Origin: Luteibacter jiangsuensis
Lineage (GTDB): Bacteria > Pseudomonadota > Gammaproteobacteria > Xanthomonadales > Rhodanobacteraceae
DNA: 64,000 nucleotides
Direction: 5' to 3'
NCBI RefSeq assembly: GCF_011742555.1
Contig: NZ_JAAQQR010000003.1
Location: forward strand, 1 to 64,000
Shown here piece by piece: positions 1-64,000 of this stretch; the stretch's first letter is position 1, and each line of letters begins with the position of its first letter. Position numbers and translations under genes: made by a program. Under the pieces are notes generated by a model. That model made no database searches and had not been told where the DNA came from. It saw only the letters and a program-made list of their open reading frames with translations.

Positions 1-173
1 TCGTAGCCACCGGTCGCCTCGATCGTGATGTGCCGGACGTCCAACGTCGCCAGGGCAAGCAACAAGGCCCGGTGCCCCTGGGCGGTGTTGGCGAAACACT
101 CGTTGCGGCCGGTGGGATAAAAACCCACCTCCAACAAGGATTTGCCGGTATCGATACCTACATAGATGCTCAT
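1..173 (-). CDS. IS110-family transposase, 5' part only (runs off left edge)
   Basis: About 57 codons of the N-terminus are present, beginning at an ATG whose complement is at 171-173; the rest lies outside the window. The start reads MSIYVGIDTGKSLLEVGFYP and continues to IEATGGY. This matches the RuvC-like DEDD domain of IS110/IS1111 transposases: the first catalytic Asp is D8 in GIDTGK and the Glu is E52 in IEATGG. IS110 enzymes move small insertion sequences through a DEDD transposase with a C-terminal serine motif, which cannot be seen here. Whether the copy is intact is unknown. Confidence 0.85.
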   Translation of the reverse strand, partial: MSIYVGIDTGKSLLEVGFYPTGRNECFANTAQGHRALLLALATLDVRHITIEATGGY

Positions 174-375
174 GAACTCACTCCGGAGTACGATTGGAAG
201 TGAGAGCACCTCCACCATGCCCCGGCTTGTGAATTCGAGGTACGACTCGAGCAACTGTTCGGGCTATAGCGGAGGGAGTGCGGCGGCCCTAGCTCCCACA
301 CGTGCTCGCAGCACCGCCGCTAAAACGGCTTGCCGCACTCCGCTCTCACCTCAAGCCTACCCCGACGCAAAGACA
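174..375. other. Non-coding stretch upstream of the IS110 transposase
   Basis: No credible gene is seen. The bases next to the transposase start are probably the non-coding end of the insertion sequence, which in IS110 elements carries the guide-RNA and promoter region. The boundary with host DNA cannot be fixed because no terminal repeat is recognisable. A degenerate half of the GTGGGAGCC-type repeat (agctcccacacg, near 290) lies inside. Confidence 0.4.
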
Positions 376-454
376 CAAGCCGCTTCAGCGGCGATGGGTG
401 CTCGCGGCAAGCCTGCCCGCTACCGCGGGATCGCCGCTGAAGCGGCTCCCACAA
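376..454. repeat. REP-like palindromic element, copy 1
   Basis: About 80 bp with outer arms AGCCGCTTCAGCGGC and GCCGCTGAAGCGGCT, and the conserved core GATGGGTGCTCGCGGCAAGC followed by TGCCCGCTACCGCGGGATC. It lies between the IS110 edge and the end of the DUF481 gene. It belongs to the family found at more than a dozen other places in the window. Confidence 0.85.
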
Positions 455-466
455 GGATGGCTGCCG

Positions 467-1339
467 TCAGAAGTTGTAGACCAGGTTCGTCGTCGTCAGC
501 TTGTCGGTGCTCTGCGTGCCGGGCTGCGTGTCGCTGTTGTAGCGGATCTGGTAGCCGACCTTCAGCGCCATCTTCTTCGTCATGCTGACGGAAAGACCGA
601 TGTCGTTCTGGTAGTACTGGTTCTTCGAGCCCGCTTCCACCAGCAGCGTGTCTTCCAGCGCCGTGTTGTCGGTGAGGCGGTACTTCGCGTTGACCAGGCC
701 GCGGCCGACCACTTCGCTTTCCGCATCGGGCTTGTACGTTTCCGACACCGCGTTGCCATCGGCGTCGAGGATGGGCGTGCCGTCGGGATTCAGGGCGGCA
801 CGTTCCGATTTCGCCGGCTGGTAGCGCTTGAAACCGGGGCCGATTTCGAAGGACAGCTCGGCACGCTCGTTCTTCAGCGCGATGTAGCCGTAACCCACCG
901 AGACGATGCCCTGCCACAGGTTGGCGCCGAAGTCGTCGTGCTCATAGCGTGCCGCCGTAACGATGTAGCTGCGCGGGTCGAACTTGTAGCCCACGGACGC
1001 ACCGGTGTCGTAGCGGTTGGCCGTGGTGCTGAACTTGTCCACGGTATTGCCGTTTCCGTCCTCGACCGATACCTCGCCCTTGGAGCGCAGGCCGTTGAGG
1101 AAGAAGTTGTTCTTCCAGACCTCGTTTTCCTGGCTCAGGCCCAGCTTGGCGTTGGCATTCTCGGACCGCGAGTTGCCGCGCGAGGAGGCGAAACCGAACT
1201 CACCCGAGCCGGTCCAGCCGCCGTTCTGCGCGGCGTCCGACGAATTGGCGTTGGCCGTGGTGTTGGCGTTGGCGTCCTGGGCCGATGCCGTGAAGGGCAG
1301 CGCGGCGAGGACGAGCGTGGCGATAAGGAGCTTTTTCAT
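467..1339 (-). CDS. DUF481 family outer-membrane protein (YdiY-like)
   Basis: A 290-aa secreted protein. Residues 1-20 are a Sec signal peptide (MKKLLIATLVLAALPFTASA), followed by an Asn/Ala/Thr-rich linker to about residue 37. The body has alternating beta-strand patterns and ends VYNF, the terminal aromatic typical of BamA-assembled barrels. The WTGSGEFGFASSRGNSRSEN motif and the length fit DUF481, a family that includes the E. coli salt-induced protein YdiY. The molecular role of the family is not established. It appears to be a single-gene unit; the neighbouring membrane protein stops at 1368, upstream of this start. Confidence 0.85.
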   Translation of the reverse strand: MKKLLIATLVLAALPFTASAQDANANTTANANSSDAAQNGGWTGSGEFGFASSRGNSRSENANAKLGLSQENEVWKNNFFLNGLRSKGEVSVEDGNGNTVDKFSTTANRYDTGASVGYKFDPRSYIVTAARYEHDDFGANLWQGIVSVGYGYIALKNERAELSFEIGPGFKRYQPAKSERAALNPDGTPILDADGNAVSETYKPDAESEVVGRGLVNAKYRLTDNTALEDTLLVEAGSKNQYYQNDIGLSVSMTKKMALKVGYQIRYNSDTQPGTQSTDKLTTTNLVYNF

Positions 1340-1367
1340 CGTCTACCTGGAAGTGGAAGGGAAATCG

Positions 1368-2300
1368 TCATGCCTGGCCCGCGACGAGCCGTCCATATGC
1401 GTGGCCGTAGAGCCTCTGCTCGAGGCATTGACCGACAACGCAGCTTAACGCGGCCAGACCGGCGGCCATGGCCTGGGCCGAGCCGCCTGGATGGGAAATG
1501 AGGAGCAGGCTGGGCAGGCCCACCGACAGCATGGCGACCGCGACGCGTCCGCCGAGGAGCGTCATGGCTCCACGGCCCCCGGCCAGGTGCCCGCTCATGC
1601 CCCGGTCCTGCGCCAGCTGCCGCAGCGCCCGCCAGCGCATGCCCTCGACGATGCCGAGCGCCAGTGCCACGGCGAGCAGGGCCAGCCGCCAGGGGTTGAA
1701 CGGCTCCATGGGGGTGTCCGTCTGCAACGCCACGCAGAGCCAGAACCACAGCCCCCCGGCGAACAGCGCCCAGGTGGCGCGGCCAAGGGGCAGCGTGTTC
1801 GCGACCGAGGCCATCGCGACGGACAGACCGCGGGACAGGCCGCGGGCGGTCTGAATCAGGGTGGCCAGGCTGCACAGCATGAGCGCCGCGCCAGCGAGGC
1901 GGGTCGCCCAGAAATCGTTCCCGCCGCGGGCCAGTCCCGCCAGGGCAAGCATCGGGAGGAAGTTCACCATCGCGACCATGCCTTCGACGGTAGGCATCAT
2001 CCGCTTGGCCGGATTCCACCCGTGCCAGTCCGCGGCGAACGGCAGGCGCAGCCACGTGGCCACGAGGCCGGATGCCACGAAGACGAGGCCGATGCTGAGG
2101 GGCACGAGAACTTCGCCACGGCCGTCAGGGTAGGTGCCGAGCGCCAGCGCGGTACCGAGCACCATCCACAGGCCGTAGCCGGTCGCGGTGGCCGTCTGGA
2201 CGACCACGCTCGGGATGGAAAACAGGTCGTGGGCAGCCCCCGCGCCGTCGGACTGTCCATGGTCCATGACGGCGGAAGAGGTGTCGTTCGGTTCCGCCAT
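1368..2300 (-). CDS. Polytopic inner-membrane protein, DmsC/YnfH-like
   Basis: 310 aa from the ATG at 2298-2300 (MAEPNDTSSAVMDHG). A longer reading is open upstream but runs into the spacer shared with the divergent WYL gene and looks non-protein-like. About eight hydrophobic segments follow. The layout and the end (SCVVGQCLEQRLYGHAYGR) resemble the DmsC-type membrane anchor of DMSO/Tat-exported molybdoenzymes, which binds menaquinol. No dmsA- or dmsB-like partner is adjacent, so the assignment rests on weak pattern resemblance. An unrelated eight-helix membrane protein is the main alternative. Confidence 0.5.
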   Translation of the reverse strand: MAEPNDTSSAVMDHGQSDGAGAAHDLFSIPSVVVQTATATGYGLWMVLGTALALGTYPDGRGEVLVPLSIGLVFVASGLVATWLRLPFAADWHGWNPAKRMMPTVEGMVAMVNFLPMLALAGLARGGNDFWATRLAGAALMLCSLATLIQTARGLSRGLSVAMASVANTLPLGRATWALFAGGLWFWLCVALQTDTPMEPFNPWRLALLAVALALGIVEGMRWRALRQLAQDRGMSGHLAGGRGAMTLLGGRVAVAMLSVGLPSLLLISHPGGSAQAMAAGLAALSCVVGQCLEQRLYGHAYGRLVAGQA

Positions 2301-2493
2301 GGTCGGGGAAGGCCTTCGGCGAATCGCAAAGCAGCATTTTTGCGCCTTACGCCGCCGGGCGCAAACTCGGGGGCTCTTCCGGGCGATGCTCCCTTGCGGA
2401 GCGGCCCTGCCGACGCCATGCTTCGGGCCGTAGATACGGGCGTCACGCCCACGCGGACACACTTACCCGAAGCTCCATCTGCCGGCGACACCC

Positions 2494-3483
2494 ATGGACC
2501 GCTACGAGCGCATTCTCACCCTGCACCGCCTGCTGAAGTCCGCCCATTATCCGGTGCCGCTGTCCCGCCTGATGGACGAACTGGAATGTTCGCGCGCCAC
2601 GCTGTATCGCGACGTGGCTTTCCTGCGTGACGCGCTCGGCGCGCCGGTGCAGAGCGTCGCCGGCGAACAGGCTTCGTTCCGCTACGAAGCGGGCGAGGGC
2701 GACAGTTTCGAACTGCCCGGCCTTTGGCTGACCAGCGACGAACTGGCCGCGCTGATGGCCCTCAACGAGTTGATCGGGCGCTCCGATCCGGGCGTGCTGG
2801 CCGGCGCGCTCGCGCCGTTCAAGGCACGCATCGAGCGCCTGCTGTCCGACCACGGCAGCGGCAAGGCCCTGCCCGTCGACCGCATCCGGGTCATTTCCTG
2901 GGGCGCGCGCAAGATGGACCAGCAGGTGTTCCGCATCGTCGCGGGCGCCGTGCTCGAACGCCGGCAGCTCAGCTTCCGCTACCGCGCGCGCACCACGAAT
3001 TCCGACACGAAGCGCACGGTGTCGCCGCAGCGGCTCACGCATTACCGCGACAACTGGTACCTGGACGTCTGGGACCACGATCGCGAGGCGCTGCGCAGCT
3101 TCGCTGTGGATCGCATCGCCGATCCCACCGCACTGGACGCAAAGGCGAAGGACGTCGAGGAAGCCGAGCTCAACGATCTCCTGGCCTCCAGTTACGGCAT
3201 CTTCGCCGGCAAGCCGAAGGCCTGGGCCACCATCCGTTTCTCGTCGCACGCCGCGCGCTGGGTCGCCGACGAGCACTGGCATTCGCAGCAGAAGGGCGAG
3301 TGGCTTCCTGACGGCCGTTACGAGCTGAAGGTGCCTTATTCGAATTCGCGGGAACTGCTGATGGACGTCCTGAAGTACGGGCCCGATGCGGAAATCGTCT
3401 CGCCGTTGCCGCTGCGCGAGGAAATGAAGATCCTCCTGCAGCTCGCGCTATCGGGCTACCAGGCCAACGGAAACCACCACTGA
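2494..3483 (+). CDS. YafY-type transcriptional regulator with HTH and WYL domains
   Basis: 329 aa. An N-terminal winged helix-turn-helix covers about residues 5-60 (ILTLHRLLKSAHYPVPLSRL, then SRATLYRDVAFLRD). A WYL domain lies at about 135-215, with NWYLDVWDHD and an SFAVDRI strand, and a WCX-type C-terminal extension follows to 325. WYL domains are Sm-like folds that sense small ligands or nucleic acid and control the linked HTH. The stop is 10 bp from the patatin start, so the two are probably co-transcribed. The divergent spacer 2301-2493 should hold the promoters. The ligand is unknown. Confidence 0.88.
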   Translation: MDRYERILTLHRLLKSAHYPVPLSRLMDELECSRATLYRDVAFLRDALGAPVQSVAGEQASFRYEAGEGDSFELPGLWLTSDELAALMALNELIGRSDPGVLAGALAPFKARIERLLSDHGSGKALPVDRIRVISWGARKMDQQVFRIVAGAVLERRQLSFRYRARTTNSDTKRTVSPQRLTHYRDNWYLDVWDHDREALRSFAVDRIADPTALDAKAKDVEEAELNDLLASSYGIFAGKPKAWATIRFSSHAARWVADEHWHSQQKGEWLPDGRYELKVPYSNSRELLMDVLKYGPDAEIVSPLPLREEMKILLQLALSGYQANGNHH

Positions 3484-3493
3484 AGGCCGGTTC

Positions 3494-4438
3494 GTGAGCG
3501 ACTTCGACATCGCCGATCCGGGCGCGCTTCCCGTCGCGAACGCGGTGTCGCGCAAGCCCCGCATTGCCCTCGCGCTTGGTGCCGGCGCGGCAAAGGGGCT
3601 GGCCCACATCGGCGCGATCGAGGCCCTCGAAGAGCACGGCTACGAAGTCGTGGCCGTGGCGGGCACCTCGATGGGCGCGCTCATCGGCGGCATCTACGCC
3701 ATGGGCAAGCTCGACATCTACCGCGATTGGGTGTCCACGCTGGCCCGCTTCGACGTGCTGCGGCTGGTCGACTGGAGCTTCTCCGGTGGCGGCTTCATCA
3801 AGGGCGACCGGATCATGGCCGCGCTGCGCGAGCTGATCGGCGAAGTGAACATCGAGGAACTGGAACTCGCCTACACCGCGGTGGCCACCGACATCGACAG
3901 GGAGCGCGAGGTCTGGCTCACGCGCGGGCCGCTGTTCGACGCCATCCGCGCGTCCATCGCCATCCCGACACTGTTCCGGCCCTACACGCATGAGGGCCGG
4001 CGGCTCGTCGACGGCGCCCTGCTGAATCCGCTCCCGGTGTTGCCGCTGATGCGCGAAGACGCCGACTACGTGGTGGCGGTGAGCGTGGATGGCGCCGCGG
4101 AAATGCAGAAACCGCCGGAGAAAGACGTCGCCGCCGTGGCCGACAAGGGCTATGCGGCGAAGCTGGGCCGCCTTATCGGGCGGGTGCTGCCGCAGGCAGA
4201 ACAGAAGATCCGCGATCCCGGCGCCTTCGAGTTGATGACGCAGTCGATGGACCTCATGCAGGCCAATCTCTCGCGCCTCCGCCTCGCCGCCTACCCGCCC
4301 GACCTGCTGATCGAGATCCCCCGCAACGTCTCCACGGTGTACGAGTTCTACCGCGCGCGCGAACTCATCGAGCTGGGGCGCGAGCGGACGGTGCAGGCGC
4401 TGGAGGCGTGGAAGCCGCGGCTGCCGGCGACGCGCTGA
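3494..4438 (+). CDS. Patatin-like phospholipase, RssA type
   Basis: 314 aa, probably from a GTG start 10 bp after the WYL gene. The Ser-Asp dyad of patatins is complete: a glycine-rich oxyanion loop (LALGAGAAKGLAHIGAI, about residues 26-42), the nucleophile elbow GTSMG with S59, and the DGA motif with D173 (RRLVDGALLNPLPV). The family hydrolyses acyl esters of phospholipids. There is no signal peptide, so the enzyme is expected in the cytoplasm or loosely on the inner membrane, as for E. coli RssA/YchK. The C-terminal 80 residues are mostly helical. Three REP-like elements follow. Confidence 0.88.
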   Translation: MSDFDIADPGALPVANAVSRKPRIALALGAGAAKGLAHIGAIEALEEHGYEVVAVAGTSMGALIGGIYAMGKLDIYRDWVSTLARFDVLRLVDWSFSGGGFIKGDRIMAALRELIGEVNIEELELAYTAVATDIDREREVWLTRGPLFDAIRASIAIPTLFRPYTHEGRRLVDGALLNPLPVLPLMREDADYVVAVSVDGAAEMQKPPEKDVAAVADKGYAAKLGRLIGRVLPQAEQKIRDPGAFELMTQSMDLMQANLSRLRLAAYPPDLLIEIPRNVSTVYEFYRARELIELGRERTVQALEAWKPRLPATR

Positions 4439-4458
4439 CGAGACGACGAGGTTTCTCT

Positions 4459-4540
4459 GTGGGAGCCCCTTCAGCGGCGATGAGTGCTCGCGGCAAGCTG
4501 GCCCGCTGCCGCGGGATCGCCGGCACAGCCGGCTCCCACA
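4459..4540. repeat. REP-like palindromic element, copy 2
   Basis: An 82-bp element from GTGGGAGCC to GGCTCCCACA, with internal hairpins CTTCAGCGG and GCCGGCACAGCCGGC. It is the first of three copies in the convergent space between the patatin and glycosyltransferase genes (4439-4803), which holds nothing else recognisable. Confidence 0.9.
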
Positions 4541-4785
4541 CAAACAAGATTCCCCAAGCGAGGCAACGCCGCGAGCTTTGTGTGGGAGCCGCTTCAGCGG
4601 CGATGGGTGCTCGCGACAAGCATACCCGCTGCCGCGGGATCGCCGGCATAGCCGGCTCCCACACAACAAGATTCCCCAAGCGAGGTAACGCCGCGAGCTT
4701 TGTGTGGGAGCCGCTTCAGCGGCGATGGGTGCTCGCGGCAAGATGGCCCGCGGCCGCGGGATCGCCGGCATAGCCGGCTCCCACA
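4541..4785. repeat. Tandem duplication containing REP-like copies 3 and 4
   Basis: Two near-identical units of about 122 bp, 4541-4663 and 4664-4785. Each has a ~40-bp linker (caacaagattccccaagcga..., ending gagctttgt) and one 82-bp GTGGGAGCC...GGCTCCCACA element (4582-4663 and 4704-4785). Because the linkers are duplicated as well, the array grew by tandem duplication of linker plus element, not by separate insertions. Confidence 0.88.
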
Positions 4786-4803
4786 AACAGCCAGCGCCTC
4801 CGA

Positions 4804-5520
4804 TCAGACTTCCTCGGTGCGGGTGACCTTCGCGCGGCGCATCAGCCAAGCCACGCCGCGCAGATCGGCAAGGCCGACCCAGAGGCGATCGAGCATGCCG
4901 TACTTCGACGTGCCCGCCGTGCGGGGGCGGTGACCCACCGGCACGCTCTGGCTGGCAAAACCCGCACGCTTCACCAGCGCCGGCAGATAGCGGTGCATGT
5001 GGTCGAAGTAGGGCAGGCGCAGGAAGGTCTCGCGCTCGAACAGCTTGAGGCCGCAACCCGTGTCGGGCGTGTCGTCGCGCAACATGCGGGAGCGCACCGC
5101 GTTCGCGATCTTCGAGGAAATGCGCTTGTTGAAGCTGTCGCGGCGCGTGACACGCCATCCGGCGAACAGCTTCAGTTCCGACGTGGCGCCTTCGCGGGCG
5201 GCCAGCAGCTTCGGAATGTCGGCGGGATCGTTCTGGCCGTCGCCATCCAGCGTGGCGATCCATGGCGCGCGCGCCGCGCGCACGCCGTTCCATACCGCGG
5301 TGCTCTGACCGCTGCGGGTGATGTGGCGGATGATGCGAAGTTCCGGGTACTGCGCGCGGGCCGCCGTGAGCACGGCCACGCTGTCGTCGGTGCTGTCGTC
5401 GTCGACGTAGATGATCTCGAAATCGATCCGTCCGCGCAGTGCCGAGGCGATCTCGGCGAGGAGGGGCGGGATGTTGTCGCGCTCGTTGAAGACGGGCACG
5501 ACCACGGCGAGTTCGGTCAT
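4804..5520 (-). CDS. Family 2 glycosyltransferase, dolichol-phosphate-mannose-synthase-like
   Basis: 238 aa, GT-A fold. VVPVFNERDNIPPLLAEI at the N-terminus, YVDDDSTDDS and LDGDGQNDP are the nucleotide-sugar and metal-binding motifs of the DPM1/polyprenyl-phosphate hexosyltransferase group; DTGCGLKLFERETF is also typical. No transmembrane helix follows the catalytic domain, as in the soluble DPM1 type and unlike ArnC. It probably transfers a hexose from an activated sugar to an undecaprenyl-type lipid carrier; donor and acceptor are not visible. It stands alone between REP-like elements, with no cell-surface cluster next to it. Confidence 0.85.
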   Translation of the reverse strand: MTELAVVVPVFNERDNIPPLLAEIASALRGRIDFEIIYVDDDSTDDSVAVLTAARAQYPELRIIRHITRSGQSTAVWNGVRAARAPWIATLDGDGQNDPADIPKLLAAREGATSELKLFAGWRVTRRDSFNKRISSKIANAVRSRMLRDDTPDTGCGLKLFERETFLRLPYFDHMHRYLPALVKRAGFASQSVPVGHRPRTAGTSKYGMLDRLWVGLADLRGVAWLMRRAKVTRTEEV

Positions 5521-5606
5521 CGCGGTTCCGGGGGTAGCGGGATTCGGGCCGCATTATCGCCCAAGCGGCCGACGGGGGACACCGGCCTCTGCGACACCGG
5601 CCCTCT

Positions 5607-5690
5607 GTGGGGGAGCCGGCTGTGCCGGCGATCCCGCGGCAGCGGGCATGCTTGCCGCGAGCACCCATCGCCGCTGAAGCGGCTCCCACA
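5607..5690. repeat. REP-like palindromic element, copy 5 (reverse orientation)
   Basis: An 84-bp element between the glycosyltransferase start and the anti-sigma gene end, in reverse orientation to copies 2-4: GTGGGGGAGCCGGCTGTGCCGGC at the left and GCCGCTGAAGCGGCTCCCACA at the right. Confidence 0.88.
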
Positions 5691-5700
5691 AGGTGGCAGG

Positions 5701-6435
5701 CTAGATCTGGCCTACGGTCGGGGCCGCGGGGCCTTCGATGGCGGCGCGCCAGCCGCGCTCCACGGCCGCCATGGTGCTGCGGCTGGCTCCCTGGGCCAGC
5801 ACCACCAGGGTGCCGCCGCTCAGGGGAACCTCGCGGCCGTCCCAGCCATCGCGATGGAAATCGCCGCCCTTGTCGATCATCTTGCCCGGCATGTAGAGCG
5901 CCACGACCGGCTCGTCATTCATTCGGGTGACCGCGTGCACCGCCGGATACGGACCCACCATGCAGTCGTGCACATAGGTGACACCGGCCGGCGCCGGGCC
6001 CCTGAGCCGGGTGGCCCGGCCTACGAAGCCGGCTTCCACCTGCGCATCGGTGATCGGCTGGGTGAGGTTCAGCGCGCCCATCTCCTCGGGCATGTGCGCC
6101 ACGGCCAGCGCGGGCAGTGACCGGAGATCGGCTTGGCGCCAGAAGAGGCCGGCGCCGGTGAAGGCGATGAGCAGCGAGGCGGCCAGTGCCATGAAGGCAC
6201 GGCGGCGCCCCACCTGCCGCCGGCGTTCGCCGGTGGCCTGGGCGAGCAGGATGCGGTCGGCGAGGCCTTCGGGCACGGGCACCGCCAGCGCCGCTTCGAG
6301 GTCGTCTTCGAAACGCTGGGCGCGCTGCCAGAAAGCGGCGCAGCCTTCCTTGCAGGCGTCGCGGTGGGCGAGCAGTTCGGGATCGCGCGAGCGCGGCTCG
6401 GCGCCGATGCGGCGGCGAAAGTCGAGGCAGTTCAT
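5701..6435 (-). CDS. DUF3379 family membrane protein, probable anti-sigma factor
   Basis: 244 aa from the ATG at 6433-6435 (MNCLDFRRRIGAEPRSRDPE); its first four bases overlap the stop of the upstream sigma gene (ATGA), implying translational coupling. The N-terminal ~75 residues carry Cys and His residues (CLDF, HRDACKEGCAAF) reminiscent of a zinc-binding anti-sigma domain. A single membrane helix lies at about 102-120 (FMALAASLLIAFTGAGLFW) and a periplasmic domain follows. DUF3379 proteins are commonly paired with ECF sigma factors. It likely holds the 6432-6965 sigma factor at the inner membrane until a signal releases it. Confidence 0.8.
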   Translation of the reverse strand: MNCLDFRRRIGAEPRSRDPELLAHRDACKEGCAAFWQRAQRFEDDLEAALAVPVPEGLADRILLAQATGERRRQVGRRRAFMALAASLLIAFTGAGLFWRQADLRSLPALAVAHMPEEMGALNLTQPITDAQVEAGFVGRATRLRGPAPAGVTYVHDCMVGPYPAVHAVTRMNDEPVVALYMPGKMIDKGGDFHRDGWDGREVPLSGGTLVVLAQGASRSTMAAVERGWRAAIEGPAAPTVGQI

Positions 6436-6965
6436 TTCCGGCCCCCCTCGGCCGCGGCGCGCCCGCCGAGCAGGGCCTTCAGGCGCTGGCGGGCACGGAA
6501 CAACTGGGTCATCACGGCGCCGGGCTGCTGCCCGGTGCTCTCGGCGATTTCCTCGCACGTCATGCCGCCCAGCACCTGCATGGCGAGCGGATCGCGATAC
6601 TTGTCGGGCAGCTTCAGCATCGCCTCACGCACCTGCGCGGCGTCGCCGCTGCGCTCGGGGCTGGCGAAGGCGGTGTCCTCGGCCACGTTGTCGTCCAGGT
6701 CCACCAGATCGAGCCGCTTGCGCTCGTACAGGCGGGCGTGTTCGCGGCGGAGGATGGTGATGAGCCAGGGCTTGGCCGCATCCACTTCGCGCAGGGCGTC
6801 GAGGTTCTTCCACGCGCGCAGGAAGGTCTCCTGGACCAGGTCCTGGGCGACGGTTTCGGAGCGCGACAACCAGAAGGCGTACCGGTAAAGGTCGGCCGAC
6901 AGGGCGCGCACCATGGCTTCGTACTGGCGCTGCTTCGGATTCACACCCTCTTTGACCGGCGCCAT
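6432..6965 (-). CDS. ECF-type RNA polymerase sigma factor (sigma-70 family)
   Basis: 177 aa, with only regions sigma2 and sigma4. Sigma2 is at about residues 20-85 (DLVQETFLRAWKNLDALREV, then KPWLITILRREHAR). Sigma4 is at about 118-165 (LPDKYRDPLAMQVLGGMTCE followed by QPGAVMTQLFRARQRLK). Such factors redirect RNA polymerase to stress or envelope regulons. It starts 29 bp after the end of parB, in the same direction, and overlaps the anti-sigma gene by 4 bp. The target promoters are unknown. Confidence 0.9.
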   Translation of the reverse strand: MAPVKEGVNPKQRQYEAMVRALSADLYRYAFWLSRSETVAQDLVQETFLRAWKNLDALREVDAAKPWLITILRREHARLYERKRLDLVDLDDNVAEDTAFASPERSGDAAQVREAMLKLPDKYRDPLAMQVLGGMTCEEIAESTGQQPGAVMTQLFRARQRLKALLGGRAAAEGGRK

Positions 6966-6994
6966 GGCGTTTCTCTTACAGGCGATGCCGCGCT

Positions 6995-7867
6995 TCAGCG
7001 GACCTTGCTGAGAATGCCGTCCAGCTCGTCGAGGCTGTGGTAATGGATGACCAGCTTGCCTTTCCCGCCGCGGCCGTGGGCCACTTCGACCCGCGTGGCG
7101 AACCGTTCGGCCAGTTCGCGCTCGAGGTTGGCGATGTTCGGGTCCATCGGGGCCGACTTGGCCTTGCCCTTGGGTGCCAGTTGGGCCTTGCGCGCGCCTT
7201 CTTCCAGCTCGCGCACCGTCCAGCCGTTGCGCGCGGCCTCGAGTGCCAGCGGCTCGGCGACCGTCGAGGGCAGCGTGAGCAGGGCGCGGGCGTGGCCCAT
7301 TTCCAGCTTGCCCTCGTCGAGCAACTGCTTGATGGACGGCGGAAGCTCCATCAGGCGAAGCAGGTTGGACACCGCCGCGCGCGAGCGGCCGACGGCGTCG
7401 GCGGCCTGCTGGTGGGTCAGGTCGAACTCGTCGATGAGGCGCTGCAGTGCCTGGGCTTCTTCCAGCGGCGTCAGCTCCTGGCGCTGGATGTTCTCGATGA
7501 GCGCCATGGCGAGCACCGACTGCTCGGGCACGTCTTTCACCAGCGCCGGAATGTCGCTCATCGACGCGCGCTGCGCGGCGCGCCAGCGGCGCTCGCCGGC
7601 AATCAGCTCATAGCTGTTCTTGCCGATGGCACGGACCACCACCGGCTGGATCAGGCCCTGGGCCTTGATCGAGGCAGCCAGTTCGTCCAGCGCCTCGTCG
7701 TTCCAGTGGCGACGGGGCTGGTACTTGCCGGCCTGGATCTGCTGGATCGGCAGCGTGCGCAGCTCGCCCTCCTGTTCGATGACCGAGGGTGCCGCTGCGG
7801 GACCCGCGCCGCCGCCGAGCAAGGCGTCGAGGCCACGGCCAAGTCCACGTTTCTTCGCTGCTGCCAT
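6995..7867 (-). CDS. parB: Chromosome-partitioning protein ParB
   Basis: 290 aa. The N-terminus (KKRGLGRGLDALLGGG) is the conserved ParA-stimulating segment. A ParB/Srx CTP-binding domain follows, with QIQAGKYQPRRHWNDEALDE and the GERRWRAAQRA box, then a helix-turn-helix (LTHQQAADAVGRSRAAVSNL) and a C-terminal dimerisation region. ParB loads at parS near the origin as a CTP-dependent clamp and works with ParA to segregate origins. The gene starts 15 bp after parA. No parS matching the consensus was seen in the window. Confidence 0.97.
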   Translation of the reverse strand: MAAAKKRGLGRGLDALLGGGAGPAAAPSVIEQEGELRTLPIQQIQAGKYQPRRHWNDEALDELAASIKAQGLIQPVVVRAIGKNSYELIAGERRWRAAQRASMSDIPALVKDVPEQSVLAMALIENIQRQELTPLEEAQALQRLIDEFDLTHQQAADAVGRSRAAVSNLLRLMELPPSIKQLLDEGKLEMGHARALLTLPSTVAEPLALEAARNGWTVRELEEGARKAQLAPKGKAKSAPMDPNIANLERELAERFATRVEVAHGRGGKGKLVIHYHSLDELDGILSKVR

Positions 7868-7882
7868 GGGTACGGGTGCTCC

Positions 7883-8737
7883 TTAAGAGGTCGTCGGGGC
7901 GGCGCCCGGGGCCGCCTGTGCTGCGTCGTCGGGACCGGCCGCGTCCGCTGTTTCGGCACCGGTGCCGCCGCTCATCGCCCGCTCGCGACGGATGATCTCG
8001 CCGGCCAGGCCAATGTAGGCGATGGCGCCGCGCGAGCCGCGGTCGTACAGGTGGATCGGCTGTCCGTGGCTGGGCGCCTCGGCCAGACGCACGTTGCGCG
8101 GAATGATCGACCGCAGCACCTTTTCGCCGAAATGCTGGGTCAGCTGGGCCGAGACCTCGTTGCCGAGGTTGTTGCGCACGTCGTACATGGTGCGGAGCAG
8201 GCCTTCCACTTCCAGCCGCGGGTTCAGGCGCTGGCGCACGGCCTCGATGGTGTCGAGCAGGCTCGACAGGCCCTCCAGCGCGAAGTATTCGCACTGGACG
8301 GGGATCAGCACGCCGTCGGCTGCCGTCAGGGCATTGAGGGTGAGCAGGTGCAGCGAGGGGGGGCAGTCGATCAGGATGGTGTCGTAGCGGTCGGCCACCT
8401 TCGCCAGCTGTTCCTTCAGACGCTGCTCACGGGCCAGGCCGTCCATCAGCTTCAGTTCCGCTGCGGTGAGGTCGCCGTTGCCCGGCAGGAGGTCGAACCC
8501 TGCTTCCGTCCGCACCAGCACGTCGGCGATCTGCGCTTCGTCGAGCAGCACCTCGCAGCCATTCGGCTTGGCCTCGTGCTTGTCCACGCCGGAGGCCATG
8601 GTGGCATTGCCCTGCGGATCGAAGTCGACGAGCAGCACCTTCCGCTTCGCGGCGGCCAGGGCCGCGGCAAGGTTCACGGAGGTGGTGGTCTTGCCGACGC
8701 CGCCCTTCTGGTTGGCGACTGCGATGATGCGGGCCAT
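7883..8737 (-). CDS. parA: Chromosome-partitioning ATPase ParA (Soj family)
   Basis: 284 aa. The deviant Walker A is at residues 10-18 (QKGGVGKTT). DFDPQGNATMASG and TILIDCPPS provide Walker A' and B, typical of MinD/ParA ATPases that dimerise on ATP and bind DNA nonspecifically. The tail after about residue 260 is an Ala/Gly/Pro-rich extension. It is the first gene of the parAB unit. In most gammaproteobacteria it follows rsmG directly; here a 2.6-kb permease pair lies between them on the other strand. Confidence 0.97.
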   Translation of the reverse strand: MARIIAVANQKGGVGKTTTSVNLAAALAAAKRKVLLVDFDPQGNATMASGVDKHEAKPNGCEVLLDEAQIADVLVRTEAGFDLLPGNGDLTAAELKLMDGLAREQRLKEQLAKVADRYDTILIDCPPSLHLLTLNALTAADGVLIPVQCEYFALEGLSSLLDTIEAVRQRLNPRLEVEGLLRTMYDVRNNLGNEVSAQLTQHFGEKVLRSIIPRNVRLAEAPSHGQPIHLYDRGSRGAIAYIGLAGEIIRRERAMSGGTGAETADAAGPDDAAQAAPGAAPTTS

Positions 8738-8881
8738 GGGGTATCGGTAGCTGCCGTGCGCGGAAAGGGCGCTAGGTTAGCATCGACGGGGCGCCGCGCC
8801 CTAGGCGAGCGCCGGCTACCGCCCGACAAGGTGGCGTCGTCCGTGGCGAGGTAGGGGATGTCCGGGTCTCGTCCGTGTCCG

Positions 8882-8895
8882 GTGTCCGCGGACAC
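8882..8895. promoter_or_regulatory. Perfect 14-bp palindrome, candidate upstream activator site
   Basis: GTGTCCGCGGACAC is fully self-complementary. It lies 67 bp upstream of the sigma54 -24 element. An NtrC-type activator normally binds a dyad roughly 100 bp upstream of such a promoter, so this is a natural enhancer candidate. The same GGACAC/GTGTCC half-sites recur in the second palindrome at 8989. Confidence 0.6.
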
Positions 8896-8961
8896 GCTTC
8901 TCGTCCGACGGCCGTGGGCCAAGTGCTGCGCCAGCGGGGGCTTTCCCGGGTTTGCCGCGCA

Positions 8962-8977
8962 TGGCACGACACTTGCT
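8962..8977 (+). promoter_or_regulatory. Sigma54 (RpoN) promoter for the permease pair
   Basis: TGGCACGACACTTGCT matches the consensus TGGCACG-N4-TTGCW at every conserved base, with the -24 GG and -12 GC at the right spacing. Transcription would start near 8988-8990, about 28 bp before the first permease ATG at 9017. It is the only sigma54-type site of this quality I noticed in the window. Confidence 0.8.
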
Positions 8978-8988
8978 CCGCAGCCTGG

Positions 8989-9004
8989 GCGGACACGTGT
9001 CCGC
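8989..9004. promoter_or_regulatory. Perfect 16-bp palindrome at the predicted transcription start
   Basis: GCGGACACGTGTCCGC is fully self-complementary and shares half-sites with the palindrome at 8882, centre to centre 108 bp. It overlaps the predicted +1 of the sigma54 promoter, a position suited to repression or to a second activator site. Confidence 0.55.
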
Positions 9005-9016
9005 GAGGGGACTCTC

Positions 9017-10336
9017 ATGCTTGGTTACTACGTTGAACTGGCTTTGCGCAGTCTGAAGCGCAGTCGGGGCCTGACGGCACTCATGGTTCTGGCGATCGGC
9101 TTCGGCGTGGCCGCATCCATGACCACCTACTCCGTGTTTCGCGCGGTGTCGGGGGATCCCATCCCCTGGAAATCGTCGCGGCTGTTCGTTCCACAGCTCG
9201 ATGCATGGGGGCCGAGCACCTTCGGTAACCCCAACAACGAACCGGTGGACGCGCTGACTTACACCGATGCCATGGCCTTCGTGCGCGATCACCGGGCAAA
9301 GCTGCAGTCGGCGATCTACGTCATCTATCCCTCGGTCGTGCCGTCCCGGCCTGGCGAACATCCGTTCAATGTGGGTGGCCACGCGGTCTACGCCGAGTTC
9401 TTTCCCATGGTGGAAGCGCCGTTCAAGTTCGGCGGCGCCTGGAGCGACGACGACGACCGGCAACGCTCCGCCGTGGCGGTGATCGGCAGCAAGTTGAACC
9501 AGAAACTGTTCGGCGGCGAGAACAGTGTGGGCAGGTCGATCGATGTCGACGGCAAGAGCTATCGCGTGGTCGGCGTGCTGGACAACTGGAACCCGCAACC
9601 TCGCTTCTACGACATACAGAACACCGGCGGATTCTCCGTTGCGCCCGACGAACTCTTCCTGCCCTTCACGCGCGCCATCGAATCGGGCGTGGCGAACGAC
9701 GGCAACACCAACTGCGCCAAGCCTCCGAAAGAGCCCGGCTTCGTCGGGCTGCAACGTTCGTCCTGCGTGTGGGTGGGCTACATGGCGCAACTGGACGATG
9801 CCACGGCCGTCGCCGCATACCGCAGTTACCTCGAGAACTATGCGCGCGAGCAGCAGAAAGCGGGGCGGTTCAATTGGGCGCCGAACTACCGCCTGCGCGA
9901 TATTCCCGCCTGGTTGGAGAGCCAGCAGGTAGTGCCGTCGGACACCAAGGTGTCGCTGCTGGTGGCGCTCGGCCTGCTGGTCGTGTGCCTGGTCAACACC
10001 TCCGGCCTCTTGCTGGCGAAGTTCCTGCGCCGAAGCGGAGAGATCGTGGTGCGGCGCGCCTTGGGCGCCGCACGCTTCGCCATCTATGCCCAGTTCCTCA
10101 CAGAAGCCGGACTGATCGGACTGGCCGGCGGGGTTCTGGGCCTCGCGCTTACCGGCGTGGGCACCCTGGGCGTGGGGCTCGTGCTGCCGAGAGATATCGC
10201 CGAACTGGCGAAGGTGGATCTTCCATTGTTGCTGATGACACTCGCGATGGCTGTCGGCTCCACCCTGGTGGCGGGCATCTACCCGACGTTCCGAGCCGCG
10301 CGCCTGCAGCCGGCCCTGCAGCTGAAGTCGAACTGA
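9017..10336 (+). CDS. MacB/FtsX-type ABC transporter permease, first of a pair
   Basis: 439 aa from the ATG at 9017, chosen because the protein then begins MLGYYVELALRSLKRSRGL, the usual amphipathic start of MacB permeases. TM1 is at about 18-42 and a large periplasmic MacB_PCD-like domain at about 45-300. Three C-terminal helices carry the FtsX core (SLLVALGLLVVCLVNTSGLL, GARRALG-like VVRRALGAARFA). These are type VII (mechanotransmission) ABC permeases, which act in peptide, lipoprotein or antibiotic export, normally with an ATPase and a periplasmic adaptor. Neither partner is nearby. It lies on the opposite strand to parA and rsmG. Confidence 0.88.
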   Translation: MLGYYVELALRSLKRSRGLTALMVLAIGFGVAASMTTYSVFRAVSGDPIPWKSSRLFVPQLDAWGPSTFGNPNNEPVDALTYTDAMAFVRDHRAKLQSAIYVIYPSVVPSRPGEHPFNVGGHAVYAEFFPMVEAPFKFGGAWSDDDDRQRSAVAVIGSKLNQKLFGGENSVGRSIDVDGKSYRVVGVLDNWNPQPRFYDIQNTGGFSVAPDELFLPFTRAIESGVANDGNTNCAKPPKEPGFVGLQRSSCVWVGYMAQLDDATAVAAYRSYLENYAREQQKAGRFNWAPNYRLRDIPAWLESQQVVPSDTKVSLLVALGLLVVCLVNTSGLLLAKFLRRSGEIVVRRALGAARFAIYAQFLTEAGLIGLAGGVLGLALTGVGTLGVGLVLPRDIAELAKVDLPLLLMTLAMAVGSTLVAGIYPTFRAARLQPALQLKSN

Positions 10337-10346
10337 GGACAAAGGC

Positions 10347-11606
10347 ATGACTCTTCATCCCATACTCGCGGCGCTGCGCAAGCACAAGGCGGGCGTCACG
10401 CTGATCGCATTGCAGATCGCCTTGACCCTGGCCATCGTCTGCAATGCCCTTTTCATCATCGGCCAGCGGTTCGCCAGCATCAACCAGGCCACCGGTCTGG
10501 ACGAAAGCGATCTGGTGCTCGTGTCACAGCAATGGGTCGGCGCGCCCAACCCCGACCTGCCCGAAGGCGTCGAAAAACTGGACGCCATGTTTAAAGAGGA
10601 TCTGACAGCCCTGCGAAACATGCCGGATGTGCAAGCCGTAACGTCCACCAATTCCTTGCCGCTATTTACCTCGTCGCGGGCCGGTTCCGTCGGTATCAAC
10701 CCTGGCGACGGTTCTTACGACGGGACCAGCCCGGGCACCACGCGCACCAGCTATTTCTTCTTCGACGAGCAGGGAATCGCCGCGCTCGGACTGAAACTGG
10801 TGGCCGGGCGCTACTTCGACGCCGGCGAAGTGCAACATTACTCCCTGCGCGAGGATCGCCCGCCGGCAGTGATCGTGATCACCAAGGCCATCGCGGACAA
10901 ACTGTTTCCGGGCAAGGACGCGGTGGGGCAGGTCCTGTACGTCGACGGCACCGCCAAGCCGTCGAGGGTGATCGGCGTCGTCGACCGCCTGCAGGGCGCC
11001 GTGTGGGCAAAGACGTTCGCATGGAATGTCGTGGTGATACCCGCGCGCCAGAACGGCAACTTCTCCCGTTATGCCGTGCGCGCAAAGCCGGGACGGAGGG
11101 ATGCGGTCATGAAGGCCATACCGTCATTGCTCTACGGCATCAATCCCATGCGGGTGCTCGACGAGCAGACGGCGGTGATGTCGTTCGAGCAGATCCGCAA
11201 GAATGCCTACCGGGGCGATGTAGGCATGGCCATCCTGATGGGATCGGTGTCCATCATCCTGATCGGCGTGACCGCCGCGGGCATCGTTGGTCTCACCAGC
11301 TTCTGGGTGGGCCAGCGGCGCAAGCAGATCGGCATCCGGCGTGCCTTGGGTGCAAGGAAGGTCGACATCCTGCGCTACTTCCAACTGGAGAACCTCGCCA
11401 TCGCGAGCGGAGGCGCCACGGCGGGCATCGTGCTGGCGGTTGCCCTCAACTTCTGGCTCATGCGGGACTTCGGGATGGACCGCATTCCGGTGCCATGGGT
11501 GCTGTTGGGCGTGGCGACGGTGCTGATGCTGGGCCAGTTCGCCGTGTTCGTTCCGGCTCGGCGTGCTTCCACGGTGCCGCCAGTGGTCGCGACGCGAACG
11601 ATCTGA
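10347..11606 (+). CDS. MacB/FtsX-type ABC transporter permease, second of a pair
   Basis: 419 aa, starting 10 bp after the first permease. It has the same plan: TM1 at about residues 15-37 (VTLIALQIALTLAIVCNALF), a periplasmic domain to about 285, and an FtsX core of three helices with GQRRKQIGIRRALGARKVDI. The pair would form a heterodimer in the inner membrane; the ATPase must come from elsewhere. The gene ends 6 bp from the stop of rsmG, which is convergent, and no terminator hairpin separates them. Both permeases should follow the sigma54 promoter at 8962. Confidence 0.88.
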   Translation: MTLHPILAALRKHKAGVTLIALQIALTLAIVCNALFIIGQRFASINQATGLDESDLVLVSQQWVGAPNPDLPEGVEKLDAMFKEDLTALRNMPDVQAVTSTNSLPLFTSSRAGSVGINPGDGSYDGTSPGTTRTSYFFFDEQGIAALGLKLVAGRYFDAGEVQHYSLREDRPPAVIVITKAIADKLFPGKDAVGQVLYVDGTAKPSRVIGVVDRLQGAVWAKTFAWNVVVIPARQNGNFSRYAVRAKPGRRDAVMKAIPSLLYGINPMRVLDEQTAVMSFEQIRKNAYRGDVGMAILMGSVSIILIGVTAAGIVGLTSFWVGQRRKQIGIRRALGARKVDILRYFQLENLAIASGGATAGIVLAVALNFWLMRDFGMDRIPVPWVLLGVATVLMLGQFAVFVPARRASTVPPVVATRTI

Positions 11607-11612
11607 GGTAAT

Positions 11613-12242
11613 TCAGGCCCGGCGGATGACCACCAGGTGCCGCTCGCCTTCCACGCCCGGCACGGTCAGGGCGTGGATCGCTTCCACGCGAAAACCTTCC
11701 GGCACGCCGTCCAGTTCCTCGGCCGGGTGCCTGCCCTTCATGGCCAGCCAGACGCCGTTGGGCGCCAGCAGGTGCCCGCCCCAGCCGAGCATGTCGGCAA
11801 GCGAGGCGAAGGCGCGCGCGGTGACGCACTCGAACGTGCCTTCCACGTCTTCCACTCGGCTTTGCAGGGCGCGAGCATTGGCAAGCTTCAGCGAGCGGAT
11901 GGCCTCGCGCAGGAAGCGCACCTTCTTGCCGTTGGAATCGACCATGAGCACTTCACGCGCCGGTTCGGCGATGGCGAGCGGGATACCGGGAAGCCCCGGG
12001 CCGGTGCCGAGATCGGCCAGGGAACGTCCGTGCACGTAGGGAAGGATGGCCAGCGAATCGAGCAGGTGTCGCGCCACCATTTCGCGGTCGTCGCGAATCG
12101 CGGTGAGGTTGTAGGCCGAGTTCCAGCGCTCGAGCAGTTCGCGATAGTCGAGCAGTCGCTCCACGGCGCCGTCGGGTAGCGACGCACCGAGGGTGGCGAT
12201 GCCATGTTCGAGCTGGGTTTGCAGGGCTTCGCGCGCGGTCAT
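11613..12242 (-). CDS. rsmG: 16S rRNA (guanine-527-N7) methyltransferase RsmG
   Basis: 209 aa, the usual length. SAM-binding motif I is LADLGTGPGLPGIPLAIAEP; RERWNSAYNLT-like ELLERWNSAYNLTAIRD precedes it, and a YHARFA-like CVTARAFASLADML follows. RsmG methylates G527 in the 530 loop of 16S rRNA; its loss gives low-level streptomycin resistance. It normally sits upstream of parA (the gidB-parA-parB order). Here the order survives on the minus strand but with the permease pair inserted. Confidence 0.96.
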   Translation of the reverse strand: MTAREALQTQLEHGIATLGASLPDGAVERLLDYRELLERWNSAYNLTAIRDDREMVARHLLDSLAILPYVHGRSLADLGTGPGLPGIPLAIAEPAREVLMVDSNGKKVRFLREAIRSLKLANARALQSRVEDVEGTFECVTARAFASLADMLGWGGHLLAPNGVWLAMKGRHPAEELDGVPEGFRVEAIHALTVPGVEGERHLVVIRRA

Positions 12243-12324
12243 GCGACTTCGCTGTATCGGAGGGGACGGAGAGTATGAGCGGCGCCCCGCCGCACCGCCA
12301 GCGCCGATACCGACACATGGCTAC

Positions 12325-12362
12325 GACGCAAAATACGCCATTGGCCAGTCGGCCAATGGCGT
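12325..12362 (-). terminator. Rho-independent terminator for the SPFH gene
   Basis: A 12-bp perfect stem (12335-12346 with 12351-12362, ACGCCATTGGCC paired to GGCCAATGGCGT) has a 4-base loop. On the minus strand it is followed by TATTTTGCG. It sits 20 bp past the stop of the SPFH-like gene. Confidence 0.7.
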
Positions 12363-12381
12363 TGTTCGAGCGTCGAACGAA

Positions 12382-12816
12382 TCAGGCGGCGTCGAGTTCG
12401 ACGCGGGTGACGAGCATGCCGCGGGCGCGGAGCGAACCGTTCACGGCGTGCTTGAGCTGCGTACCCACGGCGCGGCGGTCGGCCGCGTGGGCGGTGGCCG
12501 TGTCGCGCAAGGCGGCGACGACGTTGGTGCGGATGAGTTCCGGCGCCTCGTCGATGACCTCGTCGGCCACTTCGGGCTCCAGCACCTGCCAGTAGACGGT
12601 GCCACCCTCGAAACGCAGCACCTGCCCGCCGAGATCGATCTTGTGTGCCACGCGGTCGATGACCGGGAGCACGACATGGGTGCCGGCGGTAAGGAGGGCG
12701 GGAGCGCGACCCAGGCGGCGAACCGAGTAGACCTGACCCTCCGGAATGCGCCGGACCGAGATCGCCGCAAGGGCGAAGGCAACGAGGGTCGTGGCGATGA
12801 GGGCGGTCGTCAACAT
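12382..12816 (-). CDS. Short SPFH/band-7 (stomatin-like) domain protein
   Basis: 144 aa. An N-terminal membrane anchor (residues 1-20) is followed by the beginning of an SPFH domain: SVRRIPEGQVYSVRRLGRAP, then PVIDRVAHKIDLGGQVLRFE. This is the usual stomatin opening (the V-x-EGE/FG motif and the 'P-F-I-D' strand). Full SPFH proteins exceed 250 residues, with a long coiled coil and a C-terminal oligomerisation region. This one stops at about the end of the first SPFH half (RARGMLVTRVELDAA). It has its own terminator and an AT-rich upstream region, so it may be a functional minimal protein and not a decayed one. Confidence 0.65.
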   Translation of the reverse strand: MLTTALIATTLVAFALAAISVRRIPEGQVYSVRRLGRAPALLTAGTHVVLPVIDRVAHKIDLGGQVLRFEGGTVYWQVLEPEVADEVIDEAPELIRTNVVAALRDTATAHAADRRAVGTQLKHAVNGSLRARGMLVTRVELDAA

Positions 12817-13021
12817 GGCTGCTACATCAATGGGTTATCGGCTTTTCCTGTCGCATCGCGCAACGAGATGTTGCAGAACGATGAATCGATGGGGTGTTAA
12901 TCCTAATTTAACGGCATGGGTTAACGCAAGTTTTACCCGGCACCGTTATTCAGTTAACGGCCGGGTTGGTCACGACTTGAGCAGCAGGCCGGCACCGTCG
13001 GTTTGACCGGCCGGACTCAAA
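12817..13021. other. AT-rich divergent regulatory region
   Basis: About 200 bp without a gene, between the SPFH gene and the iron operon. It is clearly richer in A+T than its surroundings and has several TTAAC/GTTAA motifs (near 12896, 12905 and 12930). These look like promoter elements for both flanking units, but no single promoter can be fixed. Confidence 0.4.
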
Positions 13022-13036
13022 TGATAATAATTATCA
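13022..13036 (+). promoter_or_regulatory. Fur box
   Basis: TGATAATAATTATCA is a perfect 7-1-7 inverted repeat and matches the Fur core consensus TGATAATNATTATCA at every position. It ends 26 bp before the ATG of the first gene of the operon, so Fur-Fe2+ would block transcription or initiation when iron is plentiful. Confidence 0.88.
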
Positions 13037-13062
13037 ATCAGTCAACGACCCGGCTTTCGCCC

Positions 13063-13332
13063 ATGGATATCCTCGGCTGCGTGGCGGCCCTCGCCGCCAT
13101 GGCTCTCGCCTACCTTTCCGCCCGCAACCAGCGGCTCCTGACGCGAGCGCTCGGCCGTCCGGCGAGGTTCGCCGCTGGAGCACTCGCGGTTCTGGCGTTG
13201 GCCCTGTGGATCGCCGGCGAGACCTCGCTTCCCGGGGTCTTCGCGACGCTGACCGCCTTGATGCTCGGCGCTGTGGCCTTGCCCTACCTCACGTGGTTCT
13301 TGCGTCCCGCCACCGAACGGAAGCCGCGCTGA
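13063..13332 (+). CDS. Small membrane protein, DUF3325-like, of an iron operon
   Basis: 89 aa from the ATG at 13063; a longer reading upstream would be translated through the Fur box. Three hydrophobic segments cover about residues 2-20, 36-53 and 60-78. Size, topology and position match DUF3325 proteins, which travel with DUF3649 and PepSY-domain proteins in siderophore and iron-acquisition operons. No biochemical role is established for the family. Its stop overlaps the next start by one base (TGATG). Confidence 0.65.
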   Translation: MDILGCVAALAAMALAYLSARNQRLLTRALGRPARFAAGALAVLALALWIAGETSLPGVFATLTALMLGAVALPYLTWFLRPATERKPR

Positions 13333-13592
13333 TGCTCGCCAAGACCTTCGCCGGCGTGCTACTGGGCCTGCCGCTGTCCATGGCACTGGTGTCCCTCGCC
13401 ATCTGGCTCTGGCCGCACAGCGAATCGGTCGTCATCCCGATGCTCGTCCTTTTCTTCCCCGTGTGGATCGGCATCATGGCTGCCACCTTTCTCTTCCGTA
13501 GCGGCCCCCGCGCATGGGCATGGCTCGCGGCGGCCAACGCCGGCGCGTTCGCCGCGCTCTTCCTCGCCAAGCACATGCTGCCCGGGCTCTGA
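13332..13592 (+). CDS. Small membrane protein, DUF3649-like, of an iron operon
   Basis: 86 aa, two or three membrane helices: residues 5-27, 33-52 (VVIPMLVLFFPVWIGIMAAT) and 60-80. Length, topology and location between a DUF3325-like and a PepSY gene fit DUF3649, often annotated as an iron-uptake accessory protein. The start overlaps the preceding stop and its own stop is 2 bp from the next ATG, so the three genes form one tightly packed transcript under the Fur box. Confidence 0.65.
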   Translation: MLAKTFAGVLLGLPLSMALVSLAIWLWPHSESVVIPMLVLFFPVWIGIMAATFLFRSGPRAWAWLAAANAGAFAALFLAKHMLPGL

Positions 13593-13594
13593 CG

Positions 13595-15193
13595 ATGAAA
13601 GCTTCCACGATCCGAACGTTCACCACGGTGCACACCTGGGCCGGCCTGCTCGCCGGTTTCGCCCTTTTCATCGCCTTCTATGCGGGCGCGTTGACCATGT
13701 TCCACGAGGAGATCGATGCCTGGGCGCTTCCGCAGGCGACGATGGCCCGTGCCGACACCATGGACCGCGCGCATGCGATGCTCGACGACATCGTGGCGAA
13801 ACACCCCGCCGCGCGCGACCAGGTGGGCGTGACCTTTCCCGCGGACCATCCCTCGCACGAGGTGGCCGCGTACTGGATGGAGAAGGACGGCTCGTGGAAG
13901 ACGCAGTCGCTGGACGAGGCGGCGCCGCGCGACTCCGAAGATCACGAGCATGGCCTCGCGGACTTCATCTACGAACTGCATTACGACCTGGGCATTCCCA
14001 CCGTCGGCATCTACCTCATGGGTGTCGTCAGCATCATCTACGGGCTGGCGCTGCTGACCGGCCTGCTGATCCACCTGCCGAACCTCGTGCGCGAACTGTT
14101 TGCGCTGCGACCCGGTCACAACCTCAAGCGACTGTGGCAGGACGCGCACAACGTCATCGGCATCCTCAGCCTGCCCTTCCACATCATTTTCGCCATCACC
14201 GGCGCACTGCTGTGCCTGACGCTGGTGACCCTCGTCGCGTTCAACACGGTGGCGTTCGACGGCAAGCTGATGGGCGCGTTCGAGCGGATGACCAGCTCCC
14301 TGCCCGAAACAAAGGACAAGGGCGGGAGCGCGGTGATGCTCTCGCCCGCCGAACTGGGCGCGCGCGCCCGGCAGGCGGCACTCGCGGCAGGCGCCGCGAC
14401 ATTCGATCCCGACTACATGCGCTATGTGCATTACGGCCGGCAGGGCGCCACGGCCGAAGTGCGCGGCACCTCGAAGAAGACGCTCGGCGAATACGGCTCG
14501 GTGTCGCTCGACGCCGTGGACGGCCGCGTGCTGAACATGCAACTCAGCGGTAAGCGGGATGCGAACCACGCCACGTACTCGGCCATCTTCGGACTGCACT
14601 TCGGTACCTTCGGCAACCTCTCCCTTCGCTGGCTCTACTTCCTCCTGGGCTTGGCCGGCGCTTTCCTCTTCTATTCGGGCAACCTCCTGTACATCGAAAG
14701 CCGGCGCAAACGCCGGCAGGCCGACCAGCCGTTGAAGGTGCGCGCCATGGCCACGGCCACGGTGGGCGTCTGCATCGGCGCGTGCTTCGCGATATCCATG
14801 ACCTTCCTCGGCAACCTGCTGCTGCCCCTGTGGGGCGCGTCGCCCACCGCGATCGTGCAGCCGGTCTGCTTCGCCAGCTTCGCCGCCGCGATTCTCTGGA
14901 CCTTCTGGCGGCGGCCGGCCCGGGCGGCCGTGGATTTGCTCTGGGCGACGGCGGCCGTGAGCATCGCTGTCGGGTTGCTCGATGTGGTGATCCATAGCGA
15001 TCGCCTGGTGCGCACGGTCGGCGAGGGCGACTACGCGGCGCTGGGTGTCGATCTGGTCGCCATTGCCATGGGAGCGGGCTTTGCGTGGCTCGGCATTGCC
15101 ACCCGCAAGCGAACGGTGGAGGGCGACCCTTGCAGTGTGTGGTCGTCGCGGCGCGGGCAAAAGCCGGCCGTGCCTGAGTTACAGGAAGTCTAA
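13595..15193 (+). CDS. PepSY-associated membrane protein (PiuB-like), iron uptake
   Basis: 532 aa from the ATG at 13595, placed directly after the DUF3649-like stop. The first helix has the PepSY_TM signature TVHTWAGLLAGFALFIAFYA followed by FHEEIDAW. About seven membrane helices and one large periplasmic PepSY-containing loop follow (roughly 45-140 and 215-350). Relatives such as PiuB and FegB are linked to ferric-siderophore reduction or handling at the inner membrane. It is the last gene of the Fur-box operon. No TonB-dependent siderophore receptor is adjacent, although such operons commonly carry one. Confidence 0.85.
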   Translation: MKASTIRTFTTVHTWAGLLAGFALFIAFYAGALTMFHEEIDAWALPQATMARADTMDRAHAMLDDIVAKHPAARDQVGVTFPADHPSHEVAAYWMEKDGSWKTQSLDEAAPRDSEDHEHGLADFIYELHYDLGIPTVGIYLMGVVSIIYGLALLTGLLIHLPNLVRELFALRPGHNLKRLWQDAHNVIGILSLPFHIIFAITGALLCLTLVTLVAFNTVAFDGKLMGAFERMTSSLPETKDKGGSAVMLSPAELGARARQAALAAGAATFDPDYMRYVHYGRQGATAEVRGTSKKTLGEYGSVSLDAVDGRVLNMQLSGKRDANHATYSAIFGLHFGTFGNLSLRWLYFLLGLAGAFLFYSGNLLYIESRRKRRQADQPLKVRAMATATVGVCIGACFAISMTFLGNLLLPLWGASPTAIVQPVCFASFAAAILWTFWRRPARAAVDLLWATAAVSIAVGLLDVVIHSDRLVRTVGEGDYAALGVDLVAIAMGAGFAWLGIATRKRTVEGDPCSVWSSRRGQKPAVPELQEV

Positions 15194-15207
15194 GAACTTC
15201 CCCAGAT

Positions 15208-15391
15208 GTAACGCGCGTTACGTAGTTCTATGCATGACAGGTATTTAGCTGGGTGAACGTTTCGTGTGCGTTCACTGCGGCGGCGCAGCAATTTGCCGAA
15301 TACCACTCATCGGCCTGATAAAACACGAATTTTTAACTCACGCTGCAGAGTGGTATTGCGACTGCCTGGCGATCTTGCGGCGGCGCAGCAA
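15208..15391. other. Palindrome-rich intergenic region (15194-15486) before the LacI gene
   Basis: The gap holds no gene but much structure. There is a perfect 14-bp palindrome GTAACGCGCGTTAC (15208-15221), a 7-bp hairpin GTGAACG/CGTTCAC (15253-15275) and a 10-bp inverted repeat AATACCACTC/GAGTGGTATT (15299-15308 with 15348-15357). A 16-bp direct repeat TGCGGCGGCGCAGCAA occurs at 15276 and 15376, exactly 100 bp apart, bracketing the inverted repeat. Confidence 0.6.
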
Positions 15392-15424
15392 CCGGTTGTT
15401 TTTGCACGCTTTACAAGCTCGTGT

Positions 15425-15436
15425 GAAAACGTTTAC
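15425..15436. promoter_or_regulatory. LacI-type operator upstream of the LacI regulator gene
   Basis: GAAAACGTTTAC is a near-palindrome on the AACGTT core typical of LacI/GalR operators, one mismatch from the perfect site at 21486. It is about 50 bp upstream of the regulator start, which suggests autoregulation. Confidence 0.65.
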
Positions 15437-15486
15437 GTTCCGCGCCGTCGAGCCCCGGGAGGGGTTGGCTCAAGGGCGAGAACCAC

Positions 15487-16509
15487 GTGAGTGTGACGAT
15501 CAAAGACGTCGCGAGAATGGCCAACGTATCGGTGGCCTCGGTCTCGCGCGCACTGAATGGACACGGCGGCGTGACCGCGGAGACGCAGAAGCGGATCCGC
15601 GAGGTGGCCGCGCGCCTCCGCTACGTGCCGCACAACGCGGCGCGCAGCCTGATCACCCGCCGCACGCAGACCATCGGCGCCCTCCTGCCCGATCTGCACG
15701 GCGCGTTCTTCTCCGAACTCATCCGTGGCATCGACCTCGCCGCCCGTGCCCGTGGCCTGTACATGCTGGTGTCCAGCTCGCACGGCGACGCCACCGAGGC
15801 CGCCATCGCCCTTCGTGCCATGCAGGGGCGGGTGGATGGGCTGCTGGTGATGTCACCGCATGCGGACGAGGTTTTCCTCGACGAGAACCTGCCGATCGTG
15901 CTGCCCACGGTGCTGATCAACAGCCATGTGCGTTCCGATCGCCACGCCGCGCTCGATGTCGACGACTACGGCGGCGCACGCACGATGACCGAGCATTTGC
16001 TGGGCCTCGGCCGCAAGCGTATCGCGTTCATCGCGGGCCCCGAGGTGAATCACGACGTGCAGGAGCGCTGCCGCGGTTATCGCGAGGCGCTGGCCGCGGC
16101 GGGACTGGCCGATCGCGCCATCGTGCTGCCGGGCGATTTCACCGAGGAATCCGGCTACCACGCCGGCAAGCAGGCGCTGGCCATGGTGCCGCGTCCCGAT
16201 GCGATCTTCGCAGCCAACGACATGATGGCCATCGGCTGCCTGTCCGCTTTGTCGGAAGCCAAGGTACGCACGCCCGAGGACATCGCCGTAGCCGGCTTCG
16301 ACGACATTCCGATGGCGCGCTATGTCACGCCTCCGCTTACCACTGTCCGTGTGCGCATCGCCGAACTGGGCGAAGCCGCACTGGAACGCCTCGTTCGCAT
16401 GATCGAGGCACCCGACGATGCCGCGCCCGAGCCGCGCACCGTCGTCGGCACCGAACTCGTCGTACGCGCCTCTTGCGGCGGTAACGACGCTGTACGACGA
16501 CGAGCCTGA
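15487..16509 (+). CDS. LacI-family transcriptional regulator of the glycan locus
   Basis: 340 aa from a GTG start. The N-terminal HTH and hinge helix are typical: VTIKDVARMANVSVASVSRA, then YVPHNAARSLITRRTQTIGA. A periplasmic-binding-protein-like effector domain occupies about residues 60-335 (DLHGAFFSELIRGID, DAIFAANDMMAIGC, VAGFDDIPMARYVTPPLTTV). It sits at the head of the TonB receptor/halogenase/GH144/ABC cluster. It probably represses it until a sugar, perhaps a sophoro-oligosaccharide, binds. Matching operators are upstream of itself, possibly of the receptor, and of the GH144 gene. Confidence 0.9.
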   Translation: MSVTIKDVARMANVSVASVSRALNGHGGVTAETQKRIREVAARLRYVPHNAARSLITRRTQTIGALLPDLHGAFFSELIRGIDLAARARGLYMLVSSSHGDATEAAIALRAMQGRVDGLLVMSPHADEVFLDENLPIVLPTVLINSHVRSDRHAALDVDDYGGARTMTEHLLGLGRKRIAFIAGPEVNHDVQERCRGYREALAAAGLADRAIVLPGDFTEESGYHAGKQALAMVPRPDAIFAANDMMAIGCLSALSEAKVRTPEDIAVAGFDDIPMARYVTPPLTTVRVRIAELGEAALERLVRMIEAPDDAAPEPRTVVGTELVVRASCGGNDAVRRRA

Positions 16510-16629
16510 TCGCTCGTTTGATTAGCGGGGCTGGCCGGGCCCTGGAAGGATTCTGCAGGACGGCGTCTTCACAGGATATCCGCTTTACCGGCCGCGCCGC
16601 CCTGCAGGGGAGGACGCGACACACGGGGA

Positions 16630-16641
16630 AGAACGTTTGCA
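16630..16641. promoter_or_regulatory. Possible LacI-type operator upstream of the TonB receptor
   Basis: AGAACGTTTGCA keeps the AACGTT core but only part of the flanking symmetry. It is about 105 bp before the receptor start. The match is weaker than at 15425 and 21486 and is proposed mainly because of its place in the same locus. Confidence 0.35.
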
Positions 16642-16744
16642 TAAGAGTGGCCAGACCACCGCGTCGCGACGAAAGTCGACCACCGTGTTTCGCGCTACGG
16701 CCGGGATAAGAAAACACACACGGGACATTTGGGAGAGGGGAACA

Positions 16745-19700
16745 ATGAAAGCCTCGATGCAGTTGAAGAAAAAGATTCTCGCCAGCGTCATCACCGCGTC
16801 GGTCGCCGCCGCGGCCATGACGCCCTCGGCGTTCGCGCAGTCCGCCATCGCCACCCTGCGCGGCAAGGCCGCACCGGGCGCCACGGTCACCGCGTTCAAT
16901 CCGCAGACCGGCCTGAGTCGCAAGGCCACCGCCGGCGCCGACGGTACCTACGTGATCAACGGCCTGCCGCCGGCCACGTATCAAGTGGACGCGGGCCCGG
17001 GCACGCAGCAGAACGTGACCCTGACGGTCGCTTCGACCGCCACGCTGAACCTGGCGGCACCGGCCTCTGCCGCACCGGCTGACGCCTCTGCCGCCACCGC
17101 GATGGAAGGCGTCACCGTGAGCGCCACCACGCTCAACGAAGTGCGCACGCCGGAAGTGGCCAAGACCATTTCGCTGCACCAGATCCAGACCATTCCGCAG
17201 GTTTCGCGCAACTTTCTTGAATTCGCCGACACCGTGCCGGGCATGGTGTTCAGCGTGGACGACAAGGGTCACACCTCGCTCCGCGGCGGCGCCCAGAACA
17301 ACAGCTCGGTGAACGTGTTCATCGACGGCGTGGGCCAGAAGAGCTACGTGAAGGAAGGCGGCGTCTCGGGCCAGGTCAACAGCCAGGGCAACCCGTTCCC
17401 GCAGCTCGCCATCGGCGAGTACAAGGTCATCACCTCGAACTACAAGGCCGAGTACGACCAGGTGTCGTCGGCCGCGATCACCGCGGAGACGAAGTCCGGC
17501 ACGAATGAGTTCCACGGCGAAACGTTCTATACCTACACCTCGGACAAGTACCGCAGCCGCACGGCCGCCGAGGAAGACGGCGACAAGGCGCGCTCGTTCG
17601 AGAAGGAATATGGTTTCGCGCTCGGCGGTCCGATCATCAAGGACCAGATGCATTTCTTCGTGACGTTCGAACAGAAGAAGTTCGACACGCCGGTCACTGT
17701 GTCGCCGGGCGACGGCGCTCCGCTTGATTCGATCAACTATCTCCCGGCCAGCGTCCGTGCGCAGCTGGGGCCATCGAACCTGCCGTTCGACGAGAAGCTG
17801 TACTTCGGCAAGATCGATTGGGAACTGACCGACCGTGATCGCATCGAGATCAGCACCCAGGTACGTCGCGAAACGCAGGCAGACAACATCGGTGCCGGCA
17901 CCGCCCGTTCGGCCTCGATCGAAACCGAGAACCACGACACTCGCGGAACCTTCCGCTGGCAGCACAGTGGCGAGTGGTTCTTCAACGAGTTCAAGGCCAG
18001 CTACGAGAATTCCTCGAACGATCCGCTGCCGGTCAACTACGGCAATGGCTTCCATTACGTGTGGCGCCCCAACAACGACACGGAAATTGTGAAGGTCGGT
18101 TCGGCGGATGCGCTTGCTACGCAGGTCAAGGGCCAGGAAGGTCCCATGATCTCGGACGATTTCACCTTCAATGACCTGACCTGGCATGGCGATCACATCG
18201 TCAAGATGGGTTGGAAGTACAAGGAAGTGACGCTGCATGCGCAGGATGCGCAGAACGTTAACCCGCAGTTCTTCTACAACGTGGGCACAGACGGCGTGGA
18301 GCCGCTCCCGTACAAGGCGCAGTTTGCCAATCCGGTACCGGGGCTCAACCCCGTTTCCGAGACGAACAGCAAGCAGTACGGCGCTTACATCCAGGACGAC
18401 TGGTCGGTCAACGACCACCTGACCTTGAACCTCGGTGTGCGTTGGGACAAGGAAAAGACGCCTTCATACCTCGATTGGGTCACGCCGCAGAACGTTATCG
18501 ACGGCTTCAACTCACTTGATCCTAACGCGCAGGACTTGTTCCCCGGCCAGACCTACGCCCAGACCCTGGCCAAGGGTGGCATCAACTATCAGGACTACGT
18601 CAGCAACGGGCACAACCGTCACGCGCAGAATCAGTGGGCCCCGCGACTTGGCTTCTCGTACGATCTCTTCGCCGACGAAGAGCACGTGATTCACGGTGGT
18701 GCAGGCCGTTCCTACGATCGCAACCTCTACGACTATCTTCAGCTTGAGCAGACGAAGTCCGCGCTGCCGAACCAGGAAATCTTGTTCAACATCCCGGGAC
18801 GTTCGTGCACGGTGGGCCCGAACACGAACTGCGTCGAGTGGAATCCGGCCTACCTGAATGGTATCGAGAACTTGCAGGCGCTCGTCGCCGGCTCGAACAA
18901 GGGCCAGGAAGTCGACATGCTCAACAACGATCTGAAGGCGCCTTATTCGGACCAGTTCAGCATCGGTATGGCGAACAAGCTGGGCGACTGGAACACCGAT
19001 GCCACGATCACGCGCGTGCTGTCGTATGACGGCTTCGCGTTCACGCTGGGCAACCGTTATCCGGACGGCTCGTTCTTCCAGGGCGGCTCGCAACCTTGGG
19101 GCAATGGTATCCCGGGCTTCGGCTCGATGATCATCGGTAACAACGGCATCCGTACGCGCAGCACGCAGGTGCTGCTGTCGGCCGACAAGCCGTACACCCG
19201 CGAATCCGGCTGGAGCGCCAACTTCGCATATACCTATACCCGTGCGAAGCAGAACCGCGACATCGGCGAGCACTACTCGTTCGACGAGGCGACGATCAAC
19301 GACTACCCGTTCATCACGTCCAATGCGGCTTCCAAGCATCGCTTCGTGGCGACCGGTTCGATCGACGGCCCTTGGGGCTTCAGCTTCTCCGCAAAGCTGA
19401 CGCTGGCCACGCCGCTGCCGTGGAACGGTAACTATGGTTATGGCGCAATCTTCCCGGACGGTTCCCAGAACATCCCGAGTGCTTACACCCCGCCGGGTTC
19501 CAAGTTCCTGGTCGGTGGCAAGATCTGGGGCTATCGCGACCTCGACGTTCAGGCTACGAAGGATTTCCCGATCGGCGAAGGCGACATGACGAAGTTCTAC
19601 ATCCGCTTCGACATCCTCAACGTCTTCAACTGGAAGAACTTCAGCCAGTACACCACCAACTTCGGTGCAAATGGCATCCCGAGCAACGCCAGCGATCCCG

Positions 19701-19774
19701 TGGTGTTCAACAAGACCGGCAACATCCAGTTCGTGCCGCGCACCGCGCGCTTCACGGCTGGCTTCAAGTTCTAA
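16745..19774 (+). CDS. TonB-dependent receptor with carboxypeptidase-like N-terminal domain
   Basis: 1009 aa from the ATG at 16745, preceded by GGGAGAGGGG. Residues 1-31 form a signal peptide ending PSAFA. Residues 32-90 are a carboxypeptidase-D regulatory-like beta-sandwich (GADGTYVINGLPPATYQVDA). The plug starts near residue 120 (LRGGAQNNSSVNVFIDGVGQ) and the 22-strand barrel fills the rest, ending AGFKF with the terminal Phe. Receptors of this Oar-like build in Xanthomonadales import oligosaccharides with TonB energy. Context suggests a glucan; the substrate is inferred. Confidence 0.92.
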   Translation: MKASMQLKKKILASVITASVAAAAMTPSAFAQSAIATLRGKAAPGATVTAFNPQTGLSRKATAGADGTYVINGLPPATYQVDAGPGTQQNVTLTVASTATLNLAAPASAAPADASAATAMEGVTVSATTLNEVRTPEVAKTISLHQIQTIPQVSRNFLEFADTVPGMVFSVDDKGHTSLRGGAQNNSSVNVFIDGVGQKSYVKEGGVSGQVNSQGNPFPQLAIGEYKVITSNYKAEYDQVSSAAITAETKSGTNEFHGETFYTYTSDKYRSRTAAEEDGDKARSFEKEYGFALGGPIIKDQMHFFVTFEQKKFDTPVTVSPGDGAPLDSINYLPASVRAQLGPSNLPFDEKLYFGKIDWELTDRDRIEISTQVRRETQADNIGAGTARSASIETENHDTRGTFRWQHSGEWFFNEFKASYENSSNDPLPVNYGNGFHYVWRPNNDTEIVKVGSADALATQVKGQEGPMISDDFTFNDLTWHGDHIVKMGWKYKEVTLHAQDAQNVNPQFFYNVGTDGVEPLPYKAQFANPVPGLNPVSETNSKQYGAYIQDDWSVNDHLTLNLGVRWDKEKTPSYLDWVTPQNVIDGFNSLDPNAQDLFPGQTYAQTLAKGGINYQDYVSNGHNRHAQNQWAPRLGFSYDLFADEEHVIHGGAGRSYDRNLYDYLQLEQTKSALPNQEILFNIPGRSCTVGPNTNCVEWNPAYLNGIENLQALVAGSNKGQEVDMLNNDLKAPYSDQFSIGMANKLGDWNTDATITRVLSYDGFAFTLGNRYPDGSFFQGGSQPWGNGIPGFGSMIIGNNGIRTRSTQVLLSADKPYTRESGWSANFAYTYTRAKQNRDIGEHYSFDEATINDYPFITSNAASKHRFVATGSIDGPWGFSFSAKLTLATPLPWNGNYGYGAIFPDGSQNIPSAYTPPGSKFLVGGKIWGYRDLDVQATKDFPIGEGDMTKFYIRFDILNVFNWKNFSQYTTNFGANGIPSNASDPVVFNKTGNIQFVPRTARFTAGFKF

Positions 19775-19784
19775 GCGCTTCACC

Positions 19785-19815
19785 GGCGCATCCGGTTTGC
19801 ATGGCCGGATGCGCC
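19785..19815 (+). other. Hairpin downstream of the TonB receptor
   Basis: Perfect 11-bp stem, GGCGCATCCGG paired with CCGGATGCGCC, with a 9-base loop and no T-run. It may stabilise the 3' end of the receptor mRNA ahead of the true terminator 8 bp further on. Confidence 0.5.
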
Positions 19816-19822
19816 GTCATTG

Positions 19823-19857
19823 GCGCCCGCGAGTCTCCCCGCGGGCGCACTTCTTTT
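19823..19857 (+). terminator. Rho-independent terminator after the TonB receptor
   Basis: Nine-bp stem GCGCCCGCG/CGCGGGCGC (19823-19831 with 19840-19848), 8-base loop, then ACTTCTTTTT. Because the halogenase-like gene starts only 20 bp later, its transcript must depend on read-through. That would attenuate it relative to the receptor. Confidence 0.75.
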
Positions 19858-19876
19858 TCCCTTGCGTGCGACGGTC

Positions 19877-21397
19877 ATGACCTACGGCATCACCCATATC
19901 GTCGTTGTCGGTGGCGGTACCGCCGGCTGGATGGCGGCATCCGCGCTTGCACGCGTGCTCGGCAAGCAGGTCACTGTCCGGCTGGTCGAATCCGACGAGA
20001 TCGGCATCGTCGGCGTGGGCGAGGCGACCGTTCCGCACATCAAGCTGTTCAACAACCTGCTCGGGCTGAACGAAGCCGAATTCGTCGCGCGCACGCAGGG
20101 CACGTTCAAGCTCGGCATCCAGTTCAGGGACTGGGGCAGTCTGGGCAGTTCCTACATCCATGGATTCGGCACGATCGGCCACGACGTGGGCCTGACGCCG
20201 TTCCACCAGTATTGGTTGAAAGGACGGCTCGCGGGTTTCGCGGCCGACCTGGACGAGTATTCCGTGAATACCGTGGCGGCGGCACGCGGCAAGTTCATGC
20301 CGGCACCCGTCGATGTACCGGCGAGCAATCCGCTGGCCGGCATCGGCTACGCCTACCACTTCGACGCCGCACTGTACGCGCGCTTTCTTCGTGCCTACGG
20401 CGAGGCGCGCGGCGTGCGCCGCACCGAGGGTAAGGTTCAGCACGTGGAGCTACACCCGGAATCCGGCGATGTCGCCGCCGTGGTGTTGTCCGACGGCGAG
20501 CGGGTGGAAGGCGATCTCTTCATCGATTGCTCCGGCTTCCGCGGCATCCTCATCGAAGGCGCCCTGAAGACGGGCTACGAAGCCTGGACCCACTGGCTTC
20601 CGTGCGACCGCGCGCTCGCCGTGCCGTGCGAGCGGGTGGCCACGCCGACGCCCTATACCCGCTCCACCGCCCGCGAGGCGGGATGGCAATGGCGCATTCC
20701 GCTCCAGCATCGCACGGGTAACGGCTATGTCTATTCCAGCGCGCACATCGGCGACGACGAGGCCGCCGCGACGCTGCTGGCCAACCTCGATGGCAAGGCG
20801 CTGGACGACCCGCGCCCGCTGCGCTTCACGACCGGCCTGCGCAAGAAGGCATGGAACCGCAACGTCGTGGCGCTCGGTCTTGCGAGCGGCTTCATGGAGC
20901 CGCTGGAATCGACCAGCATCCACATGATCCAGATGGGCATCTCCCGCCTGTTGCAGCTTTTCCCGGCCGACGGACGGATCGATCCTGTGCTCGTCGATCG
21001 CTACAACGCGCAGACCCGCTTCGAAGCCGAGCGCATACGCGATTTCCTCGTGCTGCACTACAACGCCACGACGCGCGACGATTCGCCGTTCTGGAACCAT
21101 TGCCGCACCATGGCCATTCCCGACTCGCTGCAGTCGTACATCGATCTCTTCCTTCACAGTGGACGCTTCTTCCGCAATGCCGATGAAATGTTCGGCGTGG
21201 TGAGCTGGGTGCAGGTGATGATCGGGCAGGGCGTCATGCCGCATGGCTACGATCCGCTGGTGGACCAGATGCCGGAACAGGACCTCCCGAAATTTCTCGC
21301 GAGCGTGCGCGACGTGGTGTCGAGGAACGTCGACCTGATGCCCACGCACCAGCAGTTCATCGATCGCGAATGCCGGGCGCCGGCGGTCGCGGCTTGA
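19877..21397 (+). CDS. Flavin-dependent tryptophan-halogenase-family protein
   Basis: 506 aa from the ATG at 19877. The FAD-binding GGGTAGW is at residues 12-18. The halogenase signature WxWxIP is present as WQWRIP at 270-275. The residues matching the catalytic Lys and Glu of PrnA are kept: K78 (TFKLGIQF) and E344 (FMEPLESTS). So it may be a competent FADH2-dependent halogenase; a flavin reductase would have to come from elsewhere. There is no PKS, NRPS or tryptophan gene nearby. Homologues often sit beside carbohydrate TonB receptors in Xanthomonadales and Caulobacterales with unknown function, as here. Confidence 0.85.
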   Translation: MTYGITHIVVVGGGTAGWMAASALARVLGKQVTVRLVESDEIGIVGVGEATVPHIKLFNNLLGLNEAEFVARTQGTFKLGIQFRDWGSLGSSYIHGFGTIGHDVGLTPFHQYWLKGRLAGFAADLDEYSVNTVAAARGKFMPAPVDVPASNPLAGIGYAYHFDAALYARFLRAYGEARGVRRTEGKVQHVELHPESGDVAAVVLSDGERVEGDLFIDCSGFRGILIEGALKTGYEAWTHWLPCDRALAVPCERVATPTPYTRSTAREAGWQWRIPLQHRTGNGYVYSSAHIGDDEAAATLLANLDGKALDDPRPLRFTTGLRKKAWNRNVVALGLASGFMEPLESTSIHMIQMGISRLLQLFPADGRIDPVLVDRYNAQTRFEAERIRDFLVLHYNATTRDDSPFWNHCRTMAIPDSLQSYIDLFLHSGRFFRNADEMFGVVSWVQVMIGQGVMPHGYDPLVDQMPEQDLPKFLASVRDVVSRNVDLMPTHQQFIDRECRAPAVAA

Positions 21398-21401
21398 TGG
21401 C

Positions 21402-21417
21402 CGTGGCAATTGCCACG
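21402..21417. other. Perfect 16-bp palindrome before the GH144 gene
   Basis: CGTGGCAATTGCCACG lies just after the halogenase stop and 100 bp before the GH144 start. It could be a regulatory site or the base of a short hairpin. It has no AACGTT core, so it is not another copy of the LacI-type site. Confidence 0.45.
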
Positions 21418-21451
21418 CGGCGATTCGGCCCGTATGGTTCCAGAGTCCACC

Positions 21452-21471
21452 AAGGCCCTCCGGGGCCTTTA
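21452..21471 (+). terminator. Weak terminator-like hairpin after the halogenase gene
   Basis: Stem AAGGCCC/GGGCCTT with a 4-base loop, followed by TAT. The stem is short and the T-run poor, but it separates the halogenase from the GH144 promoter region. Confidence 0.4.
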
Positions 21472-21485
21472 TCCGACCTCTCGAT

Positions 21486-21497
21486 GTAAACGTTTAC
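21486..21497. promoter_or_regulatory. Perfect LacI-type operator upstream of the GH144 gene
   Basis: GTAAACGTTTAC is a perfect 12-bp palindrome of the LacI/GalR class, 19 bp before the GH144 ATG. It most likely binds the LacI protein encoded at 15487 and controls the GH144-ABC-glycosidase operon. Confidence 0.78.
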
Positions 21498-21516
21498 GCC
21501 ATCAGGAATTCGCTTC

Positions 21517-22995
21517 ATGCAAGCCAAGACGACCAAGCGCCTTTCCCTCGCCCTCGGGCTCGTGCTCGCCTGCACCGCACCGATGGCGATGGCCCAGAAG
21601 GCAGTGGCAAAGCCGAAGCCCGCGGCGGTCGGTGTGCGCGACGTCCATCCCGTGCCGCCGATGATCGCGGACCTTGAGAAGCGTACGTTCCAGTGGTTCT
21701 GGGACAGCGCCAACCCGTCCAACGGACTGGTGCCGGATCACTACCCGACCAATTCGTTCGCCTCCATCGCGTCGGTGGGTTTCGGCCTAACGGCATACGG
21801 CGTCGGCGTCGAGCGCGGCTACATCACGCGCGACCAGGCCGTGGAGCGCACGCTTGCCACGCTGCGCTTCTTCCACGATGCGCCGCAGAACGACTCGGAA
21901 GACGACGCCACCGGGTACAAGGGATTCTTCTATCACTTCCTCAAGATGGACACCGGCAAGCGCCACGACCGCTGGGTGGAGCTGTCCACGGTCGACACCA
22001 CGTTGTTGCTGGGGGGCGTGCTGTTCGCGCAGAGCTATTACGACCGCGACGATGCGAAGGAGATGGAGATCCGCCAACTCGCCGACGACATCTACAAGCG
22101 TGTGGACTGGACCTGGGCGCAGAACCACAAGCCGCTGATCAGCATGGGATGGACGCCCGGCGGCAAGTTCATTCCGCACGACTGGGCCGGCTACAACGAG
22201 GGCATGCTGGTGTATATCCTGGCCCTTGGCTCGCCCACGCATGCCGTGGGTGACGATGCATGGCCCGCCTGGACGAAGACATACGACAAGACCTGGGGCG
22301 AGTTCCACGGCCAGACCTTCCTGAACTTCGCACCGCTGTTCGGTCACCAGTATTCGCATGCGTGGGTCGATTTCCGCGGTATTCGCGACGCATGGAACAC
22401 CTCGCACAACCTCGACTACTTCGAGAACAGCCGGCGCGCCACGTACTCGCAGCAGGCCTATGCGGTCGCCAATCCGGGCGGCTGGAAGGGCTACGGCAAG
22501 AACGTGTGGGGCCTCACGGCGAGCAACGGCCCCGGTGGCCTGATCGTGAAGCAGGGCGACAAGGAGCGCACCTTCTACGGCTACACCGCCCGTGGCGCGG
22601 GCCGCGACTATATCTCCGACGACGGCACCATCGTGCCGACCGCGGCCGGCGGCTCCGTGGCGTTCGCGCCGGAAATCGCCATTCCCGCGCTGGAGGAGAT
22701 GAAGAAGAAGTACGGCCAGTACATCTACACGAAATACGGTTTCGTCGACGCGTTCAACCTGAGCTTCGACACCCGCACCGATCTGCGCACCGGCCGTCTG
22801 GTGCCGGGCTTCGGCTGGGCCGACACGGTGCACCTCGGCATCGATCAGGGTCCCATCGTGCTGATGATCGAGAACTACCGCAGCGAGTTCGTCTGGAACG
22901 TCATGAAGAAGAATCCGTACATTCGCAAGGGCCTGGAGCGCGCCGGCTTCAAGGGCGGCTGGCTCGACGACGACGCGGCGGCCGACCTGTGGTGA
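21517..22995 (+). CDS. Secreted glucoamylase-like protein, probable GH144 endo-beta-1,2-glucanase
   Basis: 492 aa with a signal peptide (residues 1-26, ending PMAMA). The body is an (alpha/alpha)6 barrel of the COG5368 glucoamylase-like type: ERRTFQWFW-like LEKRTFQWFWDSANPSNGLV, FASIASVGFGLTAYG, then GLTASNGPGG and PTAAGGSVAFAPEIAIPALE. That pattern matches GH144, whose characterised members cut linear or cyclic beta-1,2-glucan to sophoro-oligosaccharides. Its stop overlaps the GTG of the binding-protein gene (GTGA). Cutting imported glucan in the periplasm is the likely role; family assignment is from motif memory. Confidence 0.8.
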   Translation: MQAKTTKRLSLALGLVLACTAPMAMAQKAVAKPKPAAVGVRDVHPVPPMIADLEKRTFQWFWDSANPSNGLVPDHYPTNSFASIASVGFGLTAYGVGVERGYITRDQAVERTLATLRFFHDAPQNDSEDDATGYKGFFYHFLKMDTGKRHDRWVELSTVDTTLLLGGVLFAQSYYDRDDAKEMEIRQLADDIYKRVDWTWAQNHKPLISMGWTPGGKFIPHDWAGYNEGMLVYILALGSPTHAVGDDAWPAWTKTYDKTWGEFHGQTFLNFAPLFGHQYSHAWVDFRGIRDAWNTSHNLDYFENSRRATYSQQAYAVANPGGWKGYGKNVWGLTASNGPGGLIVKQGDKERTFYGYTARGAGRDYISDDGTIVPTAAGGSVAFAPEIAIPALEEMKKKYGQYIYTKYGFVDAFNLSFDTRTDLRTGRLVPGFGWADTVHLGIDQGPIVLMIENYRSEFVWNVMKKNPYIRKGLERAGFKGGWLDDDAAADLW

Positions 22996-24275
22996 AACGC
23001 GGCATGCGCGCGGTTTGCCTGAGCGTGGCGCTTGCCGGTGCCGCGTTGGGCGGCTGTGCGAAGGAGGAACAAGGCTCGCGCACGCTGCAGTTCTGGACCA
23101 TCGGACGCGAAGGCGAAGCCGTCGCCAAGCTGCTGCCCGATTTCGAACGCGAGCATCCCGGCCTGCACGTGGCCGTGCAGCAGCTTCCGTTGACGGCGGC
23201 GCACCAGAAGCTGCTCACGGCGTATGCCGGCGATTCCACGCCGGACATCACGCAGCTGGGCAATACCTGGATTCCGGAGATGGTGGCGCTTGGCGCGCTC
23301 GAACCGCTCGATGCGCGCGTGGCCGGTTCCAGGGTCGTGGATCGCGACGATTACTTTCCCGCCATCTGGTCCACCAACGTCATCGACGGGCATCTGTATG
23401 GCGTGCCCTGGTACGTGGACACGCGCCTCCTGTTCTACCGGAAGGACCTGCTGGCGAAGGTCGGCTACGACCACCCGCCCCGCGACTGGGCGGAGTGGAA
23501 GGCCATGATGGCGAAGCTGTCGCAGCCGCCCGGCAAGACCTACGGCGTGCTGCTGCCGACGAACGAGTTCGAGCAACTGCTTGCACTCGCCCTGCAGCAG
23601 GACGATCCGCTGCTGCGCGACGACGGCCGCTACGGCAATTTCCGCAGTCCGGGGTTCAAGAAGGCGCTGGCTTTCTACGTTTCCCTGTTCAAGGATCAGC
23701 AGGCGCCCATGATGACGAACGTGGGCATCGGCAATCCCTGGGCCGCGTTCGGCCAGGGCTTCTTCACGTTCTACCTCTCCGGCCCCTGGAACATCGGCGA
23801 GTTCCGCAAGCGCCTGCCGCCGGAGCAGCAGGGCGGCTGGGGTACCACGCCATTGCCGGGTCCGAATGGCCCCGGCGCGTCGAACGCGGGTGGTTCGAGC
23901 CTGGTGATCTACCGCAGGTCGAAGCACAAGGACGATGCCTGGGCGCTGGTGGAGTTTCTTTCGCGCCCGGAGATCCAGGACCGGTTCTATCAACTCCTCG
24001 GCGACATGCCGCCGCGACGTTCGTCGTGGAATGCGCCAGCCCTCAGGAACGACGACAAGGCCGCCGCGTTCCGTGACCAGCTCGAGCGCGTGAAGCCCAC
24101 GCCGCCGGTGGCCGAATGGGAACGCATCGTCACCGAGATGCAGCTGGTGGCTGCGCAGGCGGCCCATGGCGACCTCACCATCGATCAGGCCGCGGCGGAA
24201 ATCGACCGCCGCGCGGACCGCCTGCTCGAGAAACGGCGCTGGATGCTCGACCACGGCCACAAGGCTTCCCCATGA
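22992..24275 (+). CDS. Sugar ABC transporter substrate-binding lipoprotein
   Basis: 427 aa from a GTG that overlaps the GH144 stop. A lipobox (AGAALGGC, C22) marks it as a lipoprotein. The mature part is a family-1 solute-binding protein: LQFWTIGREGEAVAKLLPDF, PDITQLGNTWIPEMVALGAL and VPWYVDTRLLFYRKDLL line up with maltose/oligosaccharide binding proteins. It should deliver an oligosaccharide released by the GH144 enzyme to the two permeases encoded next. Its stop overlaps the next start (ATGA). Confidence 0.9.
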   Translation: MKRGMRAVCLSVALAGAALGGCAKEEQGSRTLQFWTIGREGEAVAKLLPDFEREHPGLHVAVQQLPLTAAHQKLLTAYAGDSTPDITQLGNTWIPEMVALGALEPLDARVAGSRVVDRDDYFPAIWSTNVIDGHLYGVPWYVDTRLLFYRKDLLAKVGYDHPPRDWAEWKAMMAKLSQPPGKTYGVLLPTNEFEQLLALALQQDDPLLRDDGRYGNFRSPGFKKALAFYVSLFKDQQAPMMTNVGIGNPWAAFGQGFFTFYLSGPWNIGEFRKRLPPEQQGGWGTTPLPGPNGPGASNAGGSSLVIYRRSKHKDDAWALVEFLSRPEIQDRFYQLLGDMPPRRSSWNAPALRNDDKAAAFRDQLERVKPTPPVAEWERIVTEMQLVAAQAAHGDLTIDQAAAEIDRRADRLLEKRRWMLDHGHKASP

Positions 24276-25150
24276 CCACTTCCCGTGCCGCCTGGTGGTT
24301 CATCACGCCCGCGCTGATCGTGCTGGGCGTGTTCTTCCTTCTGCCCGTGGTAGCGGCCCTGGTGCTGTCGCTCACGGACTACGACCTCTATGCGCTGGCG
24401 GATATCCGCAACCTGCGCTTCGTTGCCCTGGAGAACTACTGGGCCCTGTTGCAGCGTCCGCTGTTCTGGTCGGCGCTGGGGCATACGGTCTACTTCGTGG
24501 TGGTGGGCGTACCGTTGTCCATGGCGGCGTCGCTGGGTGCGGCCATGCTGCTGAACTCCCCGCTGGCTCGTTTCAAGGCCTTCTTCCGCACGGCATTGTT
24601 CGCGCCGGTGGTGACCACGGTCGTGGCGGTGGCGGTGATCTGGCGCTACCTGTTCAACACCAAGTACGGCCTCGTGAACTATGCCTTCGACTCGCTCGGC
24701 ATACCCACCGTGGACTGGCTGGGCGACCCGCACTGGGCCATGCCCACGATCATCCTGTTCGCGGTGTGGAAGAACTTCGGCTACAACATGATCATCTTCA
24801 TGGCCGGACTCCAGGCGATTCCGGGCGATCTCTATGAAGCCGCGCGCATCGACGGCGCGTCGGCCATGGCGCAGTTCCGCCATATCACGCTGCCCATGCT
24901 GAAGCCGACCATGGTGATGGTGAGCATCCTCACCGTATCGGGTTATTTCCAGCTGTTCGCCGAACCTTACGTGATGACCGAAGGCGGGCCGCTGCAGAGC
25001 ACCACCTCCGTGCTGTACCTCATGTACGAGGAAGGCTTCAAATGGTGGAACCTCGGGTCCGCTTCGGCGGTGGCGTTCATCCTCTTCGTCATCATGTTCG
25101 TCGTGACGGCAGCGATCCTTCGCGTCTCGAAGCAGGGAGCCCCGGCATGA
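24272..25150 (+). CDS. Sugar ABC transporter permease, MalF type
   Basis: 292 aa, six membrane helices. The cytoplasmic EAA loop that docks the ATPase is intact (EAARIDGASAMAQFRHITLP). The start ATG overlaps the lipoprotein stop by 4 bp, and its own stop overlaps the next permease start in the same way, so the operon is translationally coupled throughout. It forms the inner-membrane channel with the MalG-type partner. Confidence 0.92.
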   Translation: MTTSRAAWWFITPALIVLGVFFLLPVVAALVLSLTDYDLYALADIRNLRFVALENYWALLQRPLFWSALGHTVYFVVVGVPLSMAASLGAAMLLNSPLARFKAFFRTALFAPVVTTVVAVAVIWRYLFNTKYGLVNYAFDSLGIPTVDWLGDPHWAMPTIILFAVWKNFGYNMIIFMAGLQAIPGDLYEAARIDGASAMAQFRHITLPMLKPTMVMVSILTVSGYFQLFAEPYVMTEGGPLQSTTSVLYLMYEEGFKWWNLGSASAVAFILFVIMFVVTAAILRVSKQGAPA

Positions 25151-25968
25151 GCCCGCGCGTGGCGAAAGCCCTCATCAATGGCCTGCTCATCGGTGGTGCG
25201 GCCATCGCCATCGCGCCCCTGCTGTACATGGTGTCGGTGTCGTTCATGCCGCAGGGACAGGCCAGTTCGCTGCCGCCGCCCGTGCTACCCACGCATGCCA
25301 CTCTGGACAACTACCGGCAGCTTTTCATGAACGCGGGCATGGGTCGTTACCTGTTCAATAGCCTGCTGATCTCCACCTGTATCACGGTGATCTCGCTGGC
25401 GTTCAACCTCATGGCGGGATACGCGTTCGCGAAGCTCGAGTTCAAGGGCCGCCAGCGCATCTTCCAGGTGCTGCTGGGAGCCCTGGTGATTCCCGCGCAG
25501 GTGGCGATGCTGCCGTTGTTCCTCCTGCTGAAATACATGGGCCTGGTGAACACCTATGGGGCCGTGATCGTGCCCGCGCTGGCGACGATCTTCGGCATCT
25601 TCCTCGTGCGCCAGTACGCCAGCGGCATTCCGAACGACCTGATGGAAGCCGCGCGCATCGACGGCGCCGGCGAGTTCCGCATCTTCGCCACCATCGTGAT
25701 GCCGCTGCTCAAGCCGATCATGGTCACGCTGGCCATCTTCACCTTCCTGGCCGCGTGGAACGACTTCATGTGGCCGCTGATCGCATTGACGGGGCAGGAA
25801 CACTACACGCTGCCCATCGCGCTCGCCTCGCTCTCCCGCGAGCATGTGCAGGACAGCGAATTGATGATGGCGGGCTCCGTCGTCACGATCCTGCCGGTGC
25901 TCGTGCTGTTCCTCGCCTTGCAACGTTACTACCTCGAAGGGCTGCTCATCGGCAGCGTGAAGGGCTGA
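25147..25968 (+). CDS. Sugar ABC transporter permease, MalG type
   Basis: 273 aa, six membrane helices, with an EAA loop EAARIDGAGEFRIFATIVMP. The large first periplasmic stretch (SFMPQGQASSLPPPVLPTHA) and the LAAWNDFMWPLIAL segment are usual for MalG/UgpE-type subunits. No ATP-binding subunit follows; the next gene is a glycosidase. Shared ATPases of the MsmK/UgpC kind commonly serve several such importers, and that is the simplest reading. Confidence 0.92.
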   Translation: MSPRVAKALINGLLIGGAAIAIAPLLYMVSVSFMPQGQASSLPPPVLPTHATLDNYRQLFMNAGMGRYLFNSLLISTCITVISLAFNLMAGYAFAKLEFKGRQRIFQVLLGALVIPAQVAMLPLFLLLKYMGLVNTYGAVIVPALATIFGIFLVRQYASGIPNDLMEAARIDGAGEFRIFATIVMPLLKPIMVTLAIFTFLAAWNDFMWPLIALTGQEHYTLPIALASLSREHVQDSELMMAGSVVTILPVLVLFLALQRYYLEGLLIGSVKG

Positions 25969-25969
25969 G

Positions 25970-28780
25970 ATGACCAAGACACGCCGTAGGAGCGCGCCCT
26001 GCGCGCAACAGCCTTTTGCGAACACGCTGGTGACCCTGTCACGTCTCGCGAAAAGATGTCGCGCGCAGGGCGCGCTCCTACTTTTGCTTTCGTTCTCCGC
26101 GCATGCCGGCGTGCTGGATACGTTCGACACCGCGAGCGGCTGGGAGGCCACGCACACCGACGACGTGACCGCCAGCTTGAGCACCGTGGCGGGGGCGACA
26201 GGGCAGGCCGTGTGCCTGAACTACGACTTCAACGGCGTGTCCGGCGCGGCGTCCATCCGCAAGACGCTTCCGATCGATTTTCCGGACGCCTTCGCGCTCA
26301 GCTTCGACGTGCGCGGCAGCATGCCGCCGAACACCCTGCAACTGAAGTTCATCGACGACAGCGGCGACAACGTCTGGTGGTTCCAGAAGACGTCGTTCTC
26401 ACCGCCGGCAAAGTGGCAGACGATCGAAGCGACCAGCCGGCAGGTGGAATTCGCCTGGGGGCCGACGAAGGATCGCACCCTGCGACATACGCGTGAGGTG
26501 GAGTTCGTCATCTACAAGGAAGCGCTCCCGTCGTCTTCGCGCGGGCGCGATAACCGGGGCGAGGTGTGCTTCGACAACCTGCGCATGGTCGCGCGCACAC
26601 CGGAAGCCGTGCCGGCCCCGCCGCCCACACCGAACGCGGTTTTCGAAGCGCGCGCGAAGCAGGTTCGGCGCGGTCTGTATCCGCGCGGCTTTTCGGGCGA
26701 GCAGTCGTACTGGACGATCGTCGGCGTGGACGGCGGCAGTCGTGATTCCGCGCTCATCTCGGAAGATGGGGCCGTCGAGGTGGCACGTGGCGGGTTCTCC
26801 ATCGAGCCCTTCCTCATCGAAGACGGCAGGCTGGTCACCTGGGCCGACGTCAGATCCTCCCAGTCGTTGCGCGAACGCTACCTGCCGATGCCATCGGTGC
26901 GATGGGATGCGGGTACGCTGGCTCTGACCACGACGGCGTTCGCGCAAGGCACGCCGGGGCATTCGCAGCTGGTGGTGGCCTATCGCGTGGCGAACGACGG
27001 CGATGCGCCGCGCGATGTCACCCTCGCACTGGCGGCCCGGCCGTTCCAGGTGAATCCTCCCACGCAGTTCCTCAATGCACCGGGCGGCACGAGTCGCATC
27101 GACGAGCTTTCGTGGGACCGCGGCGTGCTCACCGTCAATGGCACGCGCACCGTGCTGCCGTTGCAGCGGACGACAGCGTTCGTGGCCAGCGGCAACCAGC
27201 CGAAAACGCTCGCCGAGCGCCTCGACGCGGGCGAGCGTCCCGTGGTGAAAAAGCTGCATGACGCTGAAGGCTTCGCACAGGGTGCGCTTCTCTACGACCT
27301 GCGTGTGCCGGCCCATGGTCATGTGGACCTCGGCGTGGTCGTACCCGCAAACCCGGCGGAGCGTATTCCCCAGCCCCGTGATGCCGGCGCGTGGCTGGCG
27401 ACGCACGCCGACGCGGTGGCCGCGGCCTGGCGCGACAAGCTCGATCGCGTGACCGTGGAGGTACCGGCAGCGGCACAGCCGCTGGTGGACACCGTGAAGA
27501 GCGGCATCGCGCAGATTCTCATGTCGCGAGACGGCCCGGCCCTGCAACCCGGTACGCGCTCCTATTCGCGCACGTGGGTGCGCGACGGCGCGATGATGCT
27601 CGAGGGCCTGCTGCGCACTGGACACGAGGACGTGGCGCGCGACTTCATCCGCTGGTATGCCCCGCACCAGTTCTCCAACGGCAAGGTCCCGTGCTGCGTC
27701 GACGCGCGCGGCTCCGATCCGGTGCCGGAGAACGACAGCCACGGCGAACTCATCTTCAGTGTCGCGGAGCTATGGCGGTACACGCACGACCGCGCCACTG
27801 CGAAGGCCCTCTATCCGCACGTGCAGAAGGCCGTGTCGTACATGGACCGGCTGCGCGCCAGCGAGCGACAGCCCGCGAGACTCGGCGGAACGGATCGCGC
27901 GCTTTACGGGCTGATGCCGGCGTCGATCAGCCACGAGGGCTATTCGGCAAAGCCGATGCATTCCTACTGGGACGACTTCTGGGCGCTGAAGGGCTACGAC
28001 GATGCGGTGGATCTCGCCAGGGCGCTGGGGAACGAAGGCGACGCCGCGCGTTTCGCCGCTTCCCGCGACGAGTTTCGCGGCGACCTGCACGCGTCGATCG
28101 CCGCCGCCGTAAAGGCGAAGGGCATCGACTTCATTCCCGGCTCGGCCGAACTCGGCGACTTCGACGCCACCTCCACCACGATCGCCTTGTCGCCGGGCGG
28201 CGAGCAGTCGCGCCTGCCGCGAAAGTTGCTGGAGAACACCTTCGAGAAATATTGGCAGGGTTTCGTCGCCCGCCGCGACGGCAAGACGGCATGGAAGGAT
28301 TACACGCCGTACGAGCTCCGCACGGTGGCCACGTTCGTTCGCCTTGGCTGGCGCGACAGGCTGGACGAACTGCTGGCCTTCTTCTTCGCCGATCGCCGGC
28401 CTGCCGCGTGGAACCAGTGGGCGGAAGTGGTGGGTCGCGACCCTCGCGAACCGCGTTTCGTCGGCGACATGCCACACGCGTGGATCGCTTCGGATTACGT
28501 GCGCTCGGCGCTCGACATGTTCGCGTACGACCGCGAGGCCGATGGGGCACTGGTGATCGCCGCGGGCGTGCAGTCGTCATGGCTGGAAGGCGAAGGCATC
28601 GCCGTCCGCGACCTTCGCACACCGTACGGGCGGTTCGGATACACGTTGAAGGCGAAGGGCGGCGAGGTACTGCTGACCGTGACCCAGCCGGTGAAGGCGC
28701 CGGGGGGCATGGTGCTGTCGCTACCCTCCGGCGAGATAAAACTGCCCCAAGGGCAGTTAACTCTCCGCGCACCGCTTTAG
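25970..28780 (+). CDS. Large secreted (alpha/alpha)6-barrel glycosidase-like protein
   Basis: 936 aa from the ATG at 25970; an in-frame GTG at 26030 gives 916 aa with a more ordinary signal peptide. The hydrophobic core ALLLLLSFSAHA is followed by a beta-sandwich of carbohydrate-binding type (about 47-210: GVLDTFDTASGWEATH, DNRGEVCFDNLRMVA). A linker and a second beta-domain come next, then an (alpha/alpha)6 region from about 510 (SYSRTWVRDGAMMLEGLLRT, ENDSHGELIFSVAELW, SYWDDFWALKGYDDAVDLAR). It starts 1 bp after the permease stop. It probably trims oligosaccharides from the same glucan; the family and linkage are not recognised. A 21-bp inverted repeat lies inside its first 40 codons. Confidence 0.75.
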   Translation: MTKTRRRSAPCAQQPFANTLVTLSRLAKRCRAQGALLLLLSFSAHAGVLDTFDTASGWEATHTDDVTASLSTVAGATGQAVCLNYDFNGVSGAASIRKTLPIDFPDAFALSFDVRGSMPPNTLQLKFIDDSGDNVWWFQKTSFSPPAKWQTIEATSRQVEFAWGPTKDRTLRHTREVEFVIYKEALPSSSRGRDNRGEVCFDNLRMVARTPEAVPAPPPTPNAVFEARAKQVRRGLYPRGFSGEQSYWTIVGVDGGSRDSALISEDGAVEVARGGFSIEPFLIEDGRLVTWADVRSSQSLRERYLPMPSVRWDAGTLALTTTAFAQGTPGHSQLVVAYRVANDGDAPRDVTLALAARPFQVNPPTQFLNAPGGTSRIDELSWDRGVLTVNGTRTVLPLQRTTAFVASGNQPKTLAERLDAGERPVVKKLHDAEGFAQGALLYDLRVPAHGHVDLGVVVPANPAERIPQPRDAGAWLATHADAVAAAWRDKLDRVTVEVPAAAQPLVDTVKSGIAQILMSRDGPALQPGTRSYSRTWVRDGAMMLEGLLRTGHEDVARDFIRWYAPHQFSNGKVPCCVDARGSDPVPENDSHGELIFSVAELWRYTHDRATAKALYPHVQKAVSYMDRLRASERQPARLGGTDRALYGLMPASISHEGYSAKPMHSYWDDFWALKGYDDAVDLARALGNEGDAARFAASRDEFRGDLHASIAAAVKAKGIDFIPGSAELGDFDATSTTIALSPGGEQSRLPRKLLENTFEKYWQGFVARRDGKTAWKDYTPYELRTVATFVRLGWRDRLDELLAFFFADRRPAAWNQWAEVVGRDPREPRFVGDMPHAWIASDYVRSALDMFAYDREADGALVIAAGVQSSWLEGEGIAVRDLRTPYGRFGYTLKAKGGEVLLTVTQPVKAPGGMVLSLPSGEIKLPQGQLTLRAPL
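25986..26081. repeat. GTAGGAGCGCGC-type inverted repeat element inside a CDS
   Basis: Two perfect 21-bp arms (25986-26006 and 26061-26081), beginning GTAGGAGCGCGCCC and ending GGGCGCGCTCCTAC, enclose 54 bp that include AAAAGATGTCG. A second copy of the family is at 41071-41195 with the same arms and the same AAAAGATGTCG. Here the element supplies codons 6-37 of the glycosidase gene, including the positively charged part of its signal peptide. Confidence 0.85.
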
Positions 28781-28796
28781 AGGTGCCTACCCTGTT

Positions 28797-28976
28797 GAAG
28801 CCGCTTCAGCGGCGATGGGCGCTTGCGGCACGCATGCCCGCTGCCGCGGGATCGCCGGCACAGCCGGCTCCCACATAGAGCAGACTGGCTTTTTGTTGAA
28901 GCCGCTTCAGCGGCGATGGGTGCTTGCGGCACGCATGCCCGCTGCCGCGGGATCGCCGGCACAGCCGGCTCCCACA
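28797..28976. repeat. Tandem REP-like elements, copies 6 and 7
   Basis: Two ~79-bp elements (28797-28875 and 28898-28976), each beginning GAAGCCGCTTCAGCGGCGAT in place of the usual GTGGGAGCC left arm and ending GGCTCCCACA. They are separated by the linker tagagcagactggctttttgt, which recurs before copy 8 and, slightly changed, near 31357. The repeat unit is therefore about 100 bp, linker included. Confidence 0.88.
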
Positions 28977-28995
28977 TTGAGCAGACTGGCTTTTT

Positions 28996-29077
28996 GTGGG
29001 AGCCGCTTCAGCGGCGATGGGTGCTTGCGGCAAGCGTGCCCGCTACCGCGGGATCGCCGGCATAGCCGGCTCCCACA
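28996..29077. repeat. REP-like palindromic element, copy 8
   Basis: Third element of the array between the glycosidase gene and the convergent lipoprotein gene, with the full GTGGGAGCCGC left arm and GCCGGCTCCCAC right arm. The gap 28781-29102 contains nothing else. Confidence 0.9.
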
Positions 29078-29102
29078 ACAGTGGGGCGGTTCCCGAGCCC
29101 GG

Positions 29103-29459
29103 TCAGTGCGTCGCCACGCGGGTGCGGAGCAGGGCGTCCACCGCTTGCTGCCACTCTGCGGAGCCGGGCTGGCTCTGCGGGGCTTCCTGACCCAGCTTGC
29201 GATTGACGGCCTGATTCCATTCCGCGGTGCCGGCTTGCGGACCGTGCCCGTCGTCGCTGACGGCGAGCACCCTGTCCACCCAGGCATACCACTCGGGCGA
29301 ACCGAGCGCGGCGTTGGCCGGGGCCGTCTTGCCGGGAGCGGGCGACGCAGCCGTGGACGCCGCCGCCGGGGAGGCGACTGGCGCGGTGGGCTCGGAATGC
29401 GAGCAGGCCGCGATGATGAAGGCGGCGATAAGAGGAACCGCAGTGAAGACAAAGCGCAT
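29103..29459 (-). CDS. Small lipoprotein with three EW repeats, function unknown
   Basis: 118 aa. The lipobox is IIAAC with C19. An Ala/Pro/Ser-rich spacer (20-50) is followed by three short repeats of the form G-[ST]-x-E-W-x3-V-x3-L: GSPEWYAWVDRVL (53-65), GTAEWNQAVNRKL (77-89) and GSAEWQQAVDALL (99-111), at 22-24 residue spacing. Repeats like these could form small helical hairpins at the inner face of the outer membrane. I do not recognise the family. It stands alone, downstream of the HAD gene on the same strand. Confidence 0.7.
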   Translation of the reverse strand: MRFVFTAVPLIAAFIIAACSHSEPTAPVASPAAASTAASPAPGKTAPANAALGSPEWYAWVDRVLAVSDDGHGPQAGTAEWNQAVNRKLGQEAPQSQPGSAEWQQAVDALLRTRVATH

Positions 29460-29547
29460 GGTCGGTCAAATCCTTTTCTTACGGGCCAATGCTACGAACC
29501 CCTACCCGTCCCCCGGCTAAACGCCGTAGGGAACTTATTGAATCCGT

Positions 29548-30237
29548 TCAGCTTCGCGCCGCGATTTCGTCGATGTGCCGGAGCATGTCCGCCGGGTCTT
29601 CGAACACCCGGTAGGCCCCCGCCCGTTCCAGTTCGTTCTCGCCGTAACCGCCCGAGAGCAGGCCGATCCCGAGGGCCCGGGCCCGCTGGGCGGCCAGCAT
29701 GTCCCAGATGGCGTCGCCGATCACCATGGCGTCGCGAATATCGGTGCCGAGGCGCTGAGCCGCCGTGACGAACAGGTCGGGGTCGGGCTTGGCATGGCGC
29801 ACCTGGTCGCGCGTGACCACCGGCACCTTGGCCGGATCGACGCCCAGGGCGGCGATGTTGTGCGAGGCCGTTTCCATGCGCCCGGAGGTGGCGATGGCCC
29901 AGGGAATGCCGGCGTCCGTCAGCCAGGCAAGCAGTTCGACGGCGCCCGGCAGCGGCCGCACGGCACCGGCTTCGGCCAGCCGGCCATAGGCCGCCGCGTG
30001 GTTGCGACGCAGGCGGTCGATGCGGTCCGGGGTGATTTCCGTGCCGGTCTCGCGCAGCAGGATGTCCGTGAACAGGCCACCGCTCATGCCGATCTTGCGA
30101 TGGATGCGCCACACGGAAAGGTCGATGCCCTCCATGTCGAGCGATTCCTTCCACGCGAGCACGTGCTGGTAGACGCTATCGACCAGGGTGCCGTCGAGGT
30201 CGAACAGAAAGGCATGCTTTTGTCTGGACATGCCCAT
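29548..30237 (-). CDS. HAD-superfamily hydrolase (phosphatase), phosphoglycolate-phosphatase-like
   Basis: 229 aa. Motif I is FDLDGTLVDS with D13 and D15, motif II is around IATSGRMETASHNI (T/S and R), and motif IV is MVIGDAIWDM. The helical cap (HVLAWKESLDMEGIDLSVWR, KIGMSGGLFTDILL) is the C1 type of the Gph/beta-phosphoglucomutase/YcjU group. The substrate is a small sugar or metabolite phosphate and cannot be decided from sequence alone. It stands alone, upstream of the EW lipoprotein. Confidence 0.85.
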   Translation of the reverse strand: MGMSRQKHAFLFDLDGTLVDSVYQHVLAWKESLDMEGIDLSVWRIHRKIGMSGGLFTDILLRETGTEITPDRIDRLRRNHAAAYGRLAEAGAVRPLPGAVELLAWLTDAGIPWAIATSGRMETASHNIAALGVDPAKVPVVTRDQVRHAKPDPDLFVTAAQRLGTDIRDAMVIGDAIWDMLAAQRARALGIGLLSGGYGENELERAGAYRVFEDPADMLRHIDEIAARS

Positions 30238-30315
30238 CAGAGTACAGGCAGGCGGGTGGTTTTGTCGTGCGCGGCCAGGCGAACCGGGAGATATGGCCCC
30301 TGCGATGGCGCACTG

Positions 30316-30345
30316 CGAAAAGCGCTCCCGGTCCTGGGAGCGCTT
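30316..30345 (-). terminator. Rho-independent terminator after the pirin gene
   Basis: Ten-bp stem (30320-30329 with 30336-30345, AAGCGCTCCC/GGGAGCGCTT). On the minus strand it is followed by TTCGCAG after the stem's own TT. It sits 12 bp past the pirin stop. Confidence 0.6.
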
Positions 30346-30357
30346 CCTCGGGGTCCG

Positions 30358-31191
30358 TCAGAACTTGCCGGCCCGGAAATCCGCGATCGCCTCGTGGATC
30401 TGCGCCGGTGTGTTCATGACGAACGGGCCGTACCGAGCCACCGGCTCGGCGAGCGGCCGCCCGGCCACGAGCAGGACCCGGGCGGGCTGCGCGGCGGCGA
30501 AGCTCACCGAATCGCCCTTCGAAAGCACCGCCAGTTCGCTACGCGCCAGCGATTCGCCGGCCACGGTCGCGGACTCGCCGTCGAAGACATAGGCGAAGGC
30601 GCTATGGCCCTCCGGCAGCGCCAGGTCGAAACGCGCACCGGCGTCCAGGGCGATGTCGAGGTACACAGGTTCGGTGCTGATGCCGCTGACCGGGCCCTTC
30701 GCTCCCGCCAGTTCGCCGGCCACCACGCGCACCGTGACGCCCTCGGCCGGCCGCACGACCGGGATCGAGGCAGGCGGAATGTCCTGATAGCGGGGCTCGA
30801 CCATCTTGTCAGCGGCGGGCAGGTTCACCCACAGCTGGAAGCCCCACATGAGGCCCTCTTCCTGCTGCGGCATCTCGGAATGCAGGATGCCGCGGCCGGC
30901 GGTCATCCACTGCACGCTGCCGGGACCGAGGTCGCCGCGATTGCCATGGTTGTCGCCGTGCTGCATGCGGCCGGCCAGCATGTAGGTCACCGTCTCGAAA
31001 CCCCGGTGCGGATGCTCGGGGAATCCTTCGATGTAGTCGCCGGCCTGGTCGGAACGAAATTCGTCGAGCAGCAGGAACGGGTCCAGCATGTCGAGCGCCG
31101 GCTGGCCGATCACGCGCTTGAGCTTCACGCCCGCGCCGTCGGTGGTGTCCATGCCGCGCACGCGGCGGGTGATGTGGCGTTGGGTGGTCAT
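30358..31191 (-). CDS. Pirin family protein (bicupin)
   Basis: 277 aa from the ATG at 31189-31191 (MTTQRHITRRVRGMDTTDG); the open frame upstream of it is not protein-like. Pirin_N at about residues 10-125 contains the metal-binding cluster HPHRGFETVTYMLAGRMQH and GRGILHSEMPQ, and Pirin_C occupies about 175-275. Members bind one metal in the N-terminal cupin; some act as quercetin dioxygenases and others as redox-sensitive co-regulators. The C-terminal tail (NTPAQIHEAIADFRAGKF) is the usual family ending. Confidence 0.92.
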   Translation of the reverse strand: MTTQRHITRRVRGMDTTDGAGVKLKRVIGQPALDMLDPFLLLDEFRSDQAGDYIEGFPEHPHRGFETVTYMLAGRMQHGDNHGNRGDLGPGSVQWMTAGRGILHSEMPQQEEGLMWGFQLWVNLPAADKMVEPRYQDIPPASIPVVRPAEGVTVRVVAGELAGAKGPVSGISTEPVYLDIALDAGARFDLALPEGHSAFAYVFDGESATVAGESLARSELAVLSKGDSVSFAAAQPARVLLVAGRPLAEPVARYGPFVMNTPAQIHEAIADFRAGKF

Positions 31192-31286
31192 GGGGTGCTC
31201 CTTTGTTGAAGCACAAGATGCGCTCTGGGCAACCCTGCGCCAAGACATCCCGCACGAACGCTGCGTTTCCAGGCGGCACCCTTTAT

Positions 31287-31356
31287 GCGAGCCACTTCAA
31301 CGGCGACGGAGCGCTGGCCCGCTGCCGCGGGATCGCCGGCACAGCCGGCTCCCACA
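31287..31356. repeat. REP-like element, degenerate copy 9
   Basis: About 70 bp; the left arm is degraded (GCGAGCCACTTCAACGGCGA) and the middle is shortened, but CGCTGCCGCGGGATCGCCGG and GCCGGCTCCCACA are intact. The space 31192-31431 holds only this element and copy 10. Confidence 0.8.
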
Positions 31357-31376
31357 CAGACCGGACTGGCTTTTTT

Positions 31377-31425
31377 GTGGGAGCCGCTTCAGCGGCGATG
31401 GGTGCTCGCGGCAAGTCGGCCCGCT
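31377..31425. repeat. REP-like element, truncated copy 10
   Basis: The left half only (GTGGGAGCCGCTTCAGCGGC to CGGCCCGCT), ending 7 bp before the stop of the UPF0149 gene. It is preceded by the linker GGACTGGCTTTTTT, related to the linker in the array at 28876-28995. Confidence 0.8.
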
Positions 31426-31431
31426 GTGCGC

Positions 31432-32103
31432 TCAGTGCACCCAATGGCCGGCGCGCTGTCTTGGCGGGCCTTCCTCTCCCTCCGCGCGGGGGCGGACGAG
31501 AGCCTGGAGCTCGGCCTCGCTGGGCGGGTTTTCGCGCCAGTAGTCGCCGACGGCGTTGAGCACGCCGGGCAGCTGGCCCAGGCACTCGTCGTATTCCTCG
31601 TCGGTGAGCTTCTCGAACTCGGTATCCGCCTGGAGTACGCCTTCGTCCACGGCCAGGGCCATGATCGGACCGAGCAGCTGCATCAGCGTGGGGTCTTCCG
31701 CCAGCCGGTTTTCCCAGATCTGGGCGCGCATGTCGATGCCGCGGCTGAAGCCTTCGCACCAACCGGCGGCCGAGAGCAGCGGGCCTTCTTCCGTGTCGAC
31801 CTCGCCCAGGATCGGCTCGTACGCGTCGACGTCGAGTTCGGCGCTGATGGAATCGTTGAGCTTGGCCAGGAGGGCGAGCACCCGATTGCCCTCGTCCTCG
31901 TCGTCGAAGGCGTCGTGCAGTACCTCGTGCAGCCACTCTTCGGGCTTGACCTCCAGCGGACCGATGGCCACCGCCGAAAGAAGCCCGTGCACGCCGTCGA
32001 GCATGAGGTCGCCCTCACCGCCGTGCGCGCGCAGATACGTGTCGAGTTCTTCGAGTTCCTTGTCGTCGAGGGAGCTCGGCCATTCGGACTTGGGTGTATT
32101 CAA
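31432..32103 (-). CDS. YecA/YgfB (UPF0149) family protein
   Basis: 223 aa if it starts at the TTG at 32101-32103, which overlaps the xthA stop as TTGA; the start MNTPKSEWPSSLDDKELEEL then fits the family. A longer in-frame reading would lie inside xthA and is Arg-rich. The body is all-helical and acidic: YLRAHGGEGDLMLDGVHGLL and LSAAGWCEGFSRGIDMR are UPF0149 hallmarks. The C-terminal SEC-C-like zinc motif found in some members is absent. Members have been linked to ribosomes and proteostasis, but the role is not settled. Confidence 0.82.
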   Translation of the reverse strand: MNTPKSEWPSSLDDKELEELDTYLRAHGGEGDLMLDGVHGLLSAVAIGPLEVKPEEWLHEVLHDAFDDEDEGNRVLALLAKLNDSISAELDVDAYEPILGEVDTEEGPLLSAAGWCEGFSRGIDMRAQIWENRLAEDPTLMQLLGPIMALAVDEGVLQADTEFEKLTDEEYDECLGQLPGVLNAVGDYWRENPPSEAELQALVRPRAEGEEGPPRQRAGHWVH

Positions 32104-32867
32104 AGGTTCAACTCCAGCGCGACGGGCGCGTGGTCGGACGGCTGTTCCCACTTGCGCGGTGCCTTGTCGATGATCGACGAGGTCGCGACGGATTTGAGCG
32201 CATCACTGATCAAGATGAGGTCGATCCGCAGGCCCATGTTGCGACGGAACGCGGCCTGCCGGTAGTCCCACCAGCTGAAAAGGCCGGCATCTTCGGTGAA
32301 AAGACGGAAACTGTCATGAAGGCCGACATCGAGCAGCGCCTGGAGCGCGGCGCGCTCCGGCGGCGAGCAGAAGATGTCCTCGCCCCATGCCACGGGGTCG
32401 TACACGTCGCGGTCGTCGCGGCAGATGTTGAAGTCGCCGAGCACCACCAGCTTGGGATGACGGGCGATTTCCGACGCGAGGAAATCGCGCACGCGGGCCA
32501 GCCAATGCAGCTTGTAGGCGTATTTTTCGTCGCCGATGGCCTTGCCGTTCACCACATAAAGGTTCACGACACGGATGTCGCCCACGGTGGCGGCGAGGAT
32601 GCGCCGCTGGGGGTCGTCCAGGCCCTCGATGTCGGTCACGGCGTCGACGGGCTGGTCGCGCGCGAGGATCGCCACGCCGTTATAGGTCTTCTGGCCCGAG
32701 AACACCGCCCGGTAACCCATGGCCGCGATTTCGTCGACGGGAAACTTCTCGTCGACGATCTTGGTTTCCTGCAGCGCGAGGATGTCGGGCTGAGCTTCCG
32801 CCAGCCACTGCTGGAGGTGGGGCAGCCGGACCTTGAGGGAGTTGACGTTCCATGACGCGATCTTCAT
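32100..32867 (-). CDS. xthA: Exodeoxyribonuclease III
   Basis: 255 aa from the ATG at 32865-32867 (MKIASWNVNSLKVRLPHLQQ). Signature residues of the EEP nuclease fold are present: LQETKI with the metal-binding Glu, KTYNGVAILAR, VLGDFNICRDDRDVYDP and the terminal SDHAPV. It cleaves at abasic sites and digests duplex DNA 3' to 5' in base-excision repair. It is transcribed ahead of the UPF0149 gene and overlaps it by four bases. Confidence 0.95.
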   Translation of the reverse strand: MKIASWNVNSLKVRLPHLQQWLAEAQPDILALQETKIVDEKFPVDEIAAMGYRAVFSGQKTYNGVAILARDQPVDAVTDIEGLDDPQRRILAATVGDIRVVNLYVVNGKAIGDEKYAYKLHWLARVRDFLASEIARHPKLVVLGDFNICRDDRDVYDPVAWGEDIFCSPPERAALQALLDVGLHDSFRLFTEDAGLFSWWDYRQAAFRRNMGLRIDLILISDALKSVATSSIIDKAPRKWEQPSDHAPVALELNL

Positions 32868-32874
32868 GGCGCCA

Positions 32875-32913
32875 TTGTAAAGGAAAGCCGCGCGGCGACC
32901 CGCGCCGCGCGGC
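32875..32913 (-). terminator. Rho-independent terminator after oligopeptidase A
   Basis: Eleven-bp stem GCCGCGCGGCG/CGCCGCGCGGC (32887-32897 with 32903-32913), 5-base loop. The minus strand then reads TTTCCTTTA. It lies between the prlC stop and the xthA start. Confidence 0.65.
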
Positions 32914-32920
32914 AGCCGGC

Positions 32921-34966
32921 TCAGGCCAAGCCGTAGCTCTTCAGCAGCGCGTCCGGACGCGGTTCGCGCCCGCGGAAGGCCTTGAACGATTCCAGCGCGG
33001 GACGCGTGGCACCCACCGCCAACACCTCCTTGCGGAAGCGTTCGCCCGTGGCGCGGTCCAGCACGCCGACCTCTTCGAACGCCTCGAAGGCGTCGGCGGA
33101 GAGCACCTCCGCCCAGAGGTAACTGTAGTAACCGGCCGAATAACCGCCCGCGAAAATGTGGGTGAACGCATGCGGGAAGCGTTGCCATGCCGGGGGATGC
33201 AACACGGCCACATCCCTCCGCACCTCCTCCAGTACGTCCAGCGGGCGGGCACCCCGGGCCGGGTCGTATTCGAGGTGCAGGCGGAAATCGAACAGGCCGA
33301 ATTCCAGCTGGCGCACGAGGAACAGGCCGGCATGGAAGTGGCGCGCGTCGAGCATGCGCTGGTACAGGTCGTCGGGCAGCGGCTCGCCGGTTTCGTAATG
33401 CTTTGCGAACGAGCGCAGTGCATCGCGATCCCAGGCGAAGTTCTCCATGAACTGGCTCGGGAGTTCCACGGCGTCCCATTCCACGCCGTCGATGCCGCCC
33501 ACCGACGGAATGTCCACCTCCGTCAGCATGTGATGCAGCCCGTGGCCGAATTCGTGGAACAGGGTGAGCACGTCGTCGTGCGTGAGCAGGGCGGGTTTGC
33601 CTTCGGTCGGCGGCGGGAAGTTGCAGGTAAGGAAGGCCACGGGCAGCTGCAGCCGCTCGCCGTCGCGGAAGCGGGCCGCGCACACGTCCATCCAGGCACC
33701 GCCGCGCTTGCCCGACCGCGCATAGAGATCGAGGTAGGCACCCGCGAAGACCGTACCGTCGGCATCGATCAGGTCGTAGTACGTGACGTCCTTGTGCCAT
33801 GTGTCGACGTCGGTGCGCGGCGCAAAGCGGATGCCGTACAGGCGCTCCACCACCATGAGCAACCCGTCGATGGCGGCGGATGCGGGGAAATACGGTTTGA
33901 TCTGTTCTTCGTCGATGGCGTAGAGACGCTGGCGCAGGCGCTCCGCGGCGAAAGCCACGTCCCACGGTTCCAGGTTGTCGATCTTCAGCTCCTCGGTGGC
34001 GAAGCGGCGCAGCTCGTCCAGTTCCTTGCGCGCCACCGGCTTCGCCCTCGCGGCCAGGTCGCGCAGGAAGGCCAGAACCACGTCGGGCGAAGTGGCCATC
34101 TTCGTAGCGAGCGATTCTTCGGCGGCGTTGGCGAAGCCTAGCAACTGGGCGGCCTCATGGCGCAGCGCGACGATCTTCTCGATGCGTTCGGAGTTGTCGA
34201 ACTTACCTTTCGAAGGACCCTGGTCGGAGGCGCGCGTCTGGTACGCGTAGTACACCGCCTCGCGCAGATCGCGATTCTCGGCGTAGGTCAGCACAGCCTG
34301 TACGCTCGGCTGTTTCAACGTCACCAGGAAACCCTCGAGGTTTTCCTCGCGCGCGTATTCGCGCAGCACCGCGCGGCCCGACGCCGGAATGCCGGCGAGA
34401 TCGCGCTCGTCGGTGATGTGCCTGTGCCACGCTTCGGTGGCATCGAGCACGGCATTCGAGAACTCGGTGGTCAAACGGGAAAGCTCCACGCCGATCTCGC
34501 GGAAGCGGCTGCGCGCGGGTTCTTCCAGCGCCACGCCCGAAAGGCGAAAGTCACGCAGCGCATGGTCGACGGCGGCACGCGCGGCCACGGGAAGGGAAGC
34601 GAAATCGTCGCGGTCGGCCACCGACTGCACGGCGGCATAAAGATCGCGGTTCTGGCCGACCTCGATGCCCAGATCGGTGAGCTTCTCCTCGGCATTGCCG
34701 TGCGCCTTGCGCAGGGCCTCGGAGTCCGCCACCGAATGCAGGTGGCTCACTGGCGCCCAGGCCCGGGCCAGCGTCTGGTCGAGGCGCTCCTGGGCGAGCA
34801 TCACATGCTCGAAATCGCGCACGCCGTCGGCTGCGGCGATGTGCTGGATGGCGGCCCGCTGCTCCGCCACCAGGGCGTCGATGGCCGGTTCCACGTGCTC
34901 GGGCCGGATGGCCGAGAAGGCGGGCAGGCCGTTGGGGTCGAGCAGGGGGTTGGTCTGGGTATCCAT
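32921..34966 (-). CDS. prlC: Oligopeptidase A (M3 family zinc metallopeptidase)
   Basis: 681 aa, the normal size. The zinc motif is LTLFHEFGHGLHHMLTEVD (HExxH), with the third ligand in the following VEWDAVELPSQFMENF helix. The N-terminus NPLLDPNGLPAFSAIRPEHV is typical of OpdA. It is a cytosolic enzyme that degrades peptides, including cleaved signal peptides. A stem-loop terminator follows. It is flanked by DNA-repair and carbonic-anhydrase-like genes and is not obviously in an operon with either. Confidence 0.95.
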   Translation of the reverse strand: MDTQTNPLLDPNGLPAFSAIRPEHVEPAIDALVAEQRAAIQHIAAADGVRDFEHVMLAQERLDQTLARAWAPVSHLHSVADSEALRKAHGNAEEKLTDLGIEVGQNRDLYAAVQSVADRDDFASLPVAARAAVDHALRDFRLSGVALEEPARSRFREIGVELSRLTTEFSNAVLDATEAWHRHITDERDLAGIPASGRAVLREYAREENLEGFLVTLKQPSVQAVLTYAENRDLREAVYYAYQTRASDQGPSKGKFDNSERIEKIVALRHEAAQLLGFANAAEESLATKMATSPDVVLAFLRDLAARAKPVARKELDELRRFATEELKIDNLEPWDVAFAAERLRQRLYAIDEEQIKPYFPASAAIDGLLMVVERLYGIRFAPRTDVDTWHKDVTYYDLIDADGTVFAGAYLDLYARSGKRGGAWMDVCAARFRDGERLQLPVAFLTCNFPPPTEGKPALLTHDDVLTLFHEFGHGLHHMLTEVDIPSVGGIDGVEWDAVELPSQFMENFAWDRDALRSFAKHYETGEPLPDDLYQRMLDARHFHAGLFLVRQLEFGLFDFRLHLEYDPARGARPLDVLEEVRRDVAVLHPPAWQRFPHAFTHIFAGGYSAGYYSYLWAEVLSADAFEAFEEVGVLDRATGERFRKEVLAVGATRPALESFKAFRGREPRPDALLKSYGLA

Positions 34967-35043
34967 GGCTGATCTCCTGTCAGGCGATCAGCGTGGTGCC
35001 CCGGCGCATCCAAATCAAGCAGGAAGACGTGCAGGGGCGCCGG

Positions 35044-35583
35044 CTACACGCTGCCCAGATACTCGTCCTTCAGGCGGACGTAGTTCGTGGCGGAGTAGTA
35101 GAGCTGTTCGACCTGGGCGTCGGACAGCACACGCACCATCCGGGCCGGGTTGCCCAGCCAGAGTTCGCGTTCGCCGACCACCTTGCCGGGCGCGACCACG
35201 GCGCCGGCACCCACGAATCCGTTCTTCCTCACCACGGCCCCGTCCAGGACGGTGGCATGCATGCCGATGAGACAACCGTCCTCGATCGTGCAGGCGTGAA
35301 TGACGGCGCCGTGGCCGATCGTTACGTCACTGCCGACGATCGTGGGGAAACCGCCGGGCGTGTACGGGCCGTCGTGGGTCACGTGGACGACGGCGCCGTC
35401 CTGCACGTTGCTACGCGCACCGATACGGATATGGTGCACGTCGCCGCGGAGCACCGCTCCCGGCCAGATCGACACGTCGTCGGCCAGTTCGACGTCGCCG
35501 ATGAGCGTGGCGGCGGGGTCGACATAGGCGCGCGCGCCGAGGCGCGGAAGGATGCCCCGGAAAGGGCGGATCGCTGATGACAT
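35044..35583 (-). CDS. Gamma-carbonic-anhydrase family protein (YrdA/PaaY-like)
   Basis: 179 aa from the ATG at 35581-35583. It is a left-handed beta-helix of hexapeptide repeats (about 20-140: YVDPAATLIGDVELADDVSI, GSDVTIGHGAVIHACTIEDG). The histidines that bind zinc in trimeric gamma-class enzymes are present in VHVTHDG and IGHGAVIHAC. A C-terminal helix (VRVLSDAQVEQLYYSATNYV) packs on the trimer. It could be a carbonic anhydrase or, like PaaY, a thioesterase; sequence alone does not separate these. Confidence 0.88.
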   Translation of the reverse strand: MSSAIRPFRGILPRLGARAYVDPAATLIGDVELADDVSIWPGAVLRGDVHHIRIGARSNVQDGAVVHVTHDGPYTPGGFPTIVGSDVTIGHGAVIHACTIEDGCLIGMHATVLDGAVVRKNGFVGAGAVVAPGKVVGERELWLGNPARMVRVLSDAQVEQLYYSATNYVRLKDEYLGSV

Positions 35584-35612
35584 GGCGCCATTGTAGTCGC
35601 TGGCCGCGGGGA

Positions 35613-35636
35613 GGGAACGCCCTGGCGGGCGTTCCC
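35613..35636 (-). other. Hairpin after the small secreted protein gene
   Basis: Perfect 10-bp stem GGGAACGCCC/GGGCGTTCCC with a TGGC loop, 6 bp past the stop at 35643. There is no T-run on the minus strand, so it may be an mRNA-stabilising hairpin and not a complete intrinsic terminator. Confidence 0.45.
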
Positions 35637-35642
35637 GGCGTC

Positions 35643-35978
35643 TTACTCGAAGTAGCCGCCCACGATGCGGCCGAACGAATCGACTTCGGCGAAGTAGCGG
35701 CTGTTGTCGTGACGGAGCTCGCGGGTGGAGAAGTCGCCCGGAAGAACCAGGTTCACGCAGCCGTATGCCGCCTGGAAGGCCGAGACGGTCGGCCGTCCCG
35801 CGATGAACTGTGCAAAGGCTGCGAGGTCGGTCACGCCGCACGAACCGCCGCCGGCGACGAGCACGCCGTTGCCGTTATGCCCGCTGCGCGCGGCCTGGGA
35901 GGAACCGGTTTCCGCCGTTGCGGCGAGCGGGGCCGCAACGAGCAGGGCGGCAAGGGCGGTGCGGATCATCTTTTCCAT
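35643..35978 (-). CDS. Small secreted protein of an unrecognised family, paralogue A
   Basis: 111 aa from the ATG at 35976-35978 (MEKMIRTALAALLVAAPLAA), a Sec signal peptide cut near residue 22. The mature protein has two cysteines (GGGSCGVTD and AAYGCVNL) that could form a disulfide. The C-terminal half, TREL-x-x-DNSRYFAEVDSFGRIVGGYF, matches the lipoprotein at 36123. The family is not recognised; export and the compact conserved tail suggest an envelope role. The 144-bp gap to the next gene has no visible promoter. Confidence 0.72.
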   Translation of the reverse strand: MEKMIRTALAALLVAAPLAATAETGSSQAARSGHNGNGVLVAGGGSCGVTDLAAFAQFIAGRPTVSAFQAAYGCVNLVLPGDFSTRELRHDNSRYFAEVDSFGRIVGGYFE

Positions 35979-36122
35979 GATTCTTGGACTCCAATGGGCG
36001 TTGAAGGGCTTCACCGCGACCTGCGGTGGGATACCCGCAAGCACGTTGGCCTACACAGCACCTGCGTTACCTGAATCAGCCCTTCTGTCATGCCCACAGA
36101 AATCGTAGGCCTTTGCACCGCG

Positions 36123-36419
36123 TTACATGAACGATCCGCCGACGATGCGGCCTTCCGCATCCATCTTCGGAAAATAGCGACTGTTGTTCTGGCGCATTTC
36201 CCTCGTCGTCATGGTGCCGGGCGTCACGAGCAGGACGTCGGGATAGGCGAGATGGAACTGTTCGGGGGTGGGCTTCGTCGCAATGAACGCGTCGAACGCT
36301 TCCATGTCGGTGACGAAACCGGCAACGGGTTTGGTAGGCGTCGTCGCCCCCGCATGGCAGCCGCTGACAGCGGCCACGGCGAGAATCAGCGGGAAAAAGA
36401 GCGAACTCGCTCGGCTCAT
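36123..36419 (-). CDS. Small lipoprotein of the same unrecognised family, paralogue B
   Basis: 98 aa from the ATG at 36417-36419. The lipobox AVSGC makes it a lipoprotein. It shares with paralogue A the pattern F-x2-FIA-x-[KR]PT-x3-F-x2-AY, a V-L-V-x-PG segment, then TRE[ML]R-x2-NSRYF and D-x2-GRIVGG-x-F at the end. The mature part has no cysteine pair, so the two paralogues differ in anchoring and disulfide content. Function unknown. Confidence 0.72.
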   Translation of the reverse strand: MSRASSLFFPLILAVAAVSGCHAGATTPTKPVAGFVTDMEAFDAFIATKPTPEQFHLAYPDVLLVTPGTMTTREMRQNNSRYFPKMDAEGRIVGGSFM

Positions 36420-36517
36420 GGAAAGGCTCCTTGCCTGATTGGTGCCGGCATTATGGCGCCGCGAGCCGTCCCGAGCATGACCCCCGGCCAAACGCTATGT
36501 CCCCGACCTGAATTCGG

Positions 36518-37051
36518 CTAGCCGTTGCGCCGCCGCATCGCGTCGGCCTTCGCCTCGTCTTCGGCGGTGACGACCTGTTGCTGGGCATCGAGCTTCGCAC
36601 CCAGGATGATGAGCGTGTAGTTCGTCGCGTCGTAGTCGCGGAGCAAGGCGATTTCACGACGTGCCTCGTCCAGCTGCCGGCGGTTGATCAGCTGTTCGAT
36701 TTCCTGGGCGGCGAAAGGTAGCGTCTCGCGCAGTGCATCCTGCGCGGTGGCGTTCGTCGGCTCCAGCTGAATCACGCTGAGATAATACTCGTACGCATTG
36801 TTGCCCTGCGGCGACACGAGGCGACCGTCGCGCGTGGCCTCGCGCGCCAGCCCAAGGAGGATGTCGACGCCGCTCGAACCGGCATCGTCGCTCGCGGCGG
36901 TCGTGGGGGCGTCGGTGTCGGACGTGCCTGCGGCGCCCGTGCGGTGCAGGTGCATCGACGCGAACACGGCAGCCGCTGCCACGGCGACGACCGCGGCGGC
37001 AACGAGGATGGCCGCGCGGCGGGGAGGCGCGGCAAGGTGGAGCTTCAACAT
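36518..37051 (-). CDS. Membrane-anchored protein with TPR-like helical domain, TonB-related by context
   Basis: 177 aa from the ATG at 37049-37051 (MLKLHLAAPPRRAAILVAAA); one membrane helix at about 13-33. The periplasmic part after a Thr/Ala/Ser linker is helical: SPQGNNAYEYYLSVIQLEPT, then EIEQLINRRQLDEARREIAL. This resembles the TPR-like segment that precedes the TonB C-terminal domain in Xanthomonadales energy transducers, but here the beta-rich TonB domain is missing and the protein ends ADAMRRRNG. It may be a stand-alone accessory or a shortened TonB; both are inference. Confidence 0.55.
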   Translation of the reverse strand: MLKLHLAAPPRRAAILVAAAVVAVAAAAVFASMHLHRTGAAGTSDTDAPTTAASDDAGSSGVDILLGLAREATRDGRLVSPQGNNAYEYYLSVIQLEPTNATAQDALRETLPFAAQEIEQLINRRQLDEARREIALLRDYDATNYTLIILGAKLDAQQQVVTAEDEAKADAMRRRNG

Positions 37052-37190
37052 GGGGAAATCCGGAGGAGCATCCCGCAACCAGGCAGGCCCCCTGTCGGCC
37101 GGCCCCGGCGGGCGCGCCATCTTCCCGCCCGATTGTTGCAGCCCGGTGGCAGCGGCTTCGCGGCCAGGCTCGACACGAACCGTCACGCGC

Positions 37191-37212
37191 GCTCCCGCCT
37201 TCGGGCGGGAGC
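37191..37212 (-). other. Stable TTCG-loop hairpin after the alpha/beta hydrolase
   Basis: Nine-bp stem GCTCCCGCC/GGCGGGAGC closed by a TTCG tetraloop on the + strand (CGAA on the minus), 26 bp past the hydrolase stop. No T-run follows. Confidence 0.45.
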
Positions 37213-37237
37213 GGTCGTTGCCGGTCTTGCCGTGAAC

Positions 37238-38152
37238 TCACCCCTTCGCGTGGCCGATGCGGCGGTCGAGGAAGTCGCGGATCATCGGGATGACTTCGTC
37301 GCCACGGTCCTCCAGCACGAAGTGGCCGGTGGGGATCAGGTGGAACTCCAGGTCCTCAAGGTCGCGCTTGTACGGATGCGCACCGTCGGCGGGGAAGATC
37401 GTGTCCCGCTCGCCCCACACGATGAGGGTCGGCGGCTGGTGCTTGCGGAACAGGCGCTGCACCTCCGGATAGAGCGGCACGTTGTTGCGATAGTCGTACA
37501 TCACGTCCATCTGGATGTCTTCGTTTCCGGGCCGGTCGAGCAGCGCCTGGTCGTGGATCCAGTTGTCGGGCGAGATGCGCTCCTTGTCGTCGACACCGTC
37601 GGTGTACTGAAAGATGGTCGTGTCGAGCTTCACCAGCCAGCGCAATGCGTCGCGGCTCGCGGCCGCACCGTCGGCCCAGTACACCCTGATCGGATCCCAG
37701 AACGCCTTGAGGCCTTCTTCGTAGGCGTTGCCGTTCTGCACGACGAGCGCGGTGAGCTTGTCCGGATCCTTCACGAAGAGCTGCCAGCCCACGGGCGCAC
37801 CGTAGTCCATCACATACATGGCATAGCTATCGACGTGGAGGCGTTCGAGCAGCGTGCGAATGAGGTTCCCGAAGTTGGCGAACGTGTAGTCGAATGTCGA
37901 ACGATCGGGGCTGCCGCTCTCACCATAGCCGGGATAATCGGGCGCGATGACGTGGTAGCGATCAGCCAGCGCGGGAATCAGATGGCGAAACATGTGCGAC
38001 GACGTGGGGAATCCGTGCAGCAGCAACACCACCGGCGCGTCGGCGGGGCCGGCTTCACGATAGGCGAGCTTGACGCCGTCGATCTCCATGCTGCGGTGGT
38101 AGACGACGGGAAGGCGTGCGGTAGGGCGGCTGGCCGCGGCGTTGCTGCTCAT
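37238..38152 (-). CDS. Alpha/beta hydrolase, haloalkane-dehalogenase/epoxide-hydrolase-like
   Basis: 304 aa. HGFPTSSHMFRHLIP (oxyanion region), then DYPGYGESGSP and the nucleophile elbow YVMDYGAPVG with Asp116 in place of Ser: this is the dehalogenase/epoxide-hydrolase branch. The catalytic His is in PTGHFVLED near the C-terminus. A helical cap lies between about residues 135 and 215. The upstream oxidoreductase-like gene ends 27 bp before it, and both diverge from a LysR gene, so they are probably one LysR-controlled operon. The substrate is unknown. Confidence 0.85.
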   Translation of the reverse strand: MSSNAAASRPTARLPVVYHRSMEIDGVKLAYREAGPADAPVVLLLHGFPTSSHMFRHLIPALADRYHVIAPDYPGYGESGSPDRSTFDYTFANFGNLIRTLLERLHVDSYAMYVMDYGAPVGWQLFVKDPDKLTALVVQNGNAYEEGLKAFWDPIRVYWADGAAASRDALRWLVKLDTTIFQYTDGVDDKERISPDNWIHDQALLDRPGNEDIQMDVMYDYRNNVPLYPEVQRLFRKHQPPTLIVWGERDTIFPADGAHPYKRDLEDLEFHLIPTGHFVLEDRGDEVIPMIRDFLDRRIGHAKG

Positions 38153-38179
38153 GTCGTGCTCCTCTGAGGTTGGGAAGTT

Positions 38180-39109
38180 TCAAGCCCGCGGATGCGGGTT
38201 GTACGGCGATGCGTCGATGTAATCCCAGGTGGCGCGCTGCATCGCGTCGCGCAGTACCCAGTGCCGGATGCGGAAATCCCACGACCGTCCCGTGCCCCCG
38301 GTGTCGTCGCCCGGGCCTTCGTCGTTCCAGCGCAGCGTTGCCGTGCCGGTCAGTTGCAACAAGCGTCCGTTATCGAAGTCCGGGATCGCGATGGCCGCGT
38401 GGGGATCGACGGCGAAGTTGCCCAGGGTGTTGAAAAGGCTGTTGCCGGCGTAGTCGGGGATACGCAGGGTGGCCGGGTCGACAATGGTGACGAAGCCACG
38501 ATCACCGCCGCGATGCGACACGTCGAGACCAGCGCTTGGATGGCGGCTCGCCACGAACAACGTGTCGGTTTGCCGCACGATCGCGGCGACGCTGCCGGCA
38601 AGCACGGTGCCCGACGCCGATTGCGCCCGTCGCGGCGCCTCGTCCAGCGCGCGGAGCTGCCGCCGCTGGATGTACTTCGGGCAGTTCGGGAAGGCCTCGC
38701 GCACCGTGACGTCGAAGCCACCTTCGTCGATCTCGCGCAACACGCCGTTCACGCGGTAACGGCGGCGAGTGCCCAGGTCGATAAAGAGCAGACTCACCGG
38801 CACGCCGGCGCGCAAGGCGCTCCAGAGGGGGTCTTCCATGTCCCGGGTGCCGGAGGGCGCGTCGATGCGTACCGTGCTTCCATCGGACGAACGCGCGAAT
38901 CCTGGCCGGCCGTAGAGCACCGAGGCCCAGAGTCTGTCCTGCCCGTCGACGCTGCCGACGACCACCATGAACTGACTCTCGATGAACGGTCGCGCGCCAC
39001 GAACCACGGTCGGCGCCACCATGGCCCCATTGCGCTCCGCGATGAAGGCTTCACCGGCGCGGCGTTGTACCGCGCGTTCACCGTCATGGAAGTTACTGAG
39101 GTCGTTCAT
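38180..39109 (-). CDS. Pyridoxamine-5'-phosphate-oxidase-like FMN-binding split-barrel protein
   Basis: 309 aa with a C-terminal flavin split barrel at about 165-290 (LFVASRHPSAGLDVSHRGGD, then IPDYAGNSLFNTLGNFAVDP and AIAIPDFDNGRLLQLTGTA) and a related N-terminal half (about 25-125). This is the PPOX-like class of flavoproteins with oxidase or reductase activity on varied substrates. It is the first gene of the unit that continues into the alpha/beta hydrolase, divergent from the LysR gene at 39272. Confidence 0.82.
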   Translation of the reverse strand: MNDLSNFHDGERAVQRRAGEAFIAERNGAMVAPTVVRGARPFIESQFMVVVGSVDGQDRLWASVLYGRPGFARSSDGSTVRIDAPSGTRDMEDPLWSALRAGVPVSLLFIDLGTRRRYRVNGVLREIDEGGFDVTVREAFPNCPKYIQRRQLRALDEAPRRAQSASGTVLAGSVAAIVRQTDTLFVASRHPSAGLDVSHRGGDRGFVTIVDPATLRIPDYAGNSLFNTLGNFAVDPHAAIAIPDFDNGRLLQLTGTATLRWNDEGPGDDTGGTGRSWDFRIRHWVLRDAMQRATWDYIDASPYNPHPRA

Positions 39110-39271
39110 CGCGATCGTTCCGCCGTGGGTGTACGCATTCTGCGAACCGGCGGAAGGGGCGGGAACGTGGCAGGCCGGAATTCACTGTTGCGCCAGGCGC
39201 AAGGAATGCAAGCCATGGGCGCGCCGTATGCCGCAATAATCCCTTGAGGCAATTACCGCGGGCGACAGACG

Positions 39272-40171
39272 ATGGACCAGCTCCACCTGATGAAGGTGTT
39301 CGTGGGCGTGGGCGAGGAAGAGAGCTTTGCCGCCGCCTCGCGCCGGCTCGACCTGTCCCCGGCCGCCGTGACGCGTGCGATCGTTGCGCTGGAAGAACAG
39401 CTGGGCGTGAAACTGCTGACCCGCACCACCCGCAGCGTGCGACTGACCGAACCCGGCCGGCGGTACCTCGACGATTGCCGGCAGATCCTGGCCAGCATCG
39501 CCGAAGCGAACGACGCGGTCGCGGGCGAGAACGCCGCACCGCGCGGCCATCTGTCGGTGACGGCGTCGGTGCTGTTCGGCAAGGCATTCGTCATGCCGTG
39601 CATCGTGCGTTACCTCCGGGAGAATCCAGCCGTGGAGGTGTCCGCGTGGTTTCTGGATCGCACGATGAACCTGATGGACGAAGGTATCGACGTTGCCGTG
39701 CGCATCGGCCACCTGCCCGACTCCGGCATGCACGCCATCCGCGTGGGCCAGGTGCGGCGTGTGCTATGTGCTTCCCCGGAGTACCTGGCGCAGCACGGCG
39801 TGCCCGAACATCCCGCCGATCTCCTGCATCACACGGTGATCGCCGCCAGCGGCATCTCGCCCCGTGTGGACTGGAAGTTCGGCGGCCCCGACGATGCCAC
39901 GTCGGTTCGCATGCACCCGCGGTTGACGGTCACCAGCAACGACAGCGCGCTCGTCGCCGCCCTGTCCGGCCTCGGCGTCGCCCGCTTGCTGTCGTACCAG
40001 GTGAACGAAGACGTGGCGGCCGGACGGCTACGCCTCGTCCTCGAAAACTATGAGGAAGAGCCCTGGCCGGTACACATCCTGCACCGCGAAACCCGCTTCG
40101 GCTCCGCGAAGGTGCGGGCATTCATCGATATGCTGGCGCAGCACCTGCGAGAGCATCCGCACCTGCGGTAG
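39272..40171 (+). CDS. LysR-family transcriptional regulator
   Basis: 299 aa. The N-terminal winged HTH (FVGVGEEESFAAASRRLDLS, TRAIVALEEQLGVKLLTRTT) is followed by a substrate-binding domain of two Rossmann-like lobes (about 90-295). It is divergent from the PPOX-like/hydrolase genes; the 162-bp spacer 39110-39271 should hold both promoters and the LysR binding site, though no convincing T-N11-A dyad could be fixed. It likely regulates that neighbouring pair. Confidence 0.92.
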   Translation: MDQLHLMKVFVGVGEEESFAAASRRLDLSPAAVTRAIVALEEQLGVKLLTRTTRSVRLTEPGRRYLDDCRQILASIAEANDAVAGENAAPRGHLSVTASVLFGKAFVMPCIVRYLRENPAVEVSAWFLDRTMNLMDEGIDVAVRIGHLPDSGMHAIRVGQVRRVLCASPEYLAQHGVPEHPADLLHHTVIAASGISPRVDWKFGGPDDATSVRMHPRLTVTSNDSALVAALSGLGVARLLSYQVNEDVAAGRLRLVLENYEEEPWPVHILHRETRFGSAKVRAFIDMLAQHLREHPHLR

Positions 40172-40181
40172 GAAAGAGAGG

Positions 40182-41018
40182 TCAATAACGCTGGCGAAGC
40201 ATCGCGTAGACCGGATCGGTATCCGGGCGCTGCCCATGCCAGCGTTCGAATGCGTCGGCGGCCTGTTCCACTAGCATGCCAAGGCCGTCGCGAAACCAGT
40301 CCGGGCGCACGCCCGCGGCCAGCGACCATCCCTTGAATGCCGCGGCCGCCGTGCCGTAGCAGAGGTCGTAACAGGTGGAATGGTCTTTCAGGATGGACGT
40401 GGGCAGGTCGAAGCTGCCGCCGGTCACCCCGATGGAGGTGGCGTTCACCACGAGATTGAAGGATTCGCCGTCGAGGCCGTCCCAGTAGCGCGTGTAGCAG
40501 CGGCCCGGCTCACCGATGGCATCGGCCAACTCGTCGGCGCGCTCCGGGGTGCGGTTCACGATGGTGAGGCTCTGCACGCCCGCATCCATGAGGGCCCAGG
40601 CCACAGCCTTGGCCGCGCCACCGGCGCCCAGCAGGAGGGCATCGTGGCCGCGCAGGTCGAATCCGTGCCGGTCGGCGATGTCGCGCACGAAGCCGCTGCC
40701 GTCCGTGTTGTGCGCCTCGATGCCGCCGTTCACCAGCGGCGTGAGGGTGTTGGCCGAGCCGGCCCGCGTGGCGGCTTCGGTGCGATTGCCGGCCAGCGCG
40801 AAGGCCGCCCCCTTGTGGGGCAGGGTGACGTTGGCGCCAAGGCCACCATCGGCGAAGAACCGCCGGACGGCATCCTCGAACTGCTCCGGGGCGACATCGA
40901 CGGTCTCGTAACTCAGGCGGATGCCGAGTTGCGCGGCGAAGGCCTGATGGATCTCGGGGGACAGCGAATGCGCGATCGGATGACCGAAGACGGCGTAGCG
41001 GTGCGCTTCAGCGCTCAT
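40182..41018 (-). CDS. aroE: Shikimate dehydrogenase (NADP+)
   Basis: 278 aa. The substrate domain has HSLSPEIHQAFAAQLGIRLS and NVTLPHKGAAF with the catalytic Lys; the catalytic Asp is in EAHNTDGSGFVRDI; the NADP site is LLGAGGAAKAV. It reduces 3-dehydroshikimate in the chorismate pathway. It is convergent with the LysR gene (10 bp apart). Confidence 0.96.
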   Translation of the reverse strand: MSAEAHRYAVFGHPIAHSLSPEIHQAFAAQLGIRLSYETVDVAPEQFEDAVRRFFADGGLGANVTLPHKGAAFALAGNRTEAATRAGSANTLTPLVNGGIEAHNTDGSGFVRDIADRHGFDLRGHDALLLGAGGAAKAVAWALMDAGVQSLTIVNRTPERADELADAIGEPGRCYTRYWDGLDGESFNLVVNATSIGVTGGSFDLPTSILKDHSTCYDLCYGTAAAAFKGWSLAAGVRPDWFRDGLGMLVEQAADAFERWHGQRPDTDPVYAMLRQRY

Positions 41019-41070
41019 GGATTTTCCCTTGGCTCATGCTCGGGGCAAATTATGGCAGGAGCGGTGCCTT

Positions 41071-41195
41071 GTAGGAGCGCGCCCTGCGCGCGACGTGTTT
41101 GAGGCCGTGTCCCGGAACTGGCGCGCTAGATTGGGGACTGGCCCGAAAAGATGTCGTACCCGATGCGGGCATAGACGCGCAGGGCGCACTCCTAC
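41071..41195. repeat. GTAGGAGCGCGC-type inverted repeat element, second copy
   Basis: Arms of 21 bp (41071-41091 and 41175-41195) with two mismatches enclose 83 bp, including AAAAGATGTCG as in the copy at 25986. It sits in the divergent space between aroE and the small membrane-protein gene, unlike the GTGGGAGCC family, which in this window avoids divergent promoters. Confidence 0.82.
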
Positions 41196-41270
41196 GGGTG
41201 TCCGTCGCGGGTTTTGAGACGATGGCTGCCTAGGCTCCTCCCATCCCCCACCGATGCCAGGAGTCAAGCC

Positions 41271-41489
41271 ATGCACGACATGCTCTCGCCGCGCCGCCTG
41301 CGCGCCCTCATCGCCCTGGCCTGGCTGGTCGGCGGCGCCTTGCTGCTCCTGCTGACGCCGCTTTCCGGACACAGCGAAACCCTCGGCTGGACGCCGGCGT
41401 TCTGGCTGCTGATGGCACCGGCAAGCGTGCTGGTGGCGATGAACCCGGCACTGCCGATGTCGTTGCTGGCCGCGCTGCTGCGGCGCTGA
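41271..41489 (+). CDS. Small hydrophobic membrane protein, unknown
   Basis: 72 aa from the ATG at 41271, with AGGAG 7 bp upstream. Two membrane segments, about residues 10-30 (ALIALAWLVGGALLLLLTPL) and 40-68, are separated by a short polar turn (SGHSETLGWT). No family recognised. It is a plausible real small gene because the ribosome-binding site, charged start (MHDMLSPRRLR) and end (LLRR) fit a two-helix inner-membrane protein. Confidence 0.6.
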   Translation: MHDMLSPRRLRALIALAWLVGGALLLLLTPLSGHSETLGWTPAFWLLMAPASVLVAMNPALPMSLLAALLRR

Positions 41490-41505
41490 GCCTGCCGGGC
41501 TCGTG

Positions 41506-41586
41506 TGGGAGCCGCTTCAGCGGCGATGGGTGCTCGCGGCAAGCTTGCCCGCTGCCGCGGGATCGCCGGCGTAGCCGGCTCCCACA
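41506..41586. repeat. REP-like palindromic element, copy 11
   Basis: A canonical 81-bp copy from GTGGGAGCCGC to GGCTCCCACA in the convergent space between the small membrane gene and the RimK-like gene. Confidence 0.9.
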
Positions 41587-41605
41587 GACTCCTCGCCCCG
41601 GAAGA

Positions 41606-43090
41606 TCAGCCCTGGATGCCCAGGCGCTTCAGCTCCAGCCGCCGCAGGAACTCCTGCATGATGCGCACGTAGAGGTCCTCGCCCAGGTAGGCGTCTTCGA
41701 CACCCGCATCGATCGAGGGGTTGTCGTTCACCTCGATCACCACCGGCCGGTCGCCGACCTGCTTCAGGTCGACGCCGTACAGACCGTCGCCGATCGTCTG
41801 CGTGGCCTTGAGCGCCAGCTTCACCACCTCGGCAGGTGCCTCGCGCACCGGCACCGTGCGGAAGCCGCCGGATTTCGCCGTACCCTTGGCGCCGTGGTTG
41901 TAGATCTGCCAGTGACCGCGCGACATGAAGTACTGGCACGCATAAAGGGCCTCATGGTTCAGCACGCCCACGCGCCAGTCGAATTCCGTGTAGAGGTATT
42001 CCTGCGCGATGAGCAGCGCACTGTGCGAGAACAGTTCGCCTGCGGCTTTTTCCAGGGCCTCGCGGGTTTCCACCTTCACCACGCCCCGCGAAAACGAACC
42101 GTCCGGAATCTTGAGCACGATGGGCAGGCCCAGCCGGTCCGGCAGGTCGCGCAGCCGGCGGGTGTCGTCCCGGTAGAGGATCTCGGTGGCCGGCGTCGCC
42201 AGCTTGCGGGCGACCATGAGATCGTTCAGGAAGATCTTGTTCGTGCAGCGGAGGATGGACGTGGGATCGTCCATCACCACCATGCCTTCCTTCTCCGCGC
42301 GGTGCGCGAAGCGATAGGTGTGGTTGTCGCTCGCCGTGGTCTCGCGAATGAACAGTCCGTCGTATTCGGCCAGGCGCTGGTAGTCGTTCTTGCCGATCGG
42401 ATCGACCTCGATGCCGAGGTGCTTGCCCGCCTCGATGAAGTGCTTCAGCGCCTTCTTGTTCGAAGGCGGCATCGCCTCGTTCGGGTCGACCAGCATCGCG
42501 ATGTCGTAGCGGAAGCGGCGCCTCGCGCGAGGCTTGCGCCAGATCTTCCGAGAGAACTTGTCCAGGGCCTGCGCGAAGGCGTCTTCCTGTGCGTCGTCCA
42601 GCGTCTGCAGGCCCACGGCCTTGATGGACGACACCTGCCATACACGGTCGCGCTCGAATTCGATGCGCATGAGCGGGCAGGGGAACAGATCGAAGAGCTG
42701 CCTCGCAAGATCCTGCAGATCCGGATAGGCGGTTTCGCCGAAGTACACCAGGATGCCGAAATCGGTGGTGTCACGCCCGCCAGCGGGCAGGAAGTTGGCG
42801 AGCTTCTGGTTGAGGTCGTCGATGTCGAGGCCGTAGAGCGAGCGGCGGCGCAGGTCGTTCACGGTGCGCACCGAGGGGATGACCTTGTGCCCGCGCGCTT
42901 CCGCCAGCAGCGATACGTAGTAACCGGTGCCCAGGTACTTGTAACTGCGGCAGAGGTTGATGACGTGGGTACGCTCGTCGTCGCTGCCCACCGGCTGACG
43001 CAGGTAATCCATGGCGGTGACGACATCGGCGGATGGGTAATACGAGCCCCAGTCCGAGGCTTTTTCCACGACGATGACGAGCCGGCTCAT
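41606..43090 (-). CDS. RimK-like ATP-grasp ligase with RLAN N-terminal domain
   Basis: 494 aa from the ATG at 43088-43090 (MSRLVIVVEKASDWGSYYPS). Residues 1-190 are the RimK-like N-terminal (RLAN) domain; 240-480 are an ATP-grasp fold: KIFLNDLMVARKLATPATEI, LPIVLKIPDGSFSRGVVKVE, VIEVNDNPSIDAGVEDAYLG with the metal-binding E and N. ATP-grasp ligases of this group add amino acids to a carboxylate, as RimK adds Glu to ribosomal protein S6. The acceptor is unknown. A GNAT gene diverges from it 223 bp away, a pairing common for this family. Confidence 0.85.
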   Translation of the reverse strand: MSRLVIVVEKASDWGSYYPSADVVTAMDYLRQPVGSDDERTHVINLCRSYKYLGTGYYVSLLAEARGHKVIPSVRTVNDLRRRSLYGLDIDDLNQKLANFLPAGGRDTTDFGILVYFGETAYPDLQDLARQLFDLFPCPLMRIEFERDRVWQVSSIKAVGLQTLDDAQEDAFAQALDKFSRKIWRKPRARRRFRYDIAMLVDPNEAMPPSNKKALKHFIEAGKHLGIEVDPIGKNDYQRLAEYDGLFIRETTASDNHTYRFAHRAEKEGMVVMDDPTSILRCTNKIFLNDLMVARKLATPATEILYRDDTRRLRDLPDRLGLPIVLKIPDGSFSRGVVKVETREALEKAAGELFSHSALLIAQEYLYTEFDWRVGVLNHEALYACQYFMSRGHWQIYNHGAKGTAKSGGFRTVPVREAPAEVVKLALKATQTIGDGLYGVDLKQVGDRPVVIEVNDNPSIDAGVEDAYLGEDLYVRIMQEFLRRLELKRLGIQG

Positions 43091-43313
43091 GAGACCTCTG
43101 CAAGCGGCGAATGCCATTCCTTCGACCCCGCCTGGGATCGACCGTATCGCCGGTGCCGCAGTGTGAGCTTCCAGCGGCGCGACGCACAAGCCGGGCGCCG
43201 CCGGGGTTCATGAAAAAGTCATTGATCCGTGCGTCGCCGGGGTCTACAGTGCCGCGCTTGCCCGACCCGCCCCATCCCTCTCGTCCCCCATTCGCGCCGG
43301 AGTTTCCAAGCGC

Positions 43314-43784
43314 ATGCGTCCAACCCCGGTTACCGCCGCGGTGCGCGTTCGTCGCGCCGAAGTCAGCGATCTCGACGATCTTGTCGCGCTCGAGGAATCG
43401 AGTTTCGCGCAGGATCGGCTGAGCCGCGCCCAATATCGAAAGCACCTCGACAGCGAGAGCGCCCTGGTGCTCGTGGCAAGCGCCAATCATCGCCGCTTCC
43501 TGGGCACGGCCGTGGTGTTCTTCCGCAAGGGCACGACCGTTGCGCGGCTCTATTCGCTGGCCTCGAGTCCGCAGGCACAGGGCAAGGGTGTGGGCACGGC
43601 GCTCGTCGAGGCCTCGGAGGAGGCGGCGCGCGCGCGCGGGTGTCGCGCATTGCGACTGGAAGTGCGCAAGGACAACGCTGTGGCCATAAGGCTTTACGAG
43701 CGGCTGGGTTACACGCGCATCGGCGAGTATGCGAAGTACTACGCCGACGGCGCCGACGCGTTCCGTTTCGAAAAGCAGCTTTGA
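43314..43784 (+). CDS. GNAT-family N-acetyltransferase
   Basis: 156 aa. The acetyl-CoA loop is SPQAQGKGVGTALVEAS (Q-x-x-G-x-G type) and the RimI-like C-terminal motif NAVAIRLYERLGYTRIGEY is clear. The substrate may be a protein N-terminus or a small amine. It is divergent from the RimK-like ligase. In other bacteria a GNAT domain, often fused to a C39-like peptidase, is linked with that ligase type, which suggests a shared peptide-modification pathway. Confidence 0.85.
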   Translation: MRPTPVTAAVRVRRAEVSDLDDLVALEESSFAQDRLSRAQYRKHLDSESALVLVASANHRRFLGTAVVFFRKGTTVARLYSLASSPQAQGKGVGTALVEASEEAARARGCRALRLEVRKDNAVAIRLYERLGYTRIGEYAKYYADGADAFRFEKQL

Positions 43785-43827
43785 GCGGCCCCGAGGCTAT
43801 ACTGGCGTTCGTTCAAAGGAGTTGCCC

Positions 43828-44040
43828 ATGCGCCGACTCATCCTGCCCGTTGCCCTCGCCGTCACCGCAACCGCCCTGACCGGCTGCGGCAACAAGGGCC
43901 CGCTGTACCTCCCGCCGCCGCCCGCGGCCGGCGCCACGGCCACGCCGCAGGCTGCCTCTCCTGTCAGGAGCGATGACGCGCACGCGCCGCCGCCGGCGAG
44001 CACGTCCAGCCAGCCGTTCAACTCCGTCATCCATCCGTAG
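43828..44040 (+). CDS. lptM: LPS-assembly lipoprotein LptM (YifL-like)
   Basis: 70 aa from the ATG at 43828, with AAAGGAG 8 bp upstream. The lipobox LTGC gives C20, immediately followed by CGNKGPLYLPPPP, the diagnostic LptM motif that inserts into the LptD/LptE translocon and helps it mature. The rest is a Pro/Ala/Ser tail. It begins a run, lptM-dapF-DUF484-xerC, that is conserved in gammaproteobacteria. Confidence 0.88.
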   Translation: MRRLILPVALAVTATALTGCGNKGPLYLPPPPAAGATATPQAASPVRSDDAHAPPPASTSSQPFNSVIHP

Positions 44041-44047
44041 AACCGCA

Positions 44048-44875
44048 ATGCCCTCCCGATTCACCAAGATGCATGGGATCGGCAACGACTTCGTCATCGT
44101 CGACTGGCGGGAAGACCCGCCCCGCGTCCCGAATGCGGCGCGCGTGGCGGCGCTGGCCGACCGTCACACCGGCATCGGCTTCGACCAGCTGATCAGCATC
44201 GAAGCGGCGCGCGACCCATCCTGCGCCTTCTATTACGGCATCTGGAACGCCGACGGCTCGCCGTCTGGCCAATGCGGCAACGGCGTCCGCTGCGTGGCGG
44301 CGTGGCTGTACCGCGACGGCGCCATCGATCGGAACACCGACGTTCGGCTGGAAAGCCCCTCCGGCCCGGTGACGGTTCGCGTGCTGGACGAGGGCACGGT
44401 GGTGGTCGACATGGGCGAGCCCGACTTCGACCCTGCATCCCTCCCGCTCGACCTGCCGGCGCATGCGACCTACACCGTGCATGTGGACGGCGAGGACGTG
44501 ACCTTCGGCGCCGTCTCCATGGGCAATCCGCACGGGGTGGTGTTCGTCGACGACGTGTCCGATCCCCGGGTGGATCGCCTCGGCCCGCTGCTCACGTCGC
44601 ACCCGGTCTTTCCCGAGGGCGCCAACATCGGCTTCGCACAGCGACTGGGACCGGACCGTATCCGTCTGCGCGTGCACGAACGCGGCAGCGGGTGGACACG
44701 CGCCTGCGGAACCGGCGCCTGCGCGGCCGCGGCGGTCGCCCATGCGCTGGGTCTTGCCGCTCCGGTCGTCGCCGTGGAACTGCCCGGCGGCACGCTCACC
44801 ATCGAATGGCACGGGCCCGGTCGCACCTTGTGGATGACGGGCCCCGCCGCCTTCGTCTTCGAAGGCGAAGTGTGA
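44048..44875 (+). CDS. dapF: Diaminopimelate epimerase
   Basis: 275 aa from the ATG at 44048, 7 bp after lptM. Both active-site cysteines are present: C76 in GQCGNGVRC and C220 in RACGTGACAA. The start MPSRFTKMHGIGNDFVIVD is canonical. It converts LL- to meso-diaminopimelate for lysine and peptidoglycan synthesis. Confidence 0.97.
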   Translation: MPSRFTKMHGIGNDFVIVDWREDPPRVPNAARVAALADRHTGIGFDQLISIEAARDPSCAFYYGIWNADGSPSGQCGNGVRCVAAWLYRDGAIDRNTDVRLESPSGPVTVRVLDEGTVVVDMGEPDFDPASLPLDLPAHATYTVHVDGEDVTFGAVSMGNPHGVVFVDDVSDPRVDRLGPLLTSHPVFPEGANIGFAQRLGPDRIRLRVHERGSGWTRACGTGACAAAAVAHALGLAAPVVAVELPGGTLTIEWHGPGRTLWMTGPAAFVFEGEV

Positions 44876-44943
44876 AGGCGGAAGGCGCAGCGCGCTTTCC
44901 ACAGACTTGCTAAGTTACCCGCAGGCATTCCGAGGACATCCCC

Positions 44944-45630
44944 ATGACCGACACCACGATCGACGGCGCCATCGAGCCAGCCACCGTGGCGTCCTACCTG
45001 CGGCAGCACCCGGACTTCCTGGTCGCTTATCCCGAACTGGCGCACGAACTGGTGCTGCCGGGCATGAACGGCAACGCGTCGTCGCTGGCCGTGCACCAGT
45101 TGCGCGGCCTGCGCGAAAAGAACGCCGAGCTGGAAACGCGGCTGAAGGAACTGACCGCCGTGGCCGGCGACAACGAGAAACTGATGCGTCGCGTGCACGG
45201 CCTGATGCTCGCGCTGCTGCGTGCCGGCGGCATCGAGGACACCGTGCGCCAGGTAGTCCGCCGCCTCACCGACGACTTCCAGTCCGAGCGCATCCGCCTC
45301 GTGTTCTTCGGCGATCTGGCTGGCCTGCCCGATGAACCGTGGCTCCTGCGCGAGCCACACGGCGCCGCCGGTCTGCCGGAGTTCGCATCCTTCCTGGAAC
45401 ACGGCGACCCCGTGGCCGGTCGCCTCGCACCCGACAAGCTGCATCGCCTGTTCGGCGAGGCGGCGCCGGAGGTTCGCTCCGCCGCGCTCATGCGCGTGGG
45501 CAACGACGCCTTGCTCGCCATCGGCAGCGCCGATCCGGACCGCTTCCACCCGGGCATGGGCACATTGTTCCTGGACATGATCTCCACCACGGTCGGCTCG
45601 GCGATCGAACGGGCGCGGAAGGTGGCGTGA
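44944..45630 (+). CDS. DUF484 family protein (GAF-like)
   Basis: 228 aa. The N-terminal helix-loop IEPATVASYLRQHPDFLVAY and a short coiled coil (about 45-80: GLREKNAELETRLKELTAVA) lead to a GAF-like domain. The family is nearly always found between dapF and xerC, as here, and its function is not defined. The stop overlaps the xerC start (GTGA). Confidence 0.92.
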   Translation: MTDTTIDGAIEPATVASYLRQHPDFLVAYPELAHELVLPGMNGNASSLAVHQLRGLREKNAELETRLKELTAVAGDNEKLMRRVHGLMLALLRAGGIEDTVRQVVRRLTDDFQSERIRLVFFGDLAGLPDEPWLLREPHGAAGLPEFASFLEHGDPVAGRLAPDKLHRLFGEAAPEVRSAALMRVGNDALLAIGSADPDRFHPGMGTLFLDMISTTVGSAIERARKVA

Positions 45631-46544
45631 GCCCCCGCGCCGCCGTCGAGGCCTTCCTCGGCCATTTCGCCGCCGAACGGGCGCCCTCGGCCCACACCCT
45701 CGCGGCGTACCGGCGCGACCTGGACAAGCTCCTGGCCTTCATGGAGGAAGAGGGCCTGGACAGCTTCGACCGGCTCACGCCCGACCGGATGCGAACCATG
45801 ATCGCGCGCCTGCACCGGCCGCCGCCGGGCAGGGGGGGCAAGGCCCGCGAAGGCCTCGAGCCCACCAGCATTCAGCGCCTGCTGTCCGCCTGCCGCACGC
45901 TGTTCCGGTACCTGAGCCGGGAAGGTCGCCTGGATCATGACCCCGCCGCGGGCGTCCGCGGCCCCAAGGTGCGGCGCAAGCTGCCTCAGGTGCTCGACGC
46001 CGACGAGGCGAAGGAGCTGGTGGAAACCAGCCTGGGCGGGCCTCTGGCGCCGCGCGACACGGCGATGATGGAGCTGTTCTACTCAAGCGGCCTGCGCCTT
46101 TCCGAGCTCTGCGGCCTGCACTGGGGCGACCTGGACCTGGAAGACGGGCAGGTCCGGGTGCTCGGCAAAGGCCAGAAGACGCGCATCCTGCCCGTGGGGC
46201 GCTTTGCCGTGGCCGCCTTGAAGGCGCTGGCCGCCTTGGGCGGCGCCGGGCCCGGCCAGCCGGTGTTCAAGGGCCGGGACGGGGCGTCCATCAGCCCCCG
46301 CACCGTGCAGCAACGGCTGGCCAAGCTGTCCAGTGGCCAGGCGAAACGGGTGCATCCGCACATGCTCCGGCACACCTTCGCCAGCCACATGCTGGAGTCC
46401 TCCGGCGACTTGCGTTCGGTGCAGGAACTGCTCGGCCACGCCGACATCGCCACCACGCAGATCTACACCCACCTCGATTTCCAGCACCTCGCGAAGGTGT
46501 ACGACGCCGCGCATCCCAGGGCCAAGCGGAAGACCCGCCCGTAG
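45627..46544 (+). CDS. xerC: Tyrosine recombinase XerC
   Basis: 305 aa from a GTG that overlaps the DUF484 stop. SAM-like N-terminal domain at about 5-95; catalytic domain with R157 (SSGLRLSEL), H245/R248 ([12 protein letters not shown]) and the nucleophile Y280 (QIYTHLD). XerC works with XerD at dif to resolve chromosome dimers. Its place after dapF and DUF484 matches E. coli and identifies it as XerC and not XerD or a phage integrase. Confidence 0.95.
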
Positions 46545-46557
46545 CGGCCGCGATCCT

Positions 46558-46684
46558 GTGGGAGCCGCTTCAGCGGCGATGGGTGCTCGCGATTGCCCTT
46601 GCGGGAAGCGCGCTGGAGCGCAAACGGGCGGTCGCGACAAAGTGGCCCGCTGCCGCGGGATCGCCGCCGTGGCCGGCTCCCACA
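46558..46684. repeat. REP-like element with a 45-bp internal insertion, copy 12
   Basis: Arms GTGGGAGCCGCTTCAGCGGC and GCCGGCTCCCACAG enclose the usual core, but at 46592-46636 there are 45 extra bases bounded by TCGCG on both sides, as if inserted with a 5-bp duplication. The insert is itself an imperfect hairpin (GCCCTTGCG...CGCAAACGGGC). It separates xerC from hslV. Confidence 0.8.
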
Positions 46685-46688
46685 GGGT

Positions 46689-46730
46689 GCGCTCCTTGGG
46701 TCGGGACCGGAGCACCCCCACCTCTGGCCT
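46689..46730 (+). promoter_or_regulatory. Possible heat-shock (sigma32) promoter of hslVU
   Basis: CTTGGGT, 13 bp, then CCCCCACCT, about 30 bp before the hslV start, loosely resembles the sigma32 consensus CTTGAAA-N13-CCCCATNT. hslVU is a sigma32 target in E. coli, which is why this site is offered; the match itself is weak. Confidence 0.3.
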
Positions 46731-46749
46731 CTCCCCCAAGGAACGCACT

Positions 46750-47283
46750 ATGGAACCGATGCACGCCACGACCATCGTCTGCGTCCGCCGCGACGGCAAG
46801 GTCGTCATCGGCAGCGACGGGCAGGTCACCCTCGGCAATACCGTCATGAAAGCCAACGCCCGCAAGGTCCGCCGGCTGGGCAAGGGCGACGTGCTGGCCG
46901 GCTTCGCCGGTGCTACGGCGGATGCCTTCACCCTTTTCGAGCTGTTCGAGGAAAAGCTGGTCAAGCACGGCGGCAATCTCACCCGCTCGGCCGTGGAAAT
47001 GGCGAAGGAATGGCGCACCGACCGCCGCCTGGGTCGCCTGGAGGCCATGTTGGCCGTGGCGGACAAGGATGCCTCGCTGCTCATCTCGGGCAACGGCGAC
47101 GTGCTGGAACCCGAGCACGGCCTCATCGCCATCGGCTCTGGCGGCCCCTACGCCCAGTCGGCGGCCTTGGCCCTGATGGAAAACACCGAGCTGGATGCCC
47201 GCACGATCGTGGAAAAAGCGCTCAAGATCGCCGGCGATATCTGCATCTACACCAATCACAACTATTCGATCGAAGAGCTCTGA
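46750..47283 (+). CDS. hslV: ATP-dependent protease subunit HslV
   Basis: 177 aa from the ATG at 46750, with AAGGA 8 bp upstream; an internal Met at residue 4 is an alternative start. Processing before T7 ([14 protein letters not shown]) would expose the N-terminal nucleophile Thr, and the body ([34 protein letters not shown]-like segment, [17 protein letters not shown]) is canonical HslV. It forms the double-hexamer proteolytic core of the HslUV heat-shock protease. Confidence 0.97.
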
Positions 47284-47287
47284 GCCG

Positions 47288-48625
47288 ATGTCCGAACTCA
47301 CTCCCCGCGAAATCGTCAACGAACTCGACCGCTACATCATCGGCCAGCACGACGCCAAGCGCGCCGTGGCCATCGCGCTGCGCAACCGCTGGCGCCGCAT
47401 GCAGCTGGATCCGGGCATGCGCGACGAGGTCACGCCGAAGAACATCCTCATGATCGGGCCCACCGGCGTAGGCAAGACAGAGATCGCACGCCGCCTCGCC
47501 ACGCTGGCCAACGCGCCGTTCGTGAAGGTCGAAGCCACGAAGTTCACCGAAGTGGGCTATGTCGGCAAGGATGTGGAGTCGATCATCCGCGATCTCGCCG
47601 ATGTCTCCTACAAGCTGCTGCGGGAGCAGGCCAAGAGCCGCGTGCGCAGCCAGGCCGAGGACGCCGCGGAAGACCGTCTGCTCGACGCGCTGCTTCCCCG
47701 GCGCCAGGCGAGCGGCTGGGACGACACCGGCAGCGCCGCGCCCGCCATCGACAGCGACACCCGCCAGAAGCTGCGCAAGCAGCTGCGCGAAGGGGCGCTG
47801 GACGACCGCGAGATCGAGCTGGATTTCGCCATGAACGTCGGCGTGGAGATCATGACCCCGCCCGGCATGGAGGAAATGAGCCAGCAGCTCGGCAAGATGT
47901 TCCAGAACCTCGGCGGCCAGAAGGCGCAGAAGCGGAAGATGACCATTCGTCAGGCCCGCCCGCTGCTGGTCGAGGAAGAGGCCGGCAAGCTGCTCAACGA
48001 CGAGGAACTGCGCAGCCGCGCGGTGGAATCCGCCGAGCAGAACGGCATCGTCTTCATCGACGAGATCGACAAGGTGGCGCAGCGCTCCGAGTGGGGCGGG
48101 GCCGGGGTGAGCCGTGAAGGCGTGCAGCGCGACCTGCTGCCCCTCGTGGAGGGTTCCACCGTTTCCACCCGCTACGGGTCGATCAAGACGGACCACATCC
48201 TGTTCATCGCCTCGGGAGCGTTCTCCCTGGCGAAGCCCTCGGACCTCATTCCGGAGTTGCAGGGCCGCCTGCCGATCCGCGTGGAGCTCAATGCCCTCTC
48301 GGTGGACGACTTCAAGCGCATCCTGCGCGAGCCGAACAACGCGCTGACCAAGCAATATGTTGCGCTGCTCGATACCGAGGGCGTGTCCCTGGAGTTCACC
48401 GATTCGGGGATCGACCGGCTCGCCGACGTCGCCTTCCAGGTGAACGAGCGCACCGAGAACATCGGCGCCCGCCGCCTGCACACGGTGATGGAGAGGCTCC
48501 TGGAGCGCATTTCCTTCGAAGCTGCGGACAAATCCGGCGAAAAGTACCTGATCGACGACGAATATGTCGACAAGCATCTGGGTTCGCTGGTCAAGGACGA
48601 GGATCTCAGCCGTTACATCCTCTGA
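47288..48625 (+). CDS. hslU: ATPase subunit HslU of the HslUV protease
   Basis: 445 aa, starting 4 bp after hslV. Walker A GPTGVGKT (57-64), pore loop GYVGKDVES, Walker B VFIDEIDK, and the family C-terminus [14 protein letters not shown] that docks into HslV. The substrate-gating I domain lies at about 110-240. It unfolds substrates and feeds them to HslV under heat or misfolding stress. Confidence 0.97.
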
Positions 48626-48664
48626 ACACCGGAGGGGACCCCCTCTGCTAAACTATTGACGTAT

Positions 48665-49282
48665 ATGGGCAAGGTTATCCAACTCAAAACCAACGGCCAG
48701 CGAGCGACCCTGCGCGAAGCGCAGGACAACAAGCAGCTGGTGCGTCTGTGGCGCAGCGAACTCGAGCACGGCAGCTTCTGCGGCTATGTCGGTGGAGTCG
48801 GCCGCGAGTTCTTCCTGTTGTGGGTGGTCGGCGACGGTGTCAGCTATGACGGCATGTACATCATGCGGCACCGCGACATCTCGGAATTCGAGGCGCCTGA
48901 CAAACACGCGGGCTTCCTCGAGAAGGCCCTGGCGATGAAAGGCATCCAGCCGACACCGCCGGCCGACTTCCCGCTCGACGACATCTCGCAGGTCGTGCAG
49001 GCCGCCGCGGCGCATGCGCCGGTCATCGGCGTGCACGTCGACAGCGAGGACGAGTCCGAGGTCTGCTACATCGGCCGCGTGGTCAGCGTGGAAGACGAAG
49101 GTTTCAACATGCAGGAAATCACCCCCGACGCGGAGTGGCTGCGCGAGCCCTCGTTCTTCGCATGGGACGAGGTGTCCACGGTGAGCATGGAAGACGCCTA
49201 CGCCATGGCCCTCCTGGCAGTCGCCGGCGATCCGCCTCCGCTGGAGCAGGGCACCGGCGACGGCTTCGGTCGCGCGAACTGA
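48665..49282 (+). CDS. Conserved-looking cytosolic protein of unknown function
   Basis: 205 aa from the ATG at 48665 (MGKVIQLKTNGQRATLREAQ); a TTG three codons earlier is an alternative. No signal peptide or membrane helix; acidic overall. SELEHGSFCGYVGGVGREFF and a beta-rich C-terminal half (VDSEDESEVCYIGRVVSVED, EPSFFAWDEVSTVSMEDAYA) suggest a two-domain soluble protein. I do not recognise the family. It lies 39 bp after hslU in the same direction, so it may share the heat-shock transcript. Confidence 0.75.
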   Translation: MGKVIQLKTNGQRATLREAQDNKQLVRLWRSELEHGSFCGYVGGVGREFFLLWVVGDGVSYDGMYIMRHRDISEFEAPDKHAGFLEKALAMKGIQPTPPADFPLDDISQVVQAAAAHAPVIGVHVDSEDESEVCYIGRVVSVEDEGFNMQEITPDAEWLREPSFFAWDEVSTVSMEDAYAMALLAVAGDPPPLEQGTGDGFGRAN

Positions 49283-49314
49283 CCCTGTGACGAATATTGC
49301 GATGGCGGTGAACT

Positions 49315-49395
49315 GTGGGAGCCGCTTCAGCGGCGATCCCGCGGCAGCAGGCCAGGTCGCCGCGAGCTCCCATCGCCGCTGAAGCGGCTCCCACA
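49315..49395. repeat. REP-like palindromic element, copy 13 (variant)
   Basis: Left and right arms are both of the GCCGCTTCAGCGGC/GCCGCTGAAGCGGC type, with the inner core reversed (GATCCCGCGGCAGCAGGCC, then GAGCTCCCATC). It lies between the unknown gene and the DUF971 gene. Confidence 0.88.
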
Positions 49396-49406
49396 AGAAG
49401 CACGCC

Positions 49407-49760
49407 GTGTCCCACCCCCGCCCCACCGACATCGTCCTCCACGCCACGTCGCGCATCCTCGAAGTGGCGTTCGACAACGGCGAGCGGTTCCGCCTTCCGT
49501 GCGAATACCTTCGCGTGAATTCGCCGAGTGCCGAGGTGCAGGGCCACGGCCCGGGTCAGAAGGTTCTGGTCTCGGGCAAGCGCGAGGTCGGCATCGCGGC
49601 GCTGGAACCCACGGGCCACTACGGCGTGTTGATCCGCTTCGACGACGGCCACGCCAGCGGCATCTTCGGCTGGGACACCTTGTACGAACTCGGCCGGGCC
49701 TACGACACGGCGTGGCCCGCCTACCTCGCCGAACTCGAGGCGAAAGGGCTTTCCCGCTAG
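49407..49760 (+). CDS. Gamma-butyrobetaine-hydroxylase-like N-terminal domain protein (DUF971)
   Basis: 117 aa from a GTG start (MSHPRPTDIVLHATSRILEV). The small zinc-ribbon-like domain of DUF971 is seen: FDNGERFRLPCEYLRVNSPS, YGVLIRFDDGHASGIFGWDT and LYELGRAYDTAWPAYLAELE. As a stand-alone protein it commonly follows hslVU in proteobacteria. No enzyme activity is established; a role in Fe-S or metal handling has been suggested for the fold. Confidence 0.88.
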   Translation: MSHPRPTDIVLHATSRILEVAFDNGERFRLPCEYLRVNSPSAEVQGHGPGQKVLVSGKREVGIAALEPTGHYGVLIRFDDGHASGIFGWDTLYELGRAYDTAWPAYLAELEAKGLSR

Positions 49761-49842
49761 GGAAAGGCAAGCCGATGAAAGCCGCACTCGCTTCGACGAC
49801 GTATATTGGCGCGTCATACCGCGCATTCCGGAGCGAACCAGC

Positions 49843-50739
49843 ATGACGCGAATCGTCGTCGTCGGCAGCATCAACATGGATCTGGTCACGCTTTCGCCGC
49901 GTTTCCCCGATCCGGGCGAAACGCTCACCGGCGATCGTTTCCTGACTATTCCCGGCGGCAAGGGCGCCAACCAGGCCGTGGCCGCTGCCCGCCTGGGTGC
50001 GAACGTGTCGATGGTCGGCTGTGTCGGCGACGATGCCTTCGGCAAGCAGCTGTACGAAGGGCTGGTGGCGGAGGGCGTCGATGTCGCCCATGTCACCCGC
50101 GTGGAAGGCGTCGGCAGCGGCACGGCATCCATCACGGTCGCCGGCGGCGAGAACAGCATCGTCGTGGTACCTGGCGCCAATGGCCGGGTCACTCCCGCGC
50201 AGGTGGAAGCTGCTCGCGACATCGTGCGCGGCGCCGATGCCGTGCTCGTGCAACTGGAAATTCCCCTCGACGCCGTCGAGGCCACTCTGCGCGTCGCGCA
50301 GGAGGAAGGCGTTCCGGTGATCCTCAACCCCGCCCCAGCGCAGCGCCTGCCCGCCGAATGGCTGTCGCGCCTGCGTTTCCTCACGCCGAACCAGCACGAG
50401 CTGACCACGGTGCTCGGCGCGCAAGGCGAAACGGATTTCCAGGAACTCATCCGCCGTGCGCCCTGCCCGGTCGTCCTGACCCGCGGCGAGGACGGCGCCT
50501 GGTTCCGCGAACAGGGCGAACCGCCGCGACACCAGCCGGGCTTCAAGGTCGAGCCGGTGGACAGCACCGGCGCCGGCGACACCTTCAACGCCGCGCTCGC
50601 GGTCTATCTTTCGGAAGGCCTCGACACCGCCGTGCGCAAGGCATGTGCCGCCGCCGCCATCGCCGTGTCGCGCCTGGGCGCGCAGGCCGGCATGCCGCGC
50701 GCCGACGAGGTGGACGCTTTCCTGGCTTCGCAATCGTGA
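49843..50739 (+). CDS. rbsK: Ribokinase
   Basis: 298 aa. PfkB motifs are complete: GGKGANQAVAAARLGANVSM near the N-terminus and STGAGDTFNAALAVYL with the catalytic Asp near the C-terminus. It phosphorylates D-ribose at O5. It is first in the rbs operon here (K-D-A-C-B), unlike E. coli where it comes after rbsB. The stop overlaps the rbsD start (GTGA). Confidence 0.95.
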   Translation: MTRIVVVGSINMDLVTLSPRFPDPGETLTGDRFLTIPGGKGANQAVAAARLGANVSMVGCVGDDAFGKQLYEGLVAEGVDVAHVTRVEGVGSGTASITVAGGENSIVVVPGANGRVTPAQVEAARDIVRGADAVLVQLEIPLDAVEATLRVAQEEGVPVILNPAPAQRLPAEWLSRLRFLTPNQHELTTVLGAQGETDFQELIRRAPCPVVLTRGEDGAWFREQGEPPRHQPGFKVEPVDSTGAGDTFNAALAVYLSEGLDTAVRKACAAAAIAVSRLGAQAGMPRADEVDAFLASQS

Positions 50740-51134
50740 GACGCAGCGGACTCCTCCACGCCGAACTCAACCGGGTGGTGGCGGCCATGGGCCACACCGA
50801 CACGCTGGTGATCGGCGACGTCGGCCTGCCCGTACCGCCCGGCGTACCGTGCATCGATCTTGCCGTGGTTCCGGGCACGCCGTCCTTCGGGAGCGTGTTC
50901 GACGCCGTTTACGCGGAGCTTGCCGTCGAACGCGCGACGGTGGCCCGCGAGATCCACCAACGAAACCCTGCGATGGTGGCGCTGGTGGCCCGGCTTCGTG
51001 GCGACGGCATCGCCGTGGACGAAGTCGCCCACGACGACCTGAAAGCGCTATGCGCACGCGCGGTGGCCGTGGTGCGTACCGGCGAAACCTCGCCGTACGC
51101 GAATGTCATCCTCCATGCGGGCGTCACCTTCTGA
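50736..51134 (+). CDS. rbsD: D-ribose pyranase
   Basis: 132 aa from the GTG overlapping the rbsK stop. The start LLHAELNRVVAAMGHTDTLV carries the catalytic His, and the end SPYANVILHAGVTF is the RbsD signature. The enzyme converts beta-pyranose to beta-furanose ribose, the form ribokinase uses. Its stop shares one base with the rbsA start (TGATG). Confidence 0.95.
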   Translation: MRRSGLLHAELNRVVAAMGHTDTLVIGDVGLPVPPGVPCIDLAVVPGTPSFGSVFDAVYAELAVERATVAREIHQRNPAMVALVARLRGDGIAVDEVAHDDLKALCARAVAVVRTGETSPYANVILHAGVTF

Positions 51135-52615
51135 TGAACACGCCGCTCGTCCGGATGCATGGCATCCACAAGTCCTTCGGTCCGGTGAAGGTGCTGGAGG
51201 GCGTGGATTTCGAGCTGCTGCCCGGCGAAGTGCACGCGCTGATGGGTGAGAACGGCGCCGGCAAATCAACGCTCATGAAGATCCTCACCGGTATCCACGC
51301 GCCGGATGCGGGCGGCATCGAGGTAGACGGCAAGGCCGTGACGATCGCCACGCCGGCCGATGCCGAAAAATACGGCATTGCGATCATCCACCAGGAACTG
51401 AACCTGATTCCCTCGCTCAGCGTGGCGGACAATCTGTTCCTCGGCCGCGAGGTCCACCGCTTCGGCCTGCTTGATCGCCGCGCCATGAAACGGCGCGCCA
51501 CGGAATGGCTGGCACGCGTGGGCATGGAGCGGCTCGACCCCGGCACGCTCGTCGAGCGCCTGTCGGTCGGCCAGCAGCAGATGGTGGAAATCGCACGCGC
51601 GCTCGGCCAGGAAGCGCGGGTGCTTATCATGGACGAGCCCACCGCCGCCCTGACCGAACACGAGACCGCCACACTCTTCAAGCTTATTCGCGAATTGCGC
51701 GAGCAGGGCAAAGGCATCGTCTACGTGTCGCATCGCATGGAAGAAATCTTCGCCGTCTGCGACCGCATCTCGGTACTGCGCGACGGCCAGTTCGTCGGTA
51801 CGCGCCCGATACCGGGCCTGGGATTCGACGAAGTGGTGAAGATGATGGTCGGGCGCACGCTCGACACGCGCTACCCCGCGCGCACGCCGAAGATCGGGGA
51901 GGTTCGGCTGAAGGCCGAGCATATCGGCGGCGGGCCGGTGCACGACGTGAGCTTCGAACTGCATGCCGGCGAAGTGCTCGGTGTGGCCGGGCTGCTGGGG
52001 GCGGGCCGCACCGAACTCGCGCGGCTGATCTTCGGCCTGGACCGGCGCTCGTCGGGCAAGGTCACACTCGACGGCGTGGAAGTGACACCGAAATCGCCCA
52101 GCGAAGCCATCCACGCCGGTTTCGGCTTCGTCACTGAAGACCGCAAGGCGCAAGGCCTGGTACTAGACCTCAGCCTGCGCGAAAACGTGAGCCTCCCGCG
52201 CGTTCCGGCCCACGCGGGCCTCGTCGATCGTCCGGCGGAGAAGAGGCAGACACGCGGACTCATCGATGCGCTGAAGATCCGCACGCGCGACATGGAACTG
52301 GAGGCCCGCTCACTCTCGGGCGGGAACCAGCAAAAGGTGGTGCTTGCGAAATGGCTGGCGCTGAAGCCGCGCGTGCTCATCCTCGACGAACCCACGCGCG
52401 GCGTGGACGTCGGCGGCAAGGCCGAGATCTACCACATCATCAACCAACTCGCGGAGCAGGGCGTCGCCATCCTCATGATCTCCTCGGAACTGCCCGAGGT
52501 GCTGGCCATGAGCGACCGCATCCTCGTGATGCACGAAGGCCGCGCCACAGCCCTGCTCGACGCCCATGGCGCCACGCAGGAAGCCGTAATGACCGCCGCG
52601 ACCGGAGGCAAGTGA
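51134..52615 (+). CDS. rbsA: Ribose ABC transporter ATP-binding protein
   Basis: 493 aa, two fused ABC domains. The first has Walker A GENGAGKST and signature LSVGQQQMVEIARAL; the second has the degenerate Walker A GLLGAGRTEL and signature LSGGNQQKVVLAKWL, normal for carbohydrate-uptake transporter class 2 ATPases. It powers uptake through RbsC. Confidence 0.95.
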   Translation: MNTPLVRMHGIHKSFGPVKVLEGVDFELLPGEVHALMGENGAGKSTLMKILTGIHAPDAGGIEVDGKAVTIATPADAEKYGIAIIHQELNLIPSLSVADNLFLGREVHRFGLLDRRAMKRRATEWLARVGMERLDPGTLVERLSVGQQQMVEIARALGQEARVLIMDEPTAALTEHETATLFKLIRELREQGKGIVYVSHRMEEIFAVCDRISVLRDGQFVGTRPIPGLGFDEVVKMMVGRTLDTRYPARTPKIGEVRLKAEHIGGGPVHDVSFELHAGEVLGVAGLLGAGRTELARLIFGLDRRSSGKVTLDGVEVTPKSPSEAIHAGFGFVTEDRKAQGLVLDLSLRENVSLPRVPAHAGLVDRPAEKRQTRGLIDALKIRTRDMELEARSLSGGNQQKVVLAKWLALKPRVLILDEPTRGVDVGGKAEIYHIINQLAEQGVAILMISSELPEVLAMSDRILVMHEGRATALLDAHGATQEAVMTAATGGK

Positions 52616-52616
52616 C

Positions 52617-53561
52617 ATGACGTTGCATTTCGACCGGAGCCGGGCCACCACGCTCCTCCAGCGCCTGGGCTCGGTGATCGGCCTCGTGCTCCTTTTCATC
52701 GTGCTCTCGATCATGAGCCCCGACTTCCTCACGACGGGCAACCTGCTCACGGTGCTGCGCCAGGTCTCGATCAACGCGTTGATCGCCTTCGGCATGACCT
52801 TCGTGATCCTCGCGGGCGGCATCGATCTTTCCGTCGGCGCGATTCTCGCGCTGACGGGCGCGGTGACCGCCGGTCTGATGGCCGCCGGTCACGGCATGCT
52901 GCTGGCTGCGAGCGCGGGGCTGGGGCTCGGCCTCGTTCTTGGCATCGTCAACGGTGCGCTGGTCTCGTGGGGACGTGTCGCGCCGTTCATCGCCACGCTC
53001 GGCACGATGACGCTATTGCGCGGGCTCACGCTGTCGTATACGCAAGGCAGCCCGATTCCGGTGACGAACACCGGTTTCGCCCTGATCGGCGGTGGCTACG
53101 TCGCTCACCTGATCCCACTGCCCGTCATCTGGATGTTCGCCGCCTTCCTCGTATGCGGCTTCCTGCTGCGCGGCACCGTCTTCGGCCGCCACGTCATGGC
53201 GATCGGCGGCAACGAGGAAGCGGCGCGTCTCTCCGGCGTGCGCATCTCGCCGATGAAGCTGGCGATCTACGGTCTCTCGGGGCTGCTTTCGGCATGTGCC
53301 GGCATCGTACTGACCTCGCGCCTGTACTCCGCGCAGGCCACCGCCGGTGCCGGCTACGAACTCGACGCGATCGCAGCGGTGGTGCTCGGCGGCACGAGTC
53401 TGTCCGGTGGCCGCGGCTGGCTGTTCGGCACGCTCGTCGGCGCGCTGCTGATTGGATTCCTCAACAACGGCCTCAACCTGCTGGGCGTCAGCTCGTTCTA
53501 CCAGCAGGTCGTCAAGGGCATCGTCATCCTGATCGCCGTCCTGCTCGACAGGCGGCAGTGA
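52617..53561 (+). CDS. rbsC: Ribose ABC transporter permease
   Basis: 314 aa, eight to ten membrane helices. NALIAFGMTFVILAGGIDLS and GGNEEAARLSGVRISPMKLA are BPD_transp_2 (RbsC/AraH) motifs. It starts 1 bp after the rbsA stop and forms the inner-membrane channel as a homodimer. Confidence 0.94.
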   Translation: MTLHFDRSRATTLLQRLGSVIGLVLLFIVLSIMSPDFLTTGNLLTVLRQVSINALIAFGMTFVILAGGIDLSVGAILALTGAVTAGLMAAGHGMLLAASAGLGLGLVLGIVNGALVSWGRVAPFIATLGTMTLLRGLTLSYTQGSPIPVTNTGFALIGGGYVAHLIPLPVIWMFAAFLVCGFLLRGTVFGRHVMAIGGNEEAARLSGVRISPMKLAIYGLSGLLSACAGIVLTSRLYSAQATAGAGYELDAIAAVVLGGTSLSGGRGWLFGTLVGALLIGFLNNGLNLLGVSSFYQQVVKGIVILIAVLLDRRQ

Positions 53562-53578
53562 ACCACGAGGTACTTCCC

Positions 53579-54514
53579 ATGCGCATACCAGGTCTCCTTA
53601 CCGCCGCGGCGGTCACGTTGCTCGCCGGCTGTTCCCAACAAGGGCCGGGCGAATCGGCTCCTGCCGCCGCCGGCACGGCCGCGGGCACCGCTTCCTCAGG
53701 GAAGCCGGTGGTGGGCCTCGCGCTCTCCACACAGAACAATCCGTTCTTCGTCGAACTGAAGGACGGCGCGCAGAAGGCGGCGAGCGCTGCCGGTGTGAAC
53801 CTCCTGGTCGTGGATGCGCAAGACGACCCGGCGCGGCAGATCTCCAGCGTGGAAGACCTGATCCAGCGGCACGTGTCGGTGATCCTGCTCAATCCCACCG
53901 ATTCCTCGGCGCTCGCCGGTGCGGTGCAGTCGGCGCAACGCGCCAACATCCCCGTGGTGACGCTTGATCGCGGCGTCGACGGGGCCGACGTCGCGTCGCA
54001 TATCGCTTCCGACAACGTCGCCGGCGGCAAGATGGCAGCCGACTACCTGGCCAAGGCACTCGGCGGAAAGGGCAACATCATCGAATTGCAGGGTGTGGCC
54101 GGCACCTCCGCCGCACGCGAGCGCGGCAAGGGCTTCGACGATGCGATCGCCGGCACCGGCATGAAGATCGTCGCCAGCCAGCCCGCAAACTTCGACCGTG
54201 CACAAGGCCTGTCCGTCAGCGAGAACCTGCTGCAGGCCCATGGCGATGTGCAGGCGATCTTCGCCCAGAACGACGAAATGGCACTCGGCGCGGTTCAGGC
54301 GCTTGCGGGCAAGAACAAGAAGGTTCTCGTCGTGGGCTTCGACGGCACGCCCGACGGCAAGACCGCCGTGCAGAACGGAACGATGGCGGCAACGGTAGCC
54401 CAGCAACCCGAGGAAATCGGCAGGCTCGGCGTGGAAACGGCGAAGAAGCTGATCGACAAGCAGCCGGTGGAGAAGTCGATCGCGGTGCCGTTGAAGCTGT
54501 TGACGAAGGAATAG
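53579..54514 (+). CDS. rbsB: Ribose-binding lipoprotein
   Basis: 311 aa from the ATG at 53579. It has a lipobox LLAGC, so unlike the soluble E. coli RbsB it should be membrane-tethered. After an Ala/Gly linker the periplasmic-binding domain begins (GKPVVGLALSTQNNPFFVEL) and contains PTDSSALAGAVQSAQRANIP and QNDEMALGAVQALA, typical of the D-ribose group. It is the last gene of the operon; no rbsR lies nearby. Confidence 0.92.
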   Translation: MRIPGLLTAAAVTLLAGCSQQGPGESAPAAAGTAAGTASSGKPVVGLALSTQNNPFFVELKDGAQKAASAAGVNLLVVDAQDDPARQISSVEDLIQRHVSVILLNPTDSSALAGAVQSAQRANIPVVTLDRGVDGADVASHIASDNVAGGKMAADYLAKALGGKGNIIELQGVAGTSAARERGKGFDDAIAGTGMKIVASQPANFDRAQGLSVSENLLQAHGDVQAIFAQNDEMALGAVQALAGKNKKVLVVGFDGTPDGKTAVQNGTMAATVAQQPEEIGRLGVETAKKLIDKQPVEKSIAVPLKLLTKE

Positions 54515-54562
54515 AGCCATCCCCTCCCTGGGAACTCCGCTCCCGGCGACAAAGCCGCTGTT

Positions 54563-54643
54563 GTGGGAGCCGCTTCAGCGGCGATCCCGCGGCAGCGGGC
54601 ACGCTTGACGCTAGCACCCATCACCGCTGAAGCGGCTCCCACA
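54563..54643. repeat. REP-like palindromic element, copy 14 (variant)
   Basis: Both arms are GCCGCTTCAGCGGC-type, core reversed, GTGGGAGCC to GGCTCCCACA, in the convergent space between rbsB and ftsK. It may act as the shared end of both transcripts. Confidence 0.88.
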
Positions 54644-54666
54644 GAAGGCCGATTGTCGCTAACGCA

Positions 54667-57180
54667 TCAATCCTGCGGGCCGGGCGCGATGACTTCGCGC
54701 TGGCCGTTGATGCCCATCGACGACACGAGGCCGGCGGCTTCCATGGCTTCCACGAGGCGCGCCGCGCGGTTGTAGCCGATGCGGAACTGGCGCTGCACGA
54801 ACGAGATCGATGCGCGGCGCGAGCGCAATACGAATGCGGCGGCTTCGTCGTAGAGCGGATCCAGTTCCGCGTCTATGCTTTCGTCGCCGGGCTCGCCGTC
54901 GGCGGCTTCGCTGGCGGGGCCGGCAAGGATCTCGTCCTTGTAGTCCGGCTCGCCGAACTGCTTGAGCCACGCCACGATGCGGTGTACTTCCTCGTCGGCC
55001 ACGAAGGCGCCGTGGATGCGCTGCGGGTAACCCGTGCCGGGCGGCAGGAACAGCATGTCGCCCTGGCCTAGCAGGCTTTCCGCGCCCATCTGGTCGAGGA
55101 TCGTGCGCGAGTCGATTTTCGACGACACCTGGAAAGCGACACGCGTGGGGATGTTCGCCTTGATGAGGCCGGTGATGACGTCGACCGACGGCCGCTGCGT
55201 GGCAAGGATGAGGTGGATGCCGGCCGCGCGCGCCTTCTGGGCGAGGCGCGCGATCAGTTCTTCGATCTTCTTGCCCGCGACCATCATGAGGTCGGCCAAC
55301 TCGTCGATCACCACCACGATCATGGGAAGGGTGTCGAGGTGCTCGGGCACTTCCGGGTGGGCAGGGAACGGATTGAACAGCGGCTTGCCGGCCGCGCGCG
55401 CTTCGTGCACTTTCTGGTTGTAGCCGGCCAGGTTGCGCACGCGCAGGTCCGACATCACCTTGTAGCGGTTTTCCATTTCCGCCACGCACCAGTTCAACGC
55501 GTTGGCCGCGAGCTTCATGTCGGTGACCACGGGCGCCAGCAGGTGCGGGATGCCTTCGTAGACGGAAAGCTCCAGCATCTTCGGATCGATCATGATCATG
55601 CGCACGTCTTCGGGCGTGGCCTTATAAAGCATCGACAGAATCATGGCATTCACCGCCACCGACTTGCCCGAGCCGGTCGTTCCGGCGACGAGCATGTGCG
55701 GCGCCTTTGCGAGGTCCGCGACGACCGGCTCGCCGGTGATGCCCTTGCCCATCGCCAGTGTGAGCTGGGAGTCCGATTCCCGGTACTCGGCAGAATCGAG
55801 GATCTCCGACAACGCGATCATCTGCCGTTGTTCGTTCGGCAGTTCGAGGCCCATGCACGTCTTGCCGGGAATCGTTTCGACCACGCGAATGGACGTCCGT
55901 CCCAGGCCCCGGGCAAGGTCCTTCATCAGCGCCACGATCTGGTTGCCACGGACCCCGACGGCAGGCTCCACTTCGTAGCGCGTGATCACCGGCCCCGCGG
56001 ATGCGCCGACCACTTGCACCGGCACCTTGAACTCACGAAGGCGCTGCTCGATCAGCTCGCCGGTCTCCGCAAGCTCGCCATCGGAGATCGACAAGGCGTC
56101 GTGGCGTGCGGCTGCCAGCAACGACAGGGGAGGCAGGGTCGGCGATTCGCTGCGGCTGCCGCGCAACGGCGCCGCCGTGGCGAGCGTGGCGGTGCGTCGC
56201 GGCGGCGCTTCGTCGAGGGTCTCGTCATTCGCCGCAATGGCGAAGCGCGAGACCGGCCGGGGCACCGGCACCTCGGGCGCGGCGAATGCGCTGGCGGGCA
56301 CCGGCGTGTTCTCTTGGACGACAGGACCACGTTCGTGGACCGGCTCGAGCTGCACGCCGAACGCCTCGTTCTCGGGCGTCGGTCGCCCGGGGACAGTGAG
56401 CGCATCGATCGCATCCTCGGCATCGGGATACGCCGGCTGGCGCGCTGTCTGCCGCCCGGCGGACCGAAGCTCCGACGTCGGCAGGCGACTTGTCGCCATG
56501 CCGCTTGCCATGGTGTTGGAAGAGGTTTCCACCTTGCGTGGCGCCAGCCACGGTTCGCGAATGACCGTTTCCGCCTGAGTGTGATGTCGCGTCGGCGCGG
56601 GCGCGGGCGGTGCTTCGACATGACCGGCCACGTGTCGCGCCGGCCGCGCGGGAGGCACGGCGTCCTTCTTGGCGTCCACCCTCGCCCTTCGCCGCACGGG
56701 TGGGCGATCCGCTCGCCGCACGGCGGCGGCCTGGCGGCGGCTCGTGGCACGGGACCCCGTCCGCGCGAGCAGCCCACGTGTTCCCGCGATGGCCAGCGCG
56801 CCCAGGGGTTCGAGCATGGCGTTCGCGCGTGCGAGGAACGACGACCATGGCACGCCGAGGTACCAGGGGAGCGCCAACGCAAGAACCGCGACACTGAGCA
56901 GCGCCGCGAGAGCGCCGCCCGGGAAGCTCGCCGCCGCGTTGCCGAGCGCACGACACACGACGCCACCCACGGAGGGATCGTCGGTGTAGTGGGAGACGAC
57001 AAGCCCCTCCAACGTGGCGCTTGCCAGCAGCACCAACACGAATCCCGTCCAGAAGCGGATCGCACCGGGCCCGACCGTGGGCGGCCGGCGGCGGCGGATC
57101 AGGGCCGCGGCCACACGCCAGAGCAAGGGGATGAACCAGACCGTGGAAAGTCCGAACGCGCCGAACACGAAGGAAAGCAT
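54667..57180 (-). CDS. ftsK: DNA translocase FtsK
   Basis: 837 aa from the ATG at 57178-57180 ([20 protein letters not shown]); a TTG four codons upstream is possible. Three or four N-terminal membrane helices run to about residue 130, followed by a long Pro/Ala/Arg/Thr-rich linker. The motor has Walker [10 protein letters not shown] and Walker [12 protein letters not shown], and a gamma winged helix at the end ([24 protein letters not shown] reader). It couples septation to chromosome-dimer resolution with XerCD; xerC is 8 kb away. Confidence 0.94.
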
Positions 57181-57337
57181 GCCTAACCGCAAGAATCGAG
57201 CGAGTCCGCTAGTTTAGCCGGCATTCGTGCCGAATGACGCACAAATGACGCGTAAGCTGCTGGCAACGCTCGGAGGATGGCATGCCTGTCGAGCGGCGGT
57301 CCCGGCGAATCGCTGTGGCCGGGACCGCTTCAACGGG

Positions 57338-58132
57338 TTACGCCCGGTAGCGCGTCCCCACGTCCTTGCGGGACAGGTTGGGTGCCATGGCAAGGCGCGC
57401 CGCCTCGTACGCCTTGTACTGGCCTTCGTCTTCGAGCGGCGGGATGGTCACCACTTCGCCACGGTCGTAGCCGATGAGTGCGGCGTCCACGAGGTCCGCC
57501 GTGTCCATGACCATGCCCGGAAGGATGGCGTCCACGTCCTTGCCCGATTTCTCCCAGATCTCGGAACGCGTGGCACCCGGCAGAACGGCCTGCGCGCGCA
57601 CATTCGTTCCCTGGAGCTTGGAGGCGAGGCCAAGCGTCATGTTGATGAGGTGGGCCTTCGTACCGCTGTAGAGGCCATCCATCATTTCCGGAACCAGCGC
57701 CAGCACGGAAGCGATGCTGATGATGCCGCCCTTGTTGCGCGCCACGAAGGCTTTCGCGGCGGCGGCGGCCAGGAGCGTGGGGGCCAGAGTGTTCACCACG
57801 ATCAGCTGCTCGATCTCCTTGCTGCCGTTCTCCAGGATGCTGCCGTTGAGGGAGATGCCGGCGTTGTTCACGAAGAGGGTGATCTCAGGGTCTTCGGCCA
57901 GACGGCGTTCGACGGCGGCGATACCTTCGCGCGAGCCGAGGTCGGCCTGCAGGGTTTCCGCGTGTCGGCCCGTGCGCGCGCCGATGTCCTTCGCCAGGGT
58001 TTCGAGGCGATCCAGGCGACGCGCGACCAGGATCAGGTCGTAGCCGCGGTCGGCCAGGCGCCGGGCGTAGACTTCGCCGATGCCGGACGAAGCGCCGGTA
58101 ATCAATGCCTTACCTTTATTTTCAGTGCTCAT
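57338..58132 (-). CDS. Short-chain dehydrogenase/reductase
   Basis: 264 aa from the ATG at 58130-58132 (MSTENKGKALITGASSGIGE). TGASSGIG cofactor motif, NNAG (FVNNAGISLNG), catalytic Ser in IISIASV and YxxxK (LYSGTKAHLI). This is the classical SDR type, probably NADP-dependent; substrate unknown. It is divergent from an HxlR regulator across an 80-bp spacer with a palindrome, the usual arrangement for an HxlR-controlled oxidoreductase. Confidence 0.9.
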   Translation of the reverse strand: MSTENKGKALITGASSGIGEVYARRLADRGYDLILVARRLDRLETLAKDIGARTGRHAETLQADLGSREGIAAVERRLAEDPEITLFVNNAGISLNGSILENGSKEIEQLIVVNTLAPTLLAAAAAKAFVARNKGGIISIASVLALVPEMMDGLYSGTKAHLINMTLGLASKLQGTNVRAQAVLPGATRSEIWEKSGKDVDAILPGMVMDTADLVDAALIGYDRGEVVTIPPLEDEGQYKAYEAARLAMAPNLSRKDVGTRYRA

Positions 58133-58186
58133 GAACGTCGACTCCGTATGGTTAGTTGCAAAACGATAGCTACTACGTTGCCATAC

Positions 58187-58204
58187 GATAGTGACGTCGC
58201 TATC
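58187..58204. promoter_or_regulatory. Candidate HxlR operator between the SDR and HxlR genes
   Basis: GATAGTGACGTCGCTATC has arms GATAG/CTATC plus a central GACGTC, 8 bp upstream of the HxlR start. A related ACGATAGCTACTACGTTGCC lies just before it and may be a second half-site. Confidence 0.55.
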
Positions 58205-58212
58205 ATAATGCA

Positions 58213-58656
58213 ATGGACACCGACAAACTTTCTTCCGGCACCTGCGCCATCTCTCGCGGCCTCGCCCTGGTGGGGGACGCCTGGAGTGCGTTGATCCTGC
58301 GCGACGCGAGCCTGGGCATGACCCAGTTCGACCAGTTCCGGACGAGCCTCGGCATTGCGCCGAACATCCTGTCGCGTCGATTGAAGGCCCTGACCGAGGC
58401 CGGTGTCTTGGAGAAGCGGCGCTACAGCGAGCGCCCGCCGCGCGACGAATACGTGCTGACCCAGGCGGGCCGCGATTTTCTTCCCATCCTCGCCGCCATG
58501 GGCGAGTGGGGCCGTCGCTACAACGGCGGCGGACGTGCGCTGTCGCACCTGGTCGACGATCGCACCGGGCAGCCGATCGATGCGGTGGTGGTGGACGGGA
58601 ATACCGGCAAGCCGCTGCGCGACACGCCGATGCATCTGGTCATGCCGACGGTGTAG
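58213..58656 (+). CDS. HxlR-family winged-helix regulator
   Basis: 147 aa. The HxlR pattern is clear: TCAISRGLALVGDAWSALIL with a Cys near residue 11, then GIAPNILSRRLKALTEAGVL and YVLTQAGRDFLPIL. Family members are dimers that sense redox or aldehyde stress, often through such a Cys, and repress an adjacent oxidoreductase. The likely target is the SDR gene it diverges from. Confidence 0.9.
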   Translation: MDTDKLSSGTCAISRGLALVGDAWSALILRDASLGMTQFDQFRTSLGIAPNILSRRLKALTEAGVLEKRRYSERPPRDEYVLTQAGRDFLPILAAMGEWGRRYNGGGRALSHLVDDRTGQPIDAVVVDGNTGKPLRDTPMHLVMPTV

Positions 58657-58758
58657 TTCGTTCCGGTTGCGGACACGAAGGCCACGCCGAGACGGCGGCA
58701 GAAACGACGAAGGCGCCGACAAGCGCGGCGCCGACGCCTATGCTGCGGACGATGCGCC

Positions 58759-59808
58759 TCAAGCGGGCATCGTCGCCATGTCGATCACGAAGCGGTAGCG
58801 CACGTCGTTCTTCAGCAGACGCTCGTAGGTTTCGTTGATCGAGGCCATGTCCACCACCTCGATGTCGGAGACGATACCGTGCTCCGCGCAGAAATCCATC
58901 ATTTCCTGGGTTTCCGCCAGGCCGCCGATGGCCGAACCCGCAATGTTGCGGCGGGGAAGCATCAGCGCGCCGCCGATCATGCCGTCGATCGGGGTGAGCA
59001 CGCCCACCAGCACCATCGTGCCATCGAGCCGCAGCAGATTGATGTACGGGTTGAGGTCATGCGACACGGGGATGGTGTTGAGCAGGAAGTCGAAGCTCAA
59101 CGCCGCGGCCTTCATCGCTTCGGCGTCGGTCGAAACGAGCACCGCGTCCGCACCCAGGCGCTTCGCATCTTCGCCCTTGGAAGCCGATGTCGTGATCATG
59201 GTGACGTGCGCACCCATCGCCTTCGCGAACTTCACGCCCATGTGGCCGAGACCACCGAGGCCGATGACGCCCACCTTCTGGCCCGGACCGACCTTCCAGT
59301 GACGCAGCGGCGAATAGGTGGTGATGCCGGCGCACAGCAGCGGTGCGGTGGCCTTGAGGTCGAGCTTTTCGGAGATCTTCACGGCGAAGCGCTCCTGCAC
59401 CACGATGTCGGTGGAGTAGCCGCCATAGGTGGGCGTGGTCTTGTCCTGCTCGGTGCCGTTGTACGTAAAGCTGGTATGCGTGAGGCAGTACTGCTCGAGG
59501 TCGCGCTTGCACGACTCGCATTCGCGGCAGGAGTCCACCATGCAACCTACGCCGGCGTAATCGCCCACCTTGAACTTGGTGACGCCAGTGCCGACGGCCT
59601 TCACCCGGCCGACGATCTCGTGGCCCGGCACCATCGGGAAGATGCCCGGGCCCCAGTCGTCCCGCGCCTGGTGCAGGTCGGAATGACAGACGCCGCTGTA
59701 GAGAATTTCGATGTGGATGTCGTTCGGGCCCACGTCGCGGCGCGGCACCTTGAAGGGAGCGAGGGGCGCGTTGGCCTGGGGGGCGGCGAATCCGCGAACT
59801 TCGAACAT
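58759..59808 (-). CDS. Zinc-dependent NAD(P) alcohol dehydrogenase, YahK-like
   Basis: 349 aa from the ATG at 59806-59808; AAGGA lies at the right distance upstream, so this start is preferred over the in-frame ATG at 59817. Catalytic-zinc GVCHSDLHQ and GHEIVGRV, structural-zinc Cys cluster CMVDSCRECESCKRDLEQYC, and the GLGGLGHMGVKFAKAMGAHV Rossmann motif are intact. Length and motifs match E. coli YahK, an aldehyde reductase. A LysR gene diverges from it across 109 bp. Confidence 0.92.
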   Translation of the reverse strand: MFEVRGFAAPQANAPLAPFKVPRRDVGPNDIHIEILYSGVCHSDLHQARDDWGPGIFPMVPGHEIVGRVKAVGTGVTKFKVGDYAGVGCMVDSCRECESCKRDLEQYCLTHTSFTYNGTEQDKTTPTYGGYSTDIVVQERFAVKISEKLDLKATAPLLCAGITTYSPLRHWKVGPGQKVGVIGLGGLGHMGVKFAKAMGAHVTMITTSASKGEDAKRLGADAVLVSTDAEAMKAAALSFDFLLNTIPVSHDLNPYINLLRLDGTMVLVGVLTPIDGMIGGALMLPRRNIAGSAIGGLAETQEMMDFCAEHGIVSDIEVVDMASINETYERLLKNDVRYRFVIDMATMPA

Positions 59809-59917
59809 GGGAGTCATCCTTATCTTGGGTGGCTTGAGGCCGCTCACGATAATGGTTCAACAATCTCTTGCGCCAACGGGAATTTCTCGATGAATCGTTG
59901 AGTTATCCTTGATAATC

Positions 59918-60808
59918 ATGCGCCCCGACAACCTCTCGCACCTTGCCGCCTTCGCCGCCGTGGCCCGCCATGCCAGCTTCCGCAAAGCGGGCGCCGAGCT
60001 GACCCTGACCACCTCGGCCATCAGCTATGCCATCCGCAGCCTGGAAGAGCGGCTCGGCGTAGTGCTGTTCCATCGCACCACGCGCAGCGTCTCGCTGACC
60101 GAAGCCGGACAGCGCCTGCTGGAACGTCTCGAACCGGCGCTGGCCGACGTGGGCGAGGCGCTGGAGGAAATGAACAACTTCCGCGCCACCCCGGCCGGGA
60201 CGCTGCGGATCAACATGCCGCGAGTCACCGCACAGCTGCTGCTGCCGGGCCTGCTGCCGCGTTTCCTCGCGTTGTACCCCGACATCCACTTCGAGGCTGT
60301 GGACAACGACGGGCTCATCGATATCGTGGCCCTCGGTTTCGACGCCGGCATCCGCTTCCACGAGCAGGTGCCGGAGGACATGATCGCCGTGCCGATGGGC
60401 GGCCAGCAGCGCGGCGCGTGCGTGGCATCGCCCGATTACATCGCAAGGCACGGCGTTCCGGAGCACCCGAACGACCTCTTCCAGCACGACTGCATCCGCT
60501 TCCGCTTTCCCAGCGGGCGTCTCTATAAGTGGGAGTTCGAACAGGGGTCGAAGAAACTCGAACTGGACGTGCGCGGCCGCGTCACCTTCGGCGACCTGCG
60601 CCTCGCACTCGACGCCGCGGTCGCCGGCATCGGCTTCACGCTCGTGCTCGACGAACAGGTAACCGAGCTTGTGGAGCAAGGCAGACTGGTGAAGGTGCTG
60701 GAAGACTGGTGCCCGCCCTATCCGGGTTTCATGCTCTATTACCCTCGCCAACGGCGCATCACCTCGGCGCTGCGGGCCTTCATCGAATTCGTGCGCGAGG
60801 AGCGATAG
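59918..60808 (+). CDS. LysR-family transcriptional regulator
   Basis: 296 aa from the ATG at 59918 (MRPDNLSHLAAFAAVARHAS); a TTG nine bases upstream is less likely. HTH at about 5-62 (TTSAISYAIRSLEERLGVVL) and an effector domain of the DsdA/PBP2_CrgA-like type follow. It is divergent from the YahK-like dehydrogenase and probably controls it. The spacer has AT-rich inverted motifs (TTCAACAATC near 59855, CGTTGAG near 59897) suited to a LysR site. Confidence 0.9.
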   Translation: MRPDNLSHLAAFAAVARHASFRKAGAELTLTTSAISYAIRSLEERLGVVLFHRTTRSVSLTEAGQRLLERLEPALADVGEALEEMNNFRATPAGTLRINMPRVTAQLLLPGLLPRFLALYPDIHFEAVDNDGLIDIVALGFDAGIRFHEQVPEDMIAVPMGGQQRGACVASPDYIARHGVPEHPNDLFQHDCIRFRFPSGRLYKWEFEQGSKKLELDVRGRVTFGDLRLALDAAVAGIGFTLVLDEQVTELVEQGRLVKVLEDWCPPYPGFMLYYPRQRRITSALRAFIEFVREER

Positions 60809-60851
60809 GCCGGCGATAACGGAGCCGGCCATGCGGGAACCTGCTTTGTGT

Positions 60852-60933
60852 GTGGGAGCCGGCATTGCCGGCGATCCCGCGGCAGCGGGCAACCTTGCCG
60901 CGAGCACCCATCGCCGCTGAAGCGGCTCCCACA
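60852..60933. repeat. REP-like palindromic element, copy 15 (reverse orientation)
   Basis: 82 bp, GTGGGAGCCGGCATTGCCGGC at the left and GCCGCTGAAGCGGCTCCCAC at the right, between the LysR gene and the MFS gene. The rest of the 258-bp gap holds no feature I can support. Confidence 0.9.
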
Positions 60934-61066
60934 CAAAGCCCAGGATCCCTCACATTCCGGGGCGAGAACCTTCCGTCGGGCATGGCCTCGGAGAGCACCC
61001 GGGCGTATCCTAGCCGCTTGCTGCGACGCATCACAGCGTTGCGCCCCAACGTCCCCGAGTGCCGCC

Positions 61067-62287
61067 ATGACCTCTTCCCCTCCCGTGCCCGACGCGGGCA
61101 CGCCCCCCGTTCGCGCTCCCCACGTCGGCCTGGTGATCCTGGCGCTGGCCGTCGGGGGCTTCGCCATCGGCACCACCGAGTTCGCTTCCATGAGCATGCT
61201 GCCCCTGTTCGCACAGGGTCTCGGCATCGATGCGCCCACGGCAGGTCACGTGATCAGCGCCTATGCACTGGGCGTGGTCGTCGGCGCGCCGATCATGACG
61301 GTATTGGGCGCTCGCGTGCCGCGTCGCCGGCTGTTGCTCATGCTCATGGCGATGTTCACGGTGTTCAATGGCCTCACCGGCTTGTCGCCGAGCTACCACT
61401 GGATGCTGGTGTTCCGCTTCCTGGCCGGACTGCCGCACGGTGCATATTTCGGTGTCGCCGCCTTGGTCGCTTCGTCGCTGGTACCGGCGAACCGGCGCAC
61501 GCGGGCGATAGGCCAGATGTTCCTCGGGCTCACCATCGCCACCGTGGTCGGCGTTCCTCTCGCGAGCTGGCTCGGACAGGCCGTAGGCTGGCGTTGGGCC
61601 TTCGCGCTGGTGGCGCTGCTCGGCATCGCCACGATGTCCGCCGTCGCGGCGTTCGCGCCCGAAGTGCCTGCCGATACAGACGCGAGCCCATTGCGCGAAC
61701 TCGGTGCACTGAAGCGTCCGCAGGTGTGGCTCACGCTGGGCATCGGCGCCATCGGTTTCGGCGGTCTGTTCGCGGTGTACACCTATCTCGCCGATATGCT
61801 GCTCTCGGTGACGCACATGCCGCTCAGCGCGGTGCCGTGGGTCATCGGCGTCTTCGGCATCGGTCTCACCGCGGGCAACATGATCGTACCCGTGTTCGCG
61901 GATCGCGCGCTCATGCGCACAGCTGGCGTGTTGCTCGTATGGAGCATGGCGATGCTGGCGGCCGTGCCGTTCACCGCAGGCAACGTGTGGACGCTGGGCT
62001 TGAATGTCTTCCTCATCGGCGTCGGTGGTGCGCTCGCTACCGTGCTGCAGACGAGGCTGATGGACGTGGCCGGCGATGCGCAGGGGCTCGCCGCTGCGTT
62101 GAACCATTCGGCGTTCAACACGGCGAATGCGCTCGGGCCGTTTCTCGGCGGGCTGGCCATTGCGCATGGTTACGGCTGGACGTCGCCGGGCTGGGTGGGG
62201 AGCGCCCTCGCGCTGTGCGGTCTGGGCATCTGGGCGGTGTCGGTTAGTTCAGGCCGCGAGCAGAGAGTGGCCGCCGAGTCGTATTAA
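61067..62287 (+). CDS. MFS transporter (DHA1 family)
   Basis: 406 aa from the ATG at 61067 (MTSSPPVPDAGTPPVRAPHV), after which twelve membrane helices follow. VILALAVGGFAIGTTEFASM (TM1), GAPIMTVLGARVPRRRLLLM (motif A region) and LGPFLGGLAIAHGYGW fit the YdhP/AraJ-like arabinose and drug efflux branch. It ends 7 bp before the left direct repeat of the dinD insert. The substrate is not known. Confidence 0.88.
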   Translation: MTSSPPVPDAGTPPVRAPHVGLVILALAVGGFAIGTTEFASMSMLPLFAQGLGIDAPTAGHVISAYALGVVVGAPIMTVLGARVPRRRLLLMLMAMFTVFNGLTGLSPSYHWMLVFRFLAGLPHGAYFGVAALVASSLVPANRRTRAIGQMFLGLTIATVVGVPLASWLGQAVGWRWAFALVALLGIATMSAVAAFAPEVPADTDASPLRELGALKRPQVWLTLGIGAIGFGGLFAVYTYLADMLLSVTHMPLSAVPWVIGVFGIGLTAGNMIVPVFADRALMRTAGVLLVWSMAMLAAVPFTAGNVWTLGLNVFLIGVGGALATVLQTRLMDVAGDAQGLAAALNHSAFNTANALGPFLGGLAIAHGYGWTSPGWVGSALALCGLGIWAVSVSSGREQRVAAESY

Positions 62288-62293
62288 GGAACG

Positions 62294-62310
62294 TCACTTC
62301 CGATACAGAA
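62294..62310. repeat. Left direct repeat of the mnmE 3' end (candidate attachment site)
   Basis: TCACTTCCGATACAGAA matches the last bases of mnmE at 63470-63487 (TCACTTCCCGATACAAAA) apart from one missing C and one A/G change. Read on the minus strand it is TTCTGTATCGGAAGTGA, the displaced copy of the mnmE tail, 1.2 kb from the real one. SGI1-family islands integrate at this point and duplicate about 18 bp. Confidence 0.7.
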
Positions 62311-62418
62311 GCGGCTCCCCGGGCGTGTAGATCAGCCGCGAGCTTGGGCGCGAGGGGATGAAGCTGAGTGCTCAGTTGGAAAGCTTGTTCAAGCTCAAAC
62401 CTCCAAAATCGTCTCCAG

Positions 62419-63288
62419 TCAGTCTGTGTCTTGCTGCTTGGAAGCGGGGAGTTTCCCTGCCTGTATTACGAGCTTCCTCTCTTCGGTCTTCACGCGACGC
62501 TCTAGCTTCTTAATGTCTTCTTCGGCGGGAAGTCGCTCAGGCTGGATGCCGCGCTGGCCGAGCATGTCGCGCACACTGCTGTTGTTCTGCTCGTGCTCGC
62601 GGGTGATCAACGATTCGCCATGCAGCCGGTCCTGCGTGACGTTATGGTTGGTCATTTCGGTCGCAAGATTCTTGGCCGCTATGGTCAGCGTGGGCAGGAA
62701 GTCGGCCAGTGGGCGGGTCTGGGTGATGCCATAGCGATCTTTCATCATCTGGGTGGTGTGGCCGCCGAACAGTGCGGCATCGCCCTTGGAGCGGATACGG
62801 CCAAATCCCTTATCGTCCACGCCACGCTCGTAGAGTTTCTGCGATAGAGTCTTTTCCGATTCTCGCAGGCGCTCTCGGGCGTCCAGACGGGCCTGCAGGC
62901 GCATGCGGTCTTCGATCACTTCCTGCTTGCGCGTCTGGATCGCGAAGTAGCTCTGGGCGAAAGCGATAGCCTGCTTTCGCGGGTCGCCGTTCTGGGCGAC
63001 GAGATAGCAGGCATAGCGGGTGAGCATGAAGTCTTCGACCGGGCGTTGACCTCCCTTGCCGATCTCGATCATTTTCGTGACGCCACGAAAATGATCCGCT
63101 TGTTCATAACCCGTTGTTCTGCAAGACTCTATGGCACGCTCGATGGCAGTCTTGAAGTTCTCCCAGCGTACATAGCCAAGGGGCTCCATCAGGTCACGGG
63201 CGAACCAGAAAGTCACGCCTTCTTCGGGGATGGTCTGACTCAAACCATCGAAATGGCTTTTCAGCAGCTGGATGTCATGGGATTCCAT
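62419..63288 (-). CDS. dinD: DNA-damage-inducible protein DinD (BRO-N family)
   Basis: 289 aa (E. coli DinD is close to this size). The N-terminal BRO-N-like domain covers about residues 1-115 (FWFARDLMEPLGYVRWENFK, LTRYACYLVAQNGDPRKQAI), followed by a helical C-terminus (RIRSKGDAALFGGHTTQMMK). In E. coli it belongs to the SOS regulon and inhibits RecA filament formation. No LexA box can be fixed with confidence upstream. Its DNA is visibly richer in A+T than the neighbours and it sits alone in the segment between the two mnmE-tail repeats, signs of transfer. Confidence 0.9.
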   Translation of the reverse strand: MESHDIQLLKSHFDGLSQTIPEEGVTFWFARDLMEPLGYVRWENFKTAIERAIESCRTTGYEQADHFRGVTKMIEIGKGGQRPVEDFMLTRYACYLVAQNGDPRKQAIAFAQSYFAIQTRKQEVIEDRMRLQARLDARERLRESEKTLSQKLYERGVDDKGFGRIRSKGDAALFGGHTTQMMKDRYGITQTRPLADFLPTLTIAAKNLATEMTNHNVTQDRLHGESLITREHEQNNSSVRDMLGQRGIQPERLPAEEDIKKLERRVKTEERKLVIQAGKLPASKQQDTD

Positions 63289-63469
63289 TCGGCTTCTCCG
63301 AGTGTCAGGCGATCTTCCATCGCGCCGCGGATGCTAGACGACGGATGGTCACGAAGGGCGTTGTTCAGGTCTCTCGTCTCTATCTCTCGCGCTCGATTAT
63401 AGAGTCTTCAACAGGTGGCGATTGAGTGCCTCGGCTCGACCAAGTGGCTCGGAAGTCCTTGGATTCATC
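63289..63469. other. Non-coding part of the dinD insert
   Basis: No gene is seen. The segment is AT-richer near TCGATTATAGAGTC (63395-63410) and presumably holds the dinD promoter. There is no integrase or recognisable remnant of one. Confidence 0.4.
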
Positions 63470-63487
63470 TCACTTCCCGATACAAAA
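63470..63487. repeat. Right direct repeat: the mnmE 3' end (candidate attachment site)
   Basis: TCACTTCCCGATACAAAA is the complement of the last codons of mnmE (CIGK and stop) and is nearly repeated at 62294-62310. The mnmE frame is intact on this side. Confidence 0.7.
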
Positions 63488-64000
63488 CGAACTGAAGATC
63501 GCACCCAGCAAATCGTCGGACGAGTAGGCGCCGGTAATTTCCCCTAGCGCCTGCTGCGCCTGGCGCAGTTCCTCGGCGGCCAGTTCGCCCGCATGGCTGT
63601 CGTGCAATGCATCCGCCGTTCGCGCGAGATGATCGCGCACGACCTCGAGCGCCACCACGTGGCGTCGCCGCGCGCTGAAGGCGCCTTCGCCTGCGCCGGC
63701 CGTGGCCAGGTCACGGAGCAGGGCGCGAAGCGCATCGAGGCCTTCGCCAGTGCGCGCCGAGAGCCACAGCGTCTCGTGATTTTCGCGGGTCTCGCGATGA
63801 GCGGCTTTGTCGGCAAGGTCGATCTTGTTGATGACGACGATGCGCGTGGCATGTGCCGGCGTGCCGTCGAAGAAAGCGAGGTCGCTGTCGGCGTGGTCGG
63901 TGTCGGTGACGAGGAGGGCGACATCGCAGCGCTCGAGTTGCGCGCGTGCGCGGCGGATACCTTCGCGTTCCACGATGTCTTCGGACTCGCGCAGCCCCGC
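63470..64000 (-). CDS. mnmE: tRNA modification GTPase MnmE, C-terminal part (runs off right edge)
   Basis: 177 codons of the C-terminus, open to the right edge. The GTPase domain is entered at GLRESEDIVEREGIRRA (G3/switch II region), followed by the NKID box (VVINKIDLAD) and SARTGEGL, then the helical domain. The protein ends FCIGK, whose Cys is essential for tRNA wobble-uridine modification with MnmG. yidC and the dnaA region are expected further right. Confidence 0.95.
   Translation of the reverse strand, partial: AGLRESEDIVEREGIRRARAQLERCDVALLVTDTDHADSDLAFFDGTPAHATRIVVINKIDLADKAAHRETRENHETLWLSARTGEGLDALRALLRDLATAGAGEGAFSARRRHVVALEVVRDHLARTADALHDSHAGELAAEELRQAQQALGEITGAYSSDDLLGAIFSSFCIGK

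Follow-up and report, generated by a model that had tools for sequence, protein, structure and literature searches.

A one-gene dinD insert at the 3' end of mnmE in Luteibacter jiangsuensis, very probably the relic of a type I restriction-modification island

The insert between mnmE and the MFS gene

We analyzed a window of 64,000 nucleotides from Luteibacter jiangsuensis (contig NZ_JAAQQR010000003.1) that closes inside mnmE. The 3' part of this host gene occupies 63470..64000 on the reverse strand, with its stop at 63470, and runs off the window. At the 3' end of mnmE lies an insert of 1.2 kb (62294-63487) with a single intact gene, dinD (62419-63288, reverse strand, 289 amino acids), and a copy of the mnmE 3' end on each side. 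The right border is an MFS transporter gene on the forward strand (61067..62287, Pfam MFS_1), a conserved neighbor of mnmE: in 21 of the 23 genus genomes it turned up no more than 20 kb behind that gene (for G011, the stretch read spans only 6.6 kb). The initial annotation had described this segment as AT-richer and as carrying only dinD, and both descriptions were borne out. G+C content is 57.7% in the insert against 66.1% in the window, and 2 of 629 stretches of insert length, some of which may overlap the insert, were as low. Upstream of the MFS gene, at 60848-60940, is a repeat with inverted GTGTGGGAGCC / GGCTCCCACAC ends that looks REP-like by eye.

The dinD product scored 369.3 bits against NCBIfam NF008573, 'DNA damage-inducible protein D' (cut-off 242), contains the Pfam Bro-N domain, and matched PADLOC candidate family PDC-S13 at 383 bits. 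It was the only copy found in its genome. E. coli DinD belongs to the same NCBIfam family but to a different subfamily, with E. coli entries of the plasmid collection matching the window dinD at 34-36% identity; among E. coli genomes, 4 of 5426 gave a match, over 13% of the gene. No close carrier was found on plasmids or phages, where the best matches reached 63% and 65% identity. E. coli DinD is reported to inhibit or remove RecA filaments (PMC10602874, PMC4849656). The window DinD most likely acts on such filaments as well. A perfect 13-bp inverted repeat at 63067-63096, in the stretch of dinD coding for DHFRGVTKMI, probably arises from conservation of the protein motif encoded there.

With neither a terminator nor a sigma-70-like promoter found between mnmE and dinD, read-through from mnmE would be the simplest route of expression, and dinD, which lies on the mnmE strand, is probably transcribed in this way. 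No LexA box was recognized upstream of dinD; the conserved motif that precedes the lexA genes of the genus, which we took to be the LexA box, fits there with at best 6 mismatches in 14 positions. Comparison of the window dinD with ten relatives gave omega values of 0.035-0.164, a range that includes time spent inside restriction-modification (R-M) operons, so these values cannot be read as selection in the present host.

The two copies of the mnmE end (62294-62310 and 63470-63487, both on the reverse strand) differ by one deleted base and one substitution. For this reason, an ungapped search allowing three mismatches recovers only the copy in mnmE. When gaps were allowed, the repeat scored 14.0. 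None of 200 shuffled tails scored as high in the interval, nor did the rest of the window, where 204 stretches of 1.2 kb (both strands) peaked at 11. The near-identical copies seen in the initial annotation thus lie far above chance.

An empty site with a single copy of the repeat, which had been proposed as the mark of integration, was found in a sister genome (G015) with a 96% identical MnmE fragment. There, the mnmE stop and the MFS match are 13 bp apart. The single mnmE end of G015, along with its flank, could be aligned to the distal copy in the window and the sequence next to it; one base is missing in the repeat, and past it the two sequences differ at scattered positions. The proximal copy, formed by the last 18 bp of mnmE, differs from the G015 end at 2 of 18 positions, and the preceding 25 bases are identical. 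That the copies differ, and that only the distal one fits the empty site, is as insertion predicts. Because it runs on into the flank seen at the empty site of G015, the distal copy rather than the mnmE-proximal copy is the ancestral mnmE end, and the present end came with the element. Such a pattern marks an element that put its own end in place of the gene's and displaced the old one outward, and it supports the original proposal that the segment inserted at the 3' end of mnmE and regenerated the end of the gene. Carriage of dinD is also far from general among relatives: it was present in 1 of the 23 genomes of the genus and was not found in the other 22.

No integrase ORF lies within the insert, as originally stated. 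Elsewhere in the window, outside the insert, an ORF at 45990-46487 has an integrase-family catalytic domain (153.5 bits) and is perhaps Xer-like.

Occupants of the site behind mnmE

We surveyed 92 regions downstream of mnmE in the family, taking in all 23 genus genomes plus 69 from elsewhere in the family. An mnmE match was present in 225 of 233 family genomes, and the surveyed regions were the better-scoring ones; G152, G159, and G189, which have little DNA beyond mnmE on the contig, were omitted. A border gene was not found in six surveyed regions (L182, L213, L220, L239, L243, and L254). The site was empty or nearly so in 43 of the 92 regions, with less than about 230 bp from mnmE to the border gene. 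Among the 49 occupied regions, five (the window, G196, G075, G165, and G020) repeated their own mnmE end, with the second copy scoring above all 200 shuffles.

Larger islands between the same repeats had been anticipated at this point, and larger integrase-bearing islands were indeed found there in other family genomes. An integrase gene lies directly behind mnmE in 3 of the 92 regions (G164, G196, and G075). A second mnmE end accompanies it in G196 and in G075, the latter with no border gene found. The island of G164, whose integrase was the one checked for Pfam domains and has both the integrase and the arm-binding domain, yielded no second mnmE end (p = 0.72). Between two mnmE ends in G165 (L237 531-1746, in mnmE orientation) is an integrase-free insert of 1.2 kb with one gene, the protein of which had no Pfam match; this insert ends 14 bp from ribokinase. 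When the ends of the window insert were compared with those of four other inserts (three right ends and four left ends), no match was found.

Within the genus, the mnmE-MFS interval can hold an AbiD-like gene (G022, L041), an AbiE pair (G016, L052), a PIN-domain gene (G018, L038), or a HipA-like gene (G014, L045). Neither an integrase nor a second mnmE end was detectable in these four intervals (p = 0.15-0.71). Defense and toxin-like genes gather at this spot in the genus.

Genus intervals of this sort, holding other genes and no detectable repeat, would be expected if dinD were an ordinary intergenic gain and its flanking repeats had come from local duplication or chance. Such duplication does occur, as the second mnmE end of G020, rejected as an att site, is a plain tandem duplication of roughly 176 bp. 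We regard this origin as extremely unlikely for the window, where the repeat is far above chance and its copies differ, with the distal one alone fitting the empty site, and two integrase islands of the family show two mnmE ends. The G020 duplication (L034 440-900) spans the mnmE end together with a palindrome-rich repeat.

The hsdR remnant and the origin of the insert

Species genomes were scanned for dinD relatives, and from the 403 obtained we retained the best 80. Among the first 17 loci listed (L076-L092), 12 have the order hsdR-dinD-hsdM, with junctions of 0-85 bases. L082 adjoins HsdM-like genes, dinD is alone in L089 and in L076 and L077 from Alcaligenes, and no marker was found in L088. 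Of 90 dinD loci examined with a limited marker set, 27 had hsdR or hsdM no farther than 5 kb away and 1 had an integrase nearby, and more distant dinDs also stand alone or next to other systems. Given that lone dinD is found at other sites too (e.g., L089 and L094), standing alone is not specific to mnmE. A fusion of dinD to type I hsdS has been reported (PMC4996451).

The 3' end of hsdR, which encodes the type I restriction subunit, aligns to the 182-base stretch that separates mnmE from dinD in the window. This held for all 12 hsdR-dinD-hsdM loci, with a score above 100 of 100 shuffles in each. Over each whole locus, the best match falls at the same place in hsdR, starting 188-260 bases before dinD, and it outscores every random stretch tested for that locus. 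Only the 3' end of hsdR is represented, and there are stops in all three frames. The interval at 63305-63464 (reverse strand) is, by this alignment, what remains of the hsdR 3' end, with its frame broken and its position colinear with hsdR-dinD-hsdM operons. The 108 bp of the distal part of the insert (62311..62418) had no convincing match to hsdM or hsdS in 12 R-M loci (p = 0.17-0.9) or, in a second comparison, in 6 loci (p = 0.03-0.93, with the single 0.03 taken as chance). A remnant of hsdM/hsdS in this part was rejected on these shuffle p values.

We consider it very probable that the insert is the relic of an hsdR-dinD-hsdM type I R-M island at mnmE, decayed to an intact dinD, an hsdR stump, and the borders. 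The initial annotation had left the choice between a decayed island and a minimal element moved in trans. Decay is strongly favored because an hsdR remnant lies between mnmE and dinD and the ends of the insert are unlike those of other inserts. A minimal element would consist of dinD and two att sites, moved by an integrase acting in trans, and would sit well with G165, where another insert of 1.2 kb has one gene and a repeat but no integrase, and with the occurrence of dinD or rhuM alone at the same place in Alcaligenes; but the hsdR stump within the insert, its single copy in the genome, and ends unlike those of all other inserts compared make such a unit very improbable, and we rejected it.

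We also think it improbable that a relic decayed in another lineage and then arrived by homologous exchange in mnmE and its flank. The conserved mnmE/MFS neighborhood would permit such an exchange, which has no direct support, and the genus member nearest by MnmE is without the insert, but so is every other genome of the 23 in the genus.

If the insert is a decayed R-M island, its history would have run as follows. An hsdR-dinD-hsdM type I R-M island would have inserted into the last 18 bp of mnmE, presumably by means of a tyrosine recombinase, restoring the gene end with its own copy and displacing the old end to the far border. Deletion and decay would then have removed hsdM/hsdS, the integrase, and the greater part of hsdR, in an order of our reconstruction, leaving the hsdR stump, the intact dinD, and the two borders. 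Read through from mnmE, dinD would most likely still yield a protein active on RecA filaments, and selection in this host would maintain it. Such a life cycle, from insertion at mnmE through loss of the integrase and restriction genes to the survival of one accessory gene, would make sense of this unusual one-gene insert as the last stage of a defense island, with possible intermediates in other bacteria.

The insert is a case of an already known kind, namely islands at mnmE (trmE) with type I R-M cargo. MGIVchHai6-type islands are described as inserting at the 3' end of trmE, the same point as the window insert, and most trmE-specific group A islands as encoding predicted type I R-M systems (PMC7449626). 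They carry int, xis, and mobI, whereas the window insert has none of these and about 1.2 kb is left. MGItrmE of Shewanella putrefaciens CN32 is likewise reported at the trmE site and has a type I R-M system but, unlike the window insert, is about 30 kb long and excisable, with an excisionase (PMC12016545). The main text of neither paper mentions dinD. Our literature search, to which most subscription journals were inaccessible, found no paper on dinD at mnmE.

SGI1 and its relatives are also described as integrating at the 3' end of trmE, as the window insert does, and the initial annotation had called the site SGI1-type. Kinship with SGI1 itself was not supported. The insert contains one gene only, without an integrase or any other SGI1-like gene, and no SGI1 backbone (int, xis, transfer genes) was found in it, its content being dinD and the hsdR stump. 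With the insertion site alone in common, membership in this group was rejected.

A dinD lineage behind mnmE

We placed the window in a DinD tree of 38 rows, which also included 35 of the 80 scanned loci and two more Alcaligenes sequences. The window, Pectobacterium PL152, and four Alcaligenes rows grouped at 100/93, and all six rows of this clade sit behind mnmE. Two of the Alcaligenes rows, L174 and L176, had been retrieved by way of mnmE, which leaves the window, PL152, and L076/L077 as independent cases. No mnmE was found near the other 32 rows, among which a divergent MnmE or a short contig could escape notice. From these placements, one dinD lineage appears to be tied to mnmE in what we take to be three bacterial orders, and to stand without restriction genes in two of them.

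Pectobacterium PL152 (L091) has hsdR-dinD-hsdM directly behind mnmE and thus shares with the window the site, the dinD clade, and the position of dinD beside hsdR. It differs in that its R-M genes are still present and no distal mnmE end was found, the remaining 13.9 kb yielding no second copy (p = 0.3). The R-M genes are in broken frames, and dinD also seems shifted near its end. Because the broken frames may be assembly errors, we excluded them as evidence of decay. Within the family of PL152, a PL152-like dinD was found in 2 of 198 genomes including PL152 itself; the 3-kb locus of the other, at 70% identity, showed neither mnmE nor an R-M marker.

Alcaligenes L076/L077 agree with the window in site, orientation, and dinD clade and are without R-M genes; they differ in that no hsdR remnant or distal mnmE repeat was recognized beside dinD. 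Among 10 Alcaligenes genomes, dinD stands alone about 100 bases behind mnmE in four and is present as a remnant of about 240 bp in one. No convincing trace of hsdR or hsdM was found in the dinD flanks (12 comparisons for each side-pair, p = 0.03-0.92), and with one p of 0.03 taken as chance, a remnant of these genes was rejected. Hence, an R-M origin is supported for the window insert and not for the Alcaligenes loci. In 2 of the 10 genomes, another lone gene takes the place of dinD behind mnmE, namely L173 (G237), identified as rhuM by Pfam PF13310, and L175 (G240), assigned by its like sequence. These loci amount to a one-gene swap, rhuM-family for dinD, at the same mnmE site.

The lone Alcaligenes dinD is under strong purifying selection. 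Omega was 0.03-0.13 in all six pairs, with L174 and L178 used without their first codons (254 and 258 amino acids). Identities were 87-94% without gaps for dinD and 91-96% for mnmE, as compared with 66-94% for the non-coding spacer. Lone dinD in Alcaligenes offers a natural test of DinD function freed from a type I R-M system. A broader reading, which we put forward tentatively and hold to be rather unlikely as a whole, is that a distinct dinD lineage is carried by restriction islands targeting mnmE in at least three orders and, once the restriction enzymes are gone, persists by itself behind mnmE, transcribed together with that gene, as a useful host gene for RecA control or defense. Hosts would in that case select DinD and not the R-M system.

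In the family of the window, a dinD match was present in 17 of 233 genomes, with at least 4 behind mnmE. The dinDs of G149, G198, and G164 (a fragment) belong to another subfamily, at 34-38% identity, and lie among type I R-M genes. Given this difference in subfamily, dinD-bearing R-M islands seem to have reached mnmE on more than one occasion.
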